Assembly (NCBI RefSeq): GCF_001020565.1
Contig: NZ_LDAS01000001.1
Span: 162,402-226,401 of the forward strand
Source of the DNA: Maribacter thermophilus
GTDB taxonomy: Bacteria; Bacteroidota; Bacteroidia; Flavobacteriales; Flavobacteriaceae
DNA length: 64,000 bases
Reading direction: 5' to 3'
The notes under the pieces were generated by a model. That model worked only from the letters and a program-made list of their open reading frames with translations. It ran no database searches and was not told the DNA's origin. A program made the position numbers and the translations under genes. Numbering within the stretch: the first letter of the stretch is position 1; every line of letters begins with the position of its first letter. This document shows, piece after piece, positions 1 through 64,000 of this stretch.

Positions 1-1379
1 CACCACATTCGGTGAGGGCAGAGGATGCTCCGCATCCCGACCTTTCGGGTATAAGGGGTAAAAAACCTTTGTTGGGGGTTTGTTATGGTGCACAGTATTT
101 AGCCCATTTTAATGGGGGAAGTGTAGAAAAGTCCAATACCAGAGAGTATGGTAGGGCCAAACTTGCCCAAATTTATGAAAGCTCCCCTTTCTTAAAAGAT
201 ATAAATGAAGGGAGCCAGGTTTGGATGAGCCATGCGGATACTATTAAGAAACTTCCTGAGAATGCGGTGCTTTTGGCCAGTACCGACGATGTGGAGAACG
301 CGGCCTTTAGGTTTAAGGGTGAAGAAACCTACGGAATACAGTTTCATCCAGAGGTATATCATTCTACCGATGGAAAAAAGATACTGGAGAATTTCCTGGT
401 ACATATAGCTGGAGTTGAACAGACGTGGACCCCAGATGCTTTTGTAGAGACTACAGTAGCTGAACTAAAAGAAAAAATAGGAGATGACAAGGTGATTTTG
501 GGCCTTTCCGGAGGTGTAGATTCATCGGTTGCCGCCGTGCTTTTGCATAAGGCCATTGGTAAACACCTTCACTGCATTTTTGTAAACAACGGGTTGCTTC
601 GTAAAAATGAATTCGAAAATGTTTTGAAGCAGTACGAAGGAATGGGGCTTAATGTAAAGGGTGTGGACGCTTCGGCACGTTTTTTGGATGAGTTGGAGGG
701 TGAGAGCGATCCAGAAACCAAGAGAAAGATTATTGGACGGGTTTTTGTAGAGGTTTTTGATGATGAATCACATAAGGTGGAAAATGCGAAATGGTTGGCC
801 CAGGGGACTATTTATCCTGATGTTATAGAATCGGTTTCTGCAACAGGCGGACCTTCGGCAACTATAAAAAGTCATCATAATGTTGGTGGATTGCCAGACT
901 TTATGAAGCTAAAAGTAGTAGAGCCCTTGAAAATGTTATTTAAAGATGAGGTTAGAAGGGTCGGTAAAAGTATGGGGCTAGATCCTAATTTGTTGGGGCG
1001 TCACCCTTTTCCGGGGCCAGGTTTGGCCATTCGTATTTTAGGAGATATAACAAGGGAAAAAGTGGCTATCTTGCAAGAAGTGGACCATATTTTTATTCAA
1101 GGCCTAAAAGATTGGGGTCTTTATGATGACGTTTGGCAGGCCGGAGCTATGCTTTTGCCCGTAAATAGTGTTGGGGTTATGGGAGATGAACGTACTTATG
1201 AAAAGTGCGTTGCCTTACGTGCGGTCGAAAGTACCGATGGTATGACCGCAGATTGGGTAAATCTGCCCTATGAGTTTTTACAAAAGACCTCGAACGATAT
1301 TATTAATAAAGTACCCGGTGTCAACAGAGTAGTGTATGATATCAGCTCAAAACCACCGGCGACCATAGAATGGGAATAA
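1..1379 (+). CDS. guaA: GMP synthase (glutamine-hydrolysing), 5'-truncated by window edge
   Basis: It converts XMP to GMP with glutamine and ATP, the last step of GMP synthesis in the cytosol. The reading frame is open to the window edge, with about 55 N-terminal residues missing from a family length near 510. Three parts are visible. The class I glutaminase has its nucleophile Cys in GVCYGAQ (bases 81-83) and its His/Glu in FHPEVYHS. The ATP pyrophosphatase has the P-loop [10 protein letters not shown] near base 496. The C-terminal dimerisation domain ends in KPPATIEWE. All key residues seen are intact. The GTG at base 12 is internal and not a real start. The LysM gene follows with a 2-base gap, so the two are probably co-transcribed. 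Confidence 0.98.
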
Positions 1380-1381
1380 AA

Positions 1382-3595
1382 ATGAAAAATGTAGTAAAGT
1401 TAGTTTTTACTGTTTGTCTTTGCCTCTTTTTTAGTGGTAAGGCCTTCGGACAAAAGTTTACGACACATGCGGTCAAGAAAAACGAAACACTGTATGGTAT
1501 AGCCAAACAATACGGTGTTTCCCAAGACGATATTCTTAAGTATAACAAAGAAATTAAAAAAGGGGAGTCCTTGGGAATCAATACTATATTGGTAATACCC
1601 AGTGCCAATGGAACCGTAACAAAGCCTTTGCAGAAAACCGGTAATACGGGGGGCGAAGAATCTGTAGAAGTATTGATCGGCAGAATCATGAACGATTCTG
1701 TTGTGAAGAAAGAGCCCACCGGTTTTATAGAGTATAAGGTTAAAAAGAAAGAGACCTTATATGGTATTGCCAAGAAATTTGGTGTAACCGAAGAGGAAAT
1801 CAAAAAGTACAATAAAGAATTGTACGCTACGCAGTTGAAAAAGAAAATGGTTATAAGAATTCCGAAATATAAAAAGACGGAAGAGGACCAAAATACCGTA
1901 GACCCCGATGATTTTGAGAAATATGTTGTGGCGCCAAAAGAAACTCGTTGGAGCATAGCACACAAATACGGTATTACCGTAGATAGTATGCTTGCCCTTA
2001 ACCCGGGTCTCTCTAAAACCACCAATTATTTACAAGAAGGTTATGAGCTTCTTATGCCTAAAATAGCAGGTTCTTCAGTTAAAAATCAAGAAACCCAATT
2101 GTACAGGTCCTATACGGTACCGGCCAAAATGAACTTTTATAGGTTAGAGCAACAGTTTGGGGTAAAAGCGGACGAGATAGTAAGACTTAATCCAGAGATT
2201 ACAGAACGTGGAGGGTTAAAAGAAGGAATGGTGATAAGGTTGCCCGAAACTAAATTGGACCCAGGGGAGATAAATACGGATAACTACATTTTCTATGAGG
2301 TTAAGCCAAAACAAAACGAATTTCGATTGACCAGAAAATTTGGAATGTCTTGGGCCGATTTAGTTAAATTGAATCCGGCATTGAAAGATGGATTAAAGGC
2401 CGGAATGGTATTAAAATTACCTAAAGATCAGGTGGGCGATTTTGAAGTGAAAAATTCTTTGGTGTTGGATAAGATCAATCTATTGGACAGTATTAACGTA
2501 GAAAATCGTCCTAAGGTTATGTTCATGTTGCCGTTCCGTTTAGATAAATTGGACTTAAACGATACCGAAACCGTTGAATGGACCATTGAAAACAGAAATA
2601 GCCTAAAATATAGTCTTGGGCTATATTCGGGGGCATTGGTAGCGTTGGACTCTATTAAATCATTGGGTGTATCGGTAGATGTAAAGACCTTTGATAACCA
2701 ATTGGACCTTCAGAGAACAAAAGAGATATTGCAAAAAGAAAACTTGGGTAGTTATAGCGCAATATTAGGCCCCTTAGATGTATTGTCTCTAAAAGAGGTT
2801 TCTAACCAAGCGGCAAATTATCACGTACCGGTAATCGCTCCTGTTCCTGCAAAAAGCGATATTAGTTTAGGAAATGTGTTTTTCTCATATACAGAACCTA
2901 AAACACTTCGTGAACATATGCTAACATATGCCAAGGAAAAGTATACGAACGAGAATATTGTAGTAATAGCGGACGAAAAAAATGCGGAAACCAAGGCCGT
3001 TATTTTAGAGAGTTTTCCCCAAGCAAAAATACTTGAGGTAAAGGAGGAGAAAAAGAATATAGGTATTAGTAGGGACAAGTTGGGACGTCTTTTATCTGAA
3101 GATGTGGAGAATTGGGTCTTTGTGGAATCTGACAATTTTAAATTGATCTCTAGTCTGGTGTCCATACTTAATGCTTTTAACAACTCCCTTTTAGATATAG
3201 AAAATGGTACTAAAAAATTAAAAGTAAGAATGTTCACGACAGACAAGAACAACGCTTTTGACAATGATGTTATTTCCAGTACACATTTATCTAATCTTCA
3301 TTTCACCTATCCATCGGTTTATAGGGAGGTATCATCTGGTCCGTTTGTAAAACGTTATATAGAAAAATTTGGTGATGCACCGGACAAGTTTGCGGTACGA
3401 GGTTTCGATATAACCTATGACCTGCTGTTAAAACTGGCTTATAAAAACGATTTGCTGAGTGTTTCTAAGTTCATAGGCGAAACCGAGTACAGTGGGAACA
3501 AATTTGATTATGAGAAAGATATTTCTTCGGGCTACTACAATAAAGCTTCCTATATAATGGGGTATGATAATATGTGGATAAAAGAATTGGATTAG
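1382..3595 (+). CDS. Exported five-LysM protein with periplasmic-binding-protein-like C-terminal domain
   Basis: This is a 737-residue exported protein with a Sec signal peptide (MKNVVKLVFTVC..., cleaved after AFGQ). Five LysM-like repeats follow up to about residue 350; the clearest share the core ETLYGIAK. The last 370 residues resemble a type I periplasmic ligand-binding fold, with the start VMFMLPFRLDKLDL and the segment SAILGPLDVLSL. LysM binds peptidoglycan sugars, so the protein probably sits on the wall side of the periplasm; the ligand of the second domain is unknown. The start at 1382 is chosen over the ATG at 1370 because it places the signal peptide at the N-terminus and avoids overlap with guaA. 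An OsmC gene follows after 1 base. Confidence 0.88.
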   Translation: MKNVVKLVFTVCLCLFFSGKAFGQKFTTHAVKKNETLYGIAKQYGVSQDDILKYNKEIKKGESLGINTILVIPSANGTVTKPLQKTGNTGGEESVEVLIGRIMNDSVVKKEPTGFIEYKVKKKETLYGIAKKFGVTEEEIKKYNKELYATQLKKKMVIRIPKYKKTEEDQNTVDPDDFEKYVVAPKETRWSIAHKYGITVDSMLALNPGLSKTTNYLQEGYELLMPKIAGSSVKNQETQLYRSYTVPAKMNFYRLEQQFGVKADEIVRLNPEITERGGLKEGMVIRLPETKLDPGEINTDNYIFYEVKPKQNEFRLTRKFGMSWADLVKLNPALKDGLKAGMVLKLPKDQVGDFEVKNSLVLDKINLLDSINVENRPKVMFMLPFRLDKLDLNDTETVEWTIENRNSLKYSLGLYSGALVALDSIKSLGVSVDVKTFDNQLDLQRTKEILQKENLGSYSAILGPLDVLSLKEVSNQAANYHVPVIAPVPAKSDISLGNVFFSYTEPKTLREHMLTYAKEKYTNENIVVIADEKNAETKAVILESFPQAKILEVKEEKKNIGISRDKLGRLLSEDVENWVFVESDNFKLISSLVSILNAFNNSLLDIENGTKKLKVRMFTTDKNNAFDNDVISSTHLSNLHFTYPSVYREVSSGPFVKRYIEKFGDAPDKFAVRGFDITYDLLLKLAYKNDLLSVSKFIGETEYSGNKFDYEKDISSGYYNKASYIMGYDNMWIKELD

Positions 3596-3596
3596 T

Positions 3597-4001
3597 ATGA
3601 CATCGAAAGTAGTATATAACGGCGAATTAAGAACAGAATGTACGCACATTAAATCCGGTGATTCTTTTATGACCGATGCACCTACCGATAATAATGGTCT
3701 AGGTCAGGCTTTTTCTCCGACCGATACCGTTGCTACAGGTTTGGCAAGTTGTATGTTGACTATGATGGGGATTAAGGCCAATGGGTTACAGTTGGATATT
3801 AGAAACTCTTTGGCAGAGGTAACCAAACATATGGCAGCTTCCCCAAGAAGAATTTCAAAGATAGAAGTAAAACTCACCCTACCTGCCAATATTTCGGATA
3901 AGGATAGGAAGGTGTTGGAAAATACGGCAAATACCTGCCCTGTATTATATAGTCTGCATCCAGATATAGAAAAGGAAATTTCATTCAATTGGGTCCTTTG
4001 A
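3597..4001 (+). CDS. OsmC/Ohr-family protein
   Basis: This 134-residue cytosolic protein is of the OsmC family, thiol peroxidases that reduce organic hydroperoxides. Two conserved cysteines are present, one in ATGLASCMLTMMG and one in NTCPVLYSL, at the expected spacing. The N-terminal strand region contains KSGDSFMTDAPTDNNG. It lies 1 base after the LysM receptor gene and is probably the last gene of the guaA operon. Family members differ in substrate, and this one is closer to the YhfA-like OsmC group than to Ohr, so the peroxidase role is inferred. Confidence 0.88.
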   Translation: MTSKVVYNGELRTECTHIKSGDSFMTDAPTDNNGLGQAFSPTDTVATGLASCMLTMMGIKANGLQLDIRNSLAEVTKHMAASPRRISKIEVKLTLPANISDKDRKVLENTANTCPVLYSLHPDIEKEISFNWVL

Positions 4002-4102
4002 CCTTTTTGTTGCCAGTTTTTCCTTTAAGAAGAGAAAAATGATTCTTTTGCGAATAGAGAAGGCAACCCTTTTTTAAAGAACAAACTAGATTTAAAAATT
4101 AC

Positions 4103-4148
4103 AAAAAGAAAGCCCTCCCGGAATAGAATTTCGGGAGGGCTTTCTTTT
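4103..4148. terminator. Bidirectional rho-independent terminator between convergent genes
   Basis: A perfect stem has arms at 4104-4120 and 4132-4148 with an 11-base loop. It is A-rich on the left and T-rich on the right, so it can stop the guaA-OsmC transcript on the plus strand and the 4166 gene on the minus strand. Confidence 0.9.
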
Positions 4149-4165
4149 GATTTTGTTTTCGTTTT

Positions 4166-4696
4166 TTAGAATCTAAAAGAAGCACCTATGGTTAAAAAAG
4201 AGGCTCCGTACCCAGCTTCCGCAAATCCGGCAACGGTATCTGTAAAGTACCAACGGCCGCCCACAAAGGCGCTAGCTCCGGGTCTGCTGTCCAAATCGTT
4301 GTAATCGTCACCGCTGTAAAGACGCATAGAAGCCATAACCCCACCGTATACATCAAGATTGTCAATGTCAAAACCGGTGTAGTGGTAAGTTCCACGGGCA
4401 CCTATAACGGTATATGACCAGCTGTAGTCGTAATTATAGGTTCTATCTTTATAAGTAAATCTTTTATAGCCGATGTAGCCTCCGAGACTTACCACCCCTG
4501 GCCCTGGAACATCCCATACCCCTCTTTCGTAACTGGCGCTAAATACAGGACTTTCGGTAGAGGTGCTGTATCCTCCATAATAGCCACCTACACCAATACC
4601 GGTATTTATAACGTTTGTGCCTACCTCGAATTCTTGGGCCGATGCAAATTGTACTAAAAAGGTAAAGACGGCCAATAATGTAATCGATTTTTTCAT
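4166..4696 (-). CDS. Small exported beta-rich protein, probably an outer-membrane barrel
   Basis: This 176-residue protein has a Sec signal peptide (MKKSITLLAVFTFLVQFASAQ). The rest is rich in Tyr and Gly with alternating strands (GGYIGYKRFTYKDRTYNYDY, GGRWYFTDTVAGFAEAGYG) and ends in Phe (GASFRF), which is typical of small outer membrane beta-barrels. I recognise no named family. The start is the ATG at 4696; the upstream TTG at 4705 would only add three residues before the signal peptide. It is a single gene between two terminators. The function is unknown. Confidence 0.75.
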   Translation of the reverse strand: MKKSITLLAVFTFLVQFASAQEFEVGTNVINTGIGVGGYYGGYSTSTESPVFSASYERGVWDVPGPGVVSLGGYIGYKRFTYKDRTYNYDYSWSYTVIGARGTYHYTGFDIDNLDVYGGVMASMRLYSGDDYNDLDSRPGASAFVGGRWYFTDTVAGFAEAGYGASFLTIGASFRF

Positions 4697-4808
4697 TTTG
4701 ATCAATGTTTAATATAGTCAGTGTTTAAATGTATGCTTTGGGTGCTAAATTACACACATATTTTAAATTACGATTGTTCTTCTTTTGGATATTAAGATGA
4801 GAGCGGCT

Positions 4809-4836
4809 AAAAAAAAACCTTCCCGAAGGAAGGTTG
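4809..4836 (-). terminator. Rho-independent terminator of the TIM-barrel gene
   Basis: An 8-bp perfect stem (AACCTTCC / GGAAGGTT, 4816-4835) with loop CGAA is followed on the minus strand by a T run (A run at 4809-4817). It lies just after the stop of the 4850-5725 gene. Confidence 0.85.
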
Positions 4837-4849
4837 GTTAAATGCACTA

Positions 4850-5725
4850 TTAAATATCACAGATGGTGACTCCTTGTTTTAGAGCTGCAATTTTGTCTTC
4901 CCAGCTCGGTACGAACTCTTGGGCAACATAACCCTTGTATCCGGTATCTAAAATGGCTTTCATTACTGCAGGATAATAAATTTCTTGGGTTTCGTCAATT
5001 TCATGGCGACCCGGGTTTCCGCCTGTGTGGTAATGGCCATAATATTGGTGGTAGTCTTGGATATTTCTTATAATGTCACCTTCCATTATCTGCATGTGGT
5101 AAATGTCGTAAAGTAATTTAAAATTCTCTGAACCAATAGTTTCGCATAAAGATACGCCCCATTCGGTAGTGTCGCACATATAGTCCTTATGGTTAACCTT
5201 ACTGTTCAATAACTCCATTTGTAGTACAACACCATGCTCTTCGGCCAATGGTATTATTTCTTTTAGGCCTTTGGCACAGTTACGTAAGCCTACTAAATCG
5301 TTCATTCCGTTTCTGTTGCCGCTAAAGCAAATAAGGTTTGTGTAACCACCTTCGGCAACCAAAGGGATTACCCTTTTATAATCGGCTATAAGTTCTTCGT
5401 GAAATTCAGGATTGTTCCAGCCTTTTTCTATGCCCATACCTGCACCCCAGCACATAGATGCGTGTATATTGTATTTTTTTAAGAGAGGAAACTGTTCTGG
5501 GTCCACCAAATCAATGGCACGTATATCCAACTTGTTCAGTTCCTGTAAAAACTCCTCAAAAGGGATGGATCCATAACACCAATAACAAACACTATGGTTA
5601 ATATTATGTTTAAGTTTAAAGGTAGGTTCTTCTTTTGATTTTGAGCTATTGCCAGTTGCTCTTGCAGGAGTTATGATACCTACAGATGCCGCAGCCGTAG
5701 TTCCTATAAAATCTCTTCTTTTCAT
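4850..5725 (-). CDS. Exported hydroxypyruvate-isomerase-like TIM-barrel protein
   Basis: This 291-residue protein is of the sugar isomerase/epimerase TIM-barrel family and is closest in pattern to hydroxypyruvate isomerase. The segments LLYDIYHMQIMEGD and HYHTGGNPGRHEID match the metal-binding and substrate regions of that group. The N-terminus MKRRDFIGTTAAASVG is a twin-arginine-type signal, so the enzyme is probably folded with its metal before export to the periplasm. Related exported isomerases occur in Bacteroidota sugar-degradation loci, so the real substrate may be a keto sugar and not hydroxypyruvate. It is monocistronic and divergent from the DUF3820 gene, 50 bases away. Confidence 0.85.
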   Translation of the reverse strand: MKRRDFIGTTAAASVGIITPARATGNSSKSKEEPTFKLKHNINHSVCYWCYGSIPFEEFLQELNKLDIRAIDLVDPEQFPLLKKYNIHASMCWGAGMGIEKGWNNPEFHEELIADYKRVIPLVAEGGYTNLICFSGNRNGMNDLVGLRNCAKGLKEIIPLAEEHGVVLQMELLNSKVNHKDYMCDTTEWGVSLCETIGSENFKLLYDIYHMQIMEGDIIRNIQDYHQYYGHYHTGGNPGRHEIDETQEIYYPAVMKAILDTGYKGYVAQEFVPSWEDKIAALKQGVTICDI

Positions 5726-5775
5726 GTTGATTTAAATTGTTGTCCCTTTAAAGATAATTTTTTTAGTTTTAAAAA

Positions 5776-6014
5776 ATGGAAATAAAACCGGATCATCAAA
5801 AATTAATAGAGTTGGCACATTATCGCATGCCCTTTGGAAAACACAAAGGGAGGTATTTGGTAGATTTGCCCGAGCCATACTTGGTCTGGTTTCAGCAAAA
5901 AGGTTTTCCTGATGGAAAATTGGGCGAATTATTGCGGTCTATGCTAGAAATTAAAACAAATAGTCTAGAATCGTTAATTCGAAAGATTCAAAAAGATTTT
6001 CCGAAGGAAAGTCA

Positions 6015-6018
<4 letters not shown>
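5776..6018 (+). CDS. DUF3820 family small protein
   Basis: This 80-residue cytosolic protein matches the DUF3820 pattern, with the hallmark RMPFGKHKGRYLVDLPEPYL followed by WFQQKGFPDGKLGELL. Family members have been labelled putative quorum-sensing-regulated virulence factors, but no molecular function is established. The gene lies 51 bases upstream of the pyrG start. pyrG has its own promoter, which begins within the end of this gene. Confidence 0.85.
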
Positions 6019-7707
<1,689 letters not shown>

Positions 7708-7723
7708 ACTGCTTATTTGGGCA

Positions 7724-7731
7724 TATATTTG
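7724..7731 (+). promoter_or_regulatory. Possible yidC -7 element
   Basis: Exact TAnnTTTG (TATATTTG) 47 bases before the yidC start. No TTG is found at the right distance upstream, so this is a weak candidate. Confidence 0.35.
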
Positions 7732-7778
7732 CTCTCTAAAGACCAAATAATTACCTTATATATTTAGATATTTTTTAG

Positions 7779-9632
7779 ATGGAAGAAAAGAAATTAGATG
7801 TAAAATCTATAATCGGTTTTGTATTGATATTCGGAATTTTAATTTTCATGTTTTATCAAAACAAGCCGACACCCGAGGAGATAGCGGCACAAAAAGCAAA
7901 GCAGGAGCAGATAGATGCTGCGGCTGCAAAAGAGGAAAAGGCCGATGATTTTGTGATAGATAGCACTCCCGAGGTAAACTTGAACGATTCTTCAGCTATA
8001 GCTGGGTATAAAAGTAAAATAGGTGCTTTTGGGTTTACCACGCCCAAAGAAGGTACAACCGTTTTAGAAAATGATGTACTGTTTTTAAAGATCAGTAACA
8101 AAGGAGGGCACGTAGTCGAGGCAAAAATGAAAAATTTTGTCACGTATGATTCTGTACCGGTATACCTTGTGAAGGATGGAAATTCTTCGTTTGCCATTAA
8201 TTTCTCTACTATCGACAATAGGGTCTTAAGTACTAAAGATTTGTTTTTTGAGCCCAATCTTACCAAGTCCGATGGCAAACAGATTTTATCCTTAAAAGCG
8301 AAAACATCTAACGATCAATTTTTAGAATACCGTTACGAGATGAAACCTGGGGATTACCTAGTGGATTTTACGGTACGCACCCAAGGTTTGGATGGAATCA
8401 TTAACGACAGTAATCCTGTAACATTAGATTGGAAACTGAAGGGGATAAGGCACTCTAAGAGCATACAGTACGAAAATAGATATACCCGTCTAACCTATCA
8501 CCATGAGGATGGCAAGTTGAGCAAGTTGTCGGAGGGGAGTGATGATGAGGAAACAGAAGAGGATATAAAGTGGATATCTTATAGACAACACTTCTTTAGT
8601 TCCATTTTGGCTGCAGATGAACCTTTTAAGAGTGGAGAGCTGACGTCTAAAAACTTGGTAGAGGAAGAGAGTAGAACTTTCGGTTTTACAAAAGCCTATT
8701 CGTCGGTTTTGCCGATAGAAGTAAAAGGAGGGGAGATTTCAAAAAGTATGTACATGTACTATGGCCCTACAGATGTAGATGTACTGTCTAAATATGAAGA
8801 TCTTGACCTCGTAGACTCCATTCCTTTCGGGTGGGGTATTTTTGGGTGGATAAACAGATACGTTTTTACACCCTTCTATTCTCTGCTAAGTTCTTATTTT
8901 CCATATGGTATAGCGATTATCATTATGACCATATTGGTTCGTTTGGCCATGTCGCCGGTTACCTATAAGTCTTATTTGTCCCAGGCAAAAATGAAGGTTT
9001 TAAAACCGGAAATCAATGAGTTGAACGAGAAGTATAAGGACAATGCCATGAAAAAACAGCAAGAGACCATGAAGCTGTATGGCAAAGCAGGGGTAAGCCC
9101 TATGAGTGGGTGCGTACCGGCATTTTTGCAAATGCCTATTTTCTATGCCCTGTTTATGTTCTTCCCTTCATCTTTTGCCTTACGTCAAAAGTCTTTCTTA
9201 TGGGCCGACGATTTGTCGTCTTTTGATACTATATACCAATTCCCCGAAGGATTTTCTATTCCGTTTTATGGGGATCACGTAAGTCTTTTTCCGATACTGG
9301 CCTCCATTGCCATCTTCTTTTATATGATGATGACTACAGGCCAGAATATGCCTAGCCAGCCAGGTATGCCCAATATGAAGTTTATCATGTATTTGATGCC
9401 TTTTATGATGTTGTTCTTCTTTAACAACTATGCTAGTGGATTAAGTTTGTATTATTTTGTTTCTAACTTGATTACTATTGGTATTATGTTGGTGATCAAG
9501 AATTTTATTCTCGATAATGATAAGATTCACGCGCAGATACAAGAGAACAAAAAGAAGCCTAAAAAGGAAAATAAATTTCAGCGTAAGATGCGTGAAATGA
9601 TGGAACAGGCAGAGGCTCAGAAAAAGAAATAA
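7779..9632 (+). CDS. yidC: Membrane protein insertase YidC
   Basis: This 617-residue inner membrane protein inserts proteins into the cytoplasmic membrane, alone or with SecYEG. The N-terminal anchor (SIIGFVLIFGILIFMFYQN) is followed by a large periplasmic beta domain to about residue 360. The conserved five-helix insertase core includes YGIAIIIMTILVRLAMSPVT, GVSPMSGCVPAFLQMP and the last helices near YASGLSLYYFVSN. The C-terminal tail is very basic (NKKKPKKENKFQRKMRE), as expected for ribosome contact. The pyrG-yidC pair is co-directional and ends at a strong terminator. Confidence 0.97.
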   Translation: MEEKKLDVKSIIGFVLIFGILIFMFYQNKPTPEEIAAQKAKQEQIDAAAAKEEKADDFVIDSTPEVNLNDSSAIAGYKSKIGAFGFTTPKEGTTVLENDVLFLKISNKGGHVVEAKMKNFVTYDSVPVYLVKDGNSSFAINFSTIDNRVLSTKDLFFEPNLTKSDGKQILSLKAKTSNDQFLEYRYEMKPGDYLVDFTVRTQGLDGIINDSNPVTLDWKLKGIRHSKSIQYENRYTRLTYHHEDGKLSKLSEGSDDEETEEDIKWISYRQHFFSSILAADEPFKSGELTSKNLVEEESRTFGFTKAYSSVLPIEVKGGEISKSMYMYYGPTDVDVLSKYEDLDLVDSIPFGWGIFGWINRYVFTPFYSLLSSYFPYGIAIIIMTILVRLAMSPVTYKSYLSQAKMKVLKPEINELNEKYKDNAMKKQQETMKLYGKAGVSPMSGCVPAFLQMPIFYALFMFFPSSFALRQKSFLWADDLSSFDTIYQFPEGFSIPFYGDHVSLFPILASIAIFFYMMMTTGQNMPSQPGMPNMKFIMYLMPFMMLFFFNNYASGLSLYYFVSNLITIGIMLVIKNFILDNDKIHAQIQENKKKPKKENKFQRKMREMMEQAEAQKKK

Positions 9633-9654
9633 CAACTTTAAGAGATTAAAAATA

Positions 9655-9684
9655 AAAAGCCCTTTCTAAAAAGAAAGGGCTTTT
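9655..9684 (+). terminator. Rho-independent terminator after yidC
   Basis: A 13-bp perfect stem (9655-9667 with 9672-9684), loop AAAA, ends in TTTT 23 bases after the yidC stop. Confidence 0.9.
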
Positions 9685-9830
9685 GCCATTGGTTAAGGTT
9701 TGGTTTGGCAAGTTTTGGGGGTGTAAATATGAGATTATTTATTCCTTGTAAAAAAAAAGGGTTGTCAAGAAGGTCTATTTGTATGCTAAAGGAGTTTTTT
9801 TTGATGTCGCCGTGTTTAAGGCATAAAAAA
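9685..9830. other. Intergenic stretch without supported gene
   Basis: These bases lie between the yidC terminator and the terminator of the FAS1 gene. An open frame at 9705-9902 runs through the second terminator and its translation resembles no family, so it is not called. I see no further structure. Confidence 0.6.
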
Positions 9831-9855
9831 AACCTCCTTTTTTTTAAAGGAGGTT
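9824..9855 (-). terminator. Rho-independent terminator of the FAS1 lipoprotein gene
   Basis: A 10-bp perfect stem (AACCTCCTTT 9831-9840, AAAGGAGGTT 9846-9855) with a T5 loop is followed on the minus strand by a run of T (A run 9824-9832). Confidence 0.88.
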
Positions 9856-9882
9856 ACCATACTTTACTATTTAAAATAGTTG

Positions 9883-11904
9883 TTAGTGTAGTGCATCGAT
9901 AATTTCTTGTGGCAGTAATACCTTGTCCACAATATGTACTATACCGTTGCTGGTTGTTACGTCTGGCGTAGTTACGTTGGCGTCTATATGCGATTTGTCG
10001 CGGATTTGTACGCCGGTACCCAAAAGGGCAAATAGCGATTCTCCCTGTACCGTGGTAATTTCTAAATGGTCCGATAGGTCGGTAGATGCTACCGATGCTC
10101 CAGATACTACATGATAGGTAAGTAACTTTGCTAACAAGGCTTTTTCTTCATCTGTATCAAAGTCGGACAAGCTGTTATAACTACTGCCCAGATCATTTAA
10201 AAATGTAGTAAATGCATCATTGGTAGGGGCAAAGACCGTAAACGGACCATCACCGCTCAAAGTCTCCACCAAGCCGGCGTCTGCTTGGATCAAGGCCGCT
10301 ACCAAAGTACTAAGGTCGGGAACATCTTGTGCCGTTTCTACAATATTTAACATACCGGGAGCCAATGCATCTAACGTTTCTTGTGGTAATAGTACCTTAT
10401 TAATAATATGCACCACCCCATTGCTGGCCTCAACATCTGCAAGTACTACCGAGGCATTCATATCGGTTGCATCTTCTACATGTACCGTACCGTCCTGTAT
10501 TTTAATACCGATATTTTCGCCTTGAAAAGTTTCTATAGATTGTCCATCACTTAAATCTGTAGAAAAAGCGGCGTTACCAGCAACCACATGATAGGTCAAG
10601 ATAGAGACCAGTAATTGTTTTTCTTCGTCCGTGTCAAAATCGGATAAGCTATTGTAGTCATCTCCCAAAGTGTCTAAAAGAGAGGTGAAAGCGGCATTGG
10701 TAGGAGCGAACACAGTAAATGGACCATCACCGTTTAGGGTTTCTACCAAACCGGCATCCGCCTGGATCAGCGATTCTACCAAAAGGCTCAAGTCTTCGGT
10801 TGCTACAGCAGTTTCGACAATTGTCTTAAGTTGCAGAGAAACAACAAAATCGATGGCCGATTGTGGTAGTAAAACCTTATCTATAGTGTGCGCTACACCG
10901 TTAGAGGCCATAATATCTACACCGGTAATATTGGCATTGGTGTCGGATGCATCGCCAATAACAAATGTTTCGCCAGAGGAAATAATTTCAACACTGTTAC
11001 CTTCAAAAGCCGTAGAAACTTGCCCTGCCGAAAGATCTGTAGATTTTACTTCTGCGGGTATCACATGATACAACAGAATGTTTTTTAATAGGGCCATTTC
11101 TTCTGCCGTGTCAAAATCATCAAGACTGTTATAGTCGTCGCCTAAAATTTCCAATAGTGCCACAAAGGCATCATCTGTAGGGGCAAAAACGGTAAATGGA
11201 CCATCGGAACTTAGGGTGGCAACTAGATCCGCCTTGATAACGGCAGCTTCTAAAATCGACAGGGGTTCGGTGGCCACTACAATATCGACTAAAGTACCAT
11301 TGTTGTTGGTTATTTCTTCTTGGTTCAGCGCATCTATAATAGCCTGTGGCAACATTACTTTGTCTATGACGTGAACGACACCGTTACTTGCCATAACATC
11401 GGCAATTACTACTTCGGCATTTACTTCGGTCGCATCTTCTATAAATACACCGCCTTCCAAATTTATTGTCAAATCTTCACCTTGTACGGTAGAAACGGTC
11501 ATTTGGTCCGATAAATCAGTAGATTTTGCGGCTACACCGGCAACCACATGGTAGGTCAGAATTGTTGTTAGTAATTCTCGTTCTTCATCCGTGTCAAAGT
11601 CGGATAAAGAATCAAAACCATCCAATTGGTCTAATAACGCGGCAAATGCATCATTGGTAGGAGCAAAAACAGTAAATGGCCCTTCGGAGCTTAGGGTCCC
11701 CACCAAATCTGTTCCTTCCGAATTGTCTGCGGTCATTAGTGCGGAAACCAAGGAAGACAATGCATCTTCGGCTTGTGCGGTTTCAACAATGGTCATTGTC
11801 TCTGGCAGGTCCGTGTTATCATTTGCATCTTTATCGCAAGACCATAATACAATGGTAATACTAGTTAGTAATAAGAGGTTTTTTAATTGTAGTAAAAATT
11901 TCAT
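9883..11904 (-). CDS. Lipoprotein with four tandem FAS1 (fasciclin) domains
   Basis: This 673-residue surface or periplasmic lipoprotein has a signal peptide ending in the lipobox LWSC (Cys at residue 23). Four FAS1 domains of about 155 residues each follow, starting near residues 37, 200, 360 and 520. Each carries the H1 box GPFTVFAPT(N/D)(D/A)AF, the segment YHV(V/I) and the H2 box ASNG(V/I)(V/A)H(V/I/T)I(D/N)KV(M/L)LPQ, with the fourth domain reading TSNGIVHIVDKVLLPQ. FAS1 domains mediate adhesion and matrix binding, so a role in attachment or aggregation is inferred. The domains are similar to each other, which implies internal duplication. The gene is single, divergent from mnmA across a 282-base region with several dyads. 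Confidence 0.93.
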   Translation of the reverse strand: MKFLLQLKNLLLLTSITIVLWSCDKDANDNTDLPETMTIVETAQAEDALSSLVSALMTADNSEGTDLVGTLSSEGPFTVFAPTNDAFAALLDQLDGFDSLSDFDTDEERELLTTILTYHVVAGVAAKSTDLSDQMTVSTVQGEDLTINLEGGVFIEDATEVNAEVVIADVMASNGVVHVIDKVMLPQAIIDALNQEEITNNNGTLVDIVVATEPLSILEAAVIKADLVATLSSDGPFTVFAPTDDAFVALLEILGDDYNSLDDFDTAEEMALLKNILLYHVIPAEVKSTDLSAGQVSTAFEGNSVEIISSGETFVIGDASDTNANITGVDIMASNGVAHTIDKVLLPQSAIDFVVSLQLKTIVETAVATEDLSLLVESLIQADAGLVETLNGDGPFTVFAPTNAAFTSLLDTLGDDYNSLSDFDTDEEKQLLVSILTYHVVAGNAAFSTDLSDGQSIETFQGENIGIKIQDGTVHVEDATDMNASVVLADVEASNGVVHIINKVLLPQETLDALAPGMLNIVETAQDVPDLSTLVAALIQADAGLVETLSGDGPFTVFAPTNDAFTTFLNDLGSSYNSLSDFDTDEEKALLAKLLTYHVVSGASVASTDLSDHLEITTVQGESLFALLGTGVQIRDKSHIDANVTTPDVTTSNGIVHIVDKVLLPQEIIDALH

Positions 11905-11957
11905 AGCGGCATTTTTTAAAGATTGTTTTTTAAATGTTTAGTAATCGAGGCAATATT

Positions 11958-12089
11958 TACCAAATTGGTAATAAAGTGTCTATTTTGGTGAAAATACTAT
12001 AATATTATTTTGTTTAATCTTTTTTGATAAAAGTTTAACAAAATAATATTTTCGGATTAAATAAAAGAACAAGGTGTATTCCTTGGTTC
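11958..12089. repeat. Dyad-rich intergenic region between FAS1 gene and mnmA
   Basis: Three inverted repeats are visible: TACCAA-A-TTGGTA at 11958-11970, a 14-bp perfect arm pair AATATTATTTTGTT / AACAAAATAATATT at 12001-12014 and 12037-12050 (22-base loop), and GAACAAGG / CCTTGGTTC with one bulged base at 12067-12089. None is followed by a clear T run, so they are candidate operators or mRNA leader structures and not terminators. Confidence 0.6.
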
Positions 12090-12159
12090 TACTACCATTT
12101 GCGTTTTTTGAGGTTATAATTCCTCATTTGAAAAAAAGAAGCTTTGAAATGAAATTTTG

Positions 12160-12167
12160 TAATTTTG
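12160..12167 (+). promoter_or_regulatory. mnmA -7 element
   Basis: Exact TAnnTTTG (TAATTTTG) ends 19 bases before the mnmA ATG. A TTTG at 12143-12146 lies upstream but the spacer is only 13 bases, shorter than usual. Confidence 0.5.
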
Positions 12168-12186
12168 TTACGACCAAGATGAATAG

Positions 12187-13377
12187 ATGAAAAAAGTAGT
12201 TATAGGACTTTCGGGGGGAGTAGATTCAAGTGTCGCGGCCTATCTTTTAAAGGAGCAGGGGTACGATGTTATTGGCCTTTTTATGAAGAATTGGCACGAT
12301 GATTCGGTGACCATATCAGAAGAATGTCCGTGGTTGGAAGATAGTAACGATGCATTGATCGTTGCCGAAAAATTGGGTATCCCCTTTCAAACGGTAGATT
12401 TGAGTGCGGAGTACAAAGAGCGTATCGTAGATTATATGTTTCGTGAATATGAAATGGGGCGTACCCCTAACCCTGATGTATTGTGCAATAGAGAGATAAA
12501 GTTTGATGTGTTCCTAAAAATTGCACTTCAACTTGGTGCCGATTATGTAGCTACGGGCCATTATTGTAGAAAAGGAATTATTACGGGCCAAGATGGTACC
12601 GAAACCTATCAATTATTATCCGGGAAGGATACGAATAAAGACCAATCATATTTTTTATGTCAATTATCGCAAGAGCAATTGGCGAAAACACTTTTTCCTA
12701 TTGGCGAGTTGACGAAGCCCGAGGTAAGAAAAATTGCTGCGGACATGAACTTAATTACGGCAGATAAAAAAGATTCTCAAGGTTTATGTTTTATTGGAAA
12801 AGTTAGGTTGCCAGAGTTTCTACAGCAGCAGTTAAAGCCCAAAACTGGTAAAATTGTTGAGGTACCTTCTGGGGTAGAGCAATATCAAAGACCTGTTCCT
12901 GAATTTAAGAACAAAGCTTCCGAATTAGAGTTTTTTGCACAAAAGCCACATTATTCTATCTCTGACGGTAAAGTTGTGGGAGAACACCAAGGTGCCCATT
13001 ATTTTACAAAGGGTCAACGAAAAGGGCTTAATGTTGGGGGTACAAAAGAACCTTTGTTCGTAATAGATACCGATGTTGAGGAAAATGTTATCTATACCGG
13101 ACAGGGAAAGTCGCACCCAGGTTTGTACCGACGAACATTGTTTGTGCAAGAATCGGAAATACATTGGGTAAGGCCAGACTTAAGGTTACAGCCCGACGAA
13201 AGCATGGAGGTAAAGGCTCGGATTAGATATCGACAAAAATTACAAAATGCAACCGTTTATAAGGTAGAAGGGGGACTTTATGTAGATTTTGAAGAAAAAC
13301 AGTCGGCTATTACCGAGGGTCAGTTTGTAGCTTGGTACCAAGATGATGAGTTGATCGGGTCGGGAGTTATTTCGTAA
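12187..13377 (+). CDS. mnmA: tRNA-specific 2-thiouridylase MnmA
   Basis: It thiolates the wobble uridine U34 of tRNAs for Lys, Glu and Gln, using a persulfide and ATP. The N-terminal PP-loop is GLSGGVDSS. Both catalytic cysteines are present: one in [12 protein letters not shown] and one in [10 protein letters not shown]. The 396-residue length is somewhat above the usual 360-370. The extra sequence seems to lie between the second Cys and the beta-barrel domain, near [20 protein letters not shown], a layout common in Bacteroidota. The nitronate monooxygenase gene begins 34 bases downstream on the same strand. Confidence 0.95.
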
Positions 13378-13411
13378 CCGTCGCACATAACCTTTTTATA
13401 TACTCTATAAT

Positions 13412-14371
13412 ATGCAGAATAGAATAACTGAACTTTTTAATATTAAATATCCCATTGTTCAGGCAGGTATGGTATGGGCCAGTGGATGGAAGCTTGCTTC
13501 GGCGGTTTCAAATGCTGGGGGACTTGGTATTATAGGAGCGGGAAGTATGTACCCCGATGTTTTTCTGGATCATATAAAAAAGTGCAAACAAGCCACGGAT
13601 AAACCCTTTGGGGTAAACCTCCCGATGCTGTACCCTGATTTGGAAGAGCTTATAGGAATTATTGTTAAAGAGAAAGTAAAAATTGTTTTCACCTCTGCGG
13701 GCAACCCTAAAACATGGACCTCTTATTTAAAGGAAAAAGGGATAATCGTGGTACATGTGGTCAGCAGCGTTAAATTTGCTTTAAAGGCCAAAGAAGCCGG
13801 TGTAGATGCCATTGTGGCGGAAGGTTTTGAAGCTGGGGGGCATAATGGTCGTGATGAGACGACCTCTATGGTACTGATACCTTCGGTTAGGGAACAAATA
13901 GATATTCCGTTAATTGCGGCGGGTGGTATAGCTACGGGCAAAGCTATGCTCGCGGCAATGGTTCTCGGCGCCGATGGTGTTCAGATAGGGAGCAGATTCA
14001 TTGCCTCTACCGAAGCCTCTTCACATCAAAATTTTAAACAAAAGATACTGGATGCCAAAGAAGGCGATACCAGTTTAACCTTAAAAGAGCTCACTCCCGT
14101 GCGTTTGTTGAAGAACAAATTTTATCTCGATATACAAAAAGCATATGAAAACAAGGCCTCAAAAGAAGAACTTAGAGACCTTTTGGGTAGGGGCAGGGCC
14201 AAAAAAGGAATGTTCGAAGGTGACCTGGACGAAGGAGAACTGGAAATAGGGCAAGTATCCTCATTGATCCATAACATTCGACCAGCGGCCGAAATAGTCA
14301 AGGAAATTGTAGATGAATACGAAACGACCAGAATACGGGCCCTTAACGATAAAAGTTTTAGTTTTAGCTAA
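13412..14371 (+). CDS. Nitronate monooxygenase / FabK-like FMN oxidoreductase
   Basis: This 319-residue FMN-dependent TIM barrel is of the 2-nitropropane dioxygenase family, which oxidises alkyl nitronates; the related FabK reduces enoyl-ACP. Visible hallmarks are the N-terminal PIVQAGMVWASGWKLA, the glycine-rich VSNAGGLGIIGAGSM, the active-site His in FEAGGHNGRDE and the phosphate-binding IAAGGIATGKAML. The C-terminal part is acidic and charged. The family is hard to split by sequence, so the substrate stays open. It converges on the small lipoprotein gene with a 16-base gap. Confidence 0.88.
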   Translation: MQNRITELFNIKYPIVQAGMVWASGWKLASAVSNAGGLGIIGAGSMYPDVFLDHIKKCKQATDKPFGVNLPMLYPDLEELIGIIVKEKVKIVFTSAGNPKTWTSYLKEKGIIVVHVVSSVKFALKAKEAGVDAIVAEGFEAGGHNGRDETTSMVLIPSVREQIDIPLIAAGGIATGKAMLAAMVLGADGVQIGSRFIASTEASSHQNFKQKILDAKEGDTSLTLKELTPVRLLKNKFYLDIQKAYENKASKEELRDLLGRGRAKKGMFEGDLDEGELEIGQVSSLIHNIRPAAEIVKEIVDEYETTRIRALNDKSFSFS

Positions 14372-14387
14372 CTTTGGTTTTTAAAGG

Positions 14388-14915
14388 CTATTCGGTAGAT
14401 TCTACCTTTGTGTAAGTAAAAGTAACCTGTGTTTCGGTTATGACAGCATTTACATCTTGAATGCTCAAAGTCGATGTGTATTGAAATTCAGTAGCCGATT
14501 CGTTAAAAGTTAACGAGAAACCAAGCTGTTCACATGACACTATTAAATACAATTGGTCTTCAAATAATGCCCATGTACCGTTAGTGGAGGTTATATTGCA
14601 TCCGGCTGCTCTACTCCCTTTTTCGTACGAATAGATTCTATTGGATCCAAAACTGAACAAGGCATCTTTATAACATTCAGAATACTGTTCGTAAATGTCG
14701 GCACTTGGATTGTCTACATTGTCATTGCTCAAATCTATTTCGGTATCGGCCATTAAACCGGTAAGGGTCCATTGGCCTACTAATTTAACCTCTTCGTCCT
14801 TCAATTCACCTGTAAAGTTGTCCGGGCAAGAAACGGGTTCGCTATCCACACCACATCCAAAAAGCGTACAATTAATAATTATCAATATTCCGACAAGAAA
14901 TGTTTTGTTTTTCAT
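14388..14915 (-). CDS. Small lipoprotein, possibly lipocalin-like
   Basis: This 175-residue protein has a signal peptide ending in the lipobox LFGC, followed by a Ser/Pro-containing linker. The body begins VKLVGQWTLTGLMADTEIDL and has alternating strands (NGTWALFEDQLYLIV, SIQDVNAVITETQVTFTYT), a pattern seen in lipocalin-like lipoproteins of Bacteroidota. Three further cysteines (SECYKD, AGCNIT, SCEQLG) could form disulfides. No named family is recognised with certainty and no operon partner is seen. Confidence 0.7.
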   Translation of the reverse strand: MKNKTFLVGILIIINCTLFGCGVDSEPVSCPDNFTGELKDEEVKLVGQWTLTGLMADTEIDLSNDNVDNPSADIYEQYSECYKDALFSFGSNRIYSYEKGSRAAGCNITSTNGTWALFEDQLYLIVSCEQLGFSLTFNESATEFQYTSTLSIQDVNAVITETQVTFTYTKVESTE

Positions 14916-15082
14916 TTAAATCATTTTTCACAAGATGTAATATTCAAGATTAGGTTGCTTTCCAATTTACTAAAATATAGGATATGAAAAATCTTTAATT
15001 GATCAAATAGCCCAAAGCACATACAGGGTTTGTTCTTTTAAAGTAATTGGTACTTCTTTCTTAAACTGGCATGGAAATTAAA

Positions 15083-18000
15083 CTATGCTCCTTTTTGTTT
15101 AAGACTTCCTAAATACTCCATTAAATCCCTAAGTTCTCTTCTTGATATCATTCTGCCCATAGGCGGCATTGCCGAAATTGAGTTTTCTCTTTTCTTTATT
15201 CTTGCTAAGGGAACCTCCATGGGTTCGGCTTCGGAGGTTCTTAACAATAGGTCTGTTTTACGTTCTTCCATTAAAACCCCTGTAACCTTTTGTCCGTCGG
15301 TCAATGTTAGGGTGACCGATCCATAGCCGGGAGCCAATCTGGCACTTGGCTCTATTAAAGCTTCCAATATTTCTTCCCTAGAAAGTATATTGGCAATATT
15401 ATCAAGTGCAGGGCCTACCTCTCCACCAGTACCGTTTACCGCATGGCACCGTACACATTGTGCCGTAGGGTTATTGTTGAAAACGGTTCTACCATTCCAC
15501 CAACTACCTCCGTATAAGGTTTCTTGATAAGAATCGGTAGTATATCCAAGATTTTTCAATTTACCCATCTGCGCTATCAAGGTCGAATCTTCGGTCGCTT
15601 TTACAGATTCCATTAAATCGAGCATAATTTCTTGACGCAATTGGTTTTTACTTGCCTTAGCTATCAAATTAGTTAAAATGGCACTGCTCTTTTCTTTCGG
15701 CAGATCTCCAAGTACACCTAGCATACGCTGTTGTTCACCTACCGACCCTTTTTGAAAAATGGGGCCGACAATAGAAGGTAGTTTTTCTTTGGGTAAATCT
15801 AGTTGACCCAATAAACCAACGGCGGCGGTTCTTACTTCGGCATTGCTATCTTTCATTCCACGGGCCATGGCCATTTCTATTTTTGAAAACTTAAGATTGC
15901 CAAGAGTGGTTAAAATAGTGGCCCTAACTTTTGGTGAATCGATGGATTTGAATAGGTTGTACAGTTTGTCATTATAGGTGTCTATTCCTACAGCCCCGAT
16001 AGCCTTTGAAATGCCTATCAGTATCTCCGGATTTTTTTGTTCAAGAAAGAATGGAATGTCTTTTTCCAGTTTATCTTTTAGGAGTTTATCTTCTCTAATT
16101 ATCTCTCCTCTGTACCGGCCGTCTACCCTGTCCAGCACGCTTGGGTTGTTCCATGTTCCCAATGCGGCAAGGGCCTCTCCACGTAATACATTTGAAACCG
16201 AAGCACGTTTTGAAAAGCGTATAAGGTCTTCAAGGGCGGTTTCCGTTCCTACGCGCAATGCAGCGTTTATGGCCCTTCTTAACAAAGGTTCTGAAGTAAA
16301 GCGGTCTTCTGAAAGTATGGCGGCAAGTTCTGGCAATGCCTCTTCAATAGACCAGTCATCATTTATGGCCCTTGCGGCCTCTGTTACTATATATTCGTCC
16401 TTATCTGACAAAAACAGGGATATTTTTGAATTTTGAAGCCTTCTTAATACCAATACGGCCGCTATTCTTAAACTTCTATTATCACTATCGGCCAGGGCGG
16501 TTATAGGCTCCACTTCTCCGATTCTTGATAAAGCCAAAACTCCGGCATGCCTTATGTAAAGATCGTTGTCGTTGTTTTCTGCAATCATTTTTATTAATGG
16601 GTCTATAGCTTCTTTATAAGCCACTCTACCCAATGCTTGGGCGGCAAAAAACTTGACTCTATCATTTTGATGCGATAACAATGGGAGCAGGTTTTCTGCG
16701 GCGTCACCAAATTTTACATCGCCAATGACCTTGGCAGCCTGTGCAATAATTTCTGGATCTTCATCAGAAAGTAAGGGTATTAAGGGTTCGGCTTTGTCTT
16801 TATTATTGGCCGCTATCTGCCCGATTGCCCAGATAGCATGAATACGTGCAAATTGATTTTCTTCTTCGGTAATAGCCTTTTTTAGGGCTCTATAACCCCA
16901 AAAGGTTCTCTTTGCCAATTCGAATTGTGCTTTTTGGCGAATGCGCATATCTTCATAGCTAAGCAATTTGATCAAGTTGTCGGTATCATCATTTTCATAA
17001 TCATGGGTCATTAGCCTTTTGGTTTCAAGACGCTGTTGCTCTAGATCGTTTTCATTGTCCTTAACATCCAGTTTCCAGACTCTTCCAAAATCTTTGGCCC
17101 CCCAGCCATTGACCCAGTCTGCAAGATATAGGGCACCTTCGGGGCCAAAAGCGATGCCCGTAGGTAATACACCTGTAAGGATGGATTCGTCCGATTTTAA
17201 TTCAAAACTGGCACCTTTTGGCTGAAGGTCGAACGACCAAATATGAGAACGACTGGGGTCGCCCACAAATTCTACCAAGAAAAACTTGTCCAACCACTTT
17301 TTGCCCAAAGCAGTTCCGGGATTGTAAAGCATACCCGTAGGGCCGTTGTGAAAATTTTGAATCGGGGGCATAATATAGGCTGCCTGCCCTTCCCATCTTG
17401 GGACAAACAATTTTTCGTCCATCCAAACATTATAACCATTATTGTTGGGGTCTGTATATTTTCCATATTGCCAGTTGGATCGCCAGCCGGCATCGGAACC
17501 TTCTACGATATGAACCAATCTTTCGCTTTCTCCTTTATGGTCCCCATCGTTGTCGGAAGATATGATGTTGCCATAGGCATCAAAAACAAATTCATGGGTA
17601 TTTCTTAATCCGCGGGCAAAAACCTCAAAATCACTTCCGTCCGGATTACTTCTAACGATAACCCCTTGGTTTGGATACTTATGGTTAACCCCGTCAACGG
17701 TAGTTAGGTTGGCGCCAATATCACCGATACCCCAGTATATTTTTCCGTCGGGTCCTTGTATGGCCCCAGACATACCATGCCCAGAAAACCCGATGTGTAC
17801 GGCAAAACCTGTGGCTATACTGGTTTTTTCGTCTATAACCTTATCACCGTTGGTATCTCTAAGACGATACATGTCGGGGCCTATTCCTAAAAACATATCC
17901 TCGTCCCTTACCAAAAGTGCTCCCGCGACATCATTTACTTCATCGTTAAAATCGTTTAAGATCTGTGTAGAGATATCGGCTATGCCATCACCGTCAGAAT

Positions 18001-18487
18001 CTTCTAACATCCATACTTCATCTTTTTCAACGGCCAAGTCGCGCCAATCATGTATAGAATCATTGTTCAAATCGGGAAACCAACTATTTTCTTTACTCTT
18101 TTCAGGGGCAAAGGTTTCATGTAAAAACGCGCGTCGTTCCTCAACAGATTGCAATCCGATAGAGGCGGTCATCCAATCACGGTGTCCCCTAATATCAAAT
18201 TCCGAATTTTTATTTCTGTTAGATCTGGTAATGTAAACCCTGCCTTCATTGTCCATATCCATGGCAATAGGGTCTGGAGCCAAAGAGTCAGAGGCCCAAA
18301 GACTCAGTTCAAGGCCATCTGCAACAATAGCTGAAATACCTTCTTTTGCCTTTTGCATCTTTTCCGAAATAGCGGTGCTGTCCTCATAAATGACTACGGG
18401 AGTTTCTATAGGTTTTTTATGGTTACAGGAAATAAATAAAAAGGAAAGGACGGTAATGTAAAAAATGGGATTGGAAAATAATTTCAT
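15083..18487 (-). CDS. Lipoprotein dehydrogenase with beta-propeller, HEAT repeats and c-type haem domain (PVC-type)
   Basis: This 1134-residue protein starts with a lipobox (LFISCNH). Residues about 45-480 form a soluble-glucose-dehydrogenase-like propeller (VYITRSNRNKNSEFD, GPDGKIYWGIGDIGANL, GPEGALYLADWVNGWG). HEAT-like repeats follow from about 500 to 960 (QKAQFELAKRTFWGYRAL, IRHAGVLALSRIGE). The C-terminal haem domain has CVRCHAVNGTGGEVGPAL and the likely axial Met in SAMPPMGRM. This is the architecture called PVC-type haem-binding CxxCH protein. It probably oxidises a sugar or alcohol outside the cytoplasm and passes electrons to a cytochrome; the substrate is unknown. It is one unit, divergent from the DUF1080 gene. 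Confidence 0.9.
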   Translation of the reverse strand: MKLFSNPIFYITVLSFLFISCNHKKPIETPVVIYEDSTAISEKMQKAKEGISAIVADGLELSLWASDSLAPDPIAMDMDNEGRVYITRSNRNKNSEFDIRGHRDWMTASIGLQSVEERRAFLHETFAPEKSKENSWFPDLNNDSIHDWRDLAVEKDEVWMLEDSDGDGIADISTQILNDFNDEVNDVAGALLVRDEDMFLGIGPDMYRLRDTNGDKVIDEKTSIATGFAVHIGFSGHGMSGAIQGPDGKIYWGIGDIGANLTTVDGVNHKYPNQGVIVRSNPDGSDFEVFARGLRNTHEFVFDAYGNIISSDNDGDHKGESERLVHIVEGSDAGWRSNWQYGKYTDPNNNGYNVWMDEKLFVPRWEGQAAYIMPPIQNFHNGPTGMLYNPGTALGKKWLDKFFLVEFVGDPSRSHIWSFDLQPKGASFELKSDESILTGVLPTGIAFGPEGALYLADWVNGWGAKDFGRVWKLDVKDNENDLEQQRLETKRLMTHDYENDDTDNLIKLLSYEDMRIRQKAQFELAKRTFWGYRALKKAITEEENQFARIHAIWAIGQIAANNKDKAEPLIPLLSDEDPEIIAQAAKVIGDVKFGDAAENLLPLLSHQNDRVKFFAAQALGRVAYKEAIDPLIKMIAENNDNDLYIRHAGVLALSRIGEVEPITALADSDNRSLRIAAVLVLRRLQNSKISLFLSDKDEYIVTEAARAINDDWSIEEALPELAAILSEDRFTSEPLLRRAINAALRVGTETALEDLIRFSKRASVSNVLRGEALAALGTWNNPSVLDRVDGRYRGEIIREDKLLKDKLEKDIPFFLEQKNPEILIGISKAIGAVGIDTYNDKLYNLFKSIDSPKVRATILTTLGNLKFSKIEMAMARGMKDSNAEVRTAAVGLLGQLDLPKEKLPSIVGPIFQKGSVGEQQRMLGVLGDLPKEKSSAILTNLIAKASKNQLRQEIMLDLMESVKATEDSTLIAQMGKLKNLGYTTDSYQETLYGGSWWNGRTVFNNNPTAQCVRCHAVNGTGGEVGPALDNIANILSREEILEALIEPSARLAPGYGSVTLTLTDGQKVTGVLMEERKTDLLLRTSEAEPMEVPLARIKKRENSISAMPPMGRMISRRELRDLMEYLGSLKQKGA

Positions 18488-18663
18488 TGGTTGGTTTTGA
18501 AGGGACTATAAATTATTGATGTTAAAAATAGAGAATTGATAAACTAACATTATTTTAAATTTTGACTTATCATTTTTTAAAGTTTGATATAATATTAAAT
18601 GTTCTAGTAACACTATACAAGTATTTTTAAAAAAATGAACTTAAGTTTTTATATAACTTGTCC

Positions 18664-18671
18664 TATATTTG
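18664..18671 (+). promoter_or_regulatory. -7 element upstream of the DUF1080 gene
   Basis: Exact TAnnTTTG (TATATTTG) 30 bases before the ATG at 18702, in a 214-base AT-rich divergent intergenic region. No good -33 TTG is seen. Confidence 0.4.
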
Positions 18672-18701
18672 ATAATCTCATAATTATAAATAGTTAGATT
18701 C

Positions 18702-19634
18702 ATGAAGTACAGATTTTTGTTTTTTTCGTTTTTGCTTATTGTCTTATCTACATCTTTGATGGCCCAAGAAGGCCATCCTCTTGAAGGAAGGTGGAACTTA
18801 ACAATTGATCAAGAGGGTAAAGAGTTACCTAGTTGGCTAGAGATTAGGCATTCTGGTCATAATACTTTGATCGGTAGGTTTACGTTTGCTTTTGGTAGCG
18901 CAAGACCTATAGCGGAAGTAAAAAAATATGGAGATATCTTTTATTTTGAAATTCCACCACAATGGGAACCTGGTGCTTCAAATATGGAATTTGAAGGAAA
19001 ATTGGTAGGTGACGGTCTCGAGGGTACTATGGTATTTACCAATGGAAAAACATATAAATGGACAGCGGTCAAGGCCCCAGAGTTGCCGTATTACGAAAAA
19101 GTAAAAACAGGAAAGAAAATTGAACTTTTCAATGGTAAAAATTTGAATGGGTGGAAAATTGTGGAAGGTAACCAATGGAAAGTGGTAGACGGAATATTAA
19201 AAAGCGATAAATCTGGTGTTAACCTTGTATCGGAAGAGAAGTTCAAAGATTTTAAGATCCATGTAGAATTTAGATATCCTGAAGGAAGTAATAGTGGTCT
19301 TTATTTAAGAGGAAGGTATGAGGTTCAGATTGCCGATAATTATGGGTTAGAACCTTCTTCCATCTACTTTGGAGGTATTTACGGGTTGATCGACCCAAAT
19401 GAAAATGCAGCCTTAAAGGCAGGGGAGTGGCAGACCTATGATATTACCCTAATAGGTAGAAGGGTAACGGTCGTTGCAAACGGAAAAACGATTATTAACG
19501 GCCAAAACATTCTGGGTATGACAGGCGGTGCCTTAGATAATAAAGAAGCAGAAGCAGGGCCGATTATGATACAGGGGGATCATGGTGCGGTAGAATTCAG
19601 GACTATTGATATTACTCCTCTTACAAAAGGATAA
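18702..19634 (+). CDS. Exported DUF1080 (3-keto-disaccharide hydrolase-like) protein
   Basis: This 310-residue protein has a Sec signal peptide (ending SLMAQ). An N-terminal domain of about 110 residues (GRWNLTIDQEGKELPSWLEI) precedes the DUF1080 domain. That domain begins KKIELFNGKNLNGWKIVEG and contains FRYPEGSNSGLYLRGRYEVQ and the closing VEFRTIDITPL. DUF1080 proteins have a concanavalin-like fold, and some have been shown to hydrolyse 3-keto-glycosides, so this is a probable periplasmic glycoside-degrading enzyme. The gene is divergent from the c-haem dehydrogenase gene, which would fit a linked oxidation-then-cleavage pathway. That link is inference. Confidence 0.88.
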   Translation: MKYRFLFFSFLLIVLSTSLMAQEGHPLEGRWNLTIDQEGKELPSWLEIRHSGHNTLIGRFTFAFGSARPIAEVKKYGDIFYFEIPPQWEPGASNMEFEGKLVGDGLEGTMVFTNGKTYKWTAVKAPELPYYEKVKTGKKIELFNGKNLNGWKIVEGNQWKVVDGILKSDKSGVNLVSEEKFKDFKIHVEFRYPEGSNSGLYLRGRYEVQIADNYGLEPSSIYFGGIYGLIDPNENAALKAGEWQTYDITLIGRRVTVVANGKTIINGQNILGMTGGALDNKEAEAGPIMIQGDHGAVEFRTIDITPLTKG

Positions 19635-19650
19635 TCAACATTACATACAA

Positions 19651-19685
19651 ATAAAAAAAGCCTCCGGTTTATGGAGGCTTTTTTG
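19651..19685. terminator. Bidirectional terminator between DUF1080 and DUF2007-like genes
   Basis: A 12-bp perfect stem (19654-19665 with 19673-19684) is A-rich on the left and T-rich on the right. It serves the convergent genes on both sides, and the minus-strand gene stops one base beyond it. Confidence 0.9.
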
Positions 19686-19913
19686 TTATTCTTCCCATTC
19701 TATTTCAGAAATGAGGGAAAGGGTTTTTTCTTCTTCATCTTTGTTTACATATATTTCCAATATGTGGGGCAGGGGAGTGCCAAAACCGGCCAAACGGGCA
19801 GATTCGTTTTCATTTTTAATAATAGGTTCTATGCCATTCTCCCGTAAAATCATTTCAATGCGTTTGGTTTTGGCACCATCTCCCCCGAATACTTTTACAT
19901 AGTCAGCACCCAT
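19686..19913 (-). CDS. DUF2007-like small protein
   Basis: This 75-residue protein begins MGADYVKVFGGDGAKTKRIE and continues with a region typical of the DUF2007 ferredoxin-like fold (ILRENGIEPIIKNENES, LEIYVNKDEEEKTLSLISE). DUF2007 proteins are annotated as putative signal-transducing proteins, without proven function. It lies 7 bases downstream of the M28 peptidase gene on the same strand, so it is probably co-transcribed and ends at the shared terminator. Confidence 0.75.
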   Translation of the reverse strand: MGADYVKVFGGDGAKTKRIEMILRENGIEPIIKNENESARLAGFGTPLPHILEIYVNKDEEEKTLSLISEIEWEE

Positions 19914-19920
19914 ATTTATC

Positions 19921-22116
19921 TTATTTAATGTTAGTGTTTATTTCTTTTAAGTAGCTATTAAAGTTGCTCAGTGTTGTACTGAGTACTTTTATTTGTTCTT
20001 CAGCTTCCGTCCAATTTTTCTGCTCCACTGCCTCTCTTACCCCTGGTAGTGTTTTTACGCCATAACCGGTATAAAAACCTGGAGCATATATTTGGTGTTT
20101 GTACCAAGGTCTTCTTGGCAATCCTTTTTCAGAGGTAAGCATCTGTTCGGCTTTCATCAGTTTTTGGTTCAATTGGCTTTTCTTTTCCTTGGAAAGATCA
20201 TCGGTTGCAAGTTTTGAGAAGTCGTCAATAGTAGATTTAAGCGAACTTAATTCGTTTTGTAAAGGAGAAAAATCCAAATAGGGAACTATTGGTTTTAATT
20301 CAGGATTTTTTACAGATTTCTTAGGGTCGGCAGAGAGTTCAAAAGCATTTGCCTTTACAAGTTTATTGTGTTTTTCTACCTCTTTTCTCATTTTTTCGGT
20401 TAAGGATATTATTTCATCCGCGTAACCTGAAACCGTGGCAAACCACTGTTCAAAGTCTAGGGGGATAATATCAGCGTTTGCCAACCTCAAGGTAATGCGA
20501 CCTGCAGTATTGGCCAAGGCAACCCCGTAGGCGAAATCAGGATCTTTAAATCTTTTATAATGAGGGTAGGTATCATAAATGGTATGGTATTCGCCACCTG
20601 CATTTTCTCCCCCGAAACCAAGGTTAAGAGCGGCAATGCCCGCATGTTGAATAAAGGGGGTGTAATCGGATCCCGAACCAAGGGCGTATAATTTAAAAGA
20701 GTCATCACCGCCATGTACCATGTCTCTTGCGATTCTACGTTCTTTAACCGAAACTTTGGTCTGTGGATCCGTTACCGAACCGGCAACTTCAGATACCATT
20801 GCTTGTAACGAATGAGACCCGCCCGCACCTAAAAATCCACGGCCATTGCCGTCTGTGTTAATATAGGCAACTACCTTTTCCTGTAATTCTTTTTTGTGGT
20901 CTTCCACCCATTCCGTAGAACCTATTAATCCTGGTTCTTCGGCATCCCATGCGCAATACACCAATGTTCTTTTTGGCTTGTATCCTTGTTTGGCCAGTTG
21001 TGCGACGGCCCGTGCTTCTTCCATTAAAGCTACCATACCACTTACCGGGTCATTGGCACCGTGCACCCATGCATCGTGGTGATTGCCTCGCATTACCCAT
21101 TGGTCAGGGTATTCTGAACCTTTCATTGTAGCAATAACATTATGGGCAGGGGTCAATTTCCAATCAAACTTTAGTTTAAGGTGAACCTTGGCGGGTCCGG
21201 GACCTATGTGGTAGGTGATGGGCAACCCACCGCGCCAAGATTCTGGAGCTACGGGTCCGTCCAAAGCGGCCAATAAGGGTTGTGCATCTTCATAAGAAAT
21301 GGGCAATACCGGTATTTTGGTTATCGTCGGGGCATTTTCCTTTTTTAATCTTTTTGCGTCTTTGGTAGCACCGTAACCAGGTGTGAGCACGTCTCCGGGA
21401 TATGTAGGCATATCCATGACAGATCCTCTTTGAACACCTGTTTTGTTCTTAAACGCCCCTTTCGGATAAACATCGCCTCTACCATACCCGTCATCTTGCG
21501 GATCTGAATAAATGATGCAACCTATGGCTCCGTTTTCGGCTGCCAATTTTGGTTTAATGCCTCGCCATGATCCCTGGTATTTGGCAATTACGATTTTACC
21601 TTTTACGCTAATGCCCAATTTTTCCAATTCTTCATAATCTTTAGGTATGCCATAGTTTACAAAAACAAGTTCGGCCTCTACATCACCATCTGTCGAAAAG
21701 GCATTGTAACTGGGTAAAAGAGCATCGCCCTGGGCCGTAAAAGGGTCTCCTTCTACCGGAACGGCGGTAAGTTTTGCCTTGTATTTTGTTGGTCCGGTAA
21801 GTTCCAGTACTCTTTCTGTAGGATAAGGAAATAGAACATGATAGGTTTCTATTTTGGCATCGTAACCCCAAGACTTAAATTGGTCTCTGATCCATTTGGC
21901 ATTTTTTTCTCCATACTTTGTACCTACCCAATGCGGTTCTGCCGACATTTTTTGCATCCATTCATCTAAATTGGAAGCTTTTAGTTTGTCTTCAAAATCT
22001 TTTTCAATTTTGGCCTGTTGATCTGCCCCAGTCGCAGAAAAACCTATAATAGGGCTTTGTGCTTTTAGTGAGCTGAAGAATAGAATAAAGATAAGAGAGA
22101 TAAAAAGTTGTTTCAT
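19921..22116 (-). CDS. Exported M28-family metallopeptidase (glutamate carboxypeptidase II-like)
   Basis: This 731-residue protein has a Sec signal peptide (ending SLKAQ). A protease-associated domain (about residues 120-270) is inserted before the zinc peptidase domain, and a transferrin-receptor-like dimerisation domain ends the protein. The two-zinc site is complete: His in GNHHDAW, Asp in GANDPVSG, Glu in DAEEPGLIGS and His in GEYHTIYDTY. It probably removes C-terminal acidic or other residues from peptides in the periplasm. It is followed by the small DUF2007-like gene and preceded after 32 bases by the Gfo/Idh gene, so the three may form one transcript. Confidence 0.93.
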   Translation of the reverse strand: MKQLFISLIFILFFSSLKAQSPIIGFSATGADQQAKIEKDFEDKLKASNLDEWMQKMSAEPHWVGTKYGEKNAKWIRDQFKSWGYDAKIETYHVLFPYPTERVLELTGPTKYKAKLTAVPVEGDPFTAQGDALLPSYNAFSTDGDVEAELVFVNYGIPKDYEELEKLGISVKGKIVIAKYQGSWRGIKPKLAAENGAIGCIIYSDPQDDGYGRGDVYPKGAFKNKTGVQRGSVMDMPTYPGDVLTPGYGATKDAKRLKKENAPTITKIPVLPISYEDAQPLLAALDGPVAPESWRGGLPITYHIGPGPAKVHLKLKFDWKLTPAHNVIATMKGSEYPDQWVMRGNHHDAWVHGANDPVSGMVALMEEARAVAQLAKQGYKPKRTLVYCAWDAEEPGLIGSTEWVEDHKKELQEKVVAYINTDGNGRGFLGAGGSHSLQAMVSEVAGSVTDPQTKVSVKERRIARDMVHGGDDSFKLYALGSGSDYTPFIQHAGIAALNLGFGGENAGGEYHTIYDTYPHYKRFKDPDFAYGVALANTAGRITLRLANADIIPLDFEQWFATVSGYADEIISLTEKMRKEVEKHNKLVKANAFELSADPKKSVKNPELKPIVPYLDFSPLQNELSSLKSTIDDFSKLATDDLSKEKKSQLNQKLMKAEQMLTSEKGLPRRPWYKHQIYAPGFYTGYGVKTLPGVREAVEQKNWTEAEEQIKVLSTTLSNFNSYLKEINTNIK

Positions 22117-22148
22117 AATAGTGTTATTTTGGTTTGGTTATGGGTTGC

Positions 22149-23252
22149 TTACTTTTTATTTAGAACAATGGTTTTTCCTGACTCTGAACTGTCTTTGGCG
22201 GCTTGTAATATTTCCATGGCAACAATATTGTTCTCTAGGGTATAAGGGCCAAATGGCTCAAGTTTTAAAGAATTGTTGATTACGGCTGCAAGCACCGAAA
22301 AAGGGTCGTTATAGGGTTCCGGCCTATTTTGAAAGAAGAGGGTCTCTTCTGTAAAATCACTATAACCCTTAGATAGTCTTATACGAAGTTGATGTGCATT
22401 GTCGGAATACAAGGCACCTTTTTCACCGTAGATTTCCATATCCTTTCTACCAATAGGCCAATTCCATGAAGGTTCTAAAATGGCCATGGCACCGTCGTAG
22501 GTTAAAATGATGGTGGCGTCATCATCTACCAACGGGTTGTTTTCTGGCTGTAACTGCTGTTTTACGGCCGTTACCGAATTTGGTTTTTTCCCTTTCATTA
22601 ACCAAGTCATTAAATTAGCACCGTAACAGCCAAAATCCATAATGGCACCACCTCCGTTTAGTTCAGGGTCTGTTAGCCATTCTAAAAACTCGTCCGAGAC
22701 CCCTATTTTTTTAGGCCCTTTATGTCCATCTCTAACAATTATCTTTCTTAGTCCACCTATAGTACCATCTTCGACAAGGGCTTTGGCTTTAAAATTGGTT
22801 TCGTACCACGAGGTTTCATAATTTGTAAGTACGTGTATTTTATGTTTTTCAGCTAATTTTTGAATTTTCAGGGCATCGGCTAGGCTAGTGGCCAAGGGTT
22901 TCTCTACCATAACATGAATTCCTTTGGGGGCACATGTTTCTACTACACCTAAATGTTCTTTAATGTTTCCGAAAGCGGCCACAGCATCAGGTTTGGTAGC
23001 CTTTATCATTTCTTCTAGGCTATCGTAAACAATATCCATAGAGAAACCATATTGTTGCGACAACCTTTGTGCTAGTTCTTTATTTTTTTCTACGATGCCC
23101 ACCATATTGATGTCCGATTGTGGCTTCCGGCTCAAAATCCAACCAACATGACCGTGGGTCAATCCGGCGACGCCCAATTTAAGGGGGGCTTCTTGCGAAA
23201 AAGTAGCAATAACGATAAGAAATAAAAATACGATGGTTGTATAGATTTTCAT
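22149..23252 (-). CDS. Exported Gfo/Idh/MocA-family oxidoreductase
   Basis: This 367-residue NAD(P)-dependent sugar oxidoreductase-like protein has a Sec-type signal peptide (MKIYTTIVFLFLIVIATFSQ), which is unusual for an enzyme needing a cytoplasmic cofactor. The Rossmann loop reads LGVAGLTHGHVGWIL in place of the common GxGxxG. The catalytic EKP motif is intact (MVEKPLATS), and the C-terminal alpha/beta domain includes GGGAIMDFGCYGANLMTWLM. It is probably a periplasmic sugar dehydrogenase with a tightly held cofactor. The start at 23252 is chosen over 23276 because it places the signal peptide at the N-terminus. Confidence 0.9.
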   Translation of the reverse strand: MKIYTTIVFLFLIVIATFSQEAPLKLGVAGLTHGHVGWILSRKPQSDINMVGIVEKNKELAQRLSQQYGFSMDIVYDSLEEMIKATKPDAVAAFGNIKEHLGVVETCAPKGIHVMVEKPLATSLADALKIQKLAEKHKIHVLTNYETSWYETNFKAKALVEDGTIGGLRKIIVRDGHKGPKKIGVSDEFLEWLTDPELNGGGAIMDFGCYGANLMTWLMKGKKPNSVTAVKQQLQPENNPLVDDDATIILTYDGAMAILEPSWNWPIGRKDMEIYGEKGALYSDNAHQLRIRLSKGYSDFTEETLFFQNRPEPYNDPFSVLAAVINNSLKLEPFGPYTLENNIVAMEILQAAKDSSESGKTIVLNKK

Positions 23253-23304
23253 AATTACATGTTTTTTACCCGTCAACTACCGAGCCGATTGTAACCTTGG
23301 TTTA

Positions 23305-24615
23305 TTATTTTAAAGGTAATGTAAAATAGAATGTACTTCCTTTGTTTTCAATGGATTCTACCCAAATTCGCCCACCATGATATTCTACCACTTTTTTACA
23401 ACCGTACAGACCTATGCCCGAACCTTCAAATTCTTTTGAAGCATGTAGTTTTTGAAAGGCCTTAAAAATATTATCAAAATGTTTTTTGGGGATCCCAATG
23501 CCGTTATCGGAAACAGTGAACATATAGCTGTCTGTTTTTTTGTGACAAGTAATATTTATTTCTGGTTTTTTGTTTTTTGGTGTAAATTTTAGGGCATTGT
23601 CCACTAGGTTTTGAAATAGTAACCGCAGTTCTATGGGGTAGCCTTGTACAACCGGTAAATTATCTACGCTGACCACTGCTTGGGTCTCTTTAATTCTGTG
23701 AGACAGATCTTTTAGTATATCCTTTAATAAGTTGTTCAGGTCAACAGGTTCTTTTACTTTTGAGTTACCGATCTTTGCGTTTTCCAATAGGTTGCCGACC
23801 AAATGCATCATGCGGGTCGCACTTGTTTTAAGATAATCGAAATAGGTATCAACCTCTTTGTTGTCGGTATTTTTAAAATGTAATTTTAACTGATCGGCAA
23901 TTGCGTCAATATTACTAATAGGGGCTTTTAGGTCGTGGGTTACCATATAGGTAAATTCCTCTATTTGTTTATTTTTAATTTCCAGTTCTTTGTTTAAATG
24001 GGCTAATTCTTTGTTTTGGGATCTTAAACTTTCTTGAGATTTTTTAAGCTCAATGGCATTGGCTTTTAAAGAATTATTTTTTATTTCAAGTTCATCGGTG
24101 TAGGATCGGGTCTTTTTCTCATCATACATAAAAAAGGTAATGGACAACCAGCATAGGCATGCCAAGAAAACTACAATTTCGTCAAAAGGAAGGTTAAAGT
24201 CACCAAGAATGGGACCATATATACCAATATAAATGGTCGGTAACAAGAACGTTAGTATGATGTATATTATAATAATTTTTCGCCATTTAGGTCGGTTTCG
24301 AAAAATTATAAAGCTCATAAAGGCAGAAGTGCCGATTGCTAGGCCTTGGGCAAAAAAGCCACCGACCAACATGGTAATTACCCCAAACATTAGCGGGGGT
24401 ACGGTGCTCATATAAAAGCTTGTCAGAATTTTTTTTTTGAATGTATCTATTATGGCGCCCAGACCAAAACCCAGGGTCAAAACGAAGGTTATTATTTGAG
24501 GCGTGGAAGAAGAAAAAAATAAGGTACAAAGAAAAACAAAAAGCGAACAAACAGCTGAAATAATAGTGATGTAACCAAATTTTTTGCTCCAAATGAAATC
24601 TTTCTTTTTTTGCAT
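23305..24615 (-). CDS. Membrane sensor histidine kinase (orphan)
   Basis: This 436-residue protein has five or six N-terminal membrane helices (about residues 12-165), a coiled coil (about 175-220), then HisKA with the phospho-acceptor His in MVTHDLKAPISNIDAI. The HATPase domain shows the N box QNLVDNALKFTP, the G1 box VSDNGIGIP and the G2 region GSGIGLYGCKKVVEYHGGRI. It lacks a recognisable periplasmic sensor domain, so it probably senses through the membrane part. No response regulator lies nearby, so the partner is unknown. It is upstream of and co-directional with the Gfo/Idh gene (52 bases from stop to that start). Confidence 0.92.
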   Translation of the reverse strand: MQKKKDFIWSKKFGYITIISAVCSLFVFLCTLFFSSSTPQIITFVLTLGFGLGAIIDTFKKKILTSFYMSTVPPLMFGVITMLVGGFFAQGLAIGTSAFMSFIIFRNRPKWRKIIIIYIILTFLLPTIYIGIYGPILGDFNLPFDEIVVFLACLCWLSITFFMYDEKKTRSYTDELEIKNNSLKANAIELKKSQESLRSQNKELAHLNKELEIKNKQIEEFTYMVTHDLKAPISNIDAIADQLKLHFKNTDNKEVDTYFDYLKTSATRMMHLVGNLLENAKIGNSKVKEPVDLNNLLKDILKDLSHRIKETQAVVSVDNLPVVQGYPIELRLLFQNLVDNALKFTPKNKKPEINITCHKKTDSYMFTVSDNGIGIPKKHFDNIFKAFQKLHASKEFEGSGIGLYGCKKVVEYHGGRIWVESIENKGSTFYFTLPLK

Positions 24616-24701
24616 TGGTGGTTTTATGATCTTAGAATTCGAAATGGTGAATTTTATATATAAGTAGGTATCTTAAGATACACTAATTTACTTCTTCTTT
24701 T

Positions 24702-26165
24702 TTAATTACTGTTTTTTAATAAGTTAATATAAAATTGTATTCCATTGTTAAAATCGGAAACGGCCAATCTTTCATTTAAACCGTGAAAAGATTTTTTAGT
24801 GTCCTCGTTAAGGTGAATAGGGGAAAACCTATAAATATTTGGACTTAGTAATTTAAAATGTCTAGAATCGGTGGCACCCACGACCAAGTTTGGAGAGGTA
24901 AATACTTCGGGGTACAATTCTTTAATAGTTCTGTTGATCAACTGAAAGCCATAAGAATCTGTACTGGATAGATTGGAGGCTTCATTCATGGTACTGCTTT
25001 TCTCTATTTTTACCCGGTCATCGTTGATTACCTTGGTAACATGATCCAGTACATCTTGTATGGTGGTTTCTGGCAGTATTCTGAAATTTACCGTAGCGTT
25101 GGCCCTTTGGGGAATTATATTGTCTTTTACGCCACTATTGAATATGGTCGGGGCGGTAGTCGTCCGTATCATGGCACTACTACTAGGGCTTTTTTCAAAG
25201 GCCGATAATATGATAGGTTTAAGAATACCTTTATTGGCAAAGATAAGTTTATTGGCAAAAGGCATTTCTGGCCCCAGATAATCTATAAAACCTTCTAGTG
25301 GAACCGTGAATTTTGTGGGTAACGGATTTTTTTTGATTTTTGAGATAGCACTGGCCAAGACATCTATGGCGGTTTCCTTACCGGGCATAGAAGAGTGTCC
25401 GCCTTCAATCTTAACAGAAAAATTTAAGCTTAAAAAACCTTTCTCGGCCGTTCCTATAAGTGCTACATCTTTAGAAACCCCTGGAACAAGACCGTTGGCA
25501 ATAACCCCCCCTTCATCCATTATAAATTCTGCTTCTACACCTTGGTCCTTTAAGTAGCTGGCGATGGCCGTAGCACCTCTTGGGCCACCAATTTCCTCAT
25601 CATGCCCAAAGGCTAGATAAATGTCTCTCTTGGGGCGATAATTGTTCTTTAATAGCCATTCTACGGCTTCCGATATGGCAATAACGCCTACCTTATCATC
25701 AATGGCACCACGGCCCCAAATGGTGTCGTTTTTAATGACCCCTGCAAAAGGGGGCGATTTCCACTCAGGCAGGTTTTTTTCTATCACAGGTACCACATCT
25801 AAATGTGCCATAAGAATTATAGGCTTTAAGGAAGTATCCGTTCCTTTCCACAAGAAAAGATGACTAAAGTCGTTAAATTGTTTTTTTATCAATAGAGAAT
25901 CCATCAGCGGGTAGCTGGATTTCATGAAGTCATTGAATTTTTTAAATTCCAAAGAATCAAAATCCGCTAAATTTTCAGGTGAAACGGTTTTTATTTGTAG
26001 CGCTTTTGAAAAACGGTGTATTGCTCCGGGGTCTATAGCCACTTTCTCGGCTTTTTCTACCGATATCTGTTTCGATTCAAAATTGAAATAATTGTAAGTT
26101 AAAATTGCCGCAAATATTAGTAGGCAAACAAGTAAAAAAAGAAGAACTTTTTTGAGTGGTTTCAT
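24702..26165 (-). CDS. M20-family metallopeptidase (carboxypeptidase S / PM20D1-like)
   Basis: This 487-residue protein has an N-terminal membrane anchor or signal (MKPLKKVLLFLLVCLLIFAA). The zinc site of M20 peptidases is present: His/Asp in LMAHLDVVPV, Asp in WGRGAIDDKVGVIA, Glu-Glu in GHDEEIGGPRG and Asp-Glu in FIMDEGG. The lid dimerisation domain lies in the middle (VKIEGGHSSMPGKETAIDVL). It probably cleaves dipeptides or N-acyl amino acids outside the cytoplasm. The start at 26165 is preferred over 26195 because the charged, then hydrophobic, N-terminus begins there. No co-directional neighbour is close. Confidence 0.9.
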   Translation of the reverse strand: MKPLKKVLLFLLVCLLIFAAILTYNYFNFESKQISVEKAEKVAIDPGAIHRFSKALQIKTVSPENLADFDSLEFKKFNDFMKSSYPLMDSLLIKKQFNDFSHLFLWKGTDTSLKPIILMAHLDVVPVIEKNLPEWKSPPFAGVIKNDTIWGRGAIDDKVGVIAISEAVEWLLKNNYRPKRDIYLAFGHDEEIGGPRGATAIASYLKDQGVEAEFIMDEGGVIANGLVPGVSKDVALIGTAEKGFLSLNFSVKIEGGHSSMPGKETAIDVLASAISKIKKNPLPTKFTVPLEGFIDYLGPEMPFANKLIFANKGILKPIILSAFEKSPSSSAMIRTTTAPTIFNSGVKDNIIPQRANATVNFRILPETTIQDVLDHVTKVINDDRVKIEKSSTMNEASNLSSTDSYGFQLINRTIKELYPEVFTSPNLVVGATDSRHFKLLSPNIYRFSPIHLNEDTKKSFHGLNERLAVSDFNNGIQFYINLLKNSN

Positions 26166-26246
26166 AGGTTGGTTTATTATCCTTAAATATAGCAAACTTG
26201 TAAAAAAAATGAGCCATACTCATTCTTTTAATCAATTAAAAGGTGT

Positions 26247-26280
26247 TTTGTTCGTACAAAATCGTATTTGGATACTTTTG
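26247..26280 (+). promoter_or_regulatory. Candidate promoter for the glycine-rich exported protein gene
   Basis: TTTG at 26247-26250, a 22-base spacer and an exact TAnnTTTG (TACTTTTG, 26273-26280). The leader to the ATG at 26441 would be about 150 bases. A small palindrome TTTTGT-TCGT-ACAAAA (26245-26260) overlaps the -33 element and could be an operator. Confidence 0.45.
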
Positions 26281-26440
26281 GCCACTTTAAATATTAAAAT
26301 TTTAAGACAAAGATTTTTAGCGGTAGTGACATATGATGGCGGTAATCGAATATATTGGTGCTTGATGGAAAATTAGACCAAATATGAAATGAAAATAATT
26401 GTTGCACGTTATATTAGTCGTGAACTTATTGTTTTTAAAA

Positions 26441-26905
26441 ATGAAAATAAAGGTTTTTCTATTGTTGTTTATGGTGAATACGTATTGGGTATATTCTCAA
26501 GGAATTTCAAATGCCGCAAAGCACGTGGGCGCGGGTATTGTAATCGGTGGAGTGGGAGGATATGCCGCTCATGAAATTTTTAACGGACGACAGGAGTGGA
26601 CCTGGGCAGGGGCCTTTGGAAGCAGTTTGGCCGCTGGGCTCATAAAGGAATCGTACGATAAATCCAGTGCCGATTTGTGGCAAACCGATGATGTCGTTTT
26701 TACTGCCCTAGGGGGCTTTATTTCTGGGTTGGCCTTGGATCTGCTATTGGATCATAATAAAAGAAGAAGAGGTAGGTCTGGCAAAAATTGTGGTTGTCTG
26801 GTAGCCTTTGAAAATAATGTATCACCAACATATGTTCCTATAATCAACAAAGGAGGTTCTAGGGATATAGGATCGGGAATAGAAGCCTCTTATCTTTTTA
26901 AGTAG
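26441..26905 (+). CDS. Exported glycine-rich protein, YfiM/DUF2279-like pattern
   Basis: This 154-residue protein has a signal peptide (MKIKVFLLLFMVNTYWVYSQ). Three glycine-rich hydrophobic stretches follow (GAGIVIGGVGGYAAHEIF, WAGAFGSSLAAGLIKESYD, ALGGFISGLALDLLLD), then a basic tail with RRGRSGKNCGCL. The order of a His-containing first stretch, WTWAG and an AKE-like LIKESYD resembles the YfiM/DUF2279 lipoprotein family, but I am not sure of the match. The start at 26441 is chosen over 26399 because it gives a normal signal peptide. The stop is 2 bases from the convergent DUF58 stop, so no terminator fits between them. Confidence 0.7.
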   Translation: MKIKVFLLLFMVNTYWVYSQGISNAAKHVGAGIVIGGVGGYAAHEIFNGRQEWTWAGAFGSSLAAGLIKESYDKSSADLWQTDDVVFTALGGFISGLALDLLLDHNKRRRGRSGKNCGCLVAFENNVSPTYVPIINKGGSRDIGSGIEASYLFK

Positions 26906-26907
26906 GT

Positions 26908-28239
26908 CTAGAGTAGTCCTCTGGCCTTTATTTCCAAATATTTGTTTATCGTATTAATGGTGAGCTGTTCTGGTTTTGTAAGTATGGTCTGTATGCCATA
27001 TTTTTCCAATTCTTTTTGCATCAGTTTTTTGTCCAAAGAGAATTTTTCTGCAATAGCTTTATGGTAGATGGCCTGTATATCTTCTGCATCTGTCTCGATA
27101 AGTTTTTCCAATTCTGAATTTTCAAAGAAAATGACTACCAATACATGTTTTTTAGACAGTGCCAAAAGATAGGGCAATTGGCGCTTTAGCCCCGAGATAT
27201 GTTCGAAATTTGTATAAAGCAATAATAGGCTGCGATGATTCACCTTACGCTTAATATGGCCATATAGTAGGCCAAAGTCAGAATCGGTGAACTCGGTATC
27301 AATATTATAAAGTTTCTCTAAGATAGTGTTAAGGTGGGTAGCTTTCTGAATTGCCGGCACATAGCTCTCAATATTTTTGGAAAAACCTATAAGTCCCGTT
27401 TTATCGTTTCGTTTTAAGGCTACATTAGAAAATGCCAAACAACTATTTATCGCGTAGTCCAATAATTTTAACCCATTAAAGGGCATTTTCATAACCCTAC
27501 CTGTATCTATGATAGAATAGATAGGCTGTGATTTTTCATCTTGGTATTGGTTGACCATTAATTGACGTTGCTTGGCGGTCGCTTTCCAGTTGAGTGTTCT
27601 AATGTCGTCTCCGGGTACATACTCCTTGATCTGTTCAAATTCTTGAGTATGCCCAATTTTCCTTATTTTCTTTAGGCCAATAGCCGTAAGCCTGTTACTA
27701 ATTGCCAAAAAATCGTATTGTTGCATTTGTATTATGGACGGGTAAACGGGGACCATTTGGTCTTTTTGAAATACAAATTTTCTTTTAATGATCTTTAATG
27801 GCGAAGAGGCGAACAAAATAAGGTTTCCAAAAACGTATTCTCCTCTATCTACTGGGCGAACCTCATAATCAAAATTCTTCTTTTCACCCTTTACCAGAGA
27901 GGTTTGAAAGTTAAAATCCCTTTTTTGAAATTGCACAGGAAGTTCATCTATAAGAGAAATATAGGTTTTAAAGGAATAACCGGTCTCAAAGAATATTGTG
28001 ATCGGGTTTACATCGCTGTTCGATAATTTTTTAGGAAGTTTTCTTTCTGCTTTTAGCCCCGTTCCGGTACCGTAAAGAAGATATATATCAAAAAGAAAGA
28101 AACCGATCAGTAAAAGGGTCAATACCCAAGCAATCGGGTAGATGGGTTTGATCCAATAAGAAAGTATAAAGCATGCCGATAGGCAGGCCAGATATTTAAA
28201 AAAGGTGTTATGTATATAAAAAGACTTTAGAAACTTCAT
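26908..28239 (-). CDS. DUF58 domain protein (last gene of MoxR operon)
   Basis: This 443-residue membrane-linked protein has two N-terminal helices (near LACLSACFILSYWI and VLTLLLIGFFLFDIYLL). The DUF58 signature EYVPGDDIRTLNWKATAKQRQL is visible (in two parts, about residues 205-226), followed by a von Willebrand A-like region (SIIDTGRVMKMPFNGLKLLD). DUF58 proteins accompany MoxR AAA ATPases and are thought to act with them in assembling or modulating membrane complexes. The gene abuts moxR with no gap, so translation is probably coupled. Confidence 0.92.
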   Translation of the reverse strand: MKFLKSFYIHNTFFKYLACLSACFILSYWIKPIYPIAWVLTLLLIGFFLFDIYLLYGTGTGLKAERKLPKKLSNSDVNPITIFFETGYSFKTYISLIDELPVQFQKRDFNFQTSLVKGEKKNFDYEVRPVDRGEYVFGNLILFASSPLKIIKRKFVFQKDQMVPVYPSIIQMQQYDFLAISNRLTAIGLKKIRKIGHTQEFEQIKEYVPGDDIRTLNWKATAKQRQLMVNQYQDEKSQPIYSIIDTGRVMKMPFNGLKLLDYAINSCLAFSNVALKRNDKTGLIGFSKNIESYVPAIQKATHLNTILEKLYNIDTEFTDSDFGLLYGHIKRKVNHRSLLLLYTNFEHISGLKRQLPYLLALSKKHVLVVIFFENSELEKLIETDAEDIQAIYHKAIAEKFSLDKKLMQKELEKYGIQTILTKPEQLTINTINKYLEIKARGLL

Positions 28240-29238
28240 CTACCGTGGTATTTCTACACTTTCCATTATCATTTTAACTACGTTCTCAGTAGTCATACCT
28301 TCCATTTCTCTTTCGGGGGTTAATATTACCCTATGGTTAAGAACGGGAACCATTGCTTTTTTAACATCTTCGGGGGTAACAAAATCTCTTCCGTTAATGG
28401 CCGCGAAAGCTTTGGCACTGTTTAAAATGGCCAATGAGGCCCTTGGTGACCCCCCTAGGTATAAATGGGGGTGGTTACGGGTTTTGGAAACCACCTCCGC
28501 AATGTATTTAAAAATTTTCTCTTCTACGATAATCTCATGAATCTGTTCTTTGAATACCTGTAACTGTGTTGGTGACAACACATCGTTGACCATGGTCTGG
28601 GGTAAGGAACCCTTTCTGTTATGATGGGTTTTTAGTATTAGTATTTCTTCTTCGGTTTCTGGGTATGATACTTTTATTTTGAACAAAAACCGGTCCAATT
28701 GAGCTTCTGGTAGGGCGTAGGTGCCCTCTTGCTCTATGGGGTTCTGCGTTGCCAATACCATAAAAGGGGCTCCTAATTTATAGGTGGTACCGTCCATAGT
28801 CACTTGTTTCTCTTCCATGGTTTCGAACATGGCGGCCTGTGTTTTGGCAGGGGCCCTGTTAATTTCATCTATTAAAACAATATTGGAAAAAATTGGTCCC
28901 TTCTTAAATTCAAAGTCCGATGTTTTTGCATTAAAAACAGAGGTGCCGAGAATATCGCTAGGCATAAGGTCAGGGGTAAATTGAATACGGCTAAAATCCG
29001 TTTTTAGGGTTTTTGCGAAAAGCTTGGCGGTAATGGTCTTTGCAACGCCGGGCACCCCTTCTATCAGAACATGGCCATCTACCAATAATGACACGATCAA
29101 AAGTTCAATAAAGTTCTCTTGTCCTATAATGACCTTGGCCAATTCTTGCTTTATATCCTTGACCGCCTTTTGTAGATCTGCCAAGGGTATTCTGTTGTCA
29201 AAATTAAGGTCGTCTTTTTGTTCCTCGTTATTTTGCAT
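28240..29238 (-). CDS. MoxR-family AAA+ ATPase
   Basis: This 332-residue cytosolic chaperone-like ATPase has the Walker A EGVPGVAKT, the Walker B LIDEINRAPAKTQAAMFE, sensor 1 VLATQNPIEQEGTYALPEAQ and the C-terminal lid with SPRASLAILNSAKAFAA. MoxR proteins mature or regulate partner complexes, usually with VWA or DUF58 proteins encoded next to them. Here the DUF58 gene follows directly and the DUF4350 gene overlaps upstream by 11 bases. The pattern is typical of Bacteroidota stress or envelope operons. Confidence 0.95.
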   Translation of the reverse strand: MQNNEEQKDDLNFDNRIPLADLQKAVKDIKQELAKVIIGQENFIELLIVSLLVDGHVLIEGVPGVAKTITAKLFAKTLKTDFSRIQFTPDLMPSDILGTSVFNAKTSDFEFKKGPIFSNIVLIDEINRAPAKTQAAMFETMEEKQVTMDGTTYKLGAPFMVLATQNPIEQEGTYALPEAQLDRFLFKIKVSYPETEEEILILKTHHNRKGSLPQTMVNDVLSPTQLQVFKEQIHEIIVEEKIFKYIAEVVSKTRNHPHLYLGGSPRASLAILNSAKAFAAINGRDFVTPEDVKKAMVPVLNHRVILTPEREMEGMTTENVVKMIMESVEIPR

Positions 29239-30448
29239 CTATCTCCGATTTAAATTTTTGTATAAGTTTATTGAGTTTTATGAGTTCATTGTCCGTAATC
29301 TGAGAACTGTTTTTAAGTCTTTCTATGTACGAGAACAATGTGGTGGTTTCTTCCAATGTATTACCGCTTCTGGCGGCCAATCGTTGGTACAAATCATCAC
29401 CTTTGGTCGTATTGTCCAAATAGTACCGACTTTTTAGGTAATTTAAAAAGTAGTTTATTTTATGTTCTACGATCAATTTTTTTTCGCCTTTCTCAAAATA
29501 CATGTCCGAAATGGTTTTGGTAAAGGCCAATGTTTGGTTTTGCAACGGGGTAATTATCGGTATGGCCCTTTGTTTGCGCTTACCTTCAAAAACAATATAT
29601 AACAGGCTTCCGATGAGAGCAATGTAGTAGGCCCATTTTAGTTCTTTTCTGTTAAGAAAAATATACATGGGTGAAGTATACACAGCCTTGCCACTTTTAT
29701 AATGGTTGTCCATATATACGTTTCTAGAACTATTAAAGTATGAAACTAGGCCAGCGGTATAATCTTTGTTGTTTTCCTGTAAAATAAAGTAATTGGTAAA
29801 TGCCTTGGGAAATGTAGACAGAATGATCTCTCCTTTTCCAAAAGGTTTTTTTATGACTGTCAATCCCTCCACTTTTTTCTCGTTTTCATTTTTTGGCACT
29901 TCTACGGTTGCCAGGGCGATGGTATTTAGTGTATCTATTTTATTAAAAACTGTCACCGAATTCACCTTTTCGTAAATAAAGGGATGTTTGCCCTTTAATA
30001 TTTTGTTCGCCAGTTGGTGTTCTTGTTTTTGGGCCACCTCGAACCCCCCGTATAACACCTTTGTTTCTATGCCCAAGGTATCCTTTAGGTCGGTTTCAAA
30101 ATTTTCCGATGCGATAAATAGGGTATTTCCCTGCGATGTCCAATCCAGGAGTTGGTTTAATTCTGCTTTTTCAAAAGCGACATTGTCGTTAATAAATACG
30201 TAGGTGCCTTGTGGGGTATTTTCTTTGTTTAAAAATTCGAAAGGAGGCATACGAACTTGTACAACCTTGTTTTCGAAAAGCGTGTTTGTCAATAGCTCAT
30301 TGGCTATTAATGTGCCGTAAGGTATTTTGTGAGTGGCGACGTAAGACTCGAACCAATTAACATCCTTGGGGCGGTTGTATTGTAGAAGAAATAGTGCTCC
30401 CAGGGTAATTACGGCGATGACGATATATACAAGATTCTTTTTATGCAT
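29228..30448 (-). CDS. DUF4350 domain membrane protein
   Basis: This 406-residue protein has an N-terminal helix (LVYIVIAVITLGALFLLQYN), a large extracytoplasmic DUF4350 region (about residues 25-255; DWTSQGNTLFIASENF is near its nucleotide-like fold) and a second helix (WAYYIALIGSLLYIVFEG). A cytoplasmic C-terminal region follows (YLKSRYYLDNTTKGDDLYQ). DUF4350 often occurs with DUF4129 and MoxR genes; the ligand is unknown. The ATG at 30448 is preferred over the TTG at 30454. It overlaps the DUF4129 gene by 8 bases and moxR by 11 bases. Confidence 0.88.
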   Translation of the reverse strand: MHKKNLVYIVIAVITLGALFLLQYNRPKDVNWFESYVATHKIPYGTLIANELLTNTLFENKVVQVRMPPFEFLNKENTPQGTYVFINDNVAFEKAELNQLLDWTSQGNTLFIASENFETDLKDTLGIETKVLYGGFEVAQKQEHQLANKILKGKHPFIYEKVNSVTVFNKIDTLNTIALATVEVPKNENEKKVEGLTVIKKPFGKGEIILSTFPKAFTNYFILQENNKDYTAGLVSYFNSSRNVYMDNHYKSGKAVYTSPMYIFLNRKELKWAYYIALIGSLLYIVFEGKRKQRAIPIITPLQNQTLAFTKTISDMYFEKGEKKLIVEHKINYFLNYLKSRYYLDNTTKGDDLYQRLAARSGNTLEETTTLFSYIERLKNSSQITDNELIKLNKLIQKFKSEIDAK

Positions 30449-31190
30449 CGGCAATTATTTTTTTTAATGCCAAGAAAGAAGATTCTGCCTTGCTGTACTT
30501 GTTATGGTCTATAGGGAAATCGCCGTACCATATATAATTATAATGTCTGGTAATGGTACTAAAGTTTTCTTTTAGCCCATCTTCTTGTATTTCTTTTAAA
30601 TAATCTTCATTGGTTTTTTGAAGCTCCCATTTTATAATATCCTTTTCGGTCATCAACTGTAGAATATATAAGTAATAGTACCTAATGGCCAAACGGTAAT
30701 CATTGTTGGCCAATGCCTGTTTTATTAGTAGTTCTACATCGGTATTCTTTATAATATGTTCTTCTTCCGATAAGCTCACCAAAGGTGTATTGCTCTTTGA
30801 AATTACGGAGTTGGTGTTTACGTTGATGAAGAATTTAATGAGAATAAAAAGAAGGGTGGCCAATAAAAGGTAGGGCAATATCTCTAAAAAACTATTAAAG
30901 GCACCACTTGCTTTTTCTACTCCAAAAAGCCACTCAAAAAATCTCATAACAAGATTCGATAACCAGTTCTTGAAAGAAACCCACCAAGTAGGGGCATTTT
31001 GCTTCACCACTTCATAGTCAAAGTCGGGGTTGTTCTTATATGATTCTAGGTCAATATTGCCTATTTCTTTTCTCACTATGGGGGCATCATCATAGATGAC
31101 CGATACCGAATCTTTTTGGGCATGGGCAAAAGTGACGGCAAGACCGATCAATATAAAGAGCAAAAAATGTTTTGGTATTTTATTCCTCAA
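30441..31190 (-). CDS. DUF4129 domain protein
   Basis: This 249-residue protein has a signal peptide (MRNKIPKHFLLFILIGLAVT..., ending AHAQ), a membrane helix near residue 110 (LEILPYLLLATLLFILIKF) and a cytoplasmic DUF4129 region (ALANNDYRLAIRYYYLYILQ, EDYLKEIQE). DUF4129 is a helical bundle typical of MoxR operons. The start codon must be TTG at 31190: the frame holds no ATG before the signal peptide and a stop lies just upstream. It overlaps the stop of the upstream gene by 11 bases, which suggests translational coupling. Confidence 0.88.
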   Translation of the reverse strand: MRNKIPKHFLLFILIGLAVTFAHAQKDSVSVIYDDAPIVRKEIGNIDLESYKNNPDFDYEVVKQNAPTWWVSFKNWLSNLVMRFFEWLFGVEKASGAFNSFLEILPYLLLATLLFILIKFFINVNTNSVISKSNTPLVSLSEEEHIIKNTDVELLIKQALANNDYRLAIRYYYLYILQLMTEKDIIKWELQKTNEDYLKEIQEDGLKENFSTITRHYNYIWYGDFPIDHNKYSKAESSFLALKKIIADA

Positions 31191-32064
31191 GAGATTTCCC
31201 TAGATTTTCTATGCGTTCGTAAGTACCCGTAAAGTTCTTTTTTTCATTAAGGTTAAAGTAAATGAAAACCGTTGCTATCACAGAGATGAGGTTCAATAAA
31301 AATTGCCCTACCGTATTTAAGACGTTCAACAAAATATAAATAGGGTCTTTGGTAACTGTCATTACACTTTCTGCATCAATTTCTCCAGAAAAAATACCTA
31401 TTTTTAGCCATTGGTATATAATGGATGGTATGGCAAAGGCATAGCTGGCGACCACTATTATGATTCCGATTACAAAAAGGGTCGCAAAGGTGATCCACCA
31501 TTCCTCTTTTATAAGTTTAAAACTATAGCTATACGCATCTGTAGCCCCCATTTTATTAAAGACCATTATAGAGAAAGAAAGTATTAAGGGTACGTAAAGG
31601 TATATGCCCGGTATAATGCAAAGCATAAAGCCCACACCTAAAGAAAGCCCTACCATGATACCAAGCCCTATAAAACTCCAAAAACTGTCGTAGACTTCTT
31701 TTTTAATGTTGTCAAAATCTATGGTACCTTTTCCGTTGGCATAAGATTTTATATAGTGGAGCACCGTAGATTGCGACATGGTATATACCGTAATAATAGA
31801 GCAAAAATAAATCAGGGCTATTACGAATATTGTGGCCAGGTTTGTACCTTGGTTCCATCGGTCTTCTACCATAAGGTTAAAAGAGTTTCCGCCGTAATAT
31901 AAATAGGCTACCAAAGAAATGACCATAACGGCCAAAAATGGCCCTACAATCTTAAAATAGGTAGAGAAAAAGGTTTTGAACTCTGATCTTAGAAAAGCAA
32001 AAGTATCTGTAAGTACGTCACCTAATTCACGTTGTTTCTTAAACTCGATATAATTTGGTTTCAT
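31180..32064 (-). CDS. Polytopic membrane protein of the MoxR operon
   Basis: This 294-residue protein has a short cytoplasmic start (MKPNYIEFKKQRELGDVLTD) and about six membrane helices (GPFLAVMVISLVAYLYYGG, IFVIALIYFCSIITVYTMS, LGVGFMLCIIPGIYLYVPL, WWITFATLFVIGIIIVVASY, NVLNTVGQFLLNLISVIATV). The pattern resembles DUF4013-like or glycerophosphodiester phosphodiesterase-type membrane domains, but I cannot assign a function. It overlaps SpoIIM by 26 bases and DUF4129 by 11 bases, so it belongs to the same translation-coupled operon. Confidence 0.8.
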   Translation of the reverse strand: MKPNYIEFKKQRELGDVLTDTFAFLRSEFKTFFSTYFKIVGPFLAVMVISLVAYLYYGGNSFNLMVEDRWNQGTNLATIFVIALIYFCSIITVYTMSQSTVLHYIKSYANGKGTIDFDNIKKEVYDSFWSFIGLGIMVGLSLGVGFMLCIIPGIYLYVPLILSFSIMVFNKMGATDAYSYSFKLIKEEWWITFATLFVIGIIIVVASYAFAIPSIIYQWLKIGIFSGEIDAESVMTVTKDPIYILLNVLNTVGQFLLNLISVIATVFIYFNLNEKKNFTGTYERIENLGKSLEE

Positions 32065-33022
32065 CTAATTTTGGTTTTTTGTGTATTTGGGTTGGATATA
32101 TAACGTAGTAAAATAAAATAAGTGCCAATGAGCCTAAAATAATTATAATGGCCAGCCAATCTGGCATTTCAGTATGTCGTGTTACAAAACCTTCCAAGAA
32201 CCCTGCGATTATAAAAAACGGAACGGTACTTATCATTATTTTAAGTCCGTTCTTTACGCCTCTCTTAAAAGACTCCAGTCTGGTATATGTACCCGGAAAC
32301 AACATACCGTTGGCCAAGACCAAGCCGGCACATCCGGCAATGATAATTACCGATATTTCTATGGTGCCGTGGATCCAAATTGTTCTTACCGATTCCCATA
32401 AAAGGCCTTTTTCGTAAAAGAAATATTGAAAACTGCCCAACATTATACCATTCTGTAGCATGATCACCAAAGTACCTACGCCCAACATTATGCCGTAAGC
32501 AAATGCCATTAGGGCAACCCTAATATTATTGATGGTAATACCAAGGAACATGTTAAACTCCCCCATTTTTTTGTATACGGCCATAGGGTCTCCTTTTTCT
32601 ATATTTTCCAGGGTCATGTTTACATAGGCATCCCCAAGAATGGAACGGACAAAATCACCTTCGTTGGCTGCGGAAAACGCCCCTACAAAAGAGAAAAAGA
32701 CAAACACAAGAAAAGAGATCAGTAGTTCGCGATGATGCTGCCTGAACATGTAAGGGAATTCGGTTTTCCAAAAAGTGATGATTCTATTTTTAGACTCCCT
32801 CTTTGATTTGTAAATCTTTTGATGGGCCTGTGAAGCAAGGGAGTTTAAATAAAATTCCGTATTACTTGATGGGTAGAAGGTCTTCGCATAGCTTAAGTGA
32901 TCCGTAACCTCTATGTATAGATCGGACAATACATCAGGGTCAAGATTCGTTTTGTTTGCCAGTGCATTTTCAAAAGTTGACCATTTGTCCTTATTTTGCT
33001 TTACAAAGGCAGCTTCGCGCAT
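32039..33022 (-). CDS. SpoIIM-family membrane protein (first gene of MoxR operon)
   Basis: This 327-residue protein carries a SpoIIM/stage II sporulation M-type membrane domain, from about residue 100 (LISFLVFVFFSFVGAFSAAN) to the last helix (WLAIIIILGSLALILFYYVIY). It includes AYGIMLGVGTLVIMLQNGIM and IHGTIEISVIIIAGCAGLVL. In sporulators SpoIIM helps membrane engulfment. This organism is not a sporulator, so the role is probably general membrane shaping or complex assembly. It heads the six-gene minus-strand operon and is divergent from the RDD gene, 33 bases away. Confidence 0.88.
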   Translation of the reverse strand: MREAAFVKQNKDKWSTFENALANKTNLDPDVLSDLYIEVTDHLSYAKTFYPSSNTEFYLNSLASQAHQKIYKSKRESKNRIITFWKTEFPYMFRQHHRELLISFLVFVFFSFVGAFSAANEGDFVRSILGDAYVNMTLENIEKGDPMAVYKKMGEFNMFLGITINNIRVALMAFAYGIMLGVGTLVIMLQNGIMLGSFQYFFYEKGLLWESVRTIWIHGTIEISVIIIAGCAGLVLANGMLFPGTYTRLESFKRGVKNGLKIMISTVPFFIIAGFLEGFVTRHTEMPDWLAIIIILGSLALILFYYVIYPTQIHKKPKLDETKLYRV

Positions 33023-33055
33023 TAACTATTAGGTTTATACCAAAGAAACAAAAGA

Positions 33056-33772
33056 ATGGAACAATTTCAAATAGAAACCGCCCAAAATATAAGTATAGAC
33101 CAAAACACGGCACATCTTGGCGACCGTATGCTAGCATACATTATAGATAGCCTTATCATCGTAGTTTATTATGTTTTAATGATTTGGTTTTTATTGGCCC
33201 TAGATGTGGACCCCGGGGACCAATGGGCCATTTATATGTTAATGGGGCTTCCGGCATTTCTTTATTACTTGCTTATGGAAACCTTTATGGACGGCAAGAC
33301 CATAGGAAAACATTTTATGAAGATAAGGGTCGTAAAATTGGATGGTACCAAACCTGGCTTTTCTAGTTTCTTTGTACGTTGGATATTGCGTTTTATAGAC
33401 GTAATGCTCAGCTCTGGAGGAGTTGCCGTATTTACCATTTTAATAAGGGGTAAAGGACAGCGTTTAGGAGATATAGCGGCCGGAACTACTGTAATCAGTG
33501 AAAAAAAACGAATTTTTTTAAAAGATACCCTGTTACGTGACCTGCCTAAGGATTATGTTCCTAAATTTCCCCAAGTAACCGTTTTTAAGGATAGTGAGAT
33601 GCAAACCATCAAAAATCTCTTTGATGATGCCAAACGTAATGCGCACCATAAAATAATTCTTTCATTGGATCATAGAATAAAAAAAGTGCTGGATATAACC
33701 TCTGACCTTCAACCTATCGAGTTTGTGGATACGGTTATAAAGGATTATAGTTATTACACACAAGAACTATAA
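33056..33772 (+). CDS. RDD-family membrane protein
   Basis: This 238-residue protein has the RDD domain: GDRMLAYIIDSLIIVVYYVL, the middle loop DGKTIGKHFMKIRVVKLDG and the RDD-like helix RWILRFIDVMLSSGGV. A cytoplasmic tail of about 80 residues follows (PKFPQVTVFKDSEMQTIKNL). RDD proteins are proposed transporters or membrane partners, and they are frequent neighbours of SpoIIM and MoxR genes. It is divergent from SpoIIM and is followed after 3 bases by the TRIC/YadS-like gene. Confidence 0.9.
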   Translation: MEQFQIETAQNISIDQNTAHLGDRMLAYIIDSLIIVVYYVLMIWFLLALDVDPGDQWAIYMLMGLPAFLYYLLMETFMDGKTIGKHFMKIRVVKLDGTKPGFSSFFVRWILRFIDVMLSSGGVAVFTILIRGKGQRLGDIAAGTTVISEKKRIFLKDTLLRDLPKDYVPKFPQVTVFKDSEMQTIKNLFDDAKRNAHHKIILSLDHRIKKVLDITSDLQPIEFVDTVIKDYSYYTQEL

Positions 33773-33775
33773 TCT

Positions 33776-34390
33776 ATGTTTTATACTTTAATAGATATTT
33801 TAGGAACCATCGCCTTTGCCATCTCGGGTGTGTTGGTCGCCATGAACAAAAAATTGGATGTGTTCGGTGTATTCATTATTGCGTTTGTTACGGCAGTCGG
33901 TGGGGGAACGTTGAGAGATGTGTTGATAGGGAGTACACCTGTGGGGTGGATGAAAGAGCCCAGTTATATTGTGATTATTTTGATTACCGTAATTATCTCT
34001 ATTCTGTTCTCCAACAAGTTAAAACATTTTAGAAAATCACTTTTTTTGTTCGATACCATAGGTATAGGCCTGTATACCATGGTGGGGGTGGAAAAAGGCC
34101 TTAATGCGGGGCTTATGCCCATAATGTGCATAGCCTTAGGTACCATGACGGCCTGTTTTGGAGGTGTTATCAGGGATATTTTGTGTAACGAAATACCGGT
34201 AATTTTCAGAAAAGAGGTTTATGCCACTATCTGTATTGCAGGAGGGGGCATTTATTTTGTTATTATGCAGTTTCCCGTAAATTCCGAGATAGCATATGCA
34301 GTAGCGATCGTTTCTATAATAGTGATGAGATTACTTGCAGTAAAATTCAAAATATCGCTACCCAATATTTATCCTGAAAATAAAAAATAA
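33776..34390 (+). CDS. TRIC/YadS (UPF0126) family membrane protein
   Basis: This 204-residue protein has seven predicted helices in two repeated halves with the family glycine motif: AFVTAVGGGTLRDVLIG in the first half and GTMTACFGGVIRDILCNE in the second. The family fold is the trimeric intracellular cation channel, also described for glycine transport in some bacteria, so cation or small-solute conductance is likely. It is 3 bases after the RDD gene, so co-transcription is likely. The downstream cyclophilin gene is convergent, 16 bases away. Confidence 0.9.
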   Translation: MFYTLIDILGTIAFAISGVLVAMNKKLDVFGVFIIAFVTAVGGGTLRDVLIGSTPVGWMKEPSYIVIILITVIISILFSNKLKHFRKSLFLFDTIGIGLYTMVGVEKGLNAGLMPIMCIALGTMTACFGGVIRDILCNEIPVIFRKEVYATICIAGGGIYFVIMQFPVNSEIAYAVAIVSIIVMRLLAVKFKISLPNIYPENKK

Positions 34391-34406
34391 ACATTATCAA
34401 ATTGGG

Positions 34407-35117
34407 TTAGTCGACGATTTCCGCTTTGGTAATATATATGTTCTGCGAGGGCCAATCGCCTTTTCCTACCGGTTGTCTATTGATCTCGTCCACTACATCC
34501 ATACCTTCTATTACCTTGCCGAATGGGGTGAAATCTCCATCTAGATGATAAGATCCGGGGTCGGTCACCACGATAAAAAACTCGTAGGGCGATGCCAACA
34601 TATGCGGATTGTCTATTTCGCTACTGGGCATAGACACCGTGCCTCTATGGTGTTTATACCCCTTTCTGGTATCGGGGGGTAACAGGTAACGTCCGATTTC
34701 CCTTCTTTTTTTAGCCGTTCTTTCATCATCGGAGTTACCGCCCTGTATAATAAAATCTTTTACTACCCTATGAAATTGCGTCTGGTCAAAATATCCCTTT
34801 TTGGTCAAGTATATAAAATTTGCCTTGTGGTACGGTACATTGTCATAGAGCTGTATTACAAAACTTCCGAATTTTGTAGTAATCCTTACCTTGTTCTCTT
34901 TTAAATTTTTTTGGTAGTCGAAGAAGAAATCAATGGCATTGTCCTCGGTAAGTTTAAATTCTTCTTCTTTAGGTTTTTCCTCTTCCACTATAATTGTAGA
35001 ATCTTTTTCTTTTGTGGACGTGTTAGATGGTGTTTCTGGTTTCTTCGGATTATCTTTGCATCCTACGACCATAGCCATCACAAAAAATAAAGAGTATAAG
35101 AAAGTCTTTGAGCGCAT
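34407..35117 (-). CDS. Cyclophilin-type peptidyl-prolyl isomerase lipoprotein
   Basis: This 236-residue protein has a signal peptide ending in the lipobox VVGC, a long Glu/Lys-rich linker (EKDSTIIVEEEKPKEEEFKL), then a cyclophilin domain (ITTKFGSFVIQLYDNVPYHK, FHRVVKDFIIQGG, GKVIEGMDVVDEI). It should speed proline isomerisation during folding of envelope proteins on the periplasmic side. The start at 35117 places the signal sequence right at the N-terminus; an alternative ATG at 35129 adds MLKS. Its start codon overlaps that of the divergent NUDIX gene by 2 bases. Confidence 0.92.
   Translation of the reverse strand: MRSKTFLYSLFFVMAMVVGCKDNPKKPETPSNTSTKEKDSTIIVEEEKPKEEEFKLTEDNAIDFFFDYQKNLKENKVRITTKFGSFVIQLYDNVPYHKANFIYLTKKGYFDQTQFHRVVKDFIIQGGNSDDERTAKKRREIGRYLLPPDTRKGYKHHRGTVSMPSSEIDNPHMLASPYEFFIVVTDPGSYHLDGDFTPFGKVIEGMDVVDEINRQPVGKGDWPSQNIYITKAEIVD
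35051..35058 (+). promoter_or_regulatory. -7 element for the NUDIX gene inside the cyclophilin gene
   Basis: Exact TAnnTTTG (TATCTTTG) 57 bases before the NUDIX ATG at 35116, within the lipobox-coding part of the divergent cyclophilin gene. No convincing -33 box is found. Confidence 0.45.
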
Positions 35118-35757
35118 GGATTTTAACATTTTTGAGCAACGGATATCAAAAATAAAAGAATTACCTCTTCCGGGCGAAATTTCACATTATAAAATGGCAC
35201 CTGAAGTAAGGGTCAAAGAACTTTTAGAGGGTAAAATTGTCAAGAAAAACCCTAGAAAAGCTGGGGTCATGGCGCTTTTTTATCCTGGAATGGAAAACAG
35301 GACACATCTATTATGTATTCTAAGAAAAACCTATGAAGGGGTACACTCCAATCAAGTTGCCTTACCCGGAGGGAAAGTGGAGAACGAAGATTTGGATCTA
35401 GAGATGACGGCATTAAGGGAGACCCATGAGGAAGTAGGGGTGGCCCCCGCCGATGTAGAAGTGGTGCGGAAGCTTACAGAAGTTTATATTCCGCCCAGTA
35501 ATTTTGAGGTACAACCGTTTGTAGGGTTATATAAAAGACCAAAACCATTTAAGATTCAAGAATCTGAAGTGGAATCGTTATTGGAGATTTCATTGACCGA
35601 TTTTTTAGAAGATTTGAACATGGTCACAAAAACCTTGAGTACATCATATGCAAAAGATATAGACGTACCCGCCTTTAAACTAAATAATTATATTGTTTGG
35701 GGTGCGACCGCCATGATGTTGAGTGAGATTAAAGACCTTTTAAAACAAGTGTTGTAA
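35116..35757 (+). CDS. NUDIX hydrolase, CoA pyrophosphatase-like
   Basis: This 213-residue cytosolic protein has the NUDIX box beginning LPGGKVENEDLDLEMTALRE and ending THEEVGVAP, with the GGxVE start and longer spacing typical of the CoA pyrophosphatase subgroup (YeaB/NudL-like). It would cleave CoA or acyl-CoA to 4'-phosphopantetheine and 3',5'-ADP. The upstream in-frame ATG at 34933 lies within the cyclophilin gene and its translation is not family-like, so 35116 is taken. Next is an acyltransferase gene 24 bases downstream, and the two may be co-transcribed. Confidence 0.9.
   Translation: MDFNIFEQRISKIKELPLPGEISHYKMAPEVRVKELLEGKIVKKNPRKAGVMALFYPGMENRTHLLCILRKTYEGVHSNQVALPGGKVENEDLDLEMTALRETHEEVGVAPADVEVVRKLTEVYIPPSNFEVQPFVGLYKRPKPFKIQESEVESLLEISLTDFLEDLNMVTKTLSTSYAKDIDVPAFKLNNYIVWGATAMMLSEIKDLLKQVL
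35147..35154 (-). promoter_or_regulatory. -7 element for the cyclophilin gene inside the NUDIX gene
   Basis: Minus-strand TATTTTTG (exact TAnnTTTG) lies inside the start of the NUDIX coding sequence, about 29 bases upstream of the cyclophilin ATG at 35117. No -33 box is found. Confidence 0.45.
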
Positions 35758-35781
35758 GGCTTATTTAGTATTTTAGCAGAT

Positions 35782-36588
35782 ATGGAACTTTTTAAGAAAA
35801 ATCCTTTTGGGCATAACTTATTTTTGAAAAAATGGTTGATACGTGTTCTTGCCGTATTATCCCATCAACGTTATAAACGCTTTAATAAATTAGAGATAGA
35901 AGGTTCTGAGATAATACGGAACTTGCCCGATGCCAATGTATTGTTCGTGAGTAATCACCAAACCTATTTTGCCGATGTGGTAGCGATGTTCCACGTTTTT
36001 AATGCAAGTTTAAGCGGCAGGGAAAATTCCATAAAAAACTTAGGTTACATATGGCAACCAAAATTAAACATGTATTATGTTGCCGCAGCGGAAACCATGA
36101 AAAAAAGTTTGTTGACAAAAATTTTGGCCTATGCGGGTTCTGTAAGTGTGGAACGCACTTGGCGATCAGAAGGCAAAGATGTTAAAAGACAAGTGAAAAT
36201 GAGCGATATTTCCAATATAGGAAAGGCGCTACAAGACGGCTGGGTCATTACCTTTCCGCAAGGTACCACCACCCCATGGAAACCATTAAGAAAAGGTACG
36301 GCTCACATTATCAAAAAATACAAACCTATAGTGGTGCCGGTGGTAATAGACGGTTTTAGGCGTTCTTTTGATAAGAAAGGATTACGGGTGAAGAAAAAAG
36401 GTATTCTACAGTCCATGGTCATAAAAGAACCTTTAGATATTGATTACGAGAATGAATCTACAGAATCTATCATTGAAAAACTGGAGTATGGCATAGAACA
36501 ACACCCTTCCTTTTTAAAAGTGATTCCAAAAGAGGAGCTGTTGGCCTATGAAGAGGAAAATAAACAACGGAAATGGAAGGCCGATTAA
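35782..36588 (+). CDS. PlsC-type 1-acylglycerol-3-phosphate acyltransferase
   Basis: This 268-residue membrane-associated enzyme transfers an acyl chain to lysophosphatidic acid in phospholipid synthesis. It has the acyltransferase catalytic motif SNHQTYFADVVAMFHVF, the substrate motif VTFPQGTTTPWKPLRKGT (one residue off in places, read as FPQGTTT) and the later PIVVPVVIDGFRRSFDKKG. The catalytic His and Asp are separated by five residues (HQTYFAD) where four is the textbook spacing. It is downstream of the NUDIX gene. Its stop overlaps that of the convergent membrane protein gene. Confidence 0.88.
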   Translation: MELFKKNPFGHNLFLKKWLIRVLAVLSHQRYKRFNKLEIEGSEIIRNLPDANVLFVSNHQTYFADVVAMFHVFNASLSGRENSIKNLGYIWQPKLNMYYVAAAETMKKSLLTKILAYAGSVSVERTWRSEGKDVKRQVKMSDISNIGKALQDGWVITFPQGTTTPWKPLRKGTAHIIKKYKPIVVPVVIDGFRRSFDKKGLRVKKKGILQSMVIKEPLDIDYENESTESIIEKLEYGIEQHPSFLKVIPKEELLAYEEENKQRKWKAD

Positions 36589-37235
36589 AATTCCAGTTGC
36601 CTCAATTCCTTGTAGTTTTTCTGTAATTTTTTTAAAAGTAGACCATAGAGCAAAAAGTATACTCCGCCCATAAAAAGGGTAAGTAATACCCCAAAACCAC
36701 CAATGCTCAACATTAGTGTAAATCGAAGTTTTTCTTCGGATATATGTTTTAGCCCTTCTTTTAGTTCAGGAAAAGCATCGGCCAGATTATCACTTAAAAA
36801 GACACCTATAGCCATTATGATTACGGTCACCATAATCATTGATAAAGAAAATATAACATAGTGTTTTACGGTTGTCCTTGTTCTAAGAATTTTCTTCATT
36901 AAACTCTTTGAATCATCCAACACGCTAATTTCCTTGAATCTTTTATAAAATTGATAAATGAAATATATAGCGAAAACATAAGTGATGATAGAAGTCACCA
37001 AAATATAATTGGATACCCCGATGTTGTCATAGATCTTTAAGCCCTCTTCCATAGAAGGAATTAGGTAGAGCAAATGTGGCAAAGTAAATTCAAGGATACT
37101 AATGATCAATATCCATTTAACGATAGAAGATGATTTTTTCCATATCATTTTATGAATATCCGAATAGGAAAGCTTTGGCAGGTGCGCTTCTTTTTTTTGC
37201 CAATCTTTTTTTAATAAATCCAACTCATCCGTCAT
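36585..37235 (-). CDS. Four-helix membrane protein paired with an ECF sigma factor
   Basis: This 216-residue protein has a cytoplasmic N-terminus (MTDELDLLKKDWQKKEAHLP) and four membrane helices (WILIISILEFTLPHLLYLI, ILVTSIITYVFAIYFIYQF, YVIFSLSMIMVTVIIMAIGV, MLSIGGFGVLLTLFMGGVYF). It lies 3 bases after the ECF sigma gene on the same strand, the usual position of an anti-sigma factor, so it may hold the sigma at the membrane. It lacks a recognisable zinc anti-sigma motif, so this is inferred from position only. Confidence 0.75.
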   Translation of the reverse strand: MTDELDLLKKDWQKKEAHLPKLSYSDIHKMIWKKSSSIVKWILIISILEFTLPHLLYLIPSMEEGLKIYDNIGVSNYILVTSIITYVFAIYFIYQFYKRFKEISVLDDSKSLMKKILRTRTTVKHYVIFSLSMIMVTVIIMAIGVFLSDNLADAFPELKEGLKHISEEKLRFTLMLSIGGFGVLLTLFMGGVYFLLYGLLLKKLQKNYKELRQLEF

Positions 37236-37238
37236 AAT

Positions 37239-37733
37239 CTAAGGATTCAAAATGGTTCTTAATTTTGTTTTTATACGGTTCATCTTTACCCTGGCATTTA
37301 CTTCTGTAATACCTAGGGTTTCTGCTATTTCCGTGTAATTTTTATCTTCTAGGTACATAAATACCAGTGCTTTGTCTATATCTCCCAACTGTCGCACGGC
37401 TTTGTACATTAGTTTTAATTGTTGCTCTTCCGTTTCATCGTATTCATCTGCCTTTATCTTAAAGATTACCGACTCATAATCTTGGGTGCTTATTCTTTTC
37501 TTGGATTTTCTGTATAGGGTGATGGCCGTATTTAGGGCAACCCTATACATCCAAGTGCTAAATTTGGCCTCTCCCCTGAACTTCGGATACGCTTTCCATA
37601 ACTGAATGGTTATTTCCTGAAACAGATCATTGTGCGACTCCCGGTCATTTGTATATAGAGAGCATATTTTATGGACAATGTTTTGATTGTCTTGTAGCTC
37701 TGTCACAAATTTATGTTCCAGTTCTTTTTTCAC
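37239..37733 (-). CDS. ECF RNA polymerase sigma factor
   Basis: This 164-residue sigma-70 ECF factor has region 2 (LFQEITIQLWKAYPKFRGEA, STWMYRVALNTAITLYRKS) and region 4 with a helix-turn-helix (ALVFMYLEDKNYTEIAETLG, TEVNARVKMNRIKTKL). The start is GTG at 37733; no in-frame ATG precedes the conserved N-terminus. Its partner membrane protein follows after 3 bases. No autoregulatory promoter could be picked out upstream. The regulon is not known. Confidence 0.92.
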   Translation of the reverse strand: MKKELEHKFVTELQDNQNIVHKICSLYTNDRESHNDLFQEITIQLWKAYPKFRGEAKFSTWMYRVALNTAITLYRKSKKRISTQDYESVIFKIKADEYDETEEQQLKLMYKAVRQLGDIDKALVFMYLEDKNYTEIAETLGITEVNARVKMNRIKTKLRTILNP

Positions 37734-37801
37734 TAGTAGTTGGTTGTTTCTTATTAGTAGTAGATTATTGGGTAATGTTACAAAAAAGTACTACTTAAAA
37801 T

Positions 37802-37838
37802 AAAAAAAGTGCACCGGGTAACAAGGTGCACTTTTTTG
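37802..37838 (-). terminator. Terminator after the M20D amidohydrolase gene
   Basis: A 13-bp perfect stem (37803-37815 with 37825-37837) is flanked by A and T runs. On the minus strand it follows the 37855 stop. It could also work on the plus strand. Confidence 0.88.
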
Positions 37839-37854
37839 TTTTATGGTAATCTAT

Positions 37855-39282
37855 TTACTTGCGGTAGTCTAAGGCAGGTTCTCTATCGCCCAACAACGGA
37901 ATGTATTTAAAGTTTGGTCCGCGTCTTTCTTCAAATTCTTGTTTAGCCTTTTCTATCAATTTATGGTCCTTAAATAAATCTATGGCCGTAAGGGTCATTG
38001 TTTTGGCAGCCACCATCATACCTTTTTTTCCAATAGAGGTTCCGCCGGCCGCAACAGCTTGCCAACTATGTGCGGGAGTACCAGGTACCCATGTGGCCGA
38101 TCCCATGCCTACCGTAGGCACCGCAAAACTAACGTCACCTACATCGGTAGAGGCAAATGCTTTGGCCTCTGTCTTGTAAGGTAGTACGTTTTTGGCCAAG
38201 CTTAGGTCCGCTTTTTCCTTACCCAATGTTTTTGCGATTTTATCCGCAAATTCTTTTTCTTCTTCGGTGTAATCAAAGCCACCAACCTCCGTAAGATTGT
38301 CGTGCATCAACTTTTGCAAAGTAAGGTTTGGCAAAAGTTCGTGGGTACCACCGATCATTTCGTAATCTACTGTAGTGCCTGTACCTAATGCGGCACCTTC
38401 TGCAGCTTTTACTATGCGGTCGAAAATATCGATGACAACATCTCTATTTCCATGACGTGCATAGTAATACACCTCGGCAAAATCGGGTACTACGTTCGGT
38501 GCTTTGCCCCCGTTGGTGATTACATAATGTATTCGTACGTCAGAAGGAATGTGCTCTCGCATCATATTTACCATCATGTTCATAGCTTCTACACCATCTA
38601 AAGCCGAGCGTCCTTTTTCAGGTGCGGCGGCGGCATGGGCAGAAATACCGTGAAATCTGAATTTTGCGGATTTATTGGCCAATGCGGCACCGGCGCTAGC
38701 AGAATTCACCGAACTTGGATGCCAATGCAAGGCAACATCCACATCATTAAAAAGACCTGCCCTTACCATATATACTTTGCCAGAACCGCCTTCTTCGGCA
38801 GGTGTTCCGTAAAAACGAATAGTGCCCTTAATGTTATTGGCAACCATCCATTCCTTGGTGGTAATGGCTGCGGCCGTTGAGGCGGTGCCAAAAAGATGGT
38901 GCCCACAAGCGTGACCGGCTGCGGCACCTGCCGATTTTTTTTCGGGGACCGCCTGTTGTGAAAGTCCCGGTAGGGCATCATACTCCCCTAAAATTCCTAT
39001 GACTGGGTTTCCGCTCCCGTACTCCGCTACGAATGCAGTGGGAATACCGGCTACTCCTTTTTTTATGGAAAACCCGGCATCTTTTAATGTTTCTTGTAAT
39101 AGAGCGGCACTTTTGTGTTCTTGATAGCCCATTTCTGCCAAATCAAATATTTGTTGTGAAATGTCTCCGTATGTTTCACTTTTTTGATCAAGTATTTTTA
39201 GTACCTCCTTTTTAGATTTTTGAGCTCTTAAGGAAACTACGGACATACTTATGGTCAAAAGAACCATAATTAATTTTTTCAT
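37855..39282 (-). CDS. Exported M20D-family amidohydrolase (AbgB-like)
   Basis: This 475-residue protein has a Sec signal peptide (ending SLRAQ) and the metal-binding residues of M20D amidohydrolases: HACGHHLFGTA, GTPAEEGGSGK, ALHWHPSSV and the dimerisation region FHGISAHAAAAPEKGRSALD. The length and the C-terminal part resemble AbgB, which splits p-aminobenzoyl-glutamate. The substrate of this exported version could instead be an N-acyl amino acid or peptide. It stands alone between the ECF operon and the divergent NDH-2 gene. Confidence 0.9.
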   Translation of the reverse strand: MKKLIMVLLTISMSVVSLRAQKSKKEVLKILDQKSETYGDISQQIFDLAEMGYQEHKSAALLQETLKDAGFSIKKGVAGIPTAFVAEYGSGNPVIGILGEYDALPGLSQQAVPEKKSAGAAAGHACGHHLFGTASTAAAITTKEWMVANNIKGTIRFYGTPAEEGGSGKVYMVRAGLFNDVDVALHWHPSSVNSASAGAALANKSAKFRFHGISAHAAAAPEKGRSALDGVEAMNMMVNMMREHIPSDVRIHYVITNGGKAPNVVPDFAEVYYYARHGNRDVVIDIFDRIVKAAEGAALGTGTTVDYEMIGGTHELLPNLTLQKLMHDNLTEVGGFDYTEEEKEFADKIAKTLGKEKADLSLAKNVLPYKTEAKAFASTDVGDVSFAVPTVGMGSATWVPGTPAHSWQAVAAGGTSIGKKGMMVAAKTMTLTAIDLFKDHKLIEKAKQEFEERRGPNFKYIPLLGDREPALDYRK

Positions 39283-39359
39283 AATGTAATAAAAGTTTTG
39301 AGTTAGTCCTTAAAGTTACTAAAAACAGGATATTCTTTTCTATTGGAAGTGTGATTGTT

Positions 39360-39367
39360 TAATTTTG
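39360..39367 (+). promoter_or_regulatory. -7 element of the NDH-2 gene
   Basis: Exact TAnnTTTG (TAATTTTG) ends 18 bases before the ATG at 39386. A TTG at 39343-39345 is 14 bases upstream, shorter than the usual spacer. The TTG at 39365 overlaps this box, which supports 39386 as the start. Confidence 0.5.
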
Positions 39368-39385
39368 TTCTCTTATAATCAAAAT

Positions 39386-40678
39386 ATGAACATACCTCGT
39401 TCCAATTGTCCTAGGATTATTATTATTGGTGGTGGTTTCGGTGGAGTTTCGCTCGTCGAAAAACTAAGTAAGAAGGATGTACAGGTTGTACTGCTTGACA
39501 AAAATAATTATCACACCTTTCAACCTTTACTGTATCAGGTTTCAACAGGGGGGCTGGAGCCAGACTCCATTGCCTACCCATTGCGAAAAGTTTTGATCGG
39601 TTACGATAATTTCTTTTTTAGATTGGCCGAGGTGACCGAGATTTTGGCAGAAAAAAAGATGCTAAAAACCACCATTGGAGAAATTTCCTATGATTATTTG
39701 GTAATTGCCACGGGTTCTGAAACCAATTTTTTTGGCAATGATGAGCTAGAGAAGCATGCAATGGCAATGAAGACCATTCCGCAATCCTTAAATCTTAGAA
39801 GCTTAATTCTAGAAAACTTTGAACAGGCATTGCTAACGGACGATTATCATGAGCGCGATGCGCTAATGAACTTCGTAATTGTTGGTGGAGGCCCTACCGG
39901 AGTGGAATTGGCAGGGGCATTGGCAGAAATTAAAAAGGGCATTCTTCCAAAAGATTATCCGGATTTGGATACCAGAAGGGCGCAAATAAATTTGGTACAA
40001 GGGGGCGATAGGCTTTTAAATGCCATGAGCGAAAAGGCATCTAAAAAAGCCGAGGAATTTTTAGAGGAGCTGGGTGTGCAGGTTTGGAAAAATGTTAGGG
40101 TCACTAGCTATGACGGAAAAACCGTAAGAACAAAAACAGATTTGACTTTTGAAACCGCTACCTTGGTCTGGGCGGCAGGGGTGAAAGGAGCGACCATTAA
40201 AGGGTTGGATGCCAAAGAACTGATGGCCGCCGGCAATAGGTTGCCCGTTAATGAATTTAACCAAGTTGTGGGGTACGAAGATATATTTGCGATAGGCGAT
40301 ATTGCCTGTATGCAGACAGAAGATACACCCAATGGTCATCCTATGATGGCACAGCCCGCTATTCAGCAAGGTAGAAATTTGGGTGAAAATTTAATACGGC
40401 TATTAGACGGTAAGCCATTAAAACCTTTTGAGTATAAAGACAAGGGCAGTATGGCGACCGTAGGTCGCAATAAGGCTGTTTGTGACCTAAAGAATATAAG
40501 GTTTCAGGGCGTTTTTGCTTGGTTTGTGTGGATGTTCGTTCATTTGTTTTTCCTTATAGGGTTTAGAAATAGGGTGGTGGTCTTCGTAAACTGGGTATAT
40601 AATTATGTACGCTTTGATAGGGAGGCAAGACTAATAATCAGGCCTTTTAAAAGAGATTACAGTCAGTTTAAAGATTAA
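39386..40678 (+). CDS. Type II NADH dehydrogenase (NDH-2-like FAD oxidoreductase)
   Basis: This 430-residue single-subunit dehydrogenase passes electrons from NADH to quinone without proton pumping. The FAD loop is IIIIGGGFGGVSLVEKL, the NADH loop is VIVGGGPTGVELAGALAE, and the C-terminal FAD segment is EDIFAIGDIACM. The C-terminal part is hydrophobic and amphipathic (FAWFVWMFVHLFFLIGFRNR), as expected for membrane attachment. The start at 39386 agrees with the family and with the promoter position. It converges on xerD with a 6-base gap. Confidence 0.93.
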   Translation: MNIPRSNCPRIIIIGGGFGGVSLVEKLSKKDVQVVLLDKNNYHTFQPLLYQVSTGGLEPDSIAYPLRKVLIGYDNFFFRLAEVTEILAEKKMLKTTIGEISYDYLVIATGSETNFFGNDELEKHAMAMKTIPQSLNLRSLILENFEQALLTDDYHERDALMNFVIVGGGPTGVELAGALAEIKKGILPKDYPDLDTRRAQINLVQGGDRLLNAMSEKASKKAEEFLEELGVQVWKNVRVTSYDGKTVRTKTDLTFETATLVWAAGVKGATIKGLDAKELMAAGNRLPVNEFNQVVGYEDIFAIGDIACMQTEDTPNGHPMMAQPAIQQGRNLGENLIRLLDGKPLKPFEYKDKGSMATVGRNKAVCDLKNIRFQGVFAWFVWMFVHLFFLIGFRNRVVVFVNWVYNYVRFDREARLIIRPFKRDYSQFKD

Positions 40679-40684
40679 ATACGT

Positions 40685-41581
40685 TTACTTTCTAGGATGA
40701 TATTTGTTCATCACTTCTGCTAGGTGGCTTCGGTCTACATGCATGTAAACTTCGGTAGTGGTAATACTTTCATGACCGAGCATTTGCTGTATGGCCCGCA
40801 AGTCTGCTCCGTTTTCCAATAAGTGGGTCGCAAAAGAATGGCGAAATGTGTGCGGACTTATGTTTTTTTGAAGCCCGATTTTCTCCGCCAATTTTTTGAC
40901 AATAGTAAAAATCATGGCCCTTGTCAATTGCTTTCCTCTTCGGTTTAAGAACAAAGTATCCTCAAATCCTTTCTGTATATTTAAATGTACCCGAATTTCG
41001 TTCCTATAGATATTAATGTATTTTTTGTTGATGTCGCTAATGGGTACAAATCGTTGCTTATTTCCTTTTCCCGTTACTTTTATAAAATCTTCCTCGAAGA
41101 AAAGATCGGAAAGTTTTAGTGTGGTCAATTCTGAAACGCGTAATCCGCAACCGTACAAAGTTTCTAGGATAGCTCTATTGCGTTCACCTTCGGGCGTACT
41201 TAAATCTATAGCTTCTATAAGTTGGTTGATCTCTTTTTCAGACAGTGTATCGGGCAGTTTACGGCCAATTTTTGGAGATTCTACTAAATCTAAGGGGTTG
41301 TCGGGTCTATAGTCCTCAAAGACCAAATAGTTGAAAAAACTTTTAAGTCCAGATATAATCCTGGCCTGTGAGCGGGGATTTACAATTTTTGCAATTTCAT
41401 AAATAAATTGCTGAATGGTTTCTTTTTTAATATGGACAGGGTCATCATTTAAAGCTCTAGAGTTTAAAAACCCTATGAGTTTTGATACATCCATAGTGTA
41501 GTTGGCAATAGAATTATCGGATAGTCCCCGTTCTATTTTCAGGTAGTGACGATAATCTTTAAGCGCGTCATTCCAATTCAT
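40685..41581 (-). CDS. xerD: Tyrosine recombinase XerD
   Basis: It resolves chromosome dimers at dif together with XerC. The 298-residue length is normal. The N-terminal SAM-like domain starts MNWNDALKDYRHYLKIERGL. The catalytic residues are visible: Arg in GCGLRVSELTTLKL, Lys in VTGKGNKQRFVP, His/Arg in HTFRHSFATHLLENG, and His plus Tyr in LGHESITTTEVYMHV. The ATG at 41581 gives the family start. A -7 box ends only 4 bases upstream, so the mRNA may be leaderless. No dif-like site was noticed nearby. Confidence 0.95.
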   Translation of the reverse strand: MNWNDALKDYRHYLKIERGLSDNSIANYTMDVSKLIGFLNSRALNDDPVHIKKETIQQFIYEIAKIVNPRSQARIISGLKSFFNYLVFEDYRPDNPLDLVESPKIGRKLPDTLSEKEINQLIEAIDLSTPEGERNRAILETLYGCGLRVSELTTLKLSDLFFEEDFIKVTGKGNKQRFVPISDINKKYINIYRNEIRVHLNIQKGFEDTLFLNRRGKQLTRAMIFTIVKKLAEKIGLQKNISPHTFRHSFATHLLENGADLRAIQQMLGHESITTTEVYMHVDRSHLAEVMNKYHPRK

Positions 41582-41585
41582 GTCG

Positions 41586-41593
41586 CAAAGGTA
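41586..41593 (-). promoter_or_regulatory. xerD -7 element directly before the start codon
   Basis: On the minus strand TACCTTTG (exact TAnnTTTG) ends 4 bases before the xerD ATG, placing the expected transcription start on or next to the start codon. No -33 box is found at the usual distance. Confidence 0.5.
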
Positions 41594-41822
41594 ACTATTA
41601 CAAGGGTTATGGCCATTGGTCAAAAATTGGGAAGAAGATCGTACATTGGCTTTTTTATGTGCACTGGTCAACTGAAAAATGCTCAAAATCATTGTTGGGG
41701 GAAAACCGCTTACCAGATAAATTGGGTCGTTCACAACCATTTGGGGCATCCTTACAACTAAAATTATATCATGGTAAATAACGTAGTAAGTTTATGGTAT
41801 TAATTAATCACAATAAGCAAAA

Positions 41823-42341
41823 ATGAGATTCTTTATAGTTGTATTGTTTTCAGTGGGTATAGGTTATATGGGGTTGGCCCAGAGAACGGACCGTACCAAT
41901 TTTCGGGCCGGATTGAACGGAGGGGTGGTAACCGGTGATTTTTCCGATACACATAGCCTTACTCTTGGAGTGGACATCTACCAACATTGGGGAGTGTCTA
42001 AAGAATTGGATTTGGGTTTTACGACGGGTTTTGTAAATGCCTTCGGAGAAAAGAAATCTATTACCAATGGTGGACTTACGATAGAAACAGAGTTTGATAA
42101 CATTCAATTTATACCCGTAGCCGGTTCTTTAAGGATCTATCCTTTTTCAGGATTTAAGTTTGGGGCTGATTTGGGGTATGCCGTCGGTATAAATAAAGAC
42201 AATGGAGGTGGCTTTTTATACAGACCTTCTATAGGTGTGGACCTTAATCAAGGATCTTCGGAATTAAATATATCTTACTTTGCGGTAAACGATGAAGCAA
42301 CTTTTTCTTGTGTACTTCTAGGTTTTTTGTTCTTGTTTTAG
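41823..42341 (+). CDS. Exported beta-barrel-like protein of unknown function
   Basis: This 172-residue protein has a Sec signal peptide (MRFFIVVLFSVGIGYMGLAQ). Its body alternates polar and hydrophobic residues with many Gly and aromatic residues (AGLNGGVVTGDFSDTHSLTL, LGFTTGFVNAFGEKKSI, AGSLRIYPFSGFKFGADLGY) and ends in a hydrophobic stretch with terminal Phe. This fits an outer membrane beta-barrel of about eight strands. I recognise no named family. It stands alone, co-directional with aroQ 105 bases downstream. Confidence 0.72.
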   Translation: MRFFIVVLFSVGIGYMGLAQRTDRTNFRAGLNGGVVTGDFSDTHSLTLGVDIYQHWGVSKELDLGFTTGFVNAFGEKKSITNGGLTIETEFDNIQFIPVAGSLRIYPFSGFKFGADLGYAVGINKDNGGGFLYRPSIGVDLNQGSSELNISYFAVNDEATFSCVLLGFLFLF

Positions 42342-42413
42342 CAATTATATCAAGACATCTTTAGTGTTTTGTAACAGTATAAACAAAAGTGGTTTTCTTA
42401 GAAGACCATTTTT

Positions 42414-42441
42414 TTTGCGATAAAATTATTTAGTACTTTTA
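42414..42441 (+). promoter_or_regulatory. aroQ promoter, near-leaderless
   Basis: TTTG at 42414-42417, a 16-base spacer and a 7-of-8 match TACTTTTA at 42434-42441. The ATG is at 42447, so the transcript start would fall within a base or two of the start codon. Confidence 0.5.
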
Positions 42442-42446
42442 ACCGC

Positions 42447-42860
42447 ATGAGAATCATTATAATCAACGGCCCTAATCTAAATCTTTTAGGGAAAAGGGAA
42501 CCTACGGTGTACGGCAACAAGACCTTTGAAGATTACTTTTCTGAACTTCAGTTTAGATTCAAGGATGTGGAGCTGGAGTATTATCAATCTAACATAGAGG
42601 GAGAACTTATTTCTAAACTACATGAAGTTGGTTTTGATTATGATGGTATTGTTCTTAATGCAGCGGCCTATACACATACTTCTGTAGGTTTGGGCGATGC
42701 CGTTAAGGCGATCGAAACGCCGGTAGTAGAGGTTCATATTTCAAACACACATAAAAGAGAGGAATTTAGGCATGTCTCCTATATTTCTTCTGGTGCCAAG
42801 GGTGTGATTCTAGGTTTTGGTCTAAAAAGTTATGATTTGGCCATTCAGAGTTTTCTGTAA
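42447..42860 (+). CDS. aroQ: Type II 3-dehydroquinate dehydratase
   Basis: It performs the third step of the shikimate pathway. The 137-residue length is typical. Signature motifs are the N-terminal NGPNLNLLGKREPTVYGNK with the catalytic Arg and Tyr, the AAAYTHTSVGLGDA active-site lid, and EVHISNTHKREEFRHVSYIS with the catalytic His. The gene is separate from the other shikimate genes. Neighbourhood with divergent xerD is, to my knowledge, common in Flavobacteriia. Confidence 0.95.
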   Translation: MRIIIINGPNLNLLGKREPTVYGNKTFEDYFSELQFRFKDVELEYYQSNIEGELISKLHEVGFDYDGIVLNAAAYTHTSVGLGDAVKAIETPVVEVHISNTHKREEFRHVSYISSGAKGVILGFGLKSYDLAIQSFL

Positions 42861-42908
42861 ACTGATTGTTTGATCAAGAATTCAGAAAAAACAAAGGGGT
42901 AATACAGG

Positions 42909-43184
42909 TTACCTTAAGTACTTTTCTTCCACATAAAACGTGGCAAAAGGTAAAAGAGAGGCGATACCAAAAATAACAAATCTTTTAAAACCCCATTTTT
43001 TGTTTAGACAAACTGCAGCGGCAAGCACAATAAAAGCTACAAATAAAAGTCCGTGTGCATATCCTACATATTTATTCGGTTCTGGAATTTCGGCCCAATA
43101 TTTCAAGGGCATTGTAATTCCGAAAAGGGCCAGATAAGAGATGCCTTCCAGTATTGCGGTAGCTCTAAAAGATTTTAGTAACAT
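42909..43184 (-). CDS. DUF3817 small membrane protein
   Basis: This 91-residue protein has about three membrane helices. The pattern SFRATAILEGISYLALFGIT, the middle GYAHGLLFVAFIVLAAAV and the last GIASLLPFATFYVEEKYL match DUF3817, which includes YdzA-like membrane proteins. The function is unknown. It is 67 bases downstream of lpd on the same strand, past a strong hairpin, so its expression may depend on read-through or on its own promoter near 43200. Confidence 0.85.
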   Translation of the reverse strand: MLLKSFRATAILEGISYLALFGITMPLKYWAEIPEPNKYVGYAHGLLFVAFIVLAAAVCLNKKWGFKRFVIFGIASLLPFATFYVEEKYLR

Positions 43185-43203
43185 ATGCGGCAGTATATAA
43201 AAT

Positions 43204-43242
43204 CTATGGAAAACAGGCTTATAAATATCCTGTTTTCCATAG
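43204..43242 (-). terminator. Perfect hairpin between lpd and DUF3817 (terminator or attenuator)
   Basis: A 14-bp perfect stem, CTATGGAAAACAGG (43204-43217) with CCTGTTTTCCATAG (43229-43242), has an 11-base loop and lies 9 bases after the lpd stop. The following minus-strand ATTTTATATA is only moderately T-rich, so it may allow read-through. Confidence 0.7.
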
Positions 43243-43251
43243 AGAGTGTTA

Positions 43252-44643
43252 TTATAAGTGTATTACTTCATCATAGGCATCGGCAACCGCTTCCATTACA
43301 GCTTCGCTCATGGTAGGGTGTGGGTGCACTGCTTTCAGTATTTCATGTCCTGTAGTCTCCAATTTTCTTGCGACTACGGCTTCAGCGATCATATCTGTTA
43401 CACCGGAGCCGATCATATGGCATCCAAGCCATTCGCCATATTTAGCATCGAAAATAACTTTTACGAACCCGTCGGAAGCACCTGAAGCTTTTGCTTTGCC
43501 ACTGGCAGAAAAAGGAAACTTCCCAATTTTTATATCAAGCCCTTTTTCTTTGGCTTGTTTTTCTGTTAAACCAACCGATGCAATCTCTGGGGTACAATAC
43601 GTACAACCGGGAATATTGCCATAATCTAAAGGCTCTACGTGCATTCCGGCTATTTTTTCTACACACAGAATTCCTTCTGCAGAGGCTACGTGTGCCAGAG
43701 CTTGCCCTGGTGTTACGTCTCCGATGGCATAATAGCCAGGTATGTTTGTTTGGTAATAATCATTTACCAAAATCTTATCTCTATCGGTGGCTATGCCGAC
43801 AGACTCAAGACCTATGTTTTCGATATTTGTTTTAATACCAACGGCAGAAAGTACAATGTCGGCTTCCAAGACTTTTTCGCCTTTGGCTGTTTTTACAGTA
43901 GCTTTTACCCCGTCACCTGAAGTATCTACAGAAGTGACTTCGGCAGAAGTCATTATTTTTACCCCGGCTTTCTTAAAGCTACGTTCCAATTGTTTAGAAA
44001 CATCTTCGTCTTCTACCGGTACAATGTTCGGTAAGTATTCAACAACGGTAACCTCGGTCCCCATGGCATTATAGAAATAGGCAAATTCAATACCTATGGC
44101 ACCACTGCCCACAACGATCATTTTCTTTGGTTGTTGGGCCAATGTCATAGCCTCTCTATAGCCGATTATTTTTTTGCCGTCTTGAGGTAAACTTGGTAAT
44201 TCTCTACTTCTAGCTCCTGTGGCAATTATTATATGTTGTCCGCTGTATTCTGTTTCTGAGCCATCTTCCGCCTTAACAGATACTTTTTTTCCAGGCTTTA
44301 ATGTTCCGTAGCCTTTAATGACCTCGATTTTATTCTTTTTCATCAGAAATTGAACACCTTTGCTCATACCATCGGCAACGTTTCTACTTCTTTTAACTAC
44401 AGAATCAAAATCTTTGTCGATACCTTCGGCCTTTAGACCATAATCTTCGGCATGTTTTAGGTATTCGAATACCTGAGCGGACTTTAATAACGCCTTGGTA
44501 GGTATACATCCCCAATTTAGACAAACACCGCCTAAATTTTCTTTTTCAATTATGGCAGTTTTAAAGCCTAGTTGAGAGGCTCTGATAGCCGTAACATATC
44601 CTCCAGGTCCACTACCCAAAACAATAACGTCGAAAGTGCTCAT
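43252..44643 (-). CDS. lpd: Dihydrolipoyl dehydrogenase
   Basis: E3 component of 2-oxo acid dehydrogenase complexes and of the glycine cleavage system; reoxidises dihydrolipoamide with NAD. This 463-residue protein has the FAD loop VIVLGSGPGGYVTAIRASQL, the redox disulfide GGVCLNWGCIPTKALL, the NAD loop VVGSGAIGIEFAYFYNAMG and the C-terminal active His-Glu in AVHPHPTMSEAVMEAV. The start at 44643 agrees with family N-termini, and a -7 box lies upstream. No complex partner gene is in the window, so it probably serves several complexes. Confidence 0.97.
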   Translation of the reverse strand: MSTFDVIVLGSGPGGYVTAIRASQLGFKTAIIEKENLGGVCLNWGCIPTKALLKSAQVFEYLKHAEDYGLKAEGIDKDFDSVVKRSRNVADGMSKGVQFLMKKNKIEVIKGYGTLKPGKKVSVKAEDGSETEYSGQHIIIATGARSRELPSLPQDGKKIIGYREAMTLAQQPKKMIVVGSGAIGIEFAYFYNAMGTEVTVVEYLPNIVPVEDEDVSKQLERSFKKAGVKIMTSAEVTSVDTSGDGVKATVKTAKGEKVLEADIVLSAVGIKTNIENIGLESVGIATDRDKILVNDYYQTNIPGYYAIGDVTPGQALAHVASAEGILCVEKIAGMHVEPLDYGNIPGCTYCTPEIASVGLTEKQAKEKGLDIKIGKFPFSASGKAKASGASDGFVKVIFDAKYGEWLGCHMIGSGVTDMIAEAVVARKLETTGHEILKAVHPHPTMSEAVMEAVADAYDEVIHL

Positions 44644-44676
44644 ATTTAATTCTTTTTGTAGTTGAAAATTGAGGTG

Positions 44677-44684
44677 CAAAAATA
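44677..44684 (-). promoter_or_regulatory. lpd -7 element
   Basis: On the minus strand TATTTTTG (exact TAnnTTTG) lies 33 bases before the ATG at 44643. No -33 box at the usual distance. Confidence 0.4.
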
Positions 44685-44802
44685 CAAAACCAAATTGGAA
44701 TTTGTTTCGGGTCTGATATAATTAAACATATCGATCTTGCTTCAATTGTGATATTTTACCATATAACATGGTAGTAATCAAATAGGTTGGGGGGATTGTA
44801 AA

Positions 44803-44830
44803 ATTTTAGCGGCCAATATTTTGGCCGCTA
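44803..44830 (-). terminator. Terminator after msrB
   Basis: A 10-bp perfect stem TAGCGGCCAA / TTGGCCGCTA (44807-44816, 44821-44830) with loop TATT is followed on the minus strand by a short T run (A/T run at 44801-44806). It lies about 47 bases after the msrB stop. Confidence 0.75.
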
Positions 44831-44877
44831 TTTATTGATTTGGATTTGTAAAAGTATGCGTAATAATTTTCTGATAT

Positions 44878-45372
44878 TTATTGGTTGTCTGCCGCAACAA
44901 ACTTTAATGCCACACCGTTGATACAATGCCGTTCTCCGGTAGGGGCGGGGCCATCGTCAAAAACATGGCCAAGATGCCCTCCACAAGTGGCACAATGCTC
45001 TTCGGTTCTTTTATAACCTATTTTATAATCTACGTCATAGGCAACATTACCTTCTATCTCTTTGTAAAAACTGGGCCAACCTGTACCTGAATCAAATTTG
45101 GTTTCACTCTTAAAAAGAGGTGTGTCACATGCGGCACATACATAGGTGCCCTTCTTTTTAATGTCCAAAAGGTTACTGGAAAACGGGGTTTCGGTCGCAG
45201 CCTTTCTTAAAACATAGTATTCGGCTTCTGTTAACTCGGCTTTCCACTCCGCTTCCGTTTTCTGAATCTTGAATTTCTTTGTGGTATCGTCAGCGGCAAT
45301 TTCTTTTTCTTGCGATACTCCTTTACAATTGGTCAGTAAAAGTAAAAGGGTAATTAAAATCGATGTTCTCAT
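44878..45372 (-). CDS. msrB: Peptide-methionine (R)-S-oxide reductase, lipoprotein
   Basis: It repairs oxidised methionine in proteins. This 164-residue protein has a signal peptide ending in the lipobox LTNC, so it is placed at the membrane surface on the periplasmic side. The catalytic region is GERHCINGVALKF with the active Cys, and zinc is bound by two CxxC pairs (CAACDTP, CATCGGHLGH). The motif KFDSGTGWPSFY is typical. Reductant supply would have to come from a periplasmic thiol carrier. No neighbour partner is visible. Confidence 0.95.
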   Translation of the reverse strand: MRTSILITLLLLLTNCKGVSQEKEIAADDTTKKFKIQKTEAEWKAELTEAEYYVLRKAATETPFSSNLLDIKKKGTYVCAACDTPLFKSETKFDSGTGWPSFYKEIEGNVAYDVDYKIGYKRTEEHCATCGGHLGHVFDDGPAPTGERHCINGVALKFVAADNQ

Positions 45373-45489
45373 ATGTTGGGTTTTTTGGGTCGTTAGTCAA
45401 TAAAATATCAATTAACTTTCAAAGTTGACTTGCTTATTTCAAATTTAACACATGGTATATTCTAAATTAGTGCATTAAACTTATTGAAG

Positions 45490-45518
45490 TAAAAAAAACT
45501 CCGCCACCTGGCGGAGTT
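45490..45518 (-). terminator. Terminator after the collagen-motif lipoprotein gene
   Basis: A 10-bp perfect stem AACTCCGCCA / TGGCGGAGTT (45497-45506, 45509-45518) with a 2-base loop is followed on the minus strand by a T run (A run 45491-45498). Confidence 0.88.
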
Positions 45519-45539
45519 CTTAATTTTATAATCGATATC

Positions 45540-46085
45540 CTAATCTAGGATTACTTTCTGAATTTCATTTTCAGAAATTCCCAAAGTACTCATTACACTG
45601 TTTATGTCCGAAGTGTCCAATTTGCCCGTTGCGGTTTCGGCAGGTACAACAGCGATTCTGAACACTTGGTTGTCGGTATCTCCTGGGAGTAAGGTGCCCA
45701 TGTCAAAATCTGCCTCCATGAAAATATTCACGTCAAAAAAGGTGTAATCGTAATTATATTGAAGCAAACCTTGGTCTAAGATTCTTGTCTGTGGCATTAG
45801 CCTCCATATATCTACGGGGTCTCCGTTGCCGTCCTCGGTCACGTCCCACAAAAGATATACAAGAACCACATCGGTCTCAAATACTTCGATAGTTTGTGGA
45901 AATTCGTAAAACAGGGAATAATCGTTTTCTGCCGAGAAAGTTCCTTGTATGTCTACTACTTGGCCTAAAATGTTTACACCGTCTTGTCCATCTAGGCCAT
46001 CATAGCCCGGAGGTCCTTGTGGGCCTTCACAAGAAAAGAACAGGGTTGCAAAAAGACAGCTAAAAAGAAGAGTTATTTTTTTCAT
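45540..46085 (-). CDS. Lipoprotein with short collagen-like Gly-X-Y segment
   Basis: This 181-residue protein has a signal peptide ending in the lipobox FFSC. Directly after the lipid cysteine comes a collagen-like run GPQGPPGYDGLDGQDG of Gly-X-Y triplets, then a beta-rich globular part of about 140 residues. No named family is recognised for that part. The ATG at 46085 is chosen because it starts the signal peptide. It stands alone and ends at its own terminator. Confidence 0.82.
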   Translation of the reverse strand: MKKITLLFSCLFATLFFSCEGPQGPPGYDGLDGQDGVNILGQVVDIQGTFSAENDYSLFYEFPQTIEVFETDVVLVYLLWDVTEDGNGDPVDIWRLMPQTRILDQGLLQYNYDYTFFDVNIFMEADFDMGTLLPGDTDNQVFRIAVVPAETATGKLDTSDINSVMSTLGISENEIQKVILD

Positions 46086-46260
46086 AGTTGCTTGTTTTTT
46101 TTGGTTTATCATAATTTAATTCATGGTGTTTCAAAAAGCGTTCCAATTTTAGTATTTTAGAAATTATATCTAAAATTTTAAATGTATGGACCAAGTATAA
46201 TGGTCAAAAGAACGGTGTTATTTTAAAGTTGATTAGATTTACCATAAAACTACAATAAAT

Positions 46261-48156
46261 ATGTCCAAAGTAATTCCACATTCGCTTTTTACGGATTTTG
46301 ATATCAATCTATTTAAGGGTGGTAAGCATTATCGTTTGTACGAAAAGTTAGGTTCCCATGTAATGGAGGTGGATGGAAAAAAAGGAACATACTTTGCTGT
46401 TTGGGCACCTTCTGCCAAATCTGTTTCCGTTGTTGGGGACTTTAATGGTTGGAATGCCAATGAACATAAATTACACGTACGCTGGGATTCTAGTGGAATA
46501 TGGGAAGGTTTTGTACCAAATATAGGCCATGGGGACATATACAAGTATAAAATACAATCCAATAATAATGATATATGGACAGAAAAGGCCGATCCTTTTG
46601 CTAGGTTGTGCGAACACCCACCAAAGACCGCTTCTGTAATTCACCAAGCTGAATACGAATGGAAAGACGGGGCATGGATGGGGTACAGAAAGGATAAAAA
46701 TGGCTTAGACCGACCTTATTCTGTGTATGAAGTGCATTTGGGTTCGTGGAAAAGAAAACAGGACAATAGCTTTTTAAGTTACACCGAACTTGCCAAAGAA
46801 CTGGTATCCTATGTAAAGGATATGGGATATACCCATGTTGAGTTTATGCCGGTGATGGAGTACCCTTATGATCCTTCTTGGGGCTATCAGTTAACCGGAT
46901 ATTTTGCACCTACAGCACGTTTTGGTACCCCTGAGGAATTTAAACTTTTGGTAGATACGTTTCATCAAAATGATATTGGGGTCATTCTAGATTGGGTACC
47001 CTCACATTTTCCGGAAGATGCCCATGGGCTTGGTTTTTTTGATGGATCCCATTTATATGAACATCCAGATCGTAGAAAAGGCTATCATCCTGATTGGAAA
47101 AGCTTAATATTTAATTACGGACGTAACGAGGTACGGGCATTTTTGATCAGTAATGCGATATTTTGGTTAGAGCAATTTCATGTAGACGGGTTGCGGGTAG
47201 ATGCCGTAGCTTCTATGCTATATTTGGATTATTCTAGGGAAGACGGTGAATGGGAGCCTAATATTTATGGCAATAACGAGCACTTAGAAGCTATTTCGTT
47301 CATTAGGGAACTAAATCAGGAGATATATGCAAGTTTTGAAGGGGTACAGACCATTGCCGAAGAGTCTACGGCATTTGCAGGAGTATCGAAACCTGTGGAC
47401 CTTGGGGGCTTGGGTTTTGGTATGAAGTGGATGATGGGGTGGATGCACGATACCTTGGAGTACTTTAAAAAAGAACCGATATATAGAAAACACCATCAGA
47501 ACGATCTTACTTTTAGTATGACCTATGCCTTTACTGAAAATTTTATGCTCCCGTTCTCACATGATGAAGTGGTCTATGGTAAACAATCGTTGGTATATAG
47601 AATGCCGGGCGACGAGTGGCAAAGGTTTGCCAATTTAAGATTGCTGTTCGGTTATATGTTTACACACCCAGGCACCAATCTTATGTTCATGGGCGGAGAG
47701 TTTGGCCAAACCGCCGAATGGAATTTTCAAAAGAGCCTAGATTGGCATTTGTTGAACTATGGGGTACACTCGGGAGTACAACAATTTATAAAGGACCTGA
47801 ATAAAACCTATAAAAATTCACCGGCGTTATATGAAAAGCAGTTTAGTCCCGAAGGTTTTCAATGGATAGACTATGGCGACCATGAGAACTCTGTACTTAC
47901 CTACGTAAGAAAAGGGCACGATGCTAAGAATGATTTGATAATAGCCTGTAATTTTACTCCCGTAGTTCGAGAAAATTATCGAATAGGAATGCCTAAAAAA
48001 GGGAAGTTAAAAGAAATTCTGAATAGTGATGCCACTAAATATGGAGGGTCTGGGTTGCAGAACCATGATATTAAAACAGCTTCGGTAGCATGGCACGGAT
48101 ACCCAAAGTCCATAGAAATAACAATTCCACCATTGGGCATGGTTATTTTAAAGTAG
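46261..48156 (+). CDS. glgB: 1,4-alpha-glucan branching enzyme
   Basis: It adds alpha-1,6 branches to glycogen. This 631-residue protein has an N-terminal CBM48 (YFAVWAPSAKSVSVVGDFNG) and a GH13 barrel with the catalytic Asp in DGLRVDAVASMLY, the acid Glu in TIAEESTAFAG and the transition-state Asp in PFSHDEVVYG. It ends with a C-terminal beta domain. The family-typical N1 extension is absent, as in the shorter GlgB group. A GH31 glucosidase follows after 99 bases. No other glycogen gene is in the window. Confidence 0.96.
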   Translation: MSKVIPHSLFTDFDINLFKGGKHYRLYEKLGSHVMEVDGKKGTYFAVWAPSAKSVSVVGDFNGWNANEHKLHVRWDSSGIWEGFVPNIGHGDIYKYKIQSNNNDIWTEKADPFARLCEHPPKTASVIHQAEYEWKDGAWMGYRKDKNGLDRPYSVYEVHLGSWKRKQDNSFLSYTELAKELVSYVKDMGYTHVEFMPVMEYPYDPSWGYQLTGYFAPTARFGTPEEFKLLVDTFHQNDIGVILDWVPSHFPEDAHGLGFFDGSHLYEHPDRRKGYHPDWKSLIFNYGRNEVRAFLISNAIFWLEQFHVDGLRVDAVASMLYLDYSREDGEWEPNIYGNNEHLEAISFIRELNQEIYASFEGVQTIAEESTAFAGVSKPVDLGGLGFGMKWMMGWMHDTLEYFKKEPIYRKHHQNDLTFSMTYAFTENFMLPFSHDEVVYGKQSLVYRMPGDEWQRFANLRLLFGYMFTHPGTNLMFMGGEFGQTAEWNFQKSLDWHLLNYGVHSGVQQFIKDLNKTYKNSPALYEKQFSPEGFQWIDYGDHENSVLTYVRKGHDAKNDLIIACNFTPVVRENYRIGMPKKGKLKEILNSDATKYGGSGLQNHDIKTASVAWHGYPKSIEITIPPLGMVILK

Positions 48157-48255
48157 GGCAGAATAGAAATATTTAGGTAGCATACAATTGCACTGTTAAT
48201 ATTTCGTTTTTAAAGGTTATTGTTCTTCTTTTGCGCATATCAAAATTCTAAAGTT

Positions 48256-50655
48256 ATGATTACAAATACGGAATTAGAATATAAGGGTAATCTTTACCCC
48301 AATCATATAGTCGATTTTTATCAAGATAACGACAAATTATATTTTACTACCGAGAATGGGGTCATACTTCAGATTACTATTTTAAGGGGAAGTGTCATAC
48401 GGTTTAGGTATGCCACCAATCATATTTTTGAGCCTGACTTTTCTTATGCCATAGACCCCGATGCTACTTTGGGCTATAGCACCTTGGAGGTTGTTGAGAA
48501 TGATACCGATTACGTAATAACAACGGCCAGGGTTAGTATCTTGGTAGATAAAAGTACCCTACGAACACAAATTTCAGATCTAGAAGGTGATATTATAAAT
48601 GAAGATGAGCTCGGTTTTCACTGGGAGGAAAACTATGAATATGGTGGTAACACTGTTAAAATGAGTAAAATTACCCAAACAGGCGAAAGTTTTTTTGGAA
48701 TGGGCGATAAAGCCGTTCATAGTAATTTAAAGGGGAAACGTGTTGAGAATTGGGTAATGGACCAATATGCCTATGGTAAAGATCAAGATCCGTTGTATAA
48801 AGCAATTCCTTTTTATATTGGGTTGAACAAGGGTAAGGCCTATGGAATTTTCTTTGACAATAGTTTTAGAACACATTTCGATTTTGCCCACGAAAAAAGA
48901 AATACGACCAGTTTTTGGGCCGATGGGGGCGAAATGAACTATTATTTCTGTTACGGGCCAAGTATGTCAAATGTAGTGTCGGCCTATTCTAATTTAACGG
49001 GCACGCCAGAACTACCTCCATTATGGGCGTTGGGATTCCATCAATCCAAATGGAGTTATTACCCTGAGAGCAACGTAAAAGAAATTACCAGACAGTTTAG
49101 AGAACTACGTATTCCGTGCGATGCCATTTATTTGGACATAGATTACATGGATGGTTTTAGGTGCTTTACATGGGATAAAAATCATTTCCCCGATCCCAAA
49201 AGAATGGTGCGAGAGCTAGAGGAAGAAGGGTTTAAGACGGTAGTGATGATCGATCCCGGAATTAAGATAGATCGCGATTATTGGGTATATAGGGAGGCCT
49301 TGGAAAACGATTATTTCTGTAAACGTGGCGATGGTCCGTTAATGCAGGGCAAAGTATGGCCTGGAGAATGTAATTTTCCAGATTTTACCAATCCTAAAGT
49401 ACGGGAATGGTGGGCCGAGTTGTACAAAGAGTTTATGTCAGATATAGGGGTACATGCCGTTTGGAACGATATGAACGAGCCCGCGGTAATGGAGGTGCCC
49501 AGCAAGACAGCTCCTTTGGATACCAGACATGATTACGATGGCCACCCCTGTACACATAGAAAGGCACACAATGTTTATGGAATGCAGATGGTGCGTGCTA
49601 CGTATGAAGGGGTAAAAAAATATGTATATCCTAAAAGACCCTTTGTTATTACCAGGGCGGCATTTTCAGGAACACAAAGATATTCTTCCACCTGGACCGG
49701 TGATAATGTGGCCACATGGGAACACCTGTGGATCGCAAATGTTCAAATGCAACGCATGTGCATGAGCGGTTATTCCTTTGTTGGGTCAGATATAGGGGGC
49801 TTTGCCGAACAGCCTAATGGCGAGTTGTTCTTAAGATGGGTTCAATTGGGTATATTTCATCCATTTTGTAGGGTACACTCCAGCGGAGATCATGGTGATC
49901 AAGAACCATGGTCGTTTGGCTCGGAAATTACAGATATCGTACGAAAGTTTATAGAGATCAGATATCAATTGTTGCCATATCTATATACTATGTTCTATAA
50001 ATACAGTAAAGAGCATGTGCCCATGTTAAAACCGTTGGTGTTTTTTGATCAAGAAGATACCCAAACACATTTTAGAACCGACGAGTTTATATTCGGAGAC
50101 CAAATTTTGGTATGTCCGATTCAAGAGCCTAATGCTCAAGGAAGAAGAATGTACTTTCCAAAAGGAAGATGGTACGATTTTTGGAAAGATGATTTACTGG
50201 ATGGGGGAAAAGAGCGTTGGATACCGGCAGATATAGAAACAATTCCGGTTTATGTAATGGAAGGGGCCATTATACCTAAATATCCTGTTCAACAGTATGT
50301 GGGCGAACTTGATATAAACGAACTCGTTTTGGAAACCTATTTTAAGATAGGGACAGAAACTTCGATGGTGTATGAAGATGCCCAAGACGGTTACGATTAT
50401 AGAAAAGGGCGGTACTCGCTACGTAATTTTAAATTGACGGGAAAAGACAGTTCGTTGACCATTCAGCAATTTAAGGACGGGAGTTTTGTAACGCAATATG
50501 AAACATTGAAATTTAACTTTCATGGATTGCCTTTTGAGGTCGGAAAAATTCAGATAGACAATGAAGAGGTGCCTATGGAATCGGTCTTGTCAGAAGGGGG
50601 CAATGCTTTGCATATTGACAAAAATTTTACGCTTTTGCATCTAATGGCAAAATAA
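48256..50655 (+). CDS. GH31 alpha-glucosidase
   Basis: This 799-residue cytosolic enzyme (no signal peptide) cleaves alpha-glucosidic bonds from non-reducing ends. The GH31 nucleophile is in AVWNDMNEPAVME and the acid/base Asp is in TWTGDNVATWEHL. Other family segments are LPPLWALGFHQSKWSYYPE and YSFVGSDIGGFAEQ. The ATG at 48256 is preferred over 48220 because the added residues are not family-like. It follows glgB and probably acts on maltodextrins or glycogen breakdown products in the same pathway. Confidence 0.94.
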   Translation: MITNTELEYKGNLYPNHIVDFYQDNDKLYFTTENGVILQITILRGSVIRFRYATNHIFEPDFSYAIDPDATLGYSTLEVVENDTDYVITTARVSILVDKSTLRTQISDLEGDIINEDELGFHWEENYEYGGNTVKMSKITQTGESFFGMGDKAVHSNLKGKRVENWVMDQYAYGKDQDPLYKAIPFYIGLNKGKAYGIFFDNSFRTHFDFAHEKRNTTSFWADGGEMNYYFCYGPSMSNVVSAYSNLTGTPELPPLWALGFHQSKWSYYPESNVKEITRQFRELRIPCDAIYLDIDYMDGFRCFTWDKNHFPDPKRMVRELEEEGFKTVVMIDPGIKIDRDYWVYREALENDYFCKRGDGPLMQGKVWPGECNFPDFTNPKVREWWAELYKEFMSDIGVHAVWNDMNEPAVMEVPSKTAPLDTRHDYDGHPCTHRKAHNVYGMQMVRATYEGVKKYVYPKRPFVITRAAFSGTQRYSSTWTGDNVATWEHLWIANVQMQRMCMSGYSFVGSDIGGFAEQPNGELFLRWVQLGIFHPFCRVHSSGDHGDQEPWSFGSEITDIVRKFIEIRYQLLPYLYTMFYKYSKEHVPMLKPLVFFDQEDTQTHFRTDEFIFGDQILVCPIQEPNAQGRRMYFPKGRWYDFWKDDLLDGGKERWIPADIETIPVYVMEGAIIPKYPVQQYVGELDINELVLETYFKIGTETSMVYEDAQDGYDYRKGRYSLRNFKLTGKDSSLTIQQFKDGSFVTQYETLKFNFHGLPFEVGKIQIDNEEVPMESVLSEGGNALHIDKNFTLLHLMAK

Positions 50656-50694
50656 TATTTTCGTATTTTTCAGCCCTTTTTAAACACAATAACC

Positions 50695-51504
50695 ATGAGA
50701 AAATCACTTTTAGTACTAGGTCTTTTGCTGGCCGTTTCGGCTTGCAAGGTCAACCCTTTTACAGGGCAAAAAACATTGAATTTTTATCCTAATAGTCAGA
50801 TATTTCCAACAGCGTTTGCCCAATACGATCAATTTTTGGGTGAGAACAAGGTAATAACCGGTACCAGTGAAGCCCATATGATTACTAGGGTGGGGCAACG
50901 TATATCGGCCGCTGCCGAACGTTGGTTGTCCGCAAATGGCTATCCAGGGTATTTAAACGATTATAAATGGGAGTACAATCTTGTTGAAGATGAAACTGTC
51001 AATGCATGGTGTATGCCAGGCGGTAAAATTGTATTCTATACCGGTATATTGCCAATAACGCAGACCGAGACTGGTGTTGCCGTTGTAATGGGGCACGAAG
51101 TTGCCCATGCGCTGGCCGATCATGGAGCACAGCGGATGAGTGCGGGTACCTTACAACAAATAGGTGCTGTTGCGGGTAATGTGGCAATAAAAGACGACAA
51201 GGCATTAAATCTATTTAATCAGGCATATGGCGTTGGGTCTCAGTATTTGGGCATGCTTCCTTTTAATAGAAGCCAAGAGACCGAAGCAGATCGTATTGGA
51301 TTGCAGATTATGGCTATAGCAGGATACGATCCCTACGAGGCAGCTGAATTATGGAAAAGAATGAAGGCCAATAGTGGGGGCGAGGCTCCACCAGAGTTTA
51401 TGAGTACGCATCCATCTAACGATACAAGAATAAACAACCTTACGGTTTGGGCGCCCGAAGCAGCGGCCGAAGCTGCCAAATTTGGTGTTACGAGTTTTAA
51501 ATAA
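50695..51504 (+). CDS. M48-family metalloprotease lipoprotein
   Basis: This 269-residue protein has a signal peptide ending in the lipobox AVSAC. The zinc motif HEXXH is visible in MGHEVAHALADHG, and the third ligand is in SQETEADRIGLQIMAIAGYD. It resembles the LoiP/YcaL-type periplasmic proteases that degrade damaged outer membrane proteins. It lies 39 bases after the GH31 gene on the same strand, but its role is unrelated. It ends near a terminator before the MFS gene. Confidence 0.92.
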   Translation: MRKSLLVLGLLLAVSACKVNPFTGQKTLNFYPNSQIFPTAFAQYDQFLGENKVITGTSEAHMITRVGQRISAAAERWLSANGYPGYLNDYKWEYNLVEDETVNAWCMPGGKIVFYTGILPITQTETGVAVVMGHEVAHALADHGAQRMSAGTLQQIGAVAGNVAIKDDKALNLFNQAYGVGSQYLGMLPFNRSQETEADRIGLQIMAIAGYDPYEAAELWKRMKANSGGEAPPEFMSTHPSNDTRINNLTVWAPEAAAEAAKFGVTSFK

Positions 51505-51527
51505 ACAAACCTTTATTGTATATTGAG

Positions 51528-51551
51528 GCCGTTCTAAAAGAACGGCTTTAT
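51528..51551 (+). terminator. Terminator after the M48 protease gene
   Basis: An 8-bp perfect stem GCCGTTCT / AGAACGGC (51528-51535, 51539-51546) with a 3-base loop is followed by TTTATTATATA. It lies 24 bases after the M48 stop. Confidence 0.7.
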
Positions 51552-51562
51552 TATATATTAGA

Positions 51563-52879
51563 ATGTCCAAAGCATTAGTATTAAAAGGGAGTAAAAAATT
51601 ATTGAACGCTTGGGCTTTCTACGATTGGGCCAATTCTGTTTACAGCCTGGTTATTTCTTCAGCCGTTTTTCCTATATTTTACGGAGCTTTGTTTCGTGTT
51701 GCCGAGATAGAAAAGGTAACCGTGTTCGGAGGTGAGATAGCACGGGCTCCACTGATAAGTTATACTACTTCCCTTGCTTTTATATTTATCGCCCTTATTA
51801 CCCCGTTGATTTCTGGGGTAGCTGATTACCTGGGGAACAAAAAGATTTTCATGAAGTTTTTTTGCTATCTGGGCGGTCTTTCCTGTATGGGTCTATATTG
51901 GTTCTCGTTAGAAAATATTTACATTGGTTTGTTGTGTTACTTTATGGGCCTAGTGGGTTTTTGGGTAAGTTTTGCCATTAATAATTCGTATTTGCCCGAT
52001 GTGGCCTTTCCCGAACAACAAGATGCAATCAGTGCAAAAGGTTTTTCGTTGGGCTATGTAGGAAGTGTTTTATTGCTCATCGTTAACCTTGCCATGATTA
52101 TGAACCCAAGTCTTTTTGGCATAATTACCGATGTCAATGGTATTGCCGAGGTCAAGGCCATGAAATACTCCTTTGTGTCGGTAGGTATTTGGTGGATCGT
52201 TTTTGCCCAATACAGTTTTTATTATTTGCCGGAAGGAAACAAAAGGGAGGGAAACCGCACCCATATAATTTTAAACGGTTTTAAAGAGTTGAGGTTGGTA
52301 TGGCATCAATTGGGTGATCAAATTCGTTTAAAACGTTATTTGGGAGCGTTTTTCGTATACAGCATGGCGGTACAGACCGTAATGTTGATAGCTACTTATT
52401 TTGGGGAAGAGGAAATTAATTGGGGAGCCGATTCTGAACGTACAACAGGCCTTATCGTTAGTATTTTGGTAATTCAGATAGTGGCGATTTTGGGAGCCTC
52501 CGTGACGGCATGGGCATCAAAAAAAATTGGTAACATTATAACCTTGGTGTTTGTAAACGGGCTGTGGGTCTCTATATGTATTTATGCTTATTTTGTAATT
52601 ACCCCTATTGATTTTTATATCGCGGCCGGGTGCGTTGGCCTTGTTATGGGAGGTATACAGGCATTGTCGCGATCCACGTATTCTAAGTTTATACCACCCA
52701 CCAAAGACACCGCCTCTTTTTTTAGTTTTTATGATGTGGCAGAAAAAATAGGCATTGTCATAGGTACATTTTTGTATGGGTTTATAGCACAGTATACGGG
52801 TAGTATGAGAAATGCCATCATCTTCTTGGGAATATTTTTCTTAGCGGGTATGCTTATGCTCTTTAGGGTTAAAAAATAA
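51563..52879 (+). CDS. MFS permease, UMF1/Atg22-like
   Basis: This 438-residue protein has about twelve membrane helices. The start LLNAWAFYDWANSVYSLVIS is characteristic of the UMF1 (Atg22-like) family; Atg22 is proposed to export amino acids from vacuoles. The central FSLGYVGSVLLLIVNLAMIM and the helix GGIQALSRSTYSKFIPPTKD also fit this family. The substrate is unknown. The start lies 58 bases after the M48 stop and beyond a terminator, so it probably has its own promoter. Confidence 0.9.
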   Translation: MSKALVLKGSKKLLNAWAFYDWANSVYSLVISSAVFPIFYGALFRVAEIEKVTVFGGEIARAPLISYTTSLAFIFIALITPLISGVADYLGNKKIFMKFFCYLGGLSCMGLYWFSLENIYIGLLCYFMGLVGFWVSFAINNSYLPDVAFPEQQDAISAKGFSLGYVGSVLLLIVNLAMIMNPSLFGIITDVNGIAEVKAMKYSFVSVGIWWIVFAQYSFYYLPEGNKREGNRTHIILNGFKELRLVWHQLGDQIRLKRYLGAFFVYSMAVQTVMLIATYFGEEEINWGADSERTTGLIVSILVIQIVAILGASVTAWASKKIGNIITLVFVNGLWVSICIYAYFVITPIDFYIAAGCVGLVMGGIQALSRSTYSKFIPPTKDTASFFSFYDVAEKIGIVIGTFLYGFIAQYTGSMRNAIIFLGIFFLAGMLMLFRVKK

Positions 52880-52880
52880 A

Positions 52881-52909
52881 AAGCCCCTTACGGATAAGAG
52901 GCTTTACAG
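52881..52909 (+). terminator. Terminator-like hairpin after the MFS gene
   Basis: A 10-bp stem with one mismatch, AAGCCCCTTA / TAAGAGGCTT (52881-52890, 52895-52904), starts 1 base after the MFS stop. The right side has only a short T run. It could serve the convergent minus-strand gene too. Confidence 0.55.
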
Positions 52910-52933
52910 TTGTTGATTGTTCGTTGTTTTGAT

Positions 52934-53659
52934 TTAACCTTTTGAAATATCTCCAGATCCCGAAGTTTTAGTGTCCAATTTTGAGGGATTGCCCCTGTAT
53001 GTAATGTCTCCAGAACCGGAAACCCTAGCTTTTAGTGTCTTATTGGCAGTTACCTTTATGTCCGCAGAACCCGATACGGTGGCATTTACATTGTCGGCCT
53101 CTAAATCAAATGCCTTTATATCTCCACTACCTGAGATAGTTGCTTCAAAATCTTCGGTGTTGCCGCTTAGCGTAATATCTCCAGAACCCGACATGCTTGC
53201 GCTTAAATATTGTGTGTCAACTTTTAACGTAATGTCCCCAGATCCGGACATGGCTGTTTTTAGGCTATTGCCTTTAATGGTGGTTTTACCTACAATATCT
53301 CCAGAACCGGATAGAGCGATAGCATCTACACTTTCTATCGGAACGGTAATACGTATGCCATTGTTCCAATTGGATGGTTTAAGATTGACACCCTTTTTGG
53401 TTTTAATGACCAACTTGTCGTCTTTTACCTCGGTGATAATGTATTCCAAAAGATTTGATTCCCCTTCTAGGGTTATATTACCTTCGTTGCCATCTACCAG
53501 GTCTACGTCAAAAAAACCCGAAACCGCTATGGCATCGTAATCTTCGGTGGATCTATCGATCGTAACTTTTTCCCCGTTTCCTTTTATCGATTTTCCCCAT
53601 TGTCCGGCACATGATACCGTAATTGTAAATACAAATAATAGTGTTGTGACTTTTTTCAT
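52934..53659 (-). CDS. Head-GIN (DUF2807) lipoprotein with SGSGDI repeats
   Basis: This 241-residue protein has a signal peptide ending in the lipobox TVSC. The body is a right-handed beta-helix-like DUF2807 (head GIN) domain in which SGSGDI or SGSADI recurs about seven times at roughly 20-residue spacing (GSGDIVGKTTI, SGSGDITLKVD, SGSGDITLSGN, SGSGDIKAF). It probably binds a surface partner or forms part of the envelope, but the ligand is unknown. It follows the DYG-repeat gene after 45 bases and is the last gene of the sigma cassette. Confidence 0.88.
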   Translation of the reverse strand: MKKVTTLLFVFTITVSCAGQWGKSIKGNGEKVTIDRSTEDYDAIAVSGFFDVDLVDGNEGNITLEGESNLLEYIITEVKDDKLVIKTKKGVNLKPSNWNNGIRITVPIESVDAIALSGSGDIVGKTTIKGNSLKTAMSGSGDITLKVDTQYLSASMSGSGDITLSGNTEDFEATISGSGDIKAFDLEADNVNATVSGSADIKVTANKTLKARVSGSGDITYRGNPSKLDTKTSGSGDISKG

Positions 53660-53704
53660 TTTATATTGATTTTATGCTGAAAGGCATTCAGCTTTTGATT
53701 GATA

Positions 53705-54799
53705 TTAATTTTTGGTGAAACTTATGCCTCCATAGTCGCTGTTTAGCGTAACCCTATTTCCACTTCCTGTGCTTCCATAGTATCCTTCGTAGCGTTTAGA
53801 GGAGGATTTTTCTATACTTATATTTATTTCAAAATCATCTTTTCCACTTACTCCCGCATAGCTGGTGGTAATATCAAAATCGAAATGATAATTAGGGTTG
53901 TATCCGATTTTGACGCCGGTATAATCGGTTCTGATAGAAACATTTCCTGCATCTTCTGCCAATTCGTTTATCCGTATAGATCCATAATCGGAAACAATGT
54001 CCACATTACCGTGTATTGTGCCCATTTTCACCGTAATGTAATCTCCGTTCCCTTTTACATTGTTTGCTTCTTCTACTTCCATTTTGCCATAGTCACTAGT
54101 GTACTCCAGGTTCCCCATTTTTCCCACTCGGGCATTGGTATAATCAGAGTTTATGATTAGGTTTCCTGCTTTTTCTATGGTAAAACCAGAATAGTCTGCC
54201 CTGATTTCTCCACTATTTATGTAAGCAATACTGGAATTGGAGGTATAATCGAAATTTAATTGATTGTTACGGCCTCTTAGTTCGCCAATTTCTAATCTGC
54301 CATAATCGCAACTTATTTTTGCGTGCCCATCTATGCGGTCCAAGATAATGTTGCCATAGTCATTGTCTAGATTTATACTGTTCTTAACGGGTAGTTTAAT
54401 GGTGTAGTTGATCTGCATGTTTACATTATTGTTGTTGCCCCAGTTCCAGCCCCAGCCACTTTTTCTGTTGTTGAAGATGGTTTCGGCGGAAACCATGCTT
54501 TTGCTGGCTTCGAACGATACTGAAATATCGTCTAGTTTTTGTTGTACCTTTTCTTCGTTGTTGCCATTGGTCTTTATATGTACCTCTATCATTACTCTAT
54601 TTTCGTTCCATGAGGTAATGGTAAGATTCCCATAATTGTTGTTTACTTTTAAAAGGGCATCCGAATTTACATCAAACTCTTTTTTGATCGTTTTTTCTTT
54701 GGTGTACTTGCCGCGAAGCTTGCCGTCGTGGGCCAAGATCAATCCCGGACTTAGTAATAGGATCAGTAGGCTATATTTAAATAGTAAAGTTTTCATCAT
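53705..54799 (-). CDS. Exported beta-repeat protein with DYG motifs (DUF4097-like)
   Basis: This 364-residue protein has a Sec signal peptide (MKTLLFKYSLLILLLSPGLI...). Its body repeats short strand-turn units around DY(G/S/T), for example NNNYGNLTITSWNENRVMI, DNDYGNIILDRIDGH, SCDYGRLEIGEL, SDYTNARVGKM and SDYGKMEVEEA. This is the pattern of DUF4097-like beta-helical proteins that fold as a stack. It overlaps the upstream anti-sigma-like gene by 23 bases. It probably sits on the outer surface and may be the regulated output of the sigma factor; that link is inferred from gene order. Confidence 0.82.
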   Translation of the reverse strand: MMKTLLFKYSLLILLLSPGLILAHDGKLRGKYTKEKTIKKEFDVNSDALLKVNNNYGNLTITSWNENRVMIEVHIKTNGNNEEKVQQKLDDISVSFEASKSMVSAETIFNNRKSGWGWNWGNNNNVNMQINYTIKLPVKNSINLDNDYGNIILDRIDGHAKISCDYGRLEIGELRGRNNQLNFDYTSNSSIAYINSGEIRADYSGFTIEKAGNLIINSDYTNARVGKMGNLEYTSDYGKMEVEEANNVKGNGDYITVKMGTIHGNVDIVSDYGSIRINELAEDAGNVSIRTDYTGVKIGYNPNYHFDFDITTSYAGVSGKDDFEINISIEKSSSKRYEGYYGSTGSGNRVTLNSDYGGISFTKN

Positions 54800-55340
54800 T
54801 ATAATTCTTTAGATTCTTAATTGTTTCGATTTGACCCAAAACATCATTTAATAAATCAATTCTTGTTTGAAAGTTGGTGATCATTGCACTTAAGATCAAT
54901 TTACTGTTACCACCATTTATCAGTTCTTTTTCTAAATTTTGATAGTCTGTCTCCAATGTTTTCAACTGTACCATGGTATCGGAAATGATTTTTTTTGTTT
55001 CCGGGGTCTCTTCGGCTTCCAGTTCCTTAACCTGTTCTTCTATTAAGCTTGCAAAATAGAATTGACTTTGGGCAACTTCGGGCGAAATCTGCGCTACTTG
55101 GTTTTCAAGGCTCGTATTTTTGTTCAGTTGGCCATATGCCAAACCAAGAAGTATGGTTATCGAAGCTGCAATGGACAATGGTTTCCAAAACCAAGATTTT
55201 TTCTTTGTTACGGTATTGGCCATTTCTCCTGTGCCGTTCAATTTTTCTATAAATCGCATTTGATGACCTTCGGCAGGTTCTTCCGTATCAAAGGCACCTT
55301 GCATGTTTTTAAATAGTTCTTCTAAATTGTCCTTTTCCAT
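54777..55340 (-). CDS. Anti-sigma-factor-like single-pass membrane protein
   Basis: This 187-residue protein has a cytoplasmic N-terminal part (MEKDNLEELFKNMQGAFDTE, EGHQMRFIEKLN), one membrane helix (FWKPLSIAASITILLGLAYG) and an extracytoplasmic helical tail (EQVKELEAEETPETKKIISD, YQNLEKELINGG). It directly follows the ECF sigma gene: its ATG shares one base with the sigma stop (TGATG). The layout is that of a membrane anti-sigma factor, but no canonical zinc motif is present. Confidence 0.82.
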   Translation of the reverse strand: MEKDNLEELFKNMQGAFDTEEPAEGHQMRFIEKLNGTGEMANTVTKKKSWFWKPLSIAASITILLGLAYGQLNKNTSLENQVAQISPEVAQSQFYFASLIEEQVKELEAEETPETKKIISDTMVQLKTLETDYQNLEKELINGGNSKLILSAMITNFQTRIDLLNDVLGQIETIKNLKNYNDENFTI

Positions 55341-55894
55341 CAATTAGCTGTTAACAATTGTTTTCTTAAACTTTCTTTTGCCCTAGAGATCGTAGTTCTG
55401 CAATTGGCATAACTCATATTCATTATAGCACATATTTCTTCATAGTCGTATCCTTCTATTAAATGTAAGGTCAAAGAAATTCTGTAATTATCTTTTAAGC
55501 GTTTCATGGTTTCCATCACTTTTTGAGCCTTTTGTTCCGTAAACACATGATCCGAAGTAATTTCATCATTATCTTCGACCTTGTACATTATATCATTTAG
55601 GGCAACTTCGTTTTTTTTCTGTTGCTTTTTGTAATGATAAATACTGTTGTTTATTACAATTCGCTTAAGCCAGGCGCCAAAAGTTACTTCACCTTTGAAC
55701 GTATGCAGTTTCGTAAACGCGTTTAAAAACGATTCTTGCATAATGTCTTCGGCTTCCGCACTATCTTTTACAATACGCAAAGCCGTGTTGTACATAGCTT
55801 TGTAGTACCTATTGTAAACCTCTAGTTGCGCACTTTGCTTACCTTCCATGCACGATTGCAATAATGCATCAATATGTACTTTTCTTTGGCTCAA
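55340..55894 (-). CDS. ECF RNA polymerase sigma factor heading the beta-repeat cassette
   Basis: This 184-residue ECF sigma factor has region 2 (YYKAMYNTALRIVKDSAEAE, IMQESFLNAFTKL) and region 4 (IEGYDYEEICAIMNMSYANC, TISRAKESLRKQL). The start is TTG at 55894: the residues from MSQRKVHIDALL onward match this sigma group, and a stop lies six codons upstream. The nearest internal ATG (55849) would cut into the conserved N-terminus. It starts a four-gene unit with coupling to the anti-sigma gene. I could not pick out the promoter. Confidence 0.92.
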   Translation of the reverse strand: MSQRKVHIDALLQSCMEGKQSAQLEVYNRYYKAMYNTALRIVKDSAEAEDIMQESFLNAFTKLHTFKGEVTFGAWLKRIVINNSIYHYKKQQKKNEVALNDIMYKVEDNDEITSDHVFTEQKAQKVMETMKRLKDNYRISLTLHLIEGYDYEEICAIMNMSYANCRTTISRAKESLRKQLLTAN

Positions 55895-56018
55895 AAAAGT
55901 GATTGGTTTGTCTTATAGATGATTCAATTTACGCTTTGTTACAGTTTGGGAGAAAAGATTTTATAAATTCAGCTAATAATTACACGGAAATCAATCTGAA
56001 CAGTAAAACAAAAGGGAG

Positions 56019-56591
56019 GTGACGGAAAAAGAAAAAATGTTAAGAGGTGAGTATTACAACTCTAGGGATACGGAGTTGTTGGCAATGTATCATAATGCCA
56101 GAAGGTTGTTAAAGGAGTACAATAATCTAGATTCTGATCAGGGCGAAGAAAGAGAAAGAATACTGTCGGATCTTTTTGGTAAGAAAGGTTCTGGTGTATG
56201 GGTGGAAATTCCTTTTTTCTGTGATTATGGTACAAATATCCATATAGGGGAAAACACCTTTGTGAATACCAATTGTATGTTTTTGGACAATAATAGAATA
56301 ACTATTGGCAAAAATGGACTTATTGCGCCTTATGTACAGATATATACGGCATCGCATCCATTAAAGGCATCAGAAAGAATAGTGGAAAAGGACGGTGGGT
56401 CGGCTTATTTGACCTCTAGCAAACCTGTTGTTATAGGTGATAATGTTTGGATCGGTGGCAATGCGATTATTTGTCCGGGTGTTACCATAGGCGATAATGT
56501 TACCATAGGGTCAGGTAGTGTGGTGGTCAAAGATCTGCCGGACAATGTGCTCGCCATGGGAAACCCATGTAAAGTGGTTCGTAATATATAA
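56019..56591 (+). CDS. Sugar O-acetyltransferase, maltose acetyltransferase type
   Basis: This 190-residue left-handed beta-helix enzyme transfers acetyl from acetyl-CoA to a sugar. The N-terminal substrate region TEKEKMLRGEYYNSRD and the hexapeptide repeats (FCDYGTNIHIGENTFVNTNC, VIGDNVWIGGNAIICPGVTI) match the Maa/LacA/NodL group, with the active His in YTASHPLK. The start is GTG at 56019, because a stop lies 15 bases upstream and the family begins TEKEKM; the next ATG is at 56037. The GTG is the end of a purine-rich GGGAGG stretch, so the start and SD-like sequence overlap. Confidence 0.9.
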   Translation: MTEKEKMLRGEYYNSRDTELLAMYHNARRLLKEYNNLDSDQGEERERILSDLFGKKGSGVWVEIPFFCDYGTNIHIGENTFVNTNCMFLDNNRITIGKNGLIAPYVQIYTASHPLKASERIVEKDGGSAYLTSSKPVVIGDNVWIGGNAIICPGVTIGDNVTIGSGSVVVKDLPDNVLAMGNPCKVVRNI

Positions 56592-56730
56592 AGGTAATAG
56601 AGTTGTGTTGTTATAGCAAAGCCAAGTAGTTTGTATGAAAGAAAGAGAAAAATAACTATTTAAGGCCGTTTTTAATGAATGGCACAAGAATTGAAATAAT
56701 CATGTAGAGGTAAGGTGATAAATCTTGCTT

Positions 56731-56763
56731 AACCCTGTAGACAAGGTCTTTCTAGGGTTTTTT
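56731..56763 (+). terminator. Hairpin with T run upstream of lon (terminator or attenuator)
   Basis: AACCCT (56731-56736) pairs with AGGGTT (56754-56759) around an inner AGAC/GTCT stem, followed by a T run. It lies 140 bases after the acetyltransferase stop and 57 bases before lon, so it could end the upstream transcript or act in the lon leader. Confidence 0.5.
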
Positions 56764-56815
56764 AATATTTAACAATTAAATGTTTCTGTTAGTTTAATGA
56801 CAGAATGACCGATAT

Positions 56816-59272
56816 ATGAGTATGGGAGATTCTAAATTTTCAAATTTTGACAATATGTCCTTACAAGGAATTGATGAGGAGTCCGAGTTAATACCGTTAC
56901 TTACGGCAGAAGACGAGGAGCAAATGAACAGTGAGCAGTTGCCAGAGACCCTGCCAATTTTGCCTTTAAGGAATACTGTATTGTTTCCGGGGGTTGTAAT
57001 ACCTATCACAGCCGGAAGGGATAAGTCTATTCAATTGATAAAGGATGCCAATAATGGCAGTAAGGTAATCGGAGTAGTTTCTCAAAAAGATGAGCAAACC
57101 GAGAATCCTGATGTAAACGATATAAATACCTTGGGTACGGTGGCCAGAATTTTAAGGGTATTACAAATGCCCGATGGTAATACTACGGTGATCATTCAAG
57201 GTAAAAAACGATTTGAAATCGCCGAGGTGCTTACCAAAAAACCGTATTTGACGGCAACGATCCGTGAGACGGAAGAGGTTAGGCCCGACAGGAACAATAA
57301 GGAGTTTTTGGCCATAATAGAGTCTATCAAGGATTTATCTTTAAAAATAATCAAAGACAATCCGAATATACCGAGCGAGGCGTCTTTCGCCATCAAGAAT
57401 ATTCAGAGCGATTCTTTCTTGATCAACTTTGTTTCTTCGAACCTAAACCTTGGGGTAAAAGAAAAACAGGCACTTTTAGAAATTGGCGATCTGCAAGAAA
57501 GAGCCTTGGCTACATTAAAGTATATGAACGTGGAGCTTCAAAAGCTGGAGCTCAAGAACGATATACAGTCAAAGGTAAGAAGTGACCTGGACCAGCAACA
57601 GCGAGAGTATTTTCTTCATCAGCAAATGAAGACCATACAAGAAGAGTTGGGCGGTGTTTCCTACGATGAGGAGTTTGAGGAAATGCGAGAAAGAGCCAAA
57701 AAGAAAAAATGGGGTAAAAAGGTCAAGGAGCATTTTGATAAGGAGCTTGCGAAAATGCAGCGCATGAACCCTCAAGTAGCCGAGTATTCTATACAAAGAA
57801 ACTATTTGGACCTATTGCTAGACCTGCCTTGGAACGAATATTCCAAAGATAAGTTCGATTTAAAAAGAGCGCAACGCATTCTAGACCGTGATCATTATGG
57901 TCTAGAGGACGTTAAGCAGCGAATAATAGAATATTTAGCCGTTCTAAAATTAAGAAATGACATGAAATCGCCTATTTTGTGTTTGTACGGACCTCCAGGG
58001 GTTGGTAAGACTTCTTTGGGTAAATCCATTGCAGAGGCCTTGGGTAGAGAGTATGTACGTATGTCTTTAGGTGGTCTGCGGGACGAAGCCGAAATTCGTG
58101 GTCATAGAAAAACATATATAGGGGCCATGCCGGGTAGAATTATTCAAAGCATCAAGAAAGCCGGTACCTCTAATCCTGTTTTTATTTTGGATGAGATAGA
58201 CAAGTTGTCAAACAGTAGCCAAGGCGATCCATCTTCTGCAATGTTAGAGGTATTGGATCCAGAGCAGAACAACGATTTCTACGATAACTTTTTAGAAATG
58301 GGCTATGACCTTTCTAAGGTAATGTTCGTGGCTACCGCCAATAATTTGGGAGACATTCAGCCAGCATTGAGGGATCGTATGGAAATTATAAATGTAAATG
58401 GTTATACGATCGAAGAAAAAGTGGAGATAGCCAAAAAGCATTTGTTGCCAAAGCAATTGGCGGAACACGGTTTGGATGCTTCGCATTTAAAGATTGGTAA
58501 ACCGCAGTTAGAGAAAATTGTCGAAGGCTATACGAGAGAATCCGGTGTTCGTTCTTTGGAGAAACAAATTGCAAAGATGGTGCGTTATGCGGCCAAATCC
58601 ATTGCGACCGAAGAAGATTATGACGTTAAGGTCAGCAACGAAGATATTATTAAGGTACTGGGGCCACCAAAAATGGAACGTACCAAATATGAAAACAATG
58701 AAGTTGCCGGCGTGGTAACCGGTTTGGCCTGGACCAGTGTTGGGGGAGACATTTTATTTATAGAGTCTATACTGTCAAAAGGAAAAGGTAATTTGAGTAT
58801 TACCGGAAACTTGGGCAAGGTGATGAAAGAGTCTGCCACGATTGCAATGGAGTATATAAAATCGAATGCCGAAAGATTTGGGATCGATCCAGAGGTTTTT
58901 GACAAGTATAATGTGCATATTCACGTGCCCGAGGGGGCAACGCCGAAAGATGGTCCGAGTGCAGGTATAACCATGTTAACATCTTTGGTGTCATTGTTTA
59001 CCCAAAAGAGGGTAAAGAAAAGTTTGGCCATGACTGGGGAAATTACCTTAAGGGGCAAAGTGTTGCCCGTAGGTGGTATTAAAGAGAAGATTTTGGCGGC
59101 CAAAAGGGCAAGGATTAAAGAAATTATCCTATGTGCCGATAATGAAAGGGATATTAAGGAGATTAAAGAATCATATTTAAAAGGCCTTACCTTTCATTAT
59201 GTAAAAGAAATGTACGAGGTGATAGATATTGCCTTGACCGATCAAGATGTTAAGAATGCAAAGAAGCTATAA
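56816..59272 (+). CDS. lon: ATP-dependent protease Lon
   Basis: This 818-residue serine protease degrades damaged and regulatory proteins in the cytosol. The N-terminal substrate-binding domain is at about residues 45-245 ([20 protein letters not shown]). The AAA+ domain has the Walker [17 protein letters not shown] and the Walker [15 protein letters not shown]. The protease domain has the catalytic Ser in [16 protein letters not shown] and the Lys in [13 protein letters not shown]. The length is normal for Bacteroidota Lon. cmk follows after 27 bases, so the two are probably co-transcribed. Confidence 0.97.
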
Positions 59273-59299
59273 CAATGGTTTTCTTGTTACCTTTATAAT

Positions 59300-59989
59300 A
59301 TGAAAAAGATTACTATAGCGATCGACGGATTTTCGTCTACCGGAAAAAGTACTTTGGCCAAGCAATTGGCCAAAGAGCTTGAATATATTTATGTAGATAC
59401 AGGCGCTATGTACAGGGCGGTTACGTTGTATGCTATGGAAAATGGTATGGTCACCGAAAAGGGCATAGATAAAGAAGCGTTGATTGCGGCACTCGATGAT
59501 ATAGAACTAAAATTTGTTTTTAATCCGAATGTTGGTTTTGCCGAAATGTATTTGAACGGTAAAAATGTGGAAAAACAGATAAGAAGTTTAGAGGTGTCCA
59601 GAAATGTTTCTCCTATCTCGGAAGTGAGAGAGGTGCGGTCCAAGTTGGTTGCCCTTCAGCAAGAAATGGGAAAGGAGAAAGGTATTGTTATGGACGGTAG
59701 GGATATCGGAACGGTAGTTTTTCCAGATGCCGAGCTTAAGGTTTTTATGACGGCTTCTCCTGAAAAAAGAGCAGTGCGCAGGTATAAGGAACTGTTGGAT
59801 AGGGGAGAGGATGTTAACTATGAAGACATTCTTGAGAATGTACAAAAAAGGGACTATATAGACTCTCATAGAGAGGTTTCTCCGCTTACCAAGGCAAAAG
59901 ATGCTATAGAATTTGACAATAGTGATCTTGGGTTGGTGCAACAATTTGAAAGAATATATGAGCATGCCCTAAGGATCATTAATAACTAG
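59300..59989 (+). CDS. cmk: Cytidylate kinase
   Basis: It phosphorylates CMP and dCMP with ATP. This 229-residue protein has the P-loop IAIDGFSSTGKSTLAK, the substrate region YVDTGAMYRAVTLYAM and the lid/core segment VMDGRDIGTVVFPDAELKVF. The LID region is the short form plus basic KRDYIDSHREVSPL. It follows lon closely and ends at a strong terminator. Confidence 0.96.
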   Translation: MKKITIAIDGFSSTGKSTLAKQLAKELEYIYVDTGAMYRAVTLYAMENGMVTEKGIDKEALIAALDDIELKFVFNPNVGFAEMYLNGKNVEKQIRSLEVSRNVSPISEVREVRSKLVALQQEMGKEKGIVMDGRDIGTVVFPDAELKVFMTASPEKRAVRRYKELLDRGEDVNYEDILENVQKRDYIDSHREVSPLTKAKDAIEFDNSDLGLVQQFERIYEHALRIINN

Positions 59990-59991
59990 AT

Positions 59992-60027
59992 AAAAAAAAC
60001 CGTTAGTTAGACTAACGGTTTTTTTTA
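59992..60027. terminator. Bidirectional terminator after cmk
   Basis: A 14-bp perfect stem ending in the arms CCGTTAGT / ACTAACGG is flanked by an A run on the left and a T run on the right, with loop TAG (60008-60010). It serves the convergent cmk and LysM genes. Confidence 0.92.
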
Positions 60028-60042
60028 TGCTTTAAGACTGTC

Positions 60043-60423
60043 TTATAATTTTGGTATTACCAATACCTGATCAGGATGAATAACATCCGGATTGCTCAAT
60101 ATATTGGTGTTCGCAGAAAATATTTCTTTGTACTTCATAGGGTCGCCATAGTAATGTTTGGCTATTTTACTTAGAGACTCGCCGCTTTTTACGGTGTGTC
60201 TGTGATAAACAGAATCATCGCTTACCGTAATATTGGCCTTTATATCAGAAGGATGCTCTCCTCCAATTTCCTTTATTTTGTCCCATAAGATATCTTTTTC
60301 ATACGGGGTATTGGCTTCGCCTTTTACTTTTAGGGTATTGCCCTCTACGGTAACATTACCGTCTTTGATGCCTAATTTTTCACCAAGATCCAATACCGGT
60401 TGATATTTCGCTTTTACGCTCAT
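60043..60423 (-). CDS. BON-like/LysM protein (Kbp/YgaU-like)
   Basis: This 126-residue protein has an N-terminal region resembling BON (LGEKLGIKDGNVTVEGNTLK) and a C-terminal LysM domain (HTVKSGESLSKIAKHYYGDP, IHPDQVLVIPKL). No signal peptide is present. This order and size resemble E. coli Kbp (YgaU), a cytoplasmic potassium-binding protein of 149 residues. A potassium role is only inferred. It lies alone between cmk and rpsA and is transcribed away from rpsA. Confidence 0.85.
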   Translation of the reverse strand: MSVKAKYQPVLDLGEKLGIKDGNVTVEGNTLKVKGEANTPYEKDILWDKIKEIGGEHPSDIKANITVSDDSVYHRHTVKSGESLSKIAKHYYGDPMKYKEIFSANTNILSNPDVIHPDQVLVIPKL

Positions 60424-60537
60424 GATAAATTTAATTTAATGGTTAATATTTGAGTCCGTAAGGTAACAATAATTGGTCTATTTTGGGGCAAAAAACCGAA
60501 AATTACCAAAGGCACGTATAATGGTAGGGGTAACTAG

Positions 60538-60568
60538 TTGTGTGTTAATTAATTTAATTGTATTTTTG
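60538..60568 (+). promoter_or_regulatory. rpsA promoter
   Basis: TTG at 60538-60540, a 20-base spacer and an exact TAnnTTTG (TATTTTTG) at 60561-60568. The transcript would begin near 60573, giving a leader of about 118 bases. Confidence 0.65.
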
Positions 60569-60588
60569 CACACCTTTTTTCGCAAGCA

Positions 60589-60659
60589 TATCAAGAGAAA
60601 TTAGGGGAGTTAAAATCATAATAATAATAGCTTTCATACTTATTGCTTAATTCTTGATA
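60589..60659 (+). promoter_or_regulatory. rpsA leader with long-range pairing
   Basis: TATCAAGA (60589-60596) is complementary to TCTTGATA (60652-60659), enclosing a 55-base AU-rich loop in the 5' leader of rpsA. Long leaders of ribosomal protein genes often carry autoregulation; here that is inferred, not shown. Confidence 0.45.
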
Positions 60660-60690
60660 AGGTTATGAAATACAAATTTTAAATCAGCAA

Positions 60691-62532
60691 ATGGCTGAAG
60701 AAAAAACAACTGCTGAAGTAGAAGAAACTACAGAAGCTACTACACAAAAAGCTGCTACGGAAACCCCAAAGCAGGACCCACAAGAGTTTTTAGAAAATTT
60801 TGATTGGGAAAAGTACGAGCAAGGAATCGAAAGAGTCGATGATTCCAAGCTTAAGGAATTCGAAGAATTGGTTGCCGAAAATTTCGTTGATACTGCCGAT
60901 GAGGAAGTAGTCGAAGGTACGGTAGTTTATTTAACGGACAGAGAGGCAATTATTGATATAAATGCTAAGTCTGAAGGTGTTATTTCATTGAACGAGTTTC
61001 GTTACAACCCAAATTTGAAGGTTGGCGATAAAGTAGAGGTTCTAATTGATATTCGCGAAGATAAGAGCGGTCAGTTAGTGTTGTCTCATAGAAAAGCTCG
61101 TACCATTATGGCTTGGGATCGTGTAAACGCTGCCCATGACAAAGAAGAAATCGTATCTGGTTTTGTTAAATGTAGAACCAAAGGAGGTATGATCGTTGAT
61201 GTTTTCGGAATAGAGGCTTTCTTGCCAGGTTCTCAGATCGACGTGAAGCCAATTCGTGACTATGATCAGTATGTGAACAAGACAATGGAATTTAAGGTGG
61301 TGAAAATCAACCATGAATTTAAAAACGTTGTCGTATCTCACAAAGCATTGATCGAAGCGGATATCGAAGAGCAGAAAAAAGAGATCATTAGCCAGTTGGA
61401 GAAAGGGCAAGTATTGGAAGGTGTTGTTAAGAACATTACTTCTTACGGTGTCTTTATCGACCTTGGTGGTGTTGATGGTCTTGTACATATTACCGACCTT
61501 TCTTGGAGCAGGATCAACCACCCGAACGAGGTTGTTGAACTAGACCAAAAACTGAATGTTGTAATTCTTGATTTTGACGAAAATAAATCTAGAATTCAAT
61601 TAGGTCTTAAACAATTGGAGAAACATCCTTGGGAAGCACTAAGCGATGATATCAAAGTAGGTGACAAGGTAAAAGGTAAAGTAGTCGTTATTGCTGATTA
61701 CGGTGCGTTTATAGAAGTTGTTGAAGGTGTTGAAGGACTAATTCACGTTTCTGAAATGTCATGGTCTACACACTTGCGTTCTGCACAAGATTTCGTAAAA
61801 GTTGGCGATGAGGTAGAAGCAGTAGTATTGACCTTGGATAGGGAAGATCGTAAAATGTCTTTAGGTATCAAACAATTGACACCAGACCCATGGACCGATA
61901 TTACTACTAAATACCCTGTTGGATCTAGACACAAAGGTATCGTTCGTAACTTTACAAACTTCGGTGTTTTTGTAGAGTTGGAAGAAGGTATCGATGGTCT
62001 TATTTATATTTCAGATCTTTCTTGGACCAAGAAAATCAAGCATCCTTCTGAATTCACCAATGTAGGTGATACACTAGAGGTTGAGGTATTGGAGTTGGAT
62101 GTTGAAGGACGTAAGTTAAGCTTGGGTCACAAACAAACAACAGAAAATCCTTGGGATAAATATGAGACTGAGTTTGCTGTAGGAACCGTTCATACTGCTA
62201 CTATATCAGATGTAGTGGACAAAGGTGCAACTATTGAATTTAACGAGGATATTACTGCATTTATTCCACAGCGCCACTTGGAAAAAGAAGATGGTAAAAA
62301 ACTAGGAAAAGGCGATGAGGCCGAATTCAAGATCATTGAGTTCAATAAAGACTTCAAACGTGTTGTAGCTAGTCATACGGCTATCTTTAGGGAAGAAGAG
62401 CAACGTAACGTAAAAGCTGCCGCTAAAAGACAGGCCGCTGCATCTGAGGAAGCTAAGCCAACTTTAGGTGATGCCAACGATGCCTTACAAGCGTTGAAAG
62501 ATAAAATGGAAGCCGATTCTAAAAAGAAATAA
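60691..62532 (+). CDS. rpsA: 30S ribosomal protein S1
   Basis: It binds mRNA on the small ribosomal subunit. This 613-residue protein has six S1 domains (about residues 70-140, 150-220, 235-310, 322-398, 408-483 and 493-565) preceded by an acidic Thr/Glu-rich extension of about 65 residues. The classical motifs are GVVKNITSYGVFIDLGGVDG and GKVVVIADYGAFIEVVEGVE. The length exceeds the 557 residues of E. coli S1, mainly in the acidic N-terminus and a Lys-rich tail. It is a single gene with a long leader. Confidence 0.97.
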   Translation: MAEEKTTAEVEETTEATTQKAATETPKQDPQEFLENFDWEKYEQGIERVDDSKLKEFEELVAENFVDTADEEVVEGTVVYLTDREAIIDINAKSEGVISLNEFRYNPNLKVGDKVEVLIDIREDKSGQLVLSHRKARTIMAWDRVNAAHDKEEIVSGFVKCRTKGGMIVDVFGIEAFLPGSQIDVKPIRDYDQYVNKTMEFKVVKINHEFKNVVVSHKALIEADIEEQKKEIISQLEKGQVLEGVVKNITSYGVFIDLGGVDGLVHITDLSWSRINHPNEVVELDQKLNVVILDFDENKSRIQLGLKQLEKHPWEALSDDIKVGDKVKGKVVVIADYGAFIEVVEGVEGLIHVSEMSWSTHLRSAQDFVKVGDEVEAVVLTLDREDRKMSLGIKQLTPDPWTDITTKYPVGSRHKGIVRNFTNFGVFVELEEGIDGLIYISDLSWTKKIKHPSEFTNVGDTLEVEVLELDVEGRKLSLGHKQTTENPWDKYETEFAVGTVHTATISDVVDKGATIEFNEDITAFIPQRHLEKEDGKKLGKGDEAEFKIIEFNKDFKRVVASHTAIFREEEQRNVKAAAKRQAAASEEAKPTLGDANDALQALKDKMEADSKKK

Positions 62533-62559
62533 GGTTTTTATTTAGTATCTTGATAATAC

Positions 62560-62596
62560 AAAAAGCCCGAACAATTATTTGTTCGGGCTTTTTTTG
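62560..62596. terminator. Bidirectional terminator after rpsA
   Basis: A 14-bp perfect stem AAAAGCCCGAACAA / TTGTTCGGGCTTTT (62561-62574, 62579-62592) is followed by a T run on the plus strand and, on the minus strand, by T from the A run. It also serves the convergent 62643 gene. Confidence 0.92.
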
Positions 62597-62642
62597 TGAC
62601 CTAATAACAATAAATAATTGTCTTCTATAGATAATTATATCT

Positions 62643-63896
62643 TTAATTGATCTTCCTTTTAACGAACCATACGTCTTCAAGGCTCAGGTTAAGGGTAAGT
62701 AAATGATACTGTTCTTTTATAACTACATTTTGGATCTTACCTCTGTTTCCAAAGCTATAGGAAAGATTTAGGAAAGAACTTCTGCCGCTGTGCAGCGGTA
62801 TGCCTATACCTCCGGTAATGTTGTATCCGTCTATTTTTTTATTGCCGATAGACAAGTTTCCGTCGTCGTAGTTGTAACCTAGGCGATATTGGATCCTGTC
62901 TTTATACTTGTAGCTTGTCGCATTTTTTTGGTACTCCAATCCTATGGCGTACACATTTTGATCCACATAATGGCCTATTGCCTCTTCTTGGTCGGTTTCT
63001 GACCAATAGTTTTTCTTGTAATCGGCACTTATGGTCCAAGAATTAAATACAGTGGCTCCTATTCCCAGACCAACTTCCAAGGGCAAGGTGAAATCGTCAA
63101 CAGACTCAACGGTTTCATCCTCTACGGTTACTTCGGCGCCATCCAGTGTTTTTATCACGTTTCTGGTTACCTTGCCGCTTAAGCTGGTTGGAAATTGAAT
63201 GGTACTACCAATGGTAATCTTGTCCGAGAGGTCAAACTGCAAACCTGTAGATACCCTAAAACCTGAATAATTGGTTTTTTCGCTGGATTCAAAGTAGCTG
63301 CCCGAGACATAAAAACTTTCATTTTCTTCGATATTGCCAAAAAGAAAGGATCCAGAAATACCAAACCTGATATTATCGTTTATTTGGTACCCTAGGTTCA
63401 TTTTAAGGTCGCTAAGCCCCCCCAGGCCACTAATGGTGCTTTCAAAAGTATCTGTAGAGCCTTCTATATTTGTCTCTATCCCAACAACGGAATACCCGAC
63501 CTCGCTATAGGGGACCAAACTTACACCTGCTCCGAATCCTTGCCCTATAGGGAAGGCGAACGCAAGATTCGAGAAGTTAAAGTTTGTCTTTTTTTCAGAA
63601 TCGTAATTGTTTGAATATTCGTTGAATTGGCCTTTCAGTCCCACGTCGTACAAAAATGAATTTCTTGGAACCAATGAAAATGTGGCCGGATTTAAATTAT
63701 TGATACTTCCAATATTTTTTAGACCTATACCACTATAGCCCAACCCGTTTGATTTGCCGATACTTGCTTGGTTTACGATACCAAGCCCGTATAGTGAGTA
63801 TGGAGAACTGGTAAGGGCCTCAGACTGTGAATAGGCCGTGGTACCTGCCACGACGGTAAGTGTAAAAAGTATTCTTGTAAGGTTAATCTTCATCAT
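62643..63896 (-). CDS. Outer membrane beta-barrel protein (porin/transport-like)
   Basis: This 417-residue protein has a Sec signal peptide (MMKINLTRILFTLTVVAG..., ending AYSQ). The body is beta-rich. The start SPYSLYGLGIVNQASIGKSN and the segment NLNPATFSLVPRNSFLYDVG resemble the FadL/OmpP1-like outer membrane proteins common in Bacteroidota. It is probably an outer membrane channel for a hydrophobic solute, but no substrate can be named. The start is the ATG at 63896 or the next at 63893; both overlap the stop of the upstream gene. Confidence 0.85.
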   Translation of the reverse strand: MMKINLTRILFTLTVVAGTTAYSQSEALTSSPYSLYGLGIVNQASIGKSNGLGYSGIGLKNIGSINNLNPATFSLVPRNSFLYDVGLKGQFNEYSNNYDSEKKTNFNFSNLAFAFPIGQGFGAGVSLVPYSEVGYSVVGIETNIEGSTDTFESTISGLGGLSDLKMNLGYQINDNIRFGISGSFLFGNIEENESFYVSGSYFESSEKTNYSGFRVSTGLQFDLSDKITIGSTIQFPTSLSGKVTRNVIKTLDGAEVTVEDETVESVDDFTLPLEVGLGIGATVFNSWTISADYKKNYWSETDQEEAIGHYVDQNVYAIGLEYQKNATSYKYKDRIQYRLGYNYDDGNLSIGNKKIDGYNITGGIGIPLHSGRSSFLNLSYSFGNRGKIQNVVIKEQYHLLTLNLSLEDVWFVKRKIN

Positions 63897-64000
63897 ATAT
63901 GGCATAAGTAATTTCTAAAACAGTTTCAAATGAGTCTTTACTATTTCCTTGAAGGATAAATCGATTGACCTCAGATATATAGTCACTTGGAAATAGAATT
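63883..64000 (-). CDS. C-terminal end of an unidentified upstream gene (cut by window edge)
   Basis: An open frame enters from the right edge and stops at 63883-63885, 38 codons inside the window. The translation includes FPSDYISEVNRF and SFETVLEITYAIYDED. It overlaps the start of the outer membrane protein gene by 11 to 14 bases in another frame, which fits a co-transcribed upstream gene. No family is recognised from so short a piece. Confidence 0.5.
   Translation of the reverse strand, partial: ILFPSDYISEVNRFILQGNSKDSFETVLEITYAIYDED

Follow-up and report, generated by a model that had tools for sequence, protein, structure and literature searches.

Organisation of the locus

The window, a stretch of 64,000 nucleotides from Maribacter thermophilus, contains four neighbouring genes which we refer to as SIG, ANTI, DYG and GIN. 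These genes and the features around them are as follows.

55915-55943, minus strand: ECF-type promoter of SIG, TGTAACA-16 bases-ATCT (conserved pattern; TGTAACA, on the -35 side, at 55937-55943; ATCT on the -10 side)
55340-55894, minus strand: SIG, ECF sigma factor, 184 aa (Sigma70_r2, Sigma70_r4_2 and TIGR02937 all above cut-off)
54777-55343, minus strand: ANTI, putative anti-sigma factor, 188 aa (N-terminal module, hydropathy, AF2 model)
54777-54799, minus strand: overlap of the 3' end of ANTI with the 5' end of DYG, 23 bases (ORF coordinates)
53705-54799, minus strand: DYG, toastrack-fold beta-helix protein, predicted exported, 364 aa (AF2 model and fold match)
52934-53659, minus strand: GIN, DUF2807 (head GIN / toastrack) protein, predicted exported, possible lipoprotein, 241 aa (PF10988 match)
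52880-52905, minus strand: hairpin resembling an intrinsic terminator after GIN (11 pairs and a T-run; fold z-score -3.94)

A sequence-only reading of this DNA had described the four genes as one unit under the sigma factor, with an overlap of 23 bases between ANTI and DYG. All four were found on the minus strand at the claimed position, and the claimed overlap was exact. DYG and GIN are separated by 45 bases, and ANTI may start either at a TTG (188 aa) or at the ATG of its TGATG junction with SIG (187 aa). The conserved promoter lies 5' of SIG and the hairpin follows GIN, with no terminator-like site found between the cassette genes on the minus strand; it should be noted that five terminator-like sites were found in the region, the hairpin among them, compared to 3.5 expected. 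This arrangement suggests that SIG-ANTI-DYG-GIN is a single unit which would be co-transcribed and controlled by SIG. No RNA family matched positions 52000-56600 at E values up to 0.1. Neither ANTI nor DYG of the window matched a Pfam or NCBIfam family above cut-off (including, for ANTI, ASD/ZAS models of class I anti-sigma domains and, for DYG, toastrack models), and both are therefore probably left unnamed by automatic annotation.

The sigma factor and its putative anti-sigma factor

SIG is a short protein in which regions 2 and 4 both score above the curated cut-offs (Sigma70_r2: 3.6e-15, 56 bits, cut-off 24; Sigma70_r4_2: 2.8e-12, 46.5 bits, cut-off 25.7), as does the sigma70-ECF model TIGR02937 (83.7 bits, cut-off 42.9), making it an ECF sigma factor. 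Hydropathy and the AF2 model of ANTI (pLDDT 63) predict a cytosolic part of approximately 50 aa, one hydrophobic segment (about 50-74) and an extracytoplasmic domain of three helices (88-184). Conservation is higher in the extracytoplasmic part (0.80) than in the cytosolic one (0.62). Two helices, at 4-15 and 27-37, are predicted in the cytosolic part of about 52 aa, where the model is of low confidence (pLDDT only about 45-50).

We compared the N-terminus of ANTI to eight aligned Dma-like proteins of the host family, a set with the barrel domain checked in two and distinct from Dma1 and Dma2 themselves, and obtained an hhalign probability of 97.2 (E 4.7e-11, 77 columns). All 30 places which were matched solely by the N-terminal part of ANTI lie behind an ECF sigma gene, and the N-terminal module is joined elsewhere to quite different extracytoplasmic domains; one of the 30, L316, carries RskA_C. 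Six of the 30 (L310, L316, L318, L321, L325 and L327) were left out of alignment A6 as not clearly of the same kind, and L301, L303, L307, L314, L315, L319 and L320 were also left out. A6 gave four strong matches in the own genome of the window, three of which were already rows of the alignment, leaving only L330 as independent. The earlier description of ANTI as anti-sigma-like is thus supported by way of its N-terminal module, through the Dma-like match and the position behind ECF sigma genes, rather than by a family model. Among 24 relatives of ANTI, the NCBIfam "anti-sigma factor" model weakly matched one (E 0.0021); DUF3379 weakly matched seven (best 0.0036) and was not used as evidence of family.

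Foldseek found no match to the extracytoplasmic fold of ANTI at E 0.001 or better, and VIA found only middling helical bundles, the best of which (Z 10.4) was a designed protein. CnrX and other metal-sensor folds were absent from the listed VIA and Foldseek matches, an absence which excludes nothing. We also considered a PDZ-like C-terminus of ANTI (NFTI, GYTL) and set it aside: this conserved end lies over the start of DYG, and it is altered in L048 and L051, in which ANTI and DYG do not overlap.

DYG and GIN share a fold

The AF2 model of DYG (pLDDT 88.8) most closely matched the solved chains 3lyc (VIA Z 17.6, rmsd 2.7, 220 aligned), 3jx8 (Z 16.8) and 4opw (Z 16.7). Foldseek also placed the same toastrack family at the top (4qrk, E 1.4e-09), with low TM-scores of 0.14-0.36 of the query over ranks 1-12. 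Judged from its model, DYG has the toastrack fold. Among DYG family members, 4 of 31 matched DUF4097 (best 1e-05) and 1 of 16 matched Toast-rack_PspC-Cterm at 0.034. GIN matched PF10988 (DUF2807) at 1.2e-55 and 188.5 bits (cut-off 24.2), and its nearest solved sequence relatives are 3jx8, 3lyc and 4opw, the same chains which DYG matches by structure, bearing out the term beta-helical which had been applied to both proteins. DYG and GIN were also considered as sequence relatives, and this was rejected (hhalign probabilities of 1.4% and 0.7%, BLASTP E 0.33); their likeness is one of fold only.

By hydropathy, used here in place of a signal-peptide program, the N-termini of both proteins are signal-like, that of DYG in the window lacking a lipobox. 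GIN had been called a lipoprotein, a trait which is not conserved: 64 of 80 relatives have a Cys just before a QW motif, 14 have no such Cys, and the motif itself is missing from 2. For 60 of the 64 Cys-bearing relatives, a position 3 residues after the Cys could also be cut by signal peptidase I, making the lipoprotein signal doubtful. Neither a type IX tail nor a beta-barrel turned up in DYG or GIN in the Pfam scan.

Conservation of the cassette

ANTI was matched in 36 of 36 same-genus genomes, including its own, and the order SIG-ANTI-DYG-GIN was kept in 79 of 80 named relatives, the contig of the 80th starting within ANTI; the cassette is therefore more than a chance arrangement. Two of the 79, L086 and L084, have only a partial GIN match, the latter at a contig end. 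Of the rows cut or left out, L046 breaks off before GIN and L107 before SIG, each at a contig end, and in L045 GIN, LON and AGLU are each split over several ORFs, which looks like frameshifting.

To look more widely across the Bacteroidota, a profile was built from 24 ANTI sequences, and 40 diverse loci were hand-picked from the 77 places which it matched into the extracytoplasmic part. SIG lies directly upstream of ANTI in 40/40 of these and DYG directly downstream in 37/40. As L255, L273 and L291 were recovered by six-frame search, promoter counts below are over 37 and gaps over 34 diverse loci. ANTI and DYG overlap in 76 of the 80 named loci and, among the diverse loci measured, in 31/34, and reciprocally 59 of the best 61 DYG places adjoin an ANTI profile match. 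GIN and other neighbours vary across loci, unlike DYG, and the core of the cassette is SIG-ANTI-DYG. DYG is not absolutely required, since SIG-ANTI occurs without it in L284, L286 and L289, all from a single family. In the trees of SIG, of ANTI and of DYG, three paralogous copies each group into a single clade (support of 0.99 or more), showing that the three genes were duplicated together. A mirror-tree comparison over 26 loci singled out no ANTI-DYG pairing over the control gene AGLU (partial r 0.53 for ANTI-DYG; for AGLU, 0.64 with ANTI and 0.66 with DYG). Gene linkage together with the Dma-like N-terminus of ANTI supports the description of the cassette as a compact signalling system.

Promoter and possible regulon

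TGTAACA sits 46-49 nt 5' of the TTG start in all 79 relatives which have SIG, and all 79 contain TGTAACA-N16-NTCN, with ATCT itself in 71 (a Markov control gave this exact form a mean count of 0.01 and a maximum of 1). Among the diverse loci, 21/37 matched the first promoter pattern and 30/37 a loosened pattern (control mean 0.38, max 3), which was drawn up after the misses of the first had been inspected; 7/37 fell outside even this.

The strict pattern matched once in the own genome, namely at this operon (G000:C1:218316-218344), and the reversed control also had 1. With one mismatch allowed, 699 matches were found in 23 same-genus genomes including the own (427 in the control) and 198 in 14 genomes of other genera (153 in the control). 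The excess in the genus leaves room for further SIG targets, and other ECF sigma factors could also be its source. In the own genome, RTCT with one mismatch gave 39 matches compared to 27 in the control. We inspected 29 of these 39 sites: one is the SIG promoter itself, nine others are without a locus, and nine have an ORF of at least 100 aa starting at most 120 bases downstream (L193, L194, L200, L202, L210, L217, L218, L219 and L221). One of these nine ORFs encodes another ECF sigma factor, and no clear member of the system was seen among them, as judged from their first 60 residues.

Discussion

Our main reading, to which we assign a probability of roughly 0.6, is that the cassette is a self-contained, autoregulated ECF sigma/anti-sigma operon which monitors the periplasm, with a layout like that of rpoE-rseA-rseB. 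We base this on the conserved gene set, the ECF-type promoter, the hairpin, the signal-like N-termini and the Dma-like N-terminus of ANTI. With its short N-terminal segment ANTI would tether SIG to the inner membrane, and its conserved three-helix extracytoplasmic domain would touch DYG or another periplasmic ligand. Envelope disturbance would disable ANTI, most likely through membrane proteolysis, and the freed SIG would transcribe its own operon, giving more DYG and GIN, two proteins which may act as binders or scaffolds of envelope material and contribute to resetting the switch. DYG may be a co-regulator or an output.

The rpoE-rseA-rseB genes of Proteobacteria, an envelope stress system, encode a sigma factor, an anti-sigma factor with one transmembrane segment and a periplasmic partner, and the anti-sigma factor undergoes proteolysis of the DegS/RseP type. 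The cassette shows a similar succession from sigma factor to one-segment putative anti-sigma factor to beta-rich protein, predicted exported, with autoregulation predicted here. However, DYG has the toastrack fold, ANTI of the window matches no Pfam or NCBIfam family above cut-off, and the parts come from other families; RseB is absent from the listed structural matches of the DYG model, among which toastrack chains rank top.

In the Dma system, as passages of PMC13088901 describe it, an ECF sigma gene is likewise followed by an anti-sigma gene and the own operon is a predicted target. The same passages report that own-operon genes were among the most induced in a Bacteroides thetaiotaomicron dma2 deletion, in which polysaccharide utilization loci were also changed; we cite the own-operon induction as a precedent for autoregulation. 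Dma-like proteins of the host family share with ANTI a homologous N-terminal module and one transmembrane segment. In Dma the module is followed by a long disordered tether and, at the C-terminus, a beta-barrel of the outer membrane, according to these passages, whereas ANTI has a compact conserved three-helix domain. The cognate sigma factor of the Dma/Das system is of group ECF21. As the helices run to residue 184 of 188, leaving no long tether, and there is no barrel domain, ANTI is a relative of Dma and not a Dma. The cassette, unlike the Dma system, also has a separate toastrack protein, predicted exported. The CnrH-CnrY pair and class II anti-sigma factors, from excerpts of PMC7406223, resemble ANTI, by description only, in the short cytosolic segment with two helices (predicted in ANTI at low confidence), while ANTI, in contrast to CnrY, carries its own extracytoplasmic helical domain. 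In class II (CnrY-like) domains the two helices wrap the sigma factor.

Toastrack proteins (DUF4097/DUF2154/DUF2807) belong to PSP/Lia envelope stress systems according to passages of PMC11237479, which mention cases where the operon also links a sigma factor to them, and argue for an intracellular toastrack. These proteins resemble the cassette in the toastrack fold of DYG, the DUF2807 of GIN and the tie to envelope stress regulators; DYG and GIN differ from the intracellular toastrack of those passages in having signal-like N-termini. PspA, PspC, LiaI and LiaF-TM were found by the Pfam scan in none of the four cassette genes or three flanking genes.

DYG and GIN could instead be merely output, protective or scaffolding and without feedback, with ANTI sensing alone or with an unlinked partner. 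We regard this as possible though unlikely. It would agree with the three SIG-ANTI loci without DYG, with the quite different extracytoplasmic domains found on the N-terminal module, with the own-operon products among the most induced genes of the dma2 mutant (in passages of PMC13088901) and with the ANTI-DYG mirror-tree value, which is below those of the AGLU control. It explains less well why DYG nearly always adjoins the 3' side of ANTI, usually overlapping it, while GIN and others vary, and why SIG-ANTI-DYG triplets duplicate as units.

The sequence-only reading had suggested that the sigma factor may govern surface structures. A reading on these lines, with DYG and GIN as adhesin-like proteins of the cell surface, now appears improbable. 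DUF2807 does bear the Pfam label "putative auto-transporter adhesin", both folds are beta-helical, and the one-mismatch matches over control would permit a wider regulon. Against this, the N-termini are signal-like with no type IX tail or beta-barrel by Pfam, GIN relatives have either no lipobox Cys or a doubtful one, and the strict promoter occurs in the own genome only at this operon; the Pfam scan and the GIN N-termini of 80 relatives gave no feature in support of adhesins. That ANTI is a positive partner or an unrelated co-transcribed membrane protein would fit its lack of a family model and its poorly modelled N-terminus, but is hardly credible given a Dma-like module found behind ECF sigma genes, the weak anti-sigma model match in one of 24 family members and the statement in passages of PMC13088901 that Dma1 restrains its sigma factor.

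Returning to the autoregulated operon, no paper on the SIG-ANTI-DYG-GIN cassette was among the matches listed from PubMed Central papers under CC0, CC BY or CC BY-SA. A survey reports, in excerpts of PMC7406223, that no more than 6% of the ECF sigma factors of Bacteroidetes have a class I anti-sigma domain as neighbour, and suggests broken gene linkage or other anti-sigma classes. In many families, our profile of 24 ANTI sequences detects an anti-sigma-like module encoded behind ECF sigma genes. We tentatively put forward, as a speculative extension, that in Bacteroidota short CnrY-like anti-sigma domains (the Dma N-terminus) are a modular plug on many extracytoplasmic sensors, of which the cassette would be the most compact form, its three-helix sensor being read by a dedicated periplasmic toastrack in an RseB-like role. 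If true, this would help to account for the scarcity of class I anti-sigma neighbours among Bacteroidota ECF sigma factors, and the RseB-like role would fall to a fold usually called an adhesin. The cassette allows two questions to be tested directly: what holds these sigma factors in check, and what function toastrack proteins with predicted export have. As SIG, ANTI and DYG stand together in nearly all of the distant loci examined, it is well suited to the study of how these bacteria perceive envelope problems.

Gene order and annotation of the four-gene unit

The four genes lie on the minus strand in the order SIG, ANTI, DYG and GIN, running from 55894 to 52934, with TGATG joining SIG to ANTI and a 23-base overlap between ANTI and DYG, exactly as the sequence-only reading had described. 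DYG and GIN are spaced 45 bases apart.

55915-55943 (-): predicted ECF-type promoter of SIG, TGTAACA-N16-ATCT
55340-55894 (-): SIG, ECF sigma gene, 184 aa
54777-55343 (-): ANTI, putative anti-sigma gene with one transmembrane (TM) segment
53705-54799 (-): DYG, gene for a DYG-repeat protein predicted to be exported, 364 aa
52934-53659 (-): GIN, head-GIN gene, 241 aa
52880-52905 (-): terminator-like hairpin

Pfam identifies SIG as an ordinary ECF sigma factor and GIN as an ordinary member of DUF2807 (head GIN); the window's versions of ANTI and DYG scored above the cut-off of no family in Pfam or NCBIfam. GIN had been called a head-GIN lipoprotein, of which the head-GIN part stands and the lipoprotein status is uncertain, judging from the N-termini of its relatives. 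The hairpin downstream of GIN has a z of -3.94, and the terminator scan listed no minus-strand terminator between the four genes. A further Sigma70_r4_2 match in the window lies at 37260-37409 (-), inside the ORF at 37239-37733.

Conservation of the cassette

ANTI was matched in 41 of 60 genomes, including its own: 36/36 within the genus, 1/1 from elsewhere in the family and 4/23 from elsewhere in the order. Among 18 ortholog loci the order was SIG-ANTI-DYG-GIN with two exceptions, one being a contig which ends before GIN and the other a GIN split into two pieces. The survey of gene order in relatives which had been proposed from the sequence bore out the unit, with the four genes in order in 79 of 80 named loci (the best 80 of 165, from Maribacter, Zobellia, Eudoraea, Muriicola, Flagellimonas and others); in the 80th the contig starts within ANTI. 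The overlap between ANTI and DYG is present in 76 of these 80. The copy number of GIN varied and that of SIG-ANTI-DYG did not, with an extra GIN-like gene between DYG and GIN in L097, L110, L125 and L135 and an unrelated gene there in L136. A third paralogous cassette carries an extra 233 aa gene without Pfam match between DYG and GIN (L066:5170-5871), and ORFs of 232 and 222 aa occupy the equivalent position in L068 and L071.

An ANTI profile built from 24 sequences matched in 67 of 395 Bacteroidota genomes, at 107 places among the matches listed, 77 of which extend at least to profile position 166, the other 30 stopping at or before 136. From the 77 long matches, 40 loci were fetched, picked for diversity and therefore non-random. 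SIG lay directly 5' of ANTI in 40/40 and DYG directly 3' in 37/40, and ANTI and DYG overlapped in 31 of the 34 loci measured. A GIN-like gene followed DYG in 17/20 loci of the host family, counting two (L265 and L267) where one opposite gene intervenes, and in 0/20 of the remaining diverse loci; an order-level locus from an earlier set (L060) has two GIN-like genes. In the reverse search of the same 395 genomes, 59 of the best 61 DYG places were within 431 bases of an ANTI match, the places away from ANTI being in genomes G219 and G156. Some relatives, e.g. G006, hold three paralogous copies of the cassette. Each copy type formed one clade in the SIG, ANTI and DYG trees (38, 36 and 38 sequences; support at least 0.99) and this, together with the linkage, indicates that the SIG-ANTI-DYG triplet travels as a unit.

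The linkage also speaks for a possible feedback of DYG on ANTI. However, three loci of one family (L284, L286 and L289) have SIG-ANTI without DYG, which speaks against DYG being necessary, and in these an FtsE-like ATPase gene is convergent with ANTI and adjoins it. In a mirror-tree test of ANTI and DYG a flanking control gene scored equally high, so the test did not single out this pair.

Promoter and possible regulon

TGTAACA was found 46-49 bases upstream of the TTG start of SIG in all 79 loci with SIG. The pattern TGTAACA-N16-NTCN fits 79/79, 71 with the exact ATCT (Markov-shuffle control for the exact form: mean 0.01, maximum 1). Most paralogous and distant copies have GCAAC or GTAAC with CGTC or TGTC at comparable spacing. 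The first pattern tried on the diverse loci fits 21 of 37 (control mean 0.24, maximum 3) and a second, loosened after the misses of the first had been seen, fits 30 (control mean 0.38, maximum 3), with 0 on the reverse strand for both. The site has the classic shape of an ECF promoter, from which autoregulation would be the natural reading, whether or not the regulon is small. The strict pattern matched once in the 4.05 Mb host genome, at the SIG operon, and its reversed control also matched once. A looser search of 23 genomes of the genus exceeded its control (699 vs 427), an excess to which additional targets or different ECF sigma factors may contribute. In the host genome, matches of ECF promoter type (TGTAACAT...GTCTTT) also precede two small exported proteins, 111 and 130 aa long (L193 and L194), and a site like that of L193 was found again in G006 and G011.

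ANTI and its relation to Dma proteins

ANTI begins with about 50 residues, followed by a single hydrophobic segment (~50-74) and a conserved domain. In its AF2 model (mean pLDDT 63) the N-terminus forms two short helices of low confidence (pLDDT ~45-50), and the extracytoplasmic part forms a three-helix bundle (pLDDT ~71-87), for which structure searches with Foldseek and VIA gave no clear match. Across 54 sequences the mean majority-residue frequency was 0.62 for the cytosolic and 0.80 for the extracytoplasmic part, so conservation in ANTI is higher on the presumed sensor side.

The 30 N-terminal-only places are in open frames ranging from about 200 to 940 residues, and an ECF sigma frame directly precedes all 30 (-99 to +99 bases between frames). 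A Pfam scan of 9 of them gave HEAT repeats, outer-membrane barrel, VWA, TonB plug, RskA_C or nothing telling. In the host genome the N-terminal profile had 4 strong and 11 weak matches (15 in total). All 4 strong matches adjoin one of the 26 Sigma70_r4_2 matches over cut-off, only one of them (L330) being independent since the other 3 are rows of the profile itself, and 6 of the 11 weak matches adjoin one on the same strand. L330 (G000:C1 near 2921057) is a 490 aa gene behind an ECF sigma gene, encoding an N-terminal module, TM, linker and OMP_b-brl_2 barrel, the layout of Dma proteins. In a profile comparison the match of ANTI to eight Dma-like proteins of the host family was confined to the 77 N-terminal columns (97.2%, E 4.7e-11). 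Dma1 of Bacteroides thetaiotaomicron reportedly holds back its ECF21 sigma factor, and deletion of dma2 is reported to place genes of its own operon among the most induced, with changes in polysaccharide loci (PMC13088901). Taking the N-terminal homology, the ECF sigma linkage and these reports together, we consider ANTI most likely to be a Dma-related anti-sigma factor whose sensor end differs.

Also observed were two proteins in which an anti-sigma-like N-terminus is combined with other domains. One, behind an ECF sigma gene, continues through a TM segment into TonB plug, VWA and a type IX secretion tail (L326:1489-3813), an odd set for a membrane-anchored regulator; the other, in a 939 aa frame, is joined to CarboxypepD_reg, VWA and YfbK_C (L320:523-3339).

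A survey reports that just 6% of the ECF sigma factors of Bacteroidetes have a class I anti-sigma domain as neighbour, offering broken linkage or other anti-sigma classes as explanations, and portrays CnrY, of class II, as a pair of helices wrapped around the sigma factor (PMC7406223). The short N-terminus of ANTI fits the gap left by that survey, without proving it.

Toastrack proteins of the cassette

The AF2 model of DYG (pLDDT 88.8) was matched best in VIA by head-GIN/toastrack chains, namely 3lyc (Z 17.6, rmsd 2.7, 220 aligned), 3jx8 (Z 16.8) and 4opw (Z 16.7), with other beta-helices from 14.1 downward. Foldseek also ranked the toastrack family first (best E 1.4e-09), with low TM-scores. 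The same three chains are the nearest solved sequence relatives of GIN, and a sequence comparison of DYG with GIN found no link; DYG is thus modelled as an enlarged, divergent toastrack. All 31 aligned DYG members have a hydrophobic, signal-like N-terminal stretch, judged by eye, and in 18 of 80 near relatives residues 11-30 include a Cys. Both toastracks of the window look exported, whereas the work which unites DUF4097, DUF2154 and DUF2807 as toastrack and ties them to envelope stress systems is reported to argue for an intracellular location (PMC11237479). Elsewhere, an ECF sigma gene is followed by an anti-sigma-like protein with HEAT repeats and two DYG-profile matches, one of them also DUF4097 (L300:945-3917), possibly a separate instance of a sigma factor becoming linked to a toastrack.

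Discussion

The layout of SIG-ANTI-DYG is like that of rpoE-rseA-rseB, but DYG has a predicted toastrack fold and ANTI comes from another family. Among the literature matches listed, from openly licensed PubMed Central papers, there was no description of a SIG-ANTI-DYG-GIN cassette. A transcriptome of Flavobacterium psychrophilum is reported to contain an ECF-type promoter motif, including at one sigma/anti-sigma pair (PMC9723704).

With the gene set, promoter, terminator-like hairpin, DYG fold and N-terminal homology of ANTI found here, a working of the cassette can be proposed. ANTI would sequester SIG, and its three-helix domain would sense a signal upon which SIG would be released, probably through proteolysis. 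Freed SIG would then induce its own operon, with DYG and GIN being exported and DYG acting as a partner or product of the switch.
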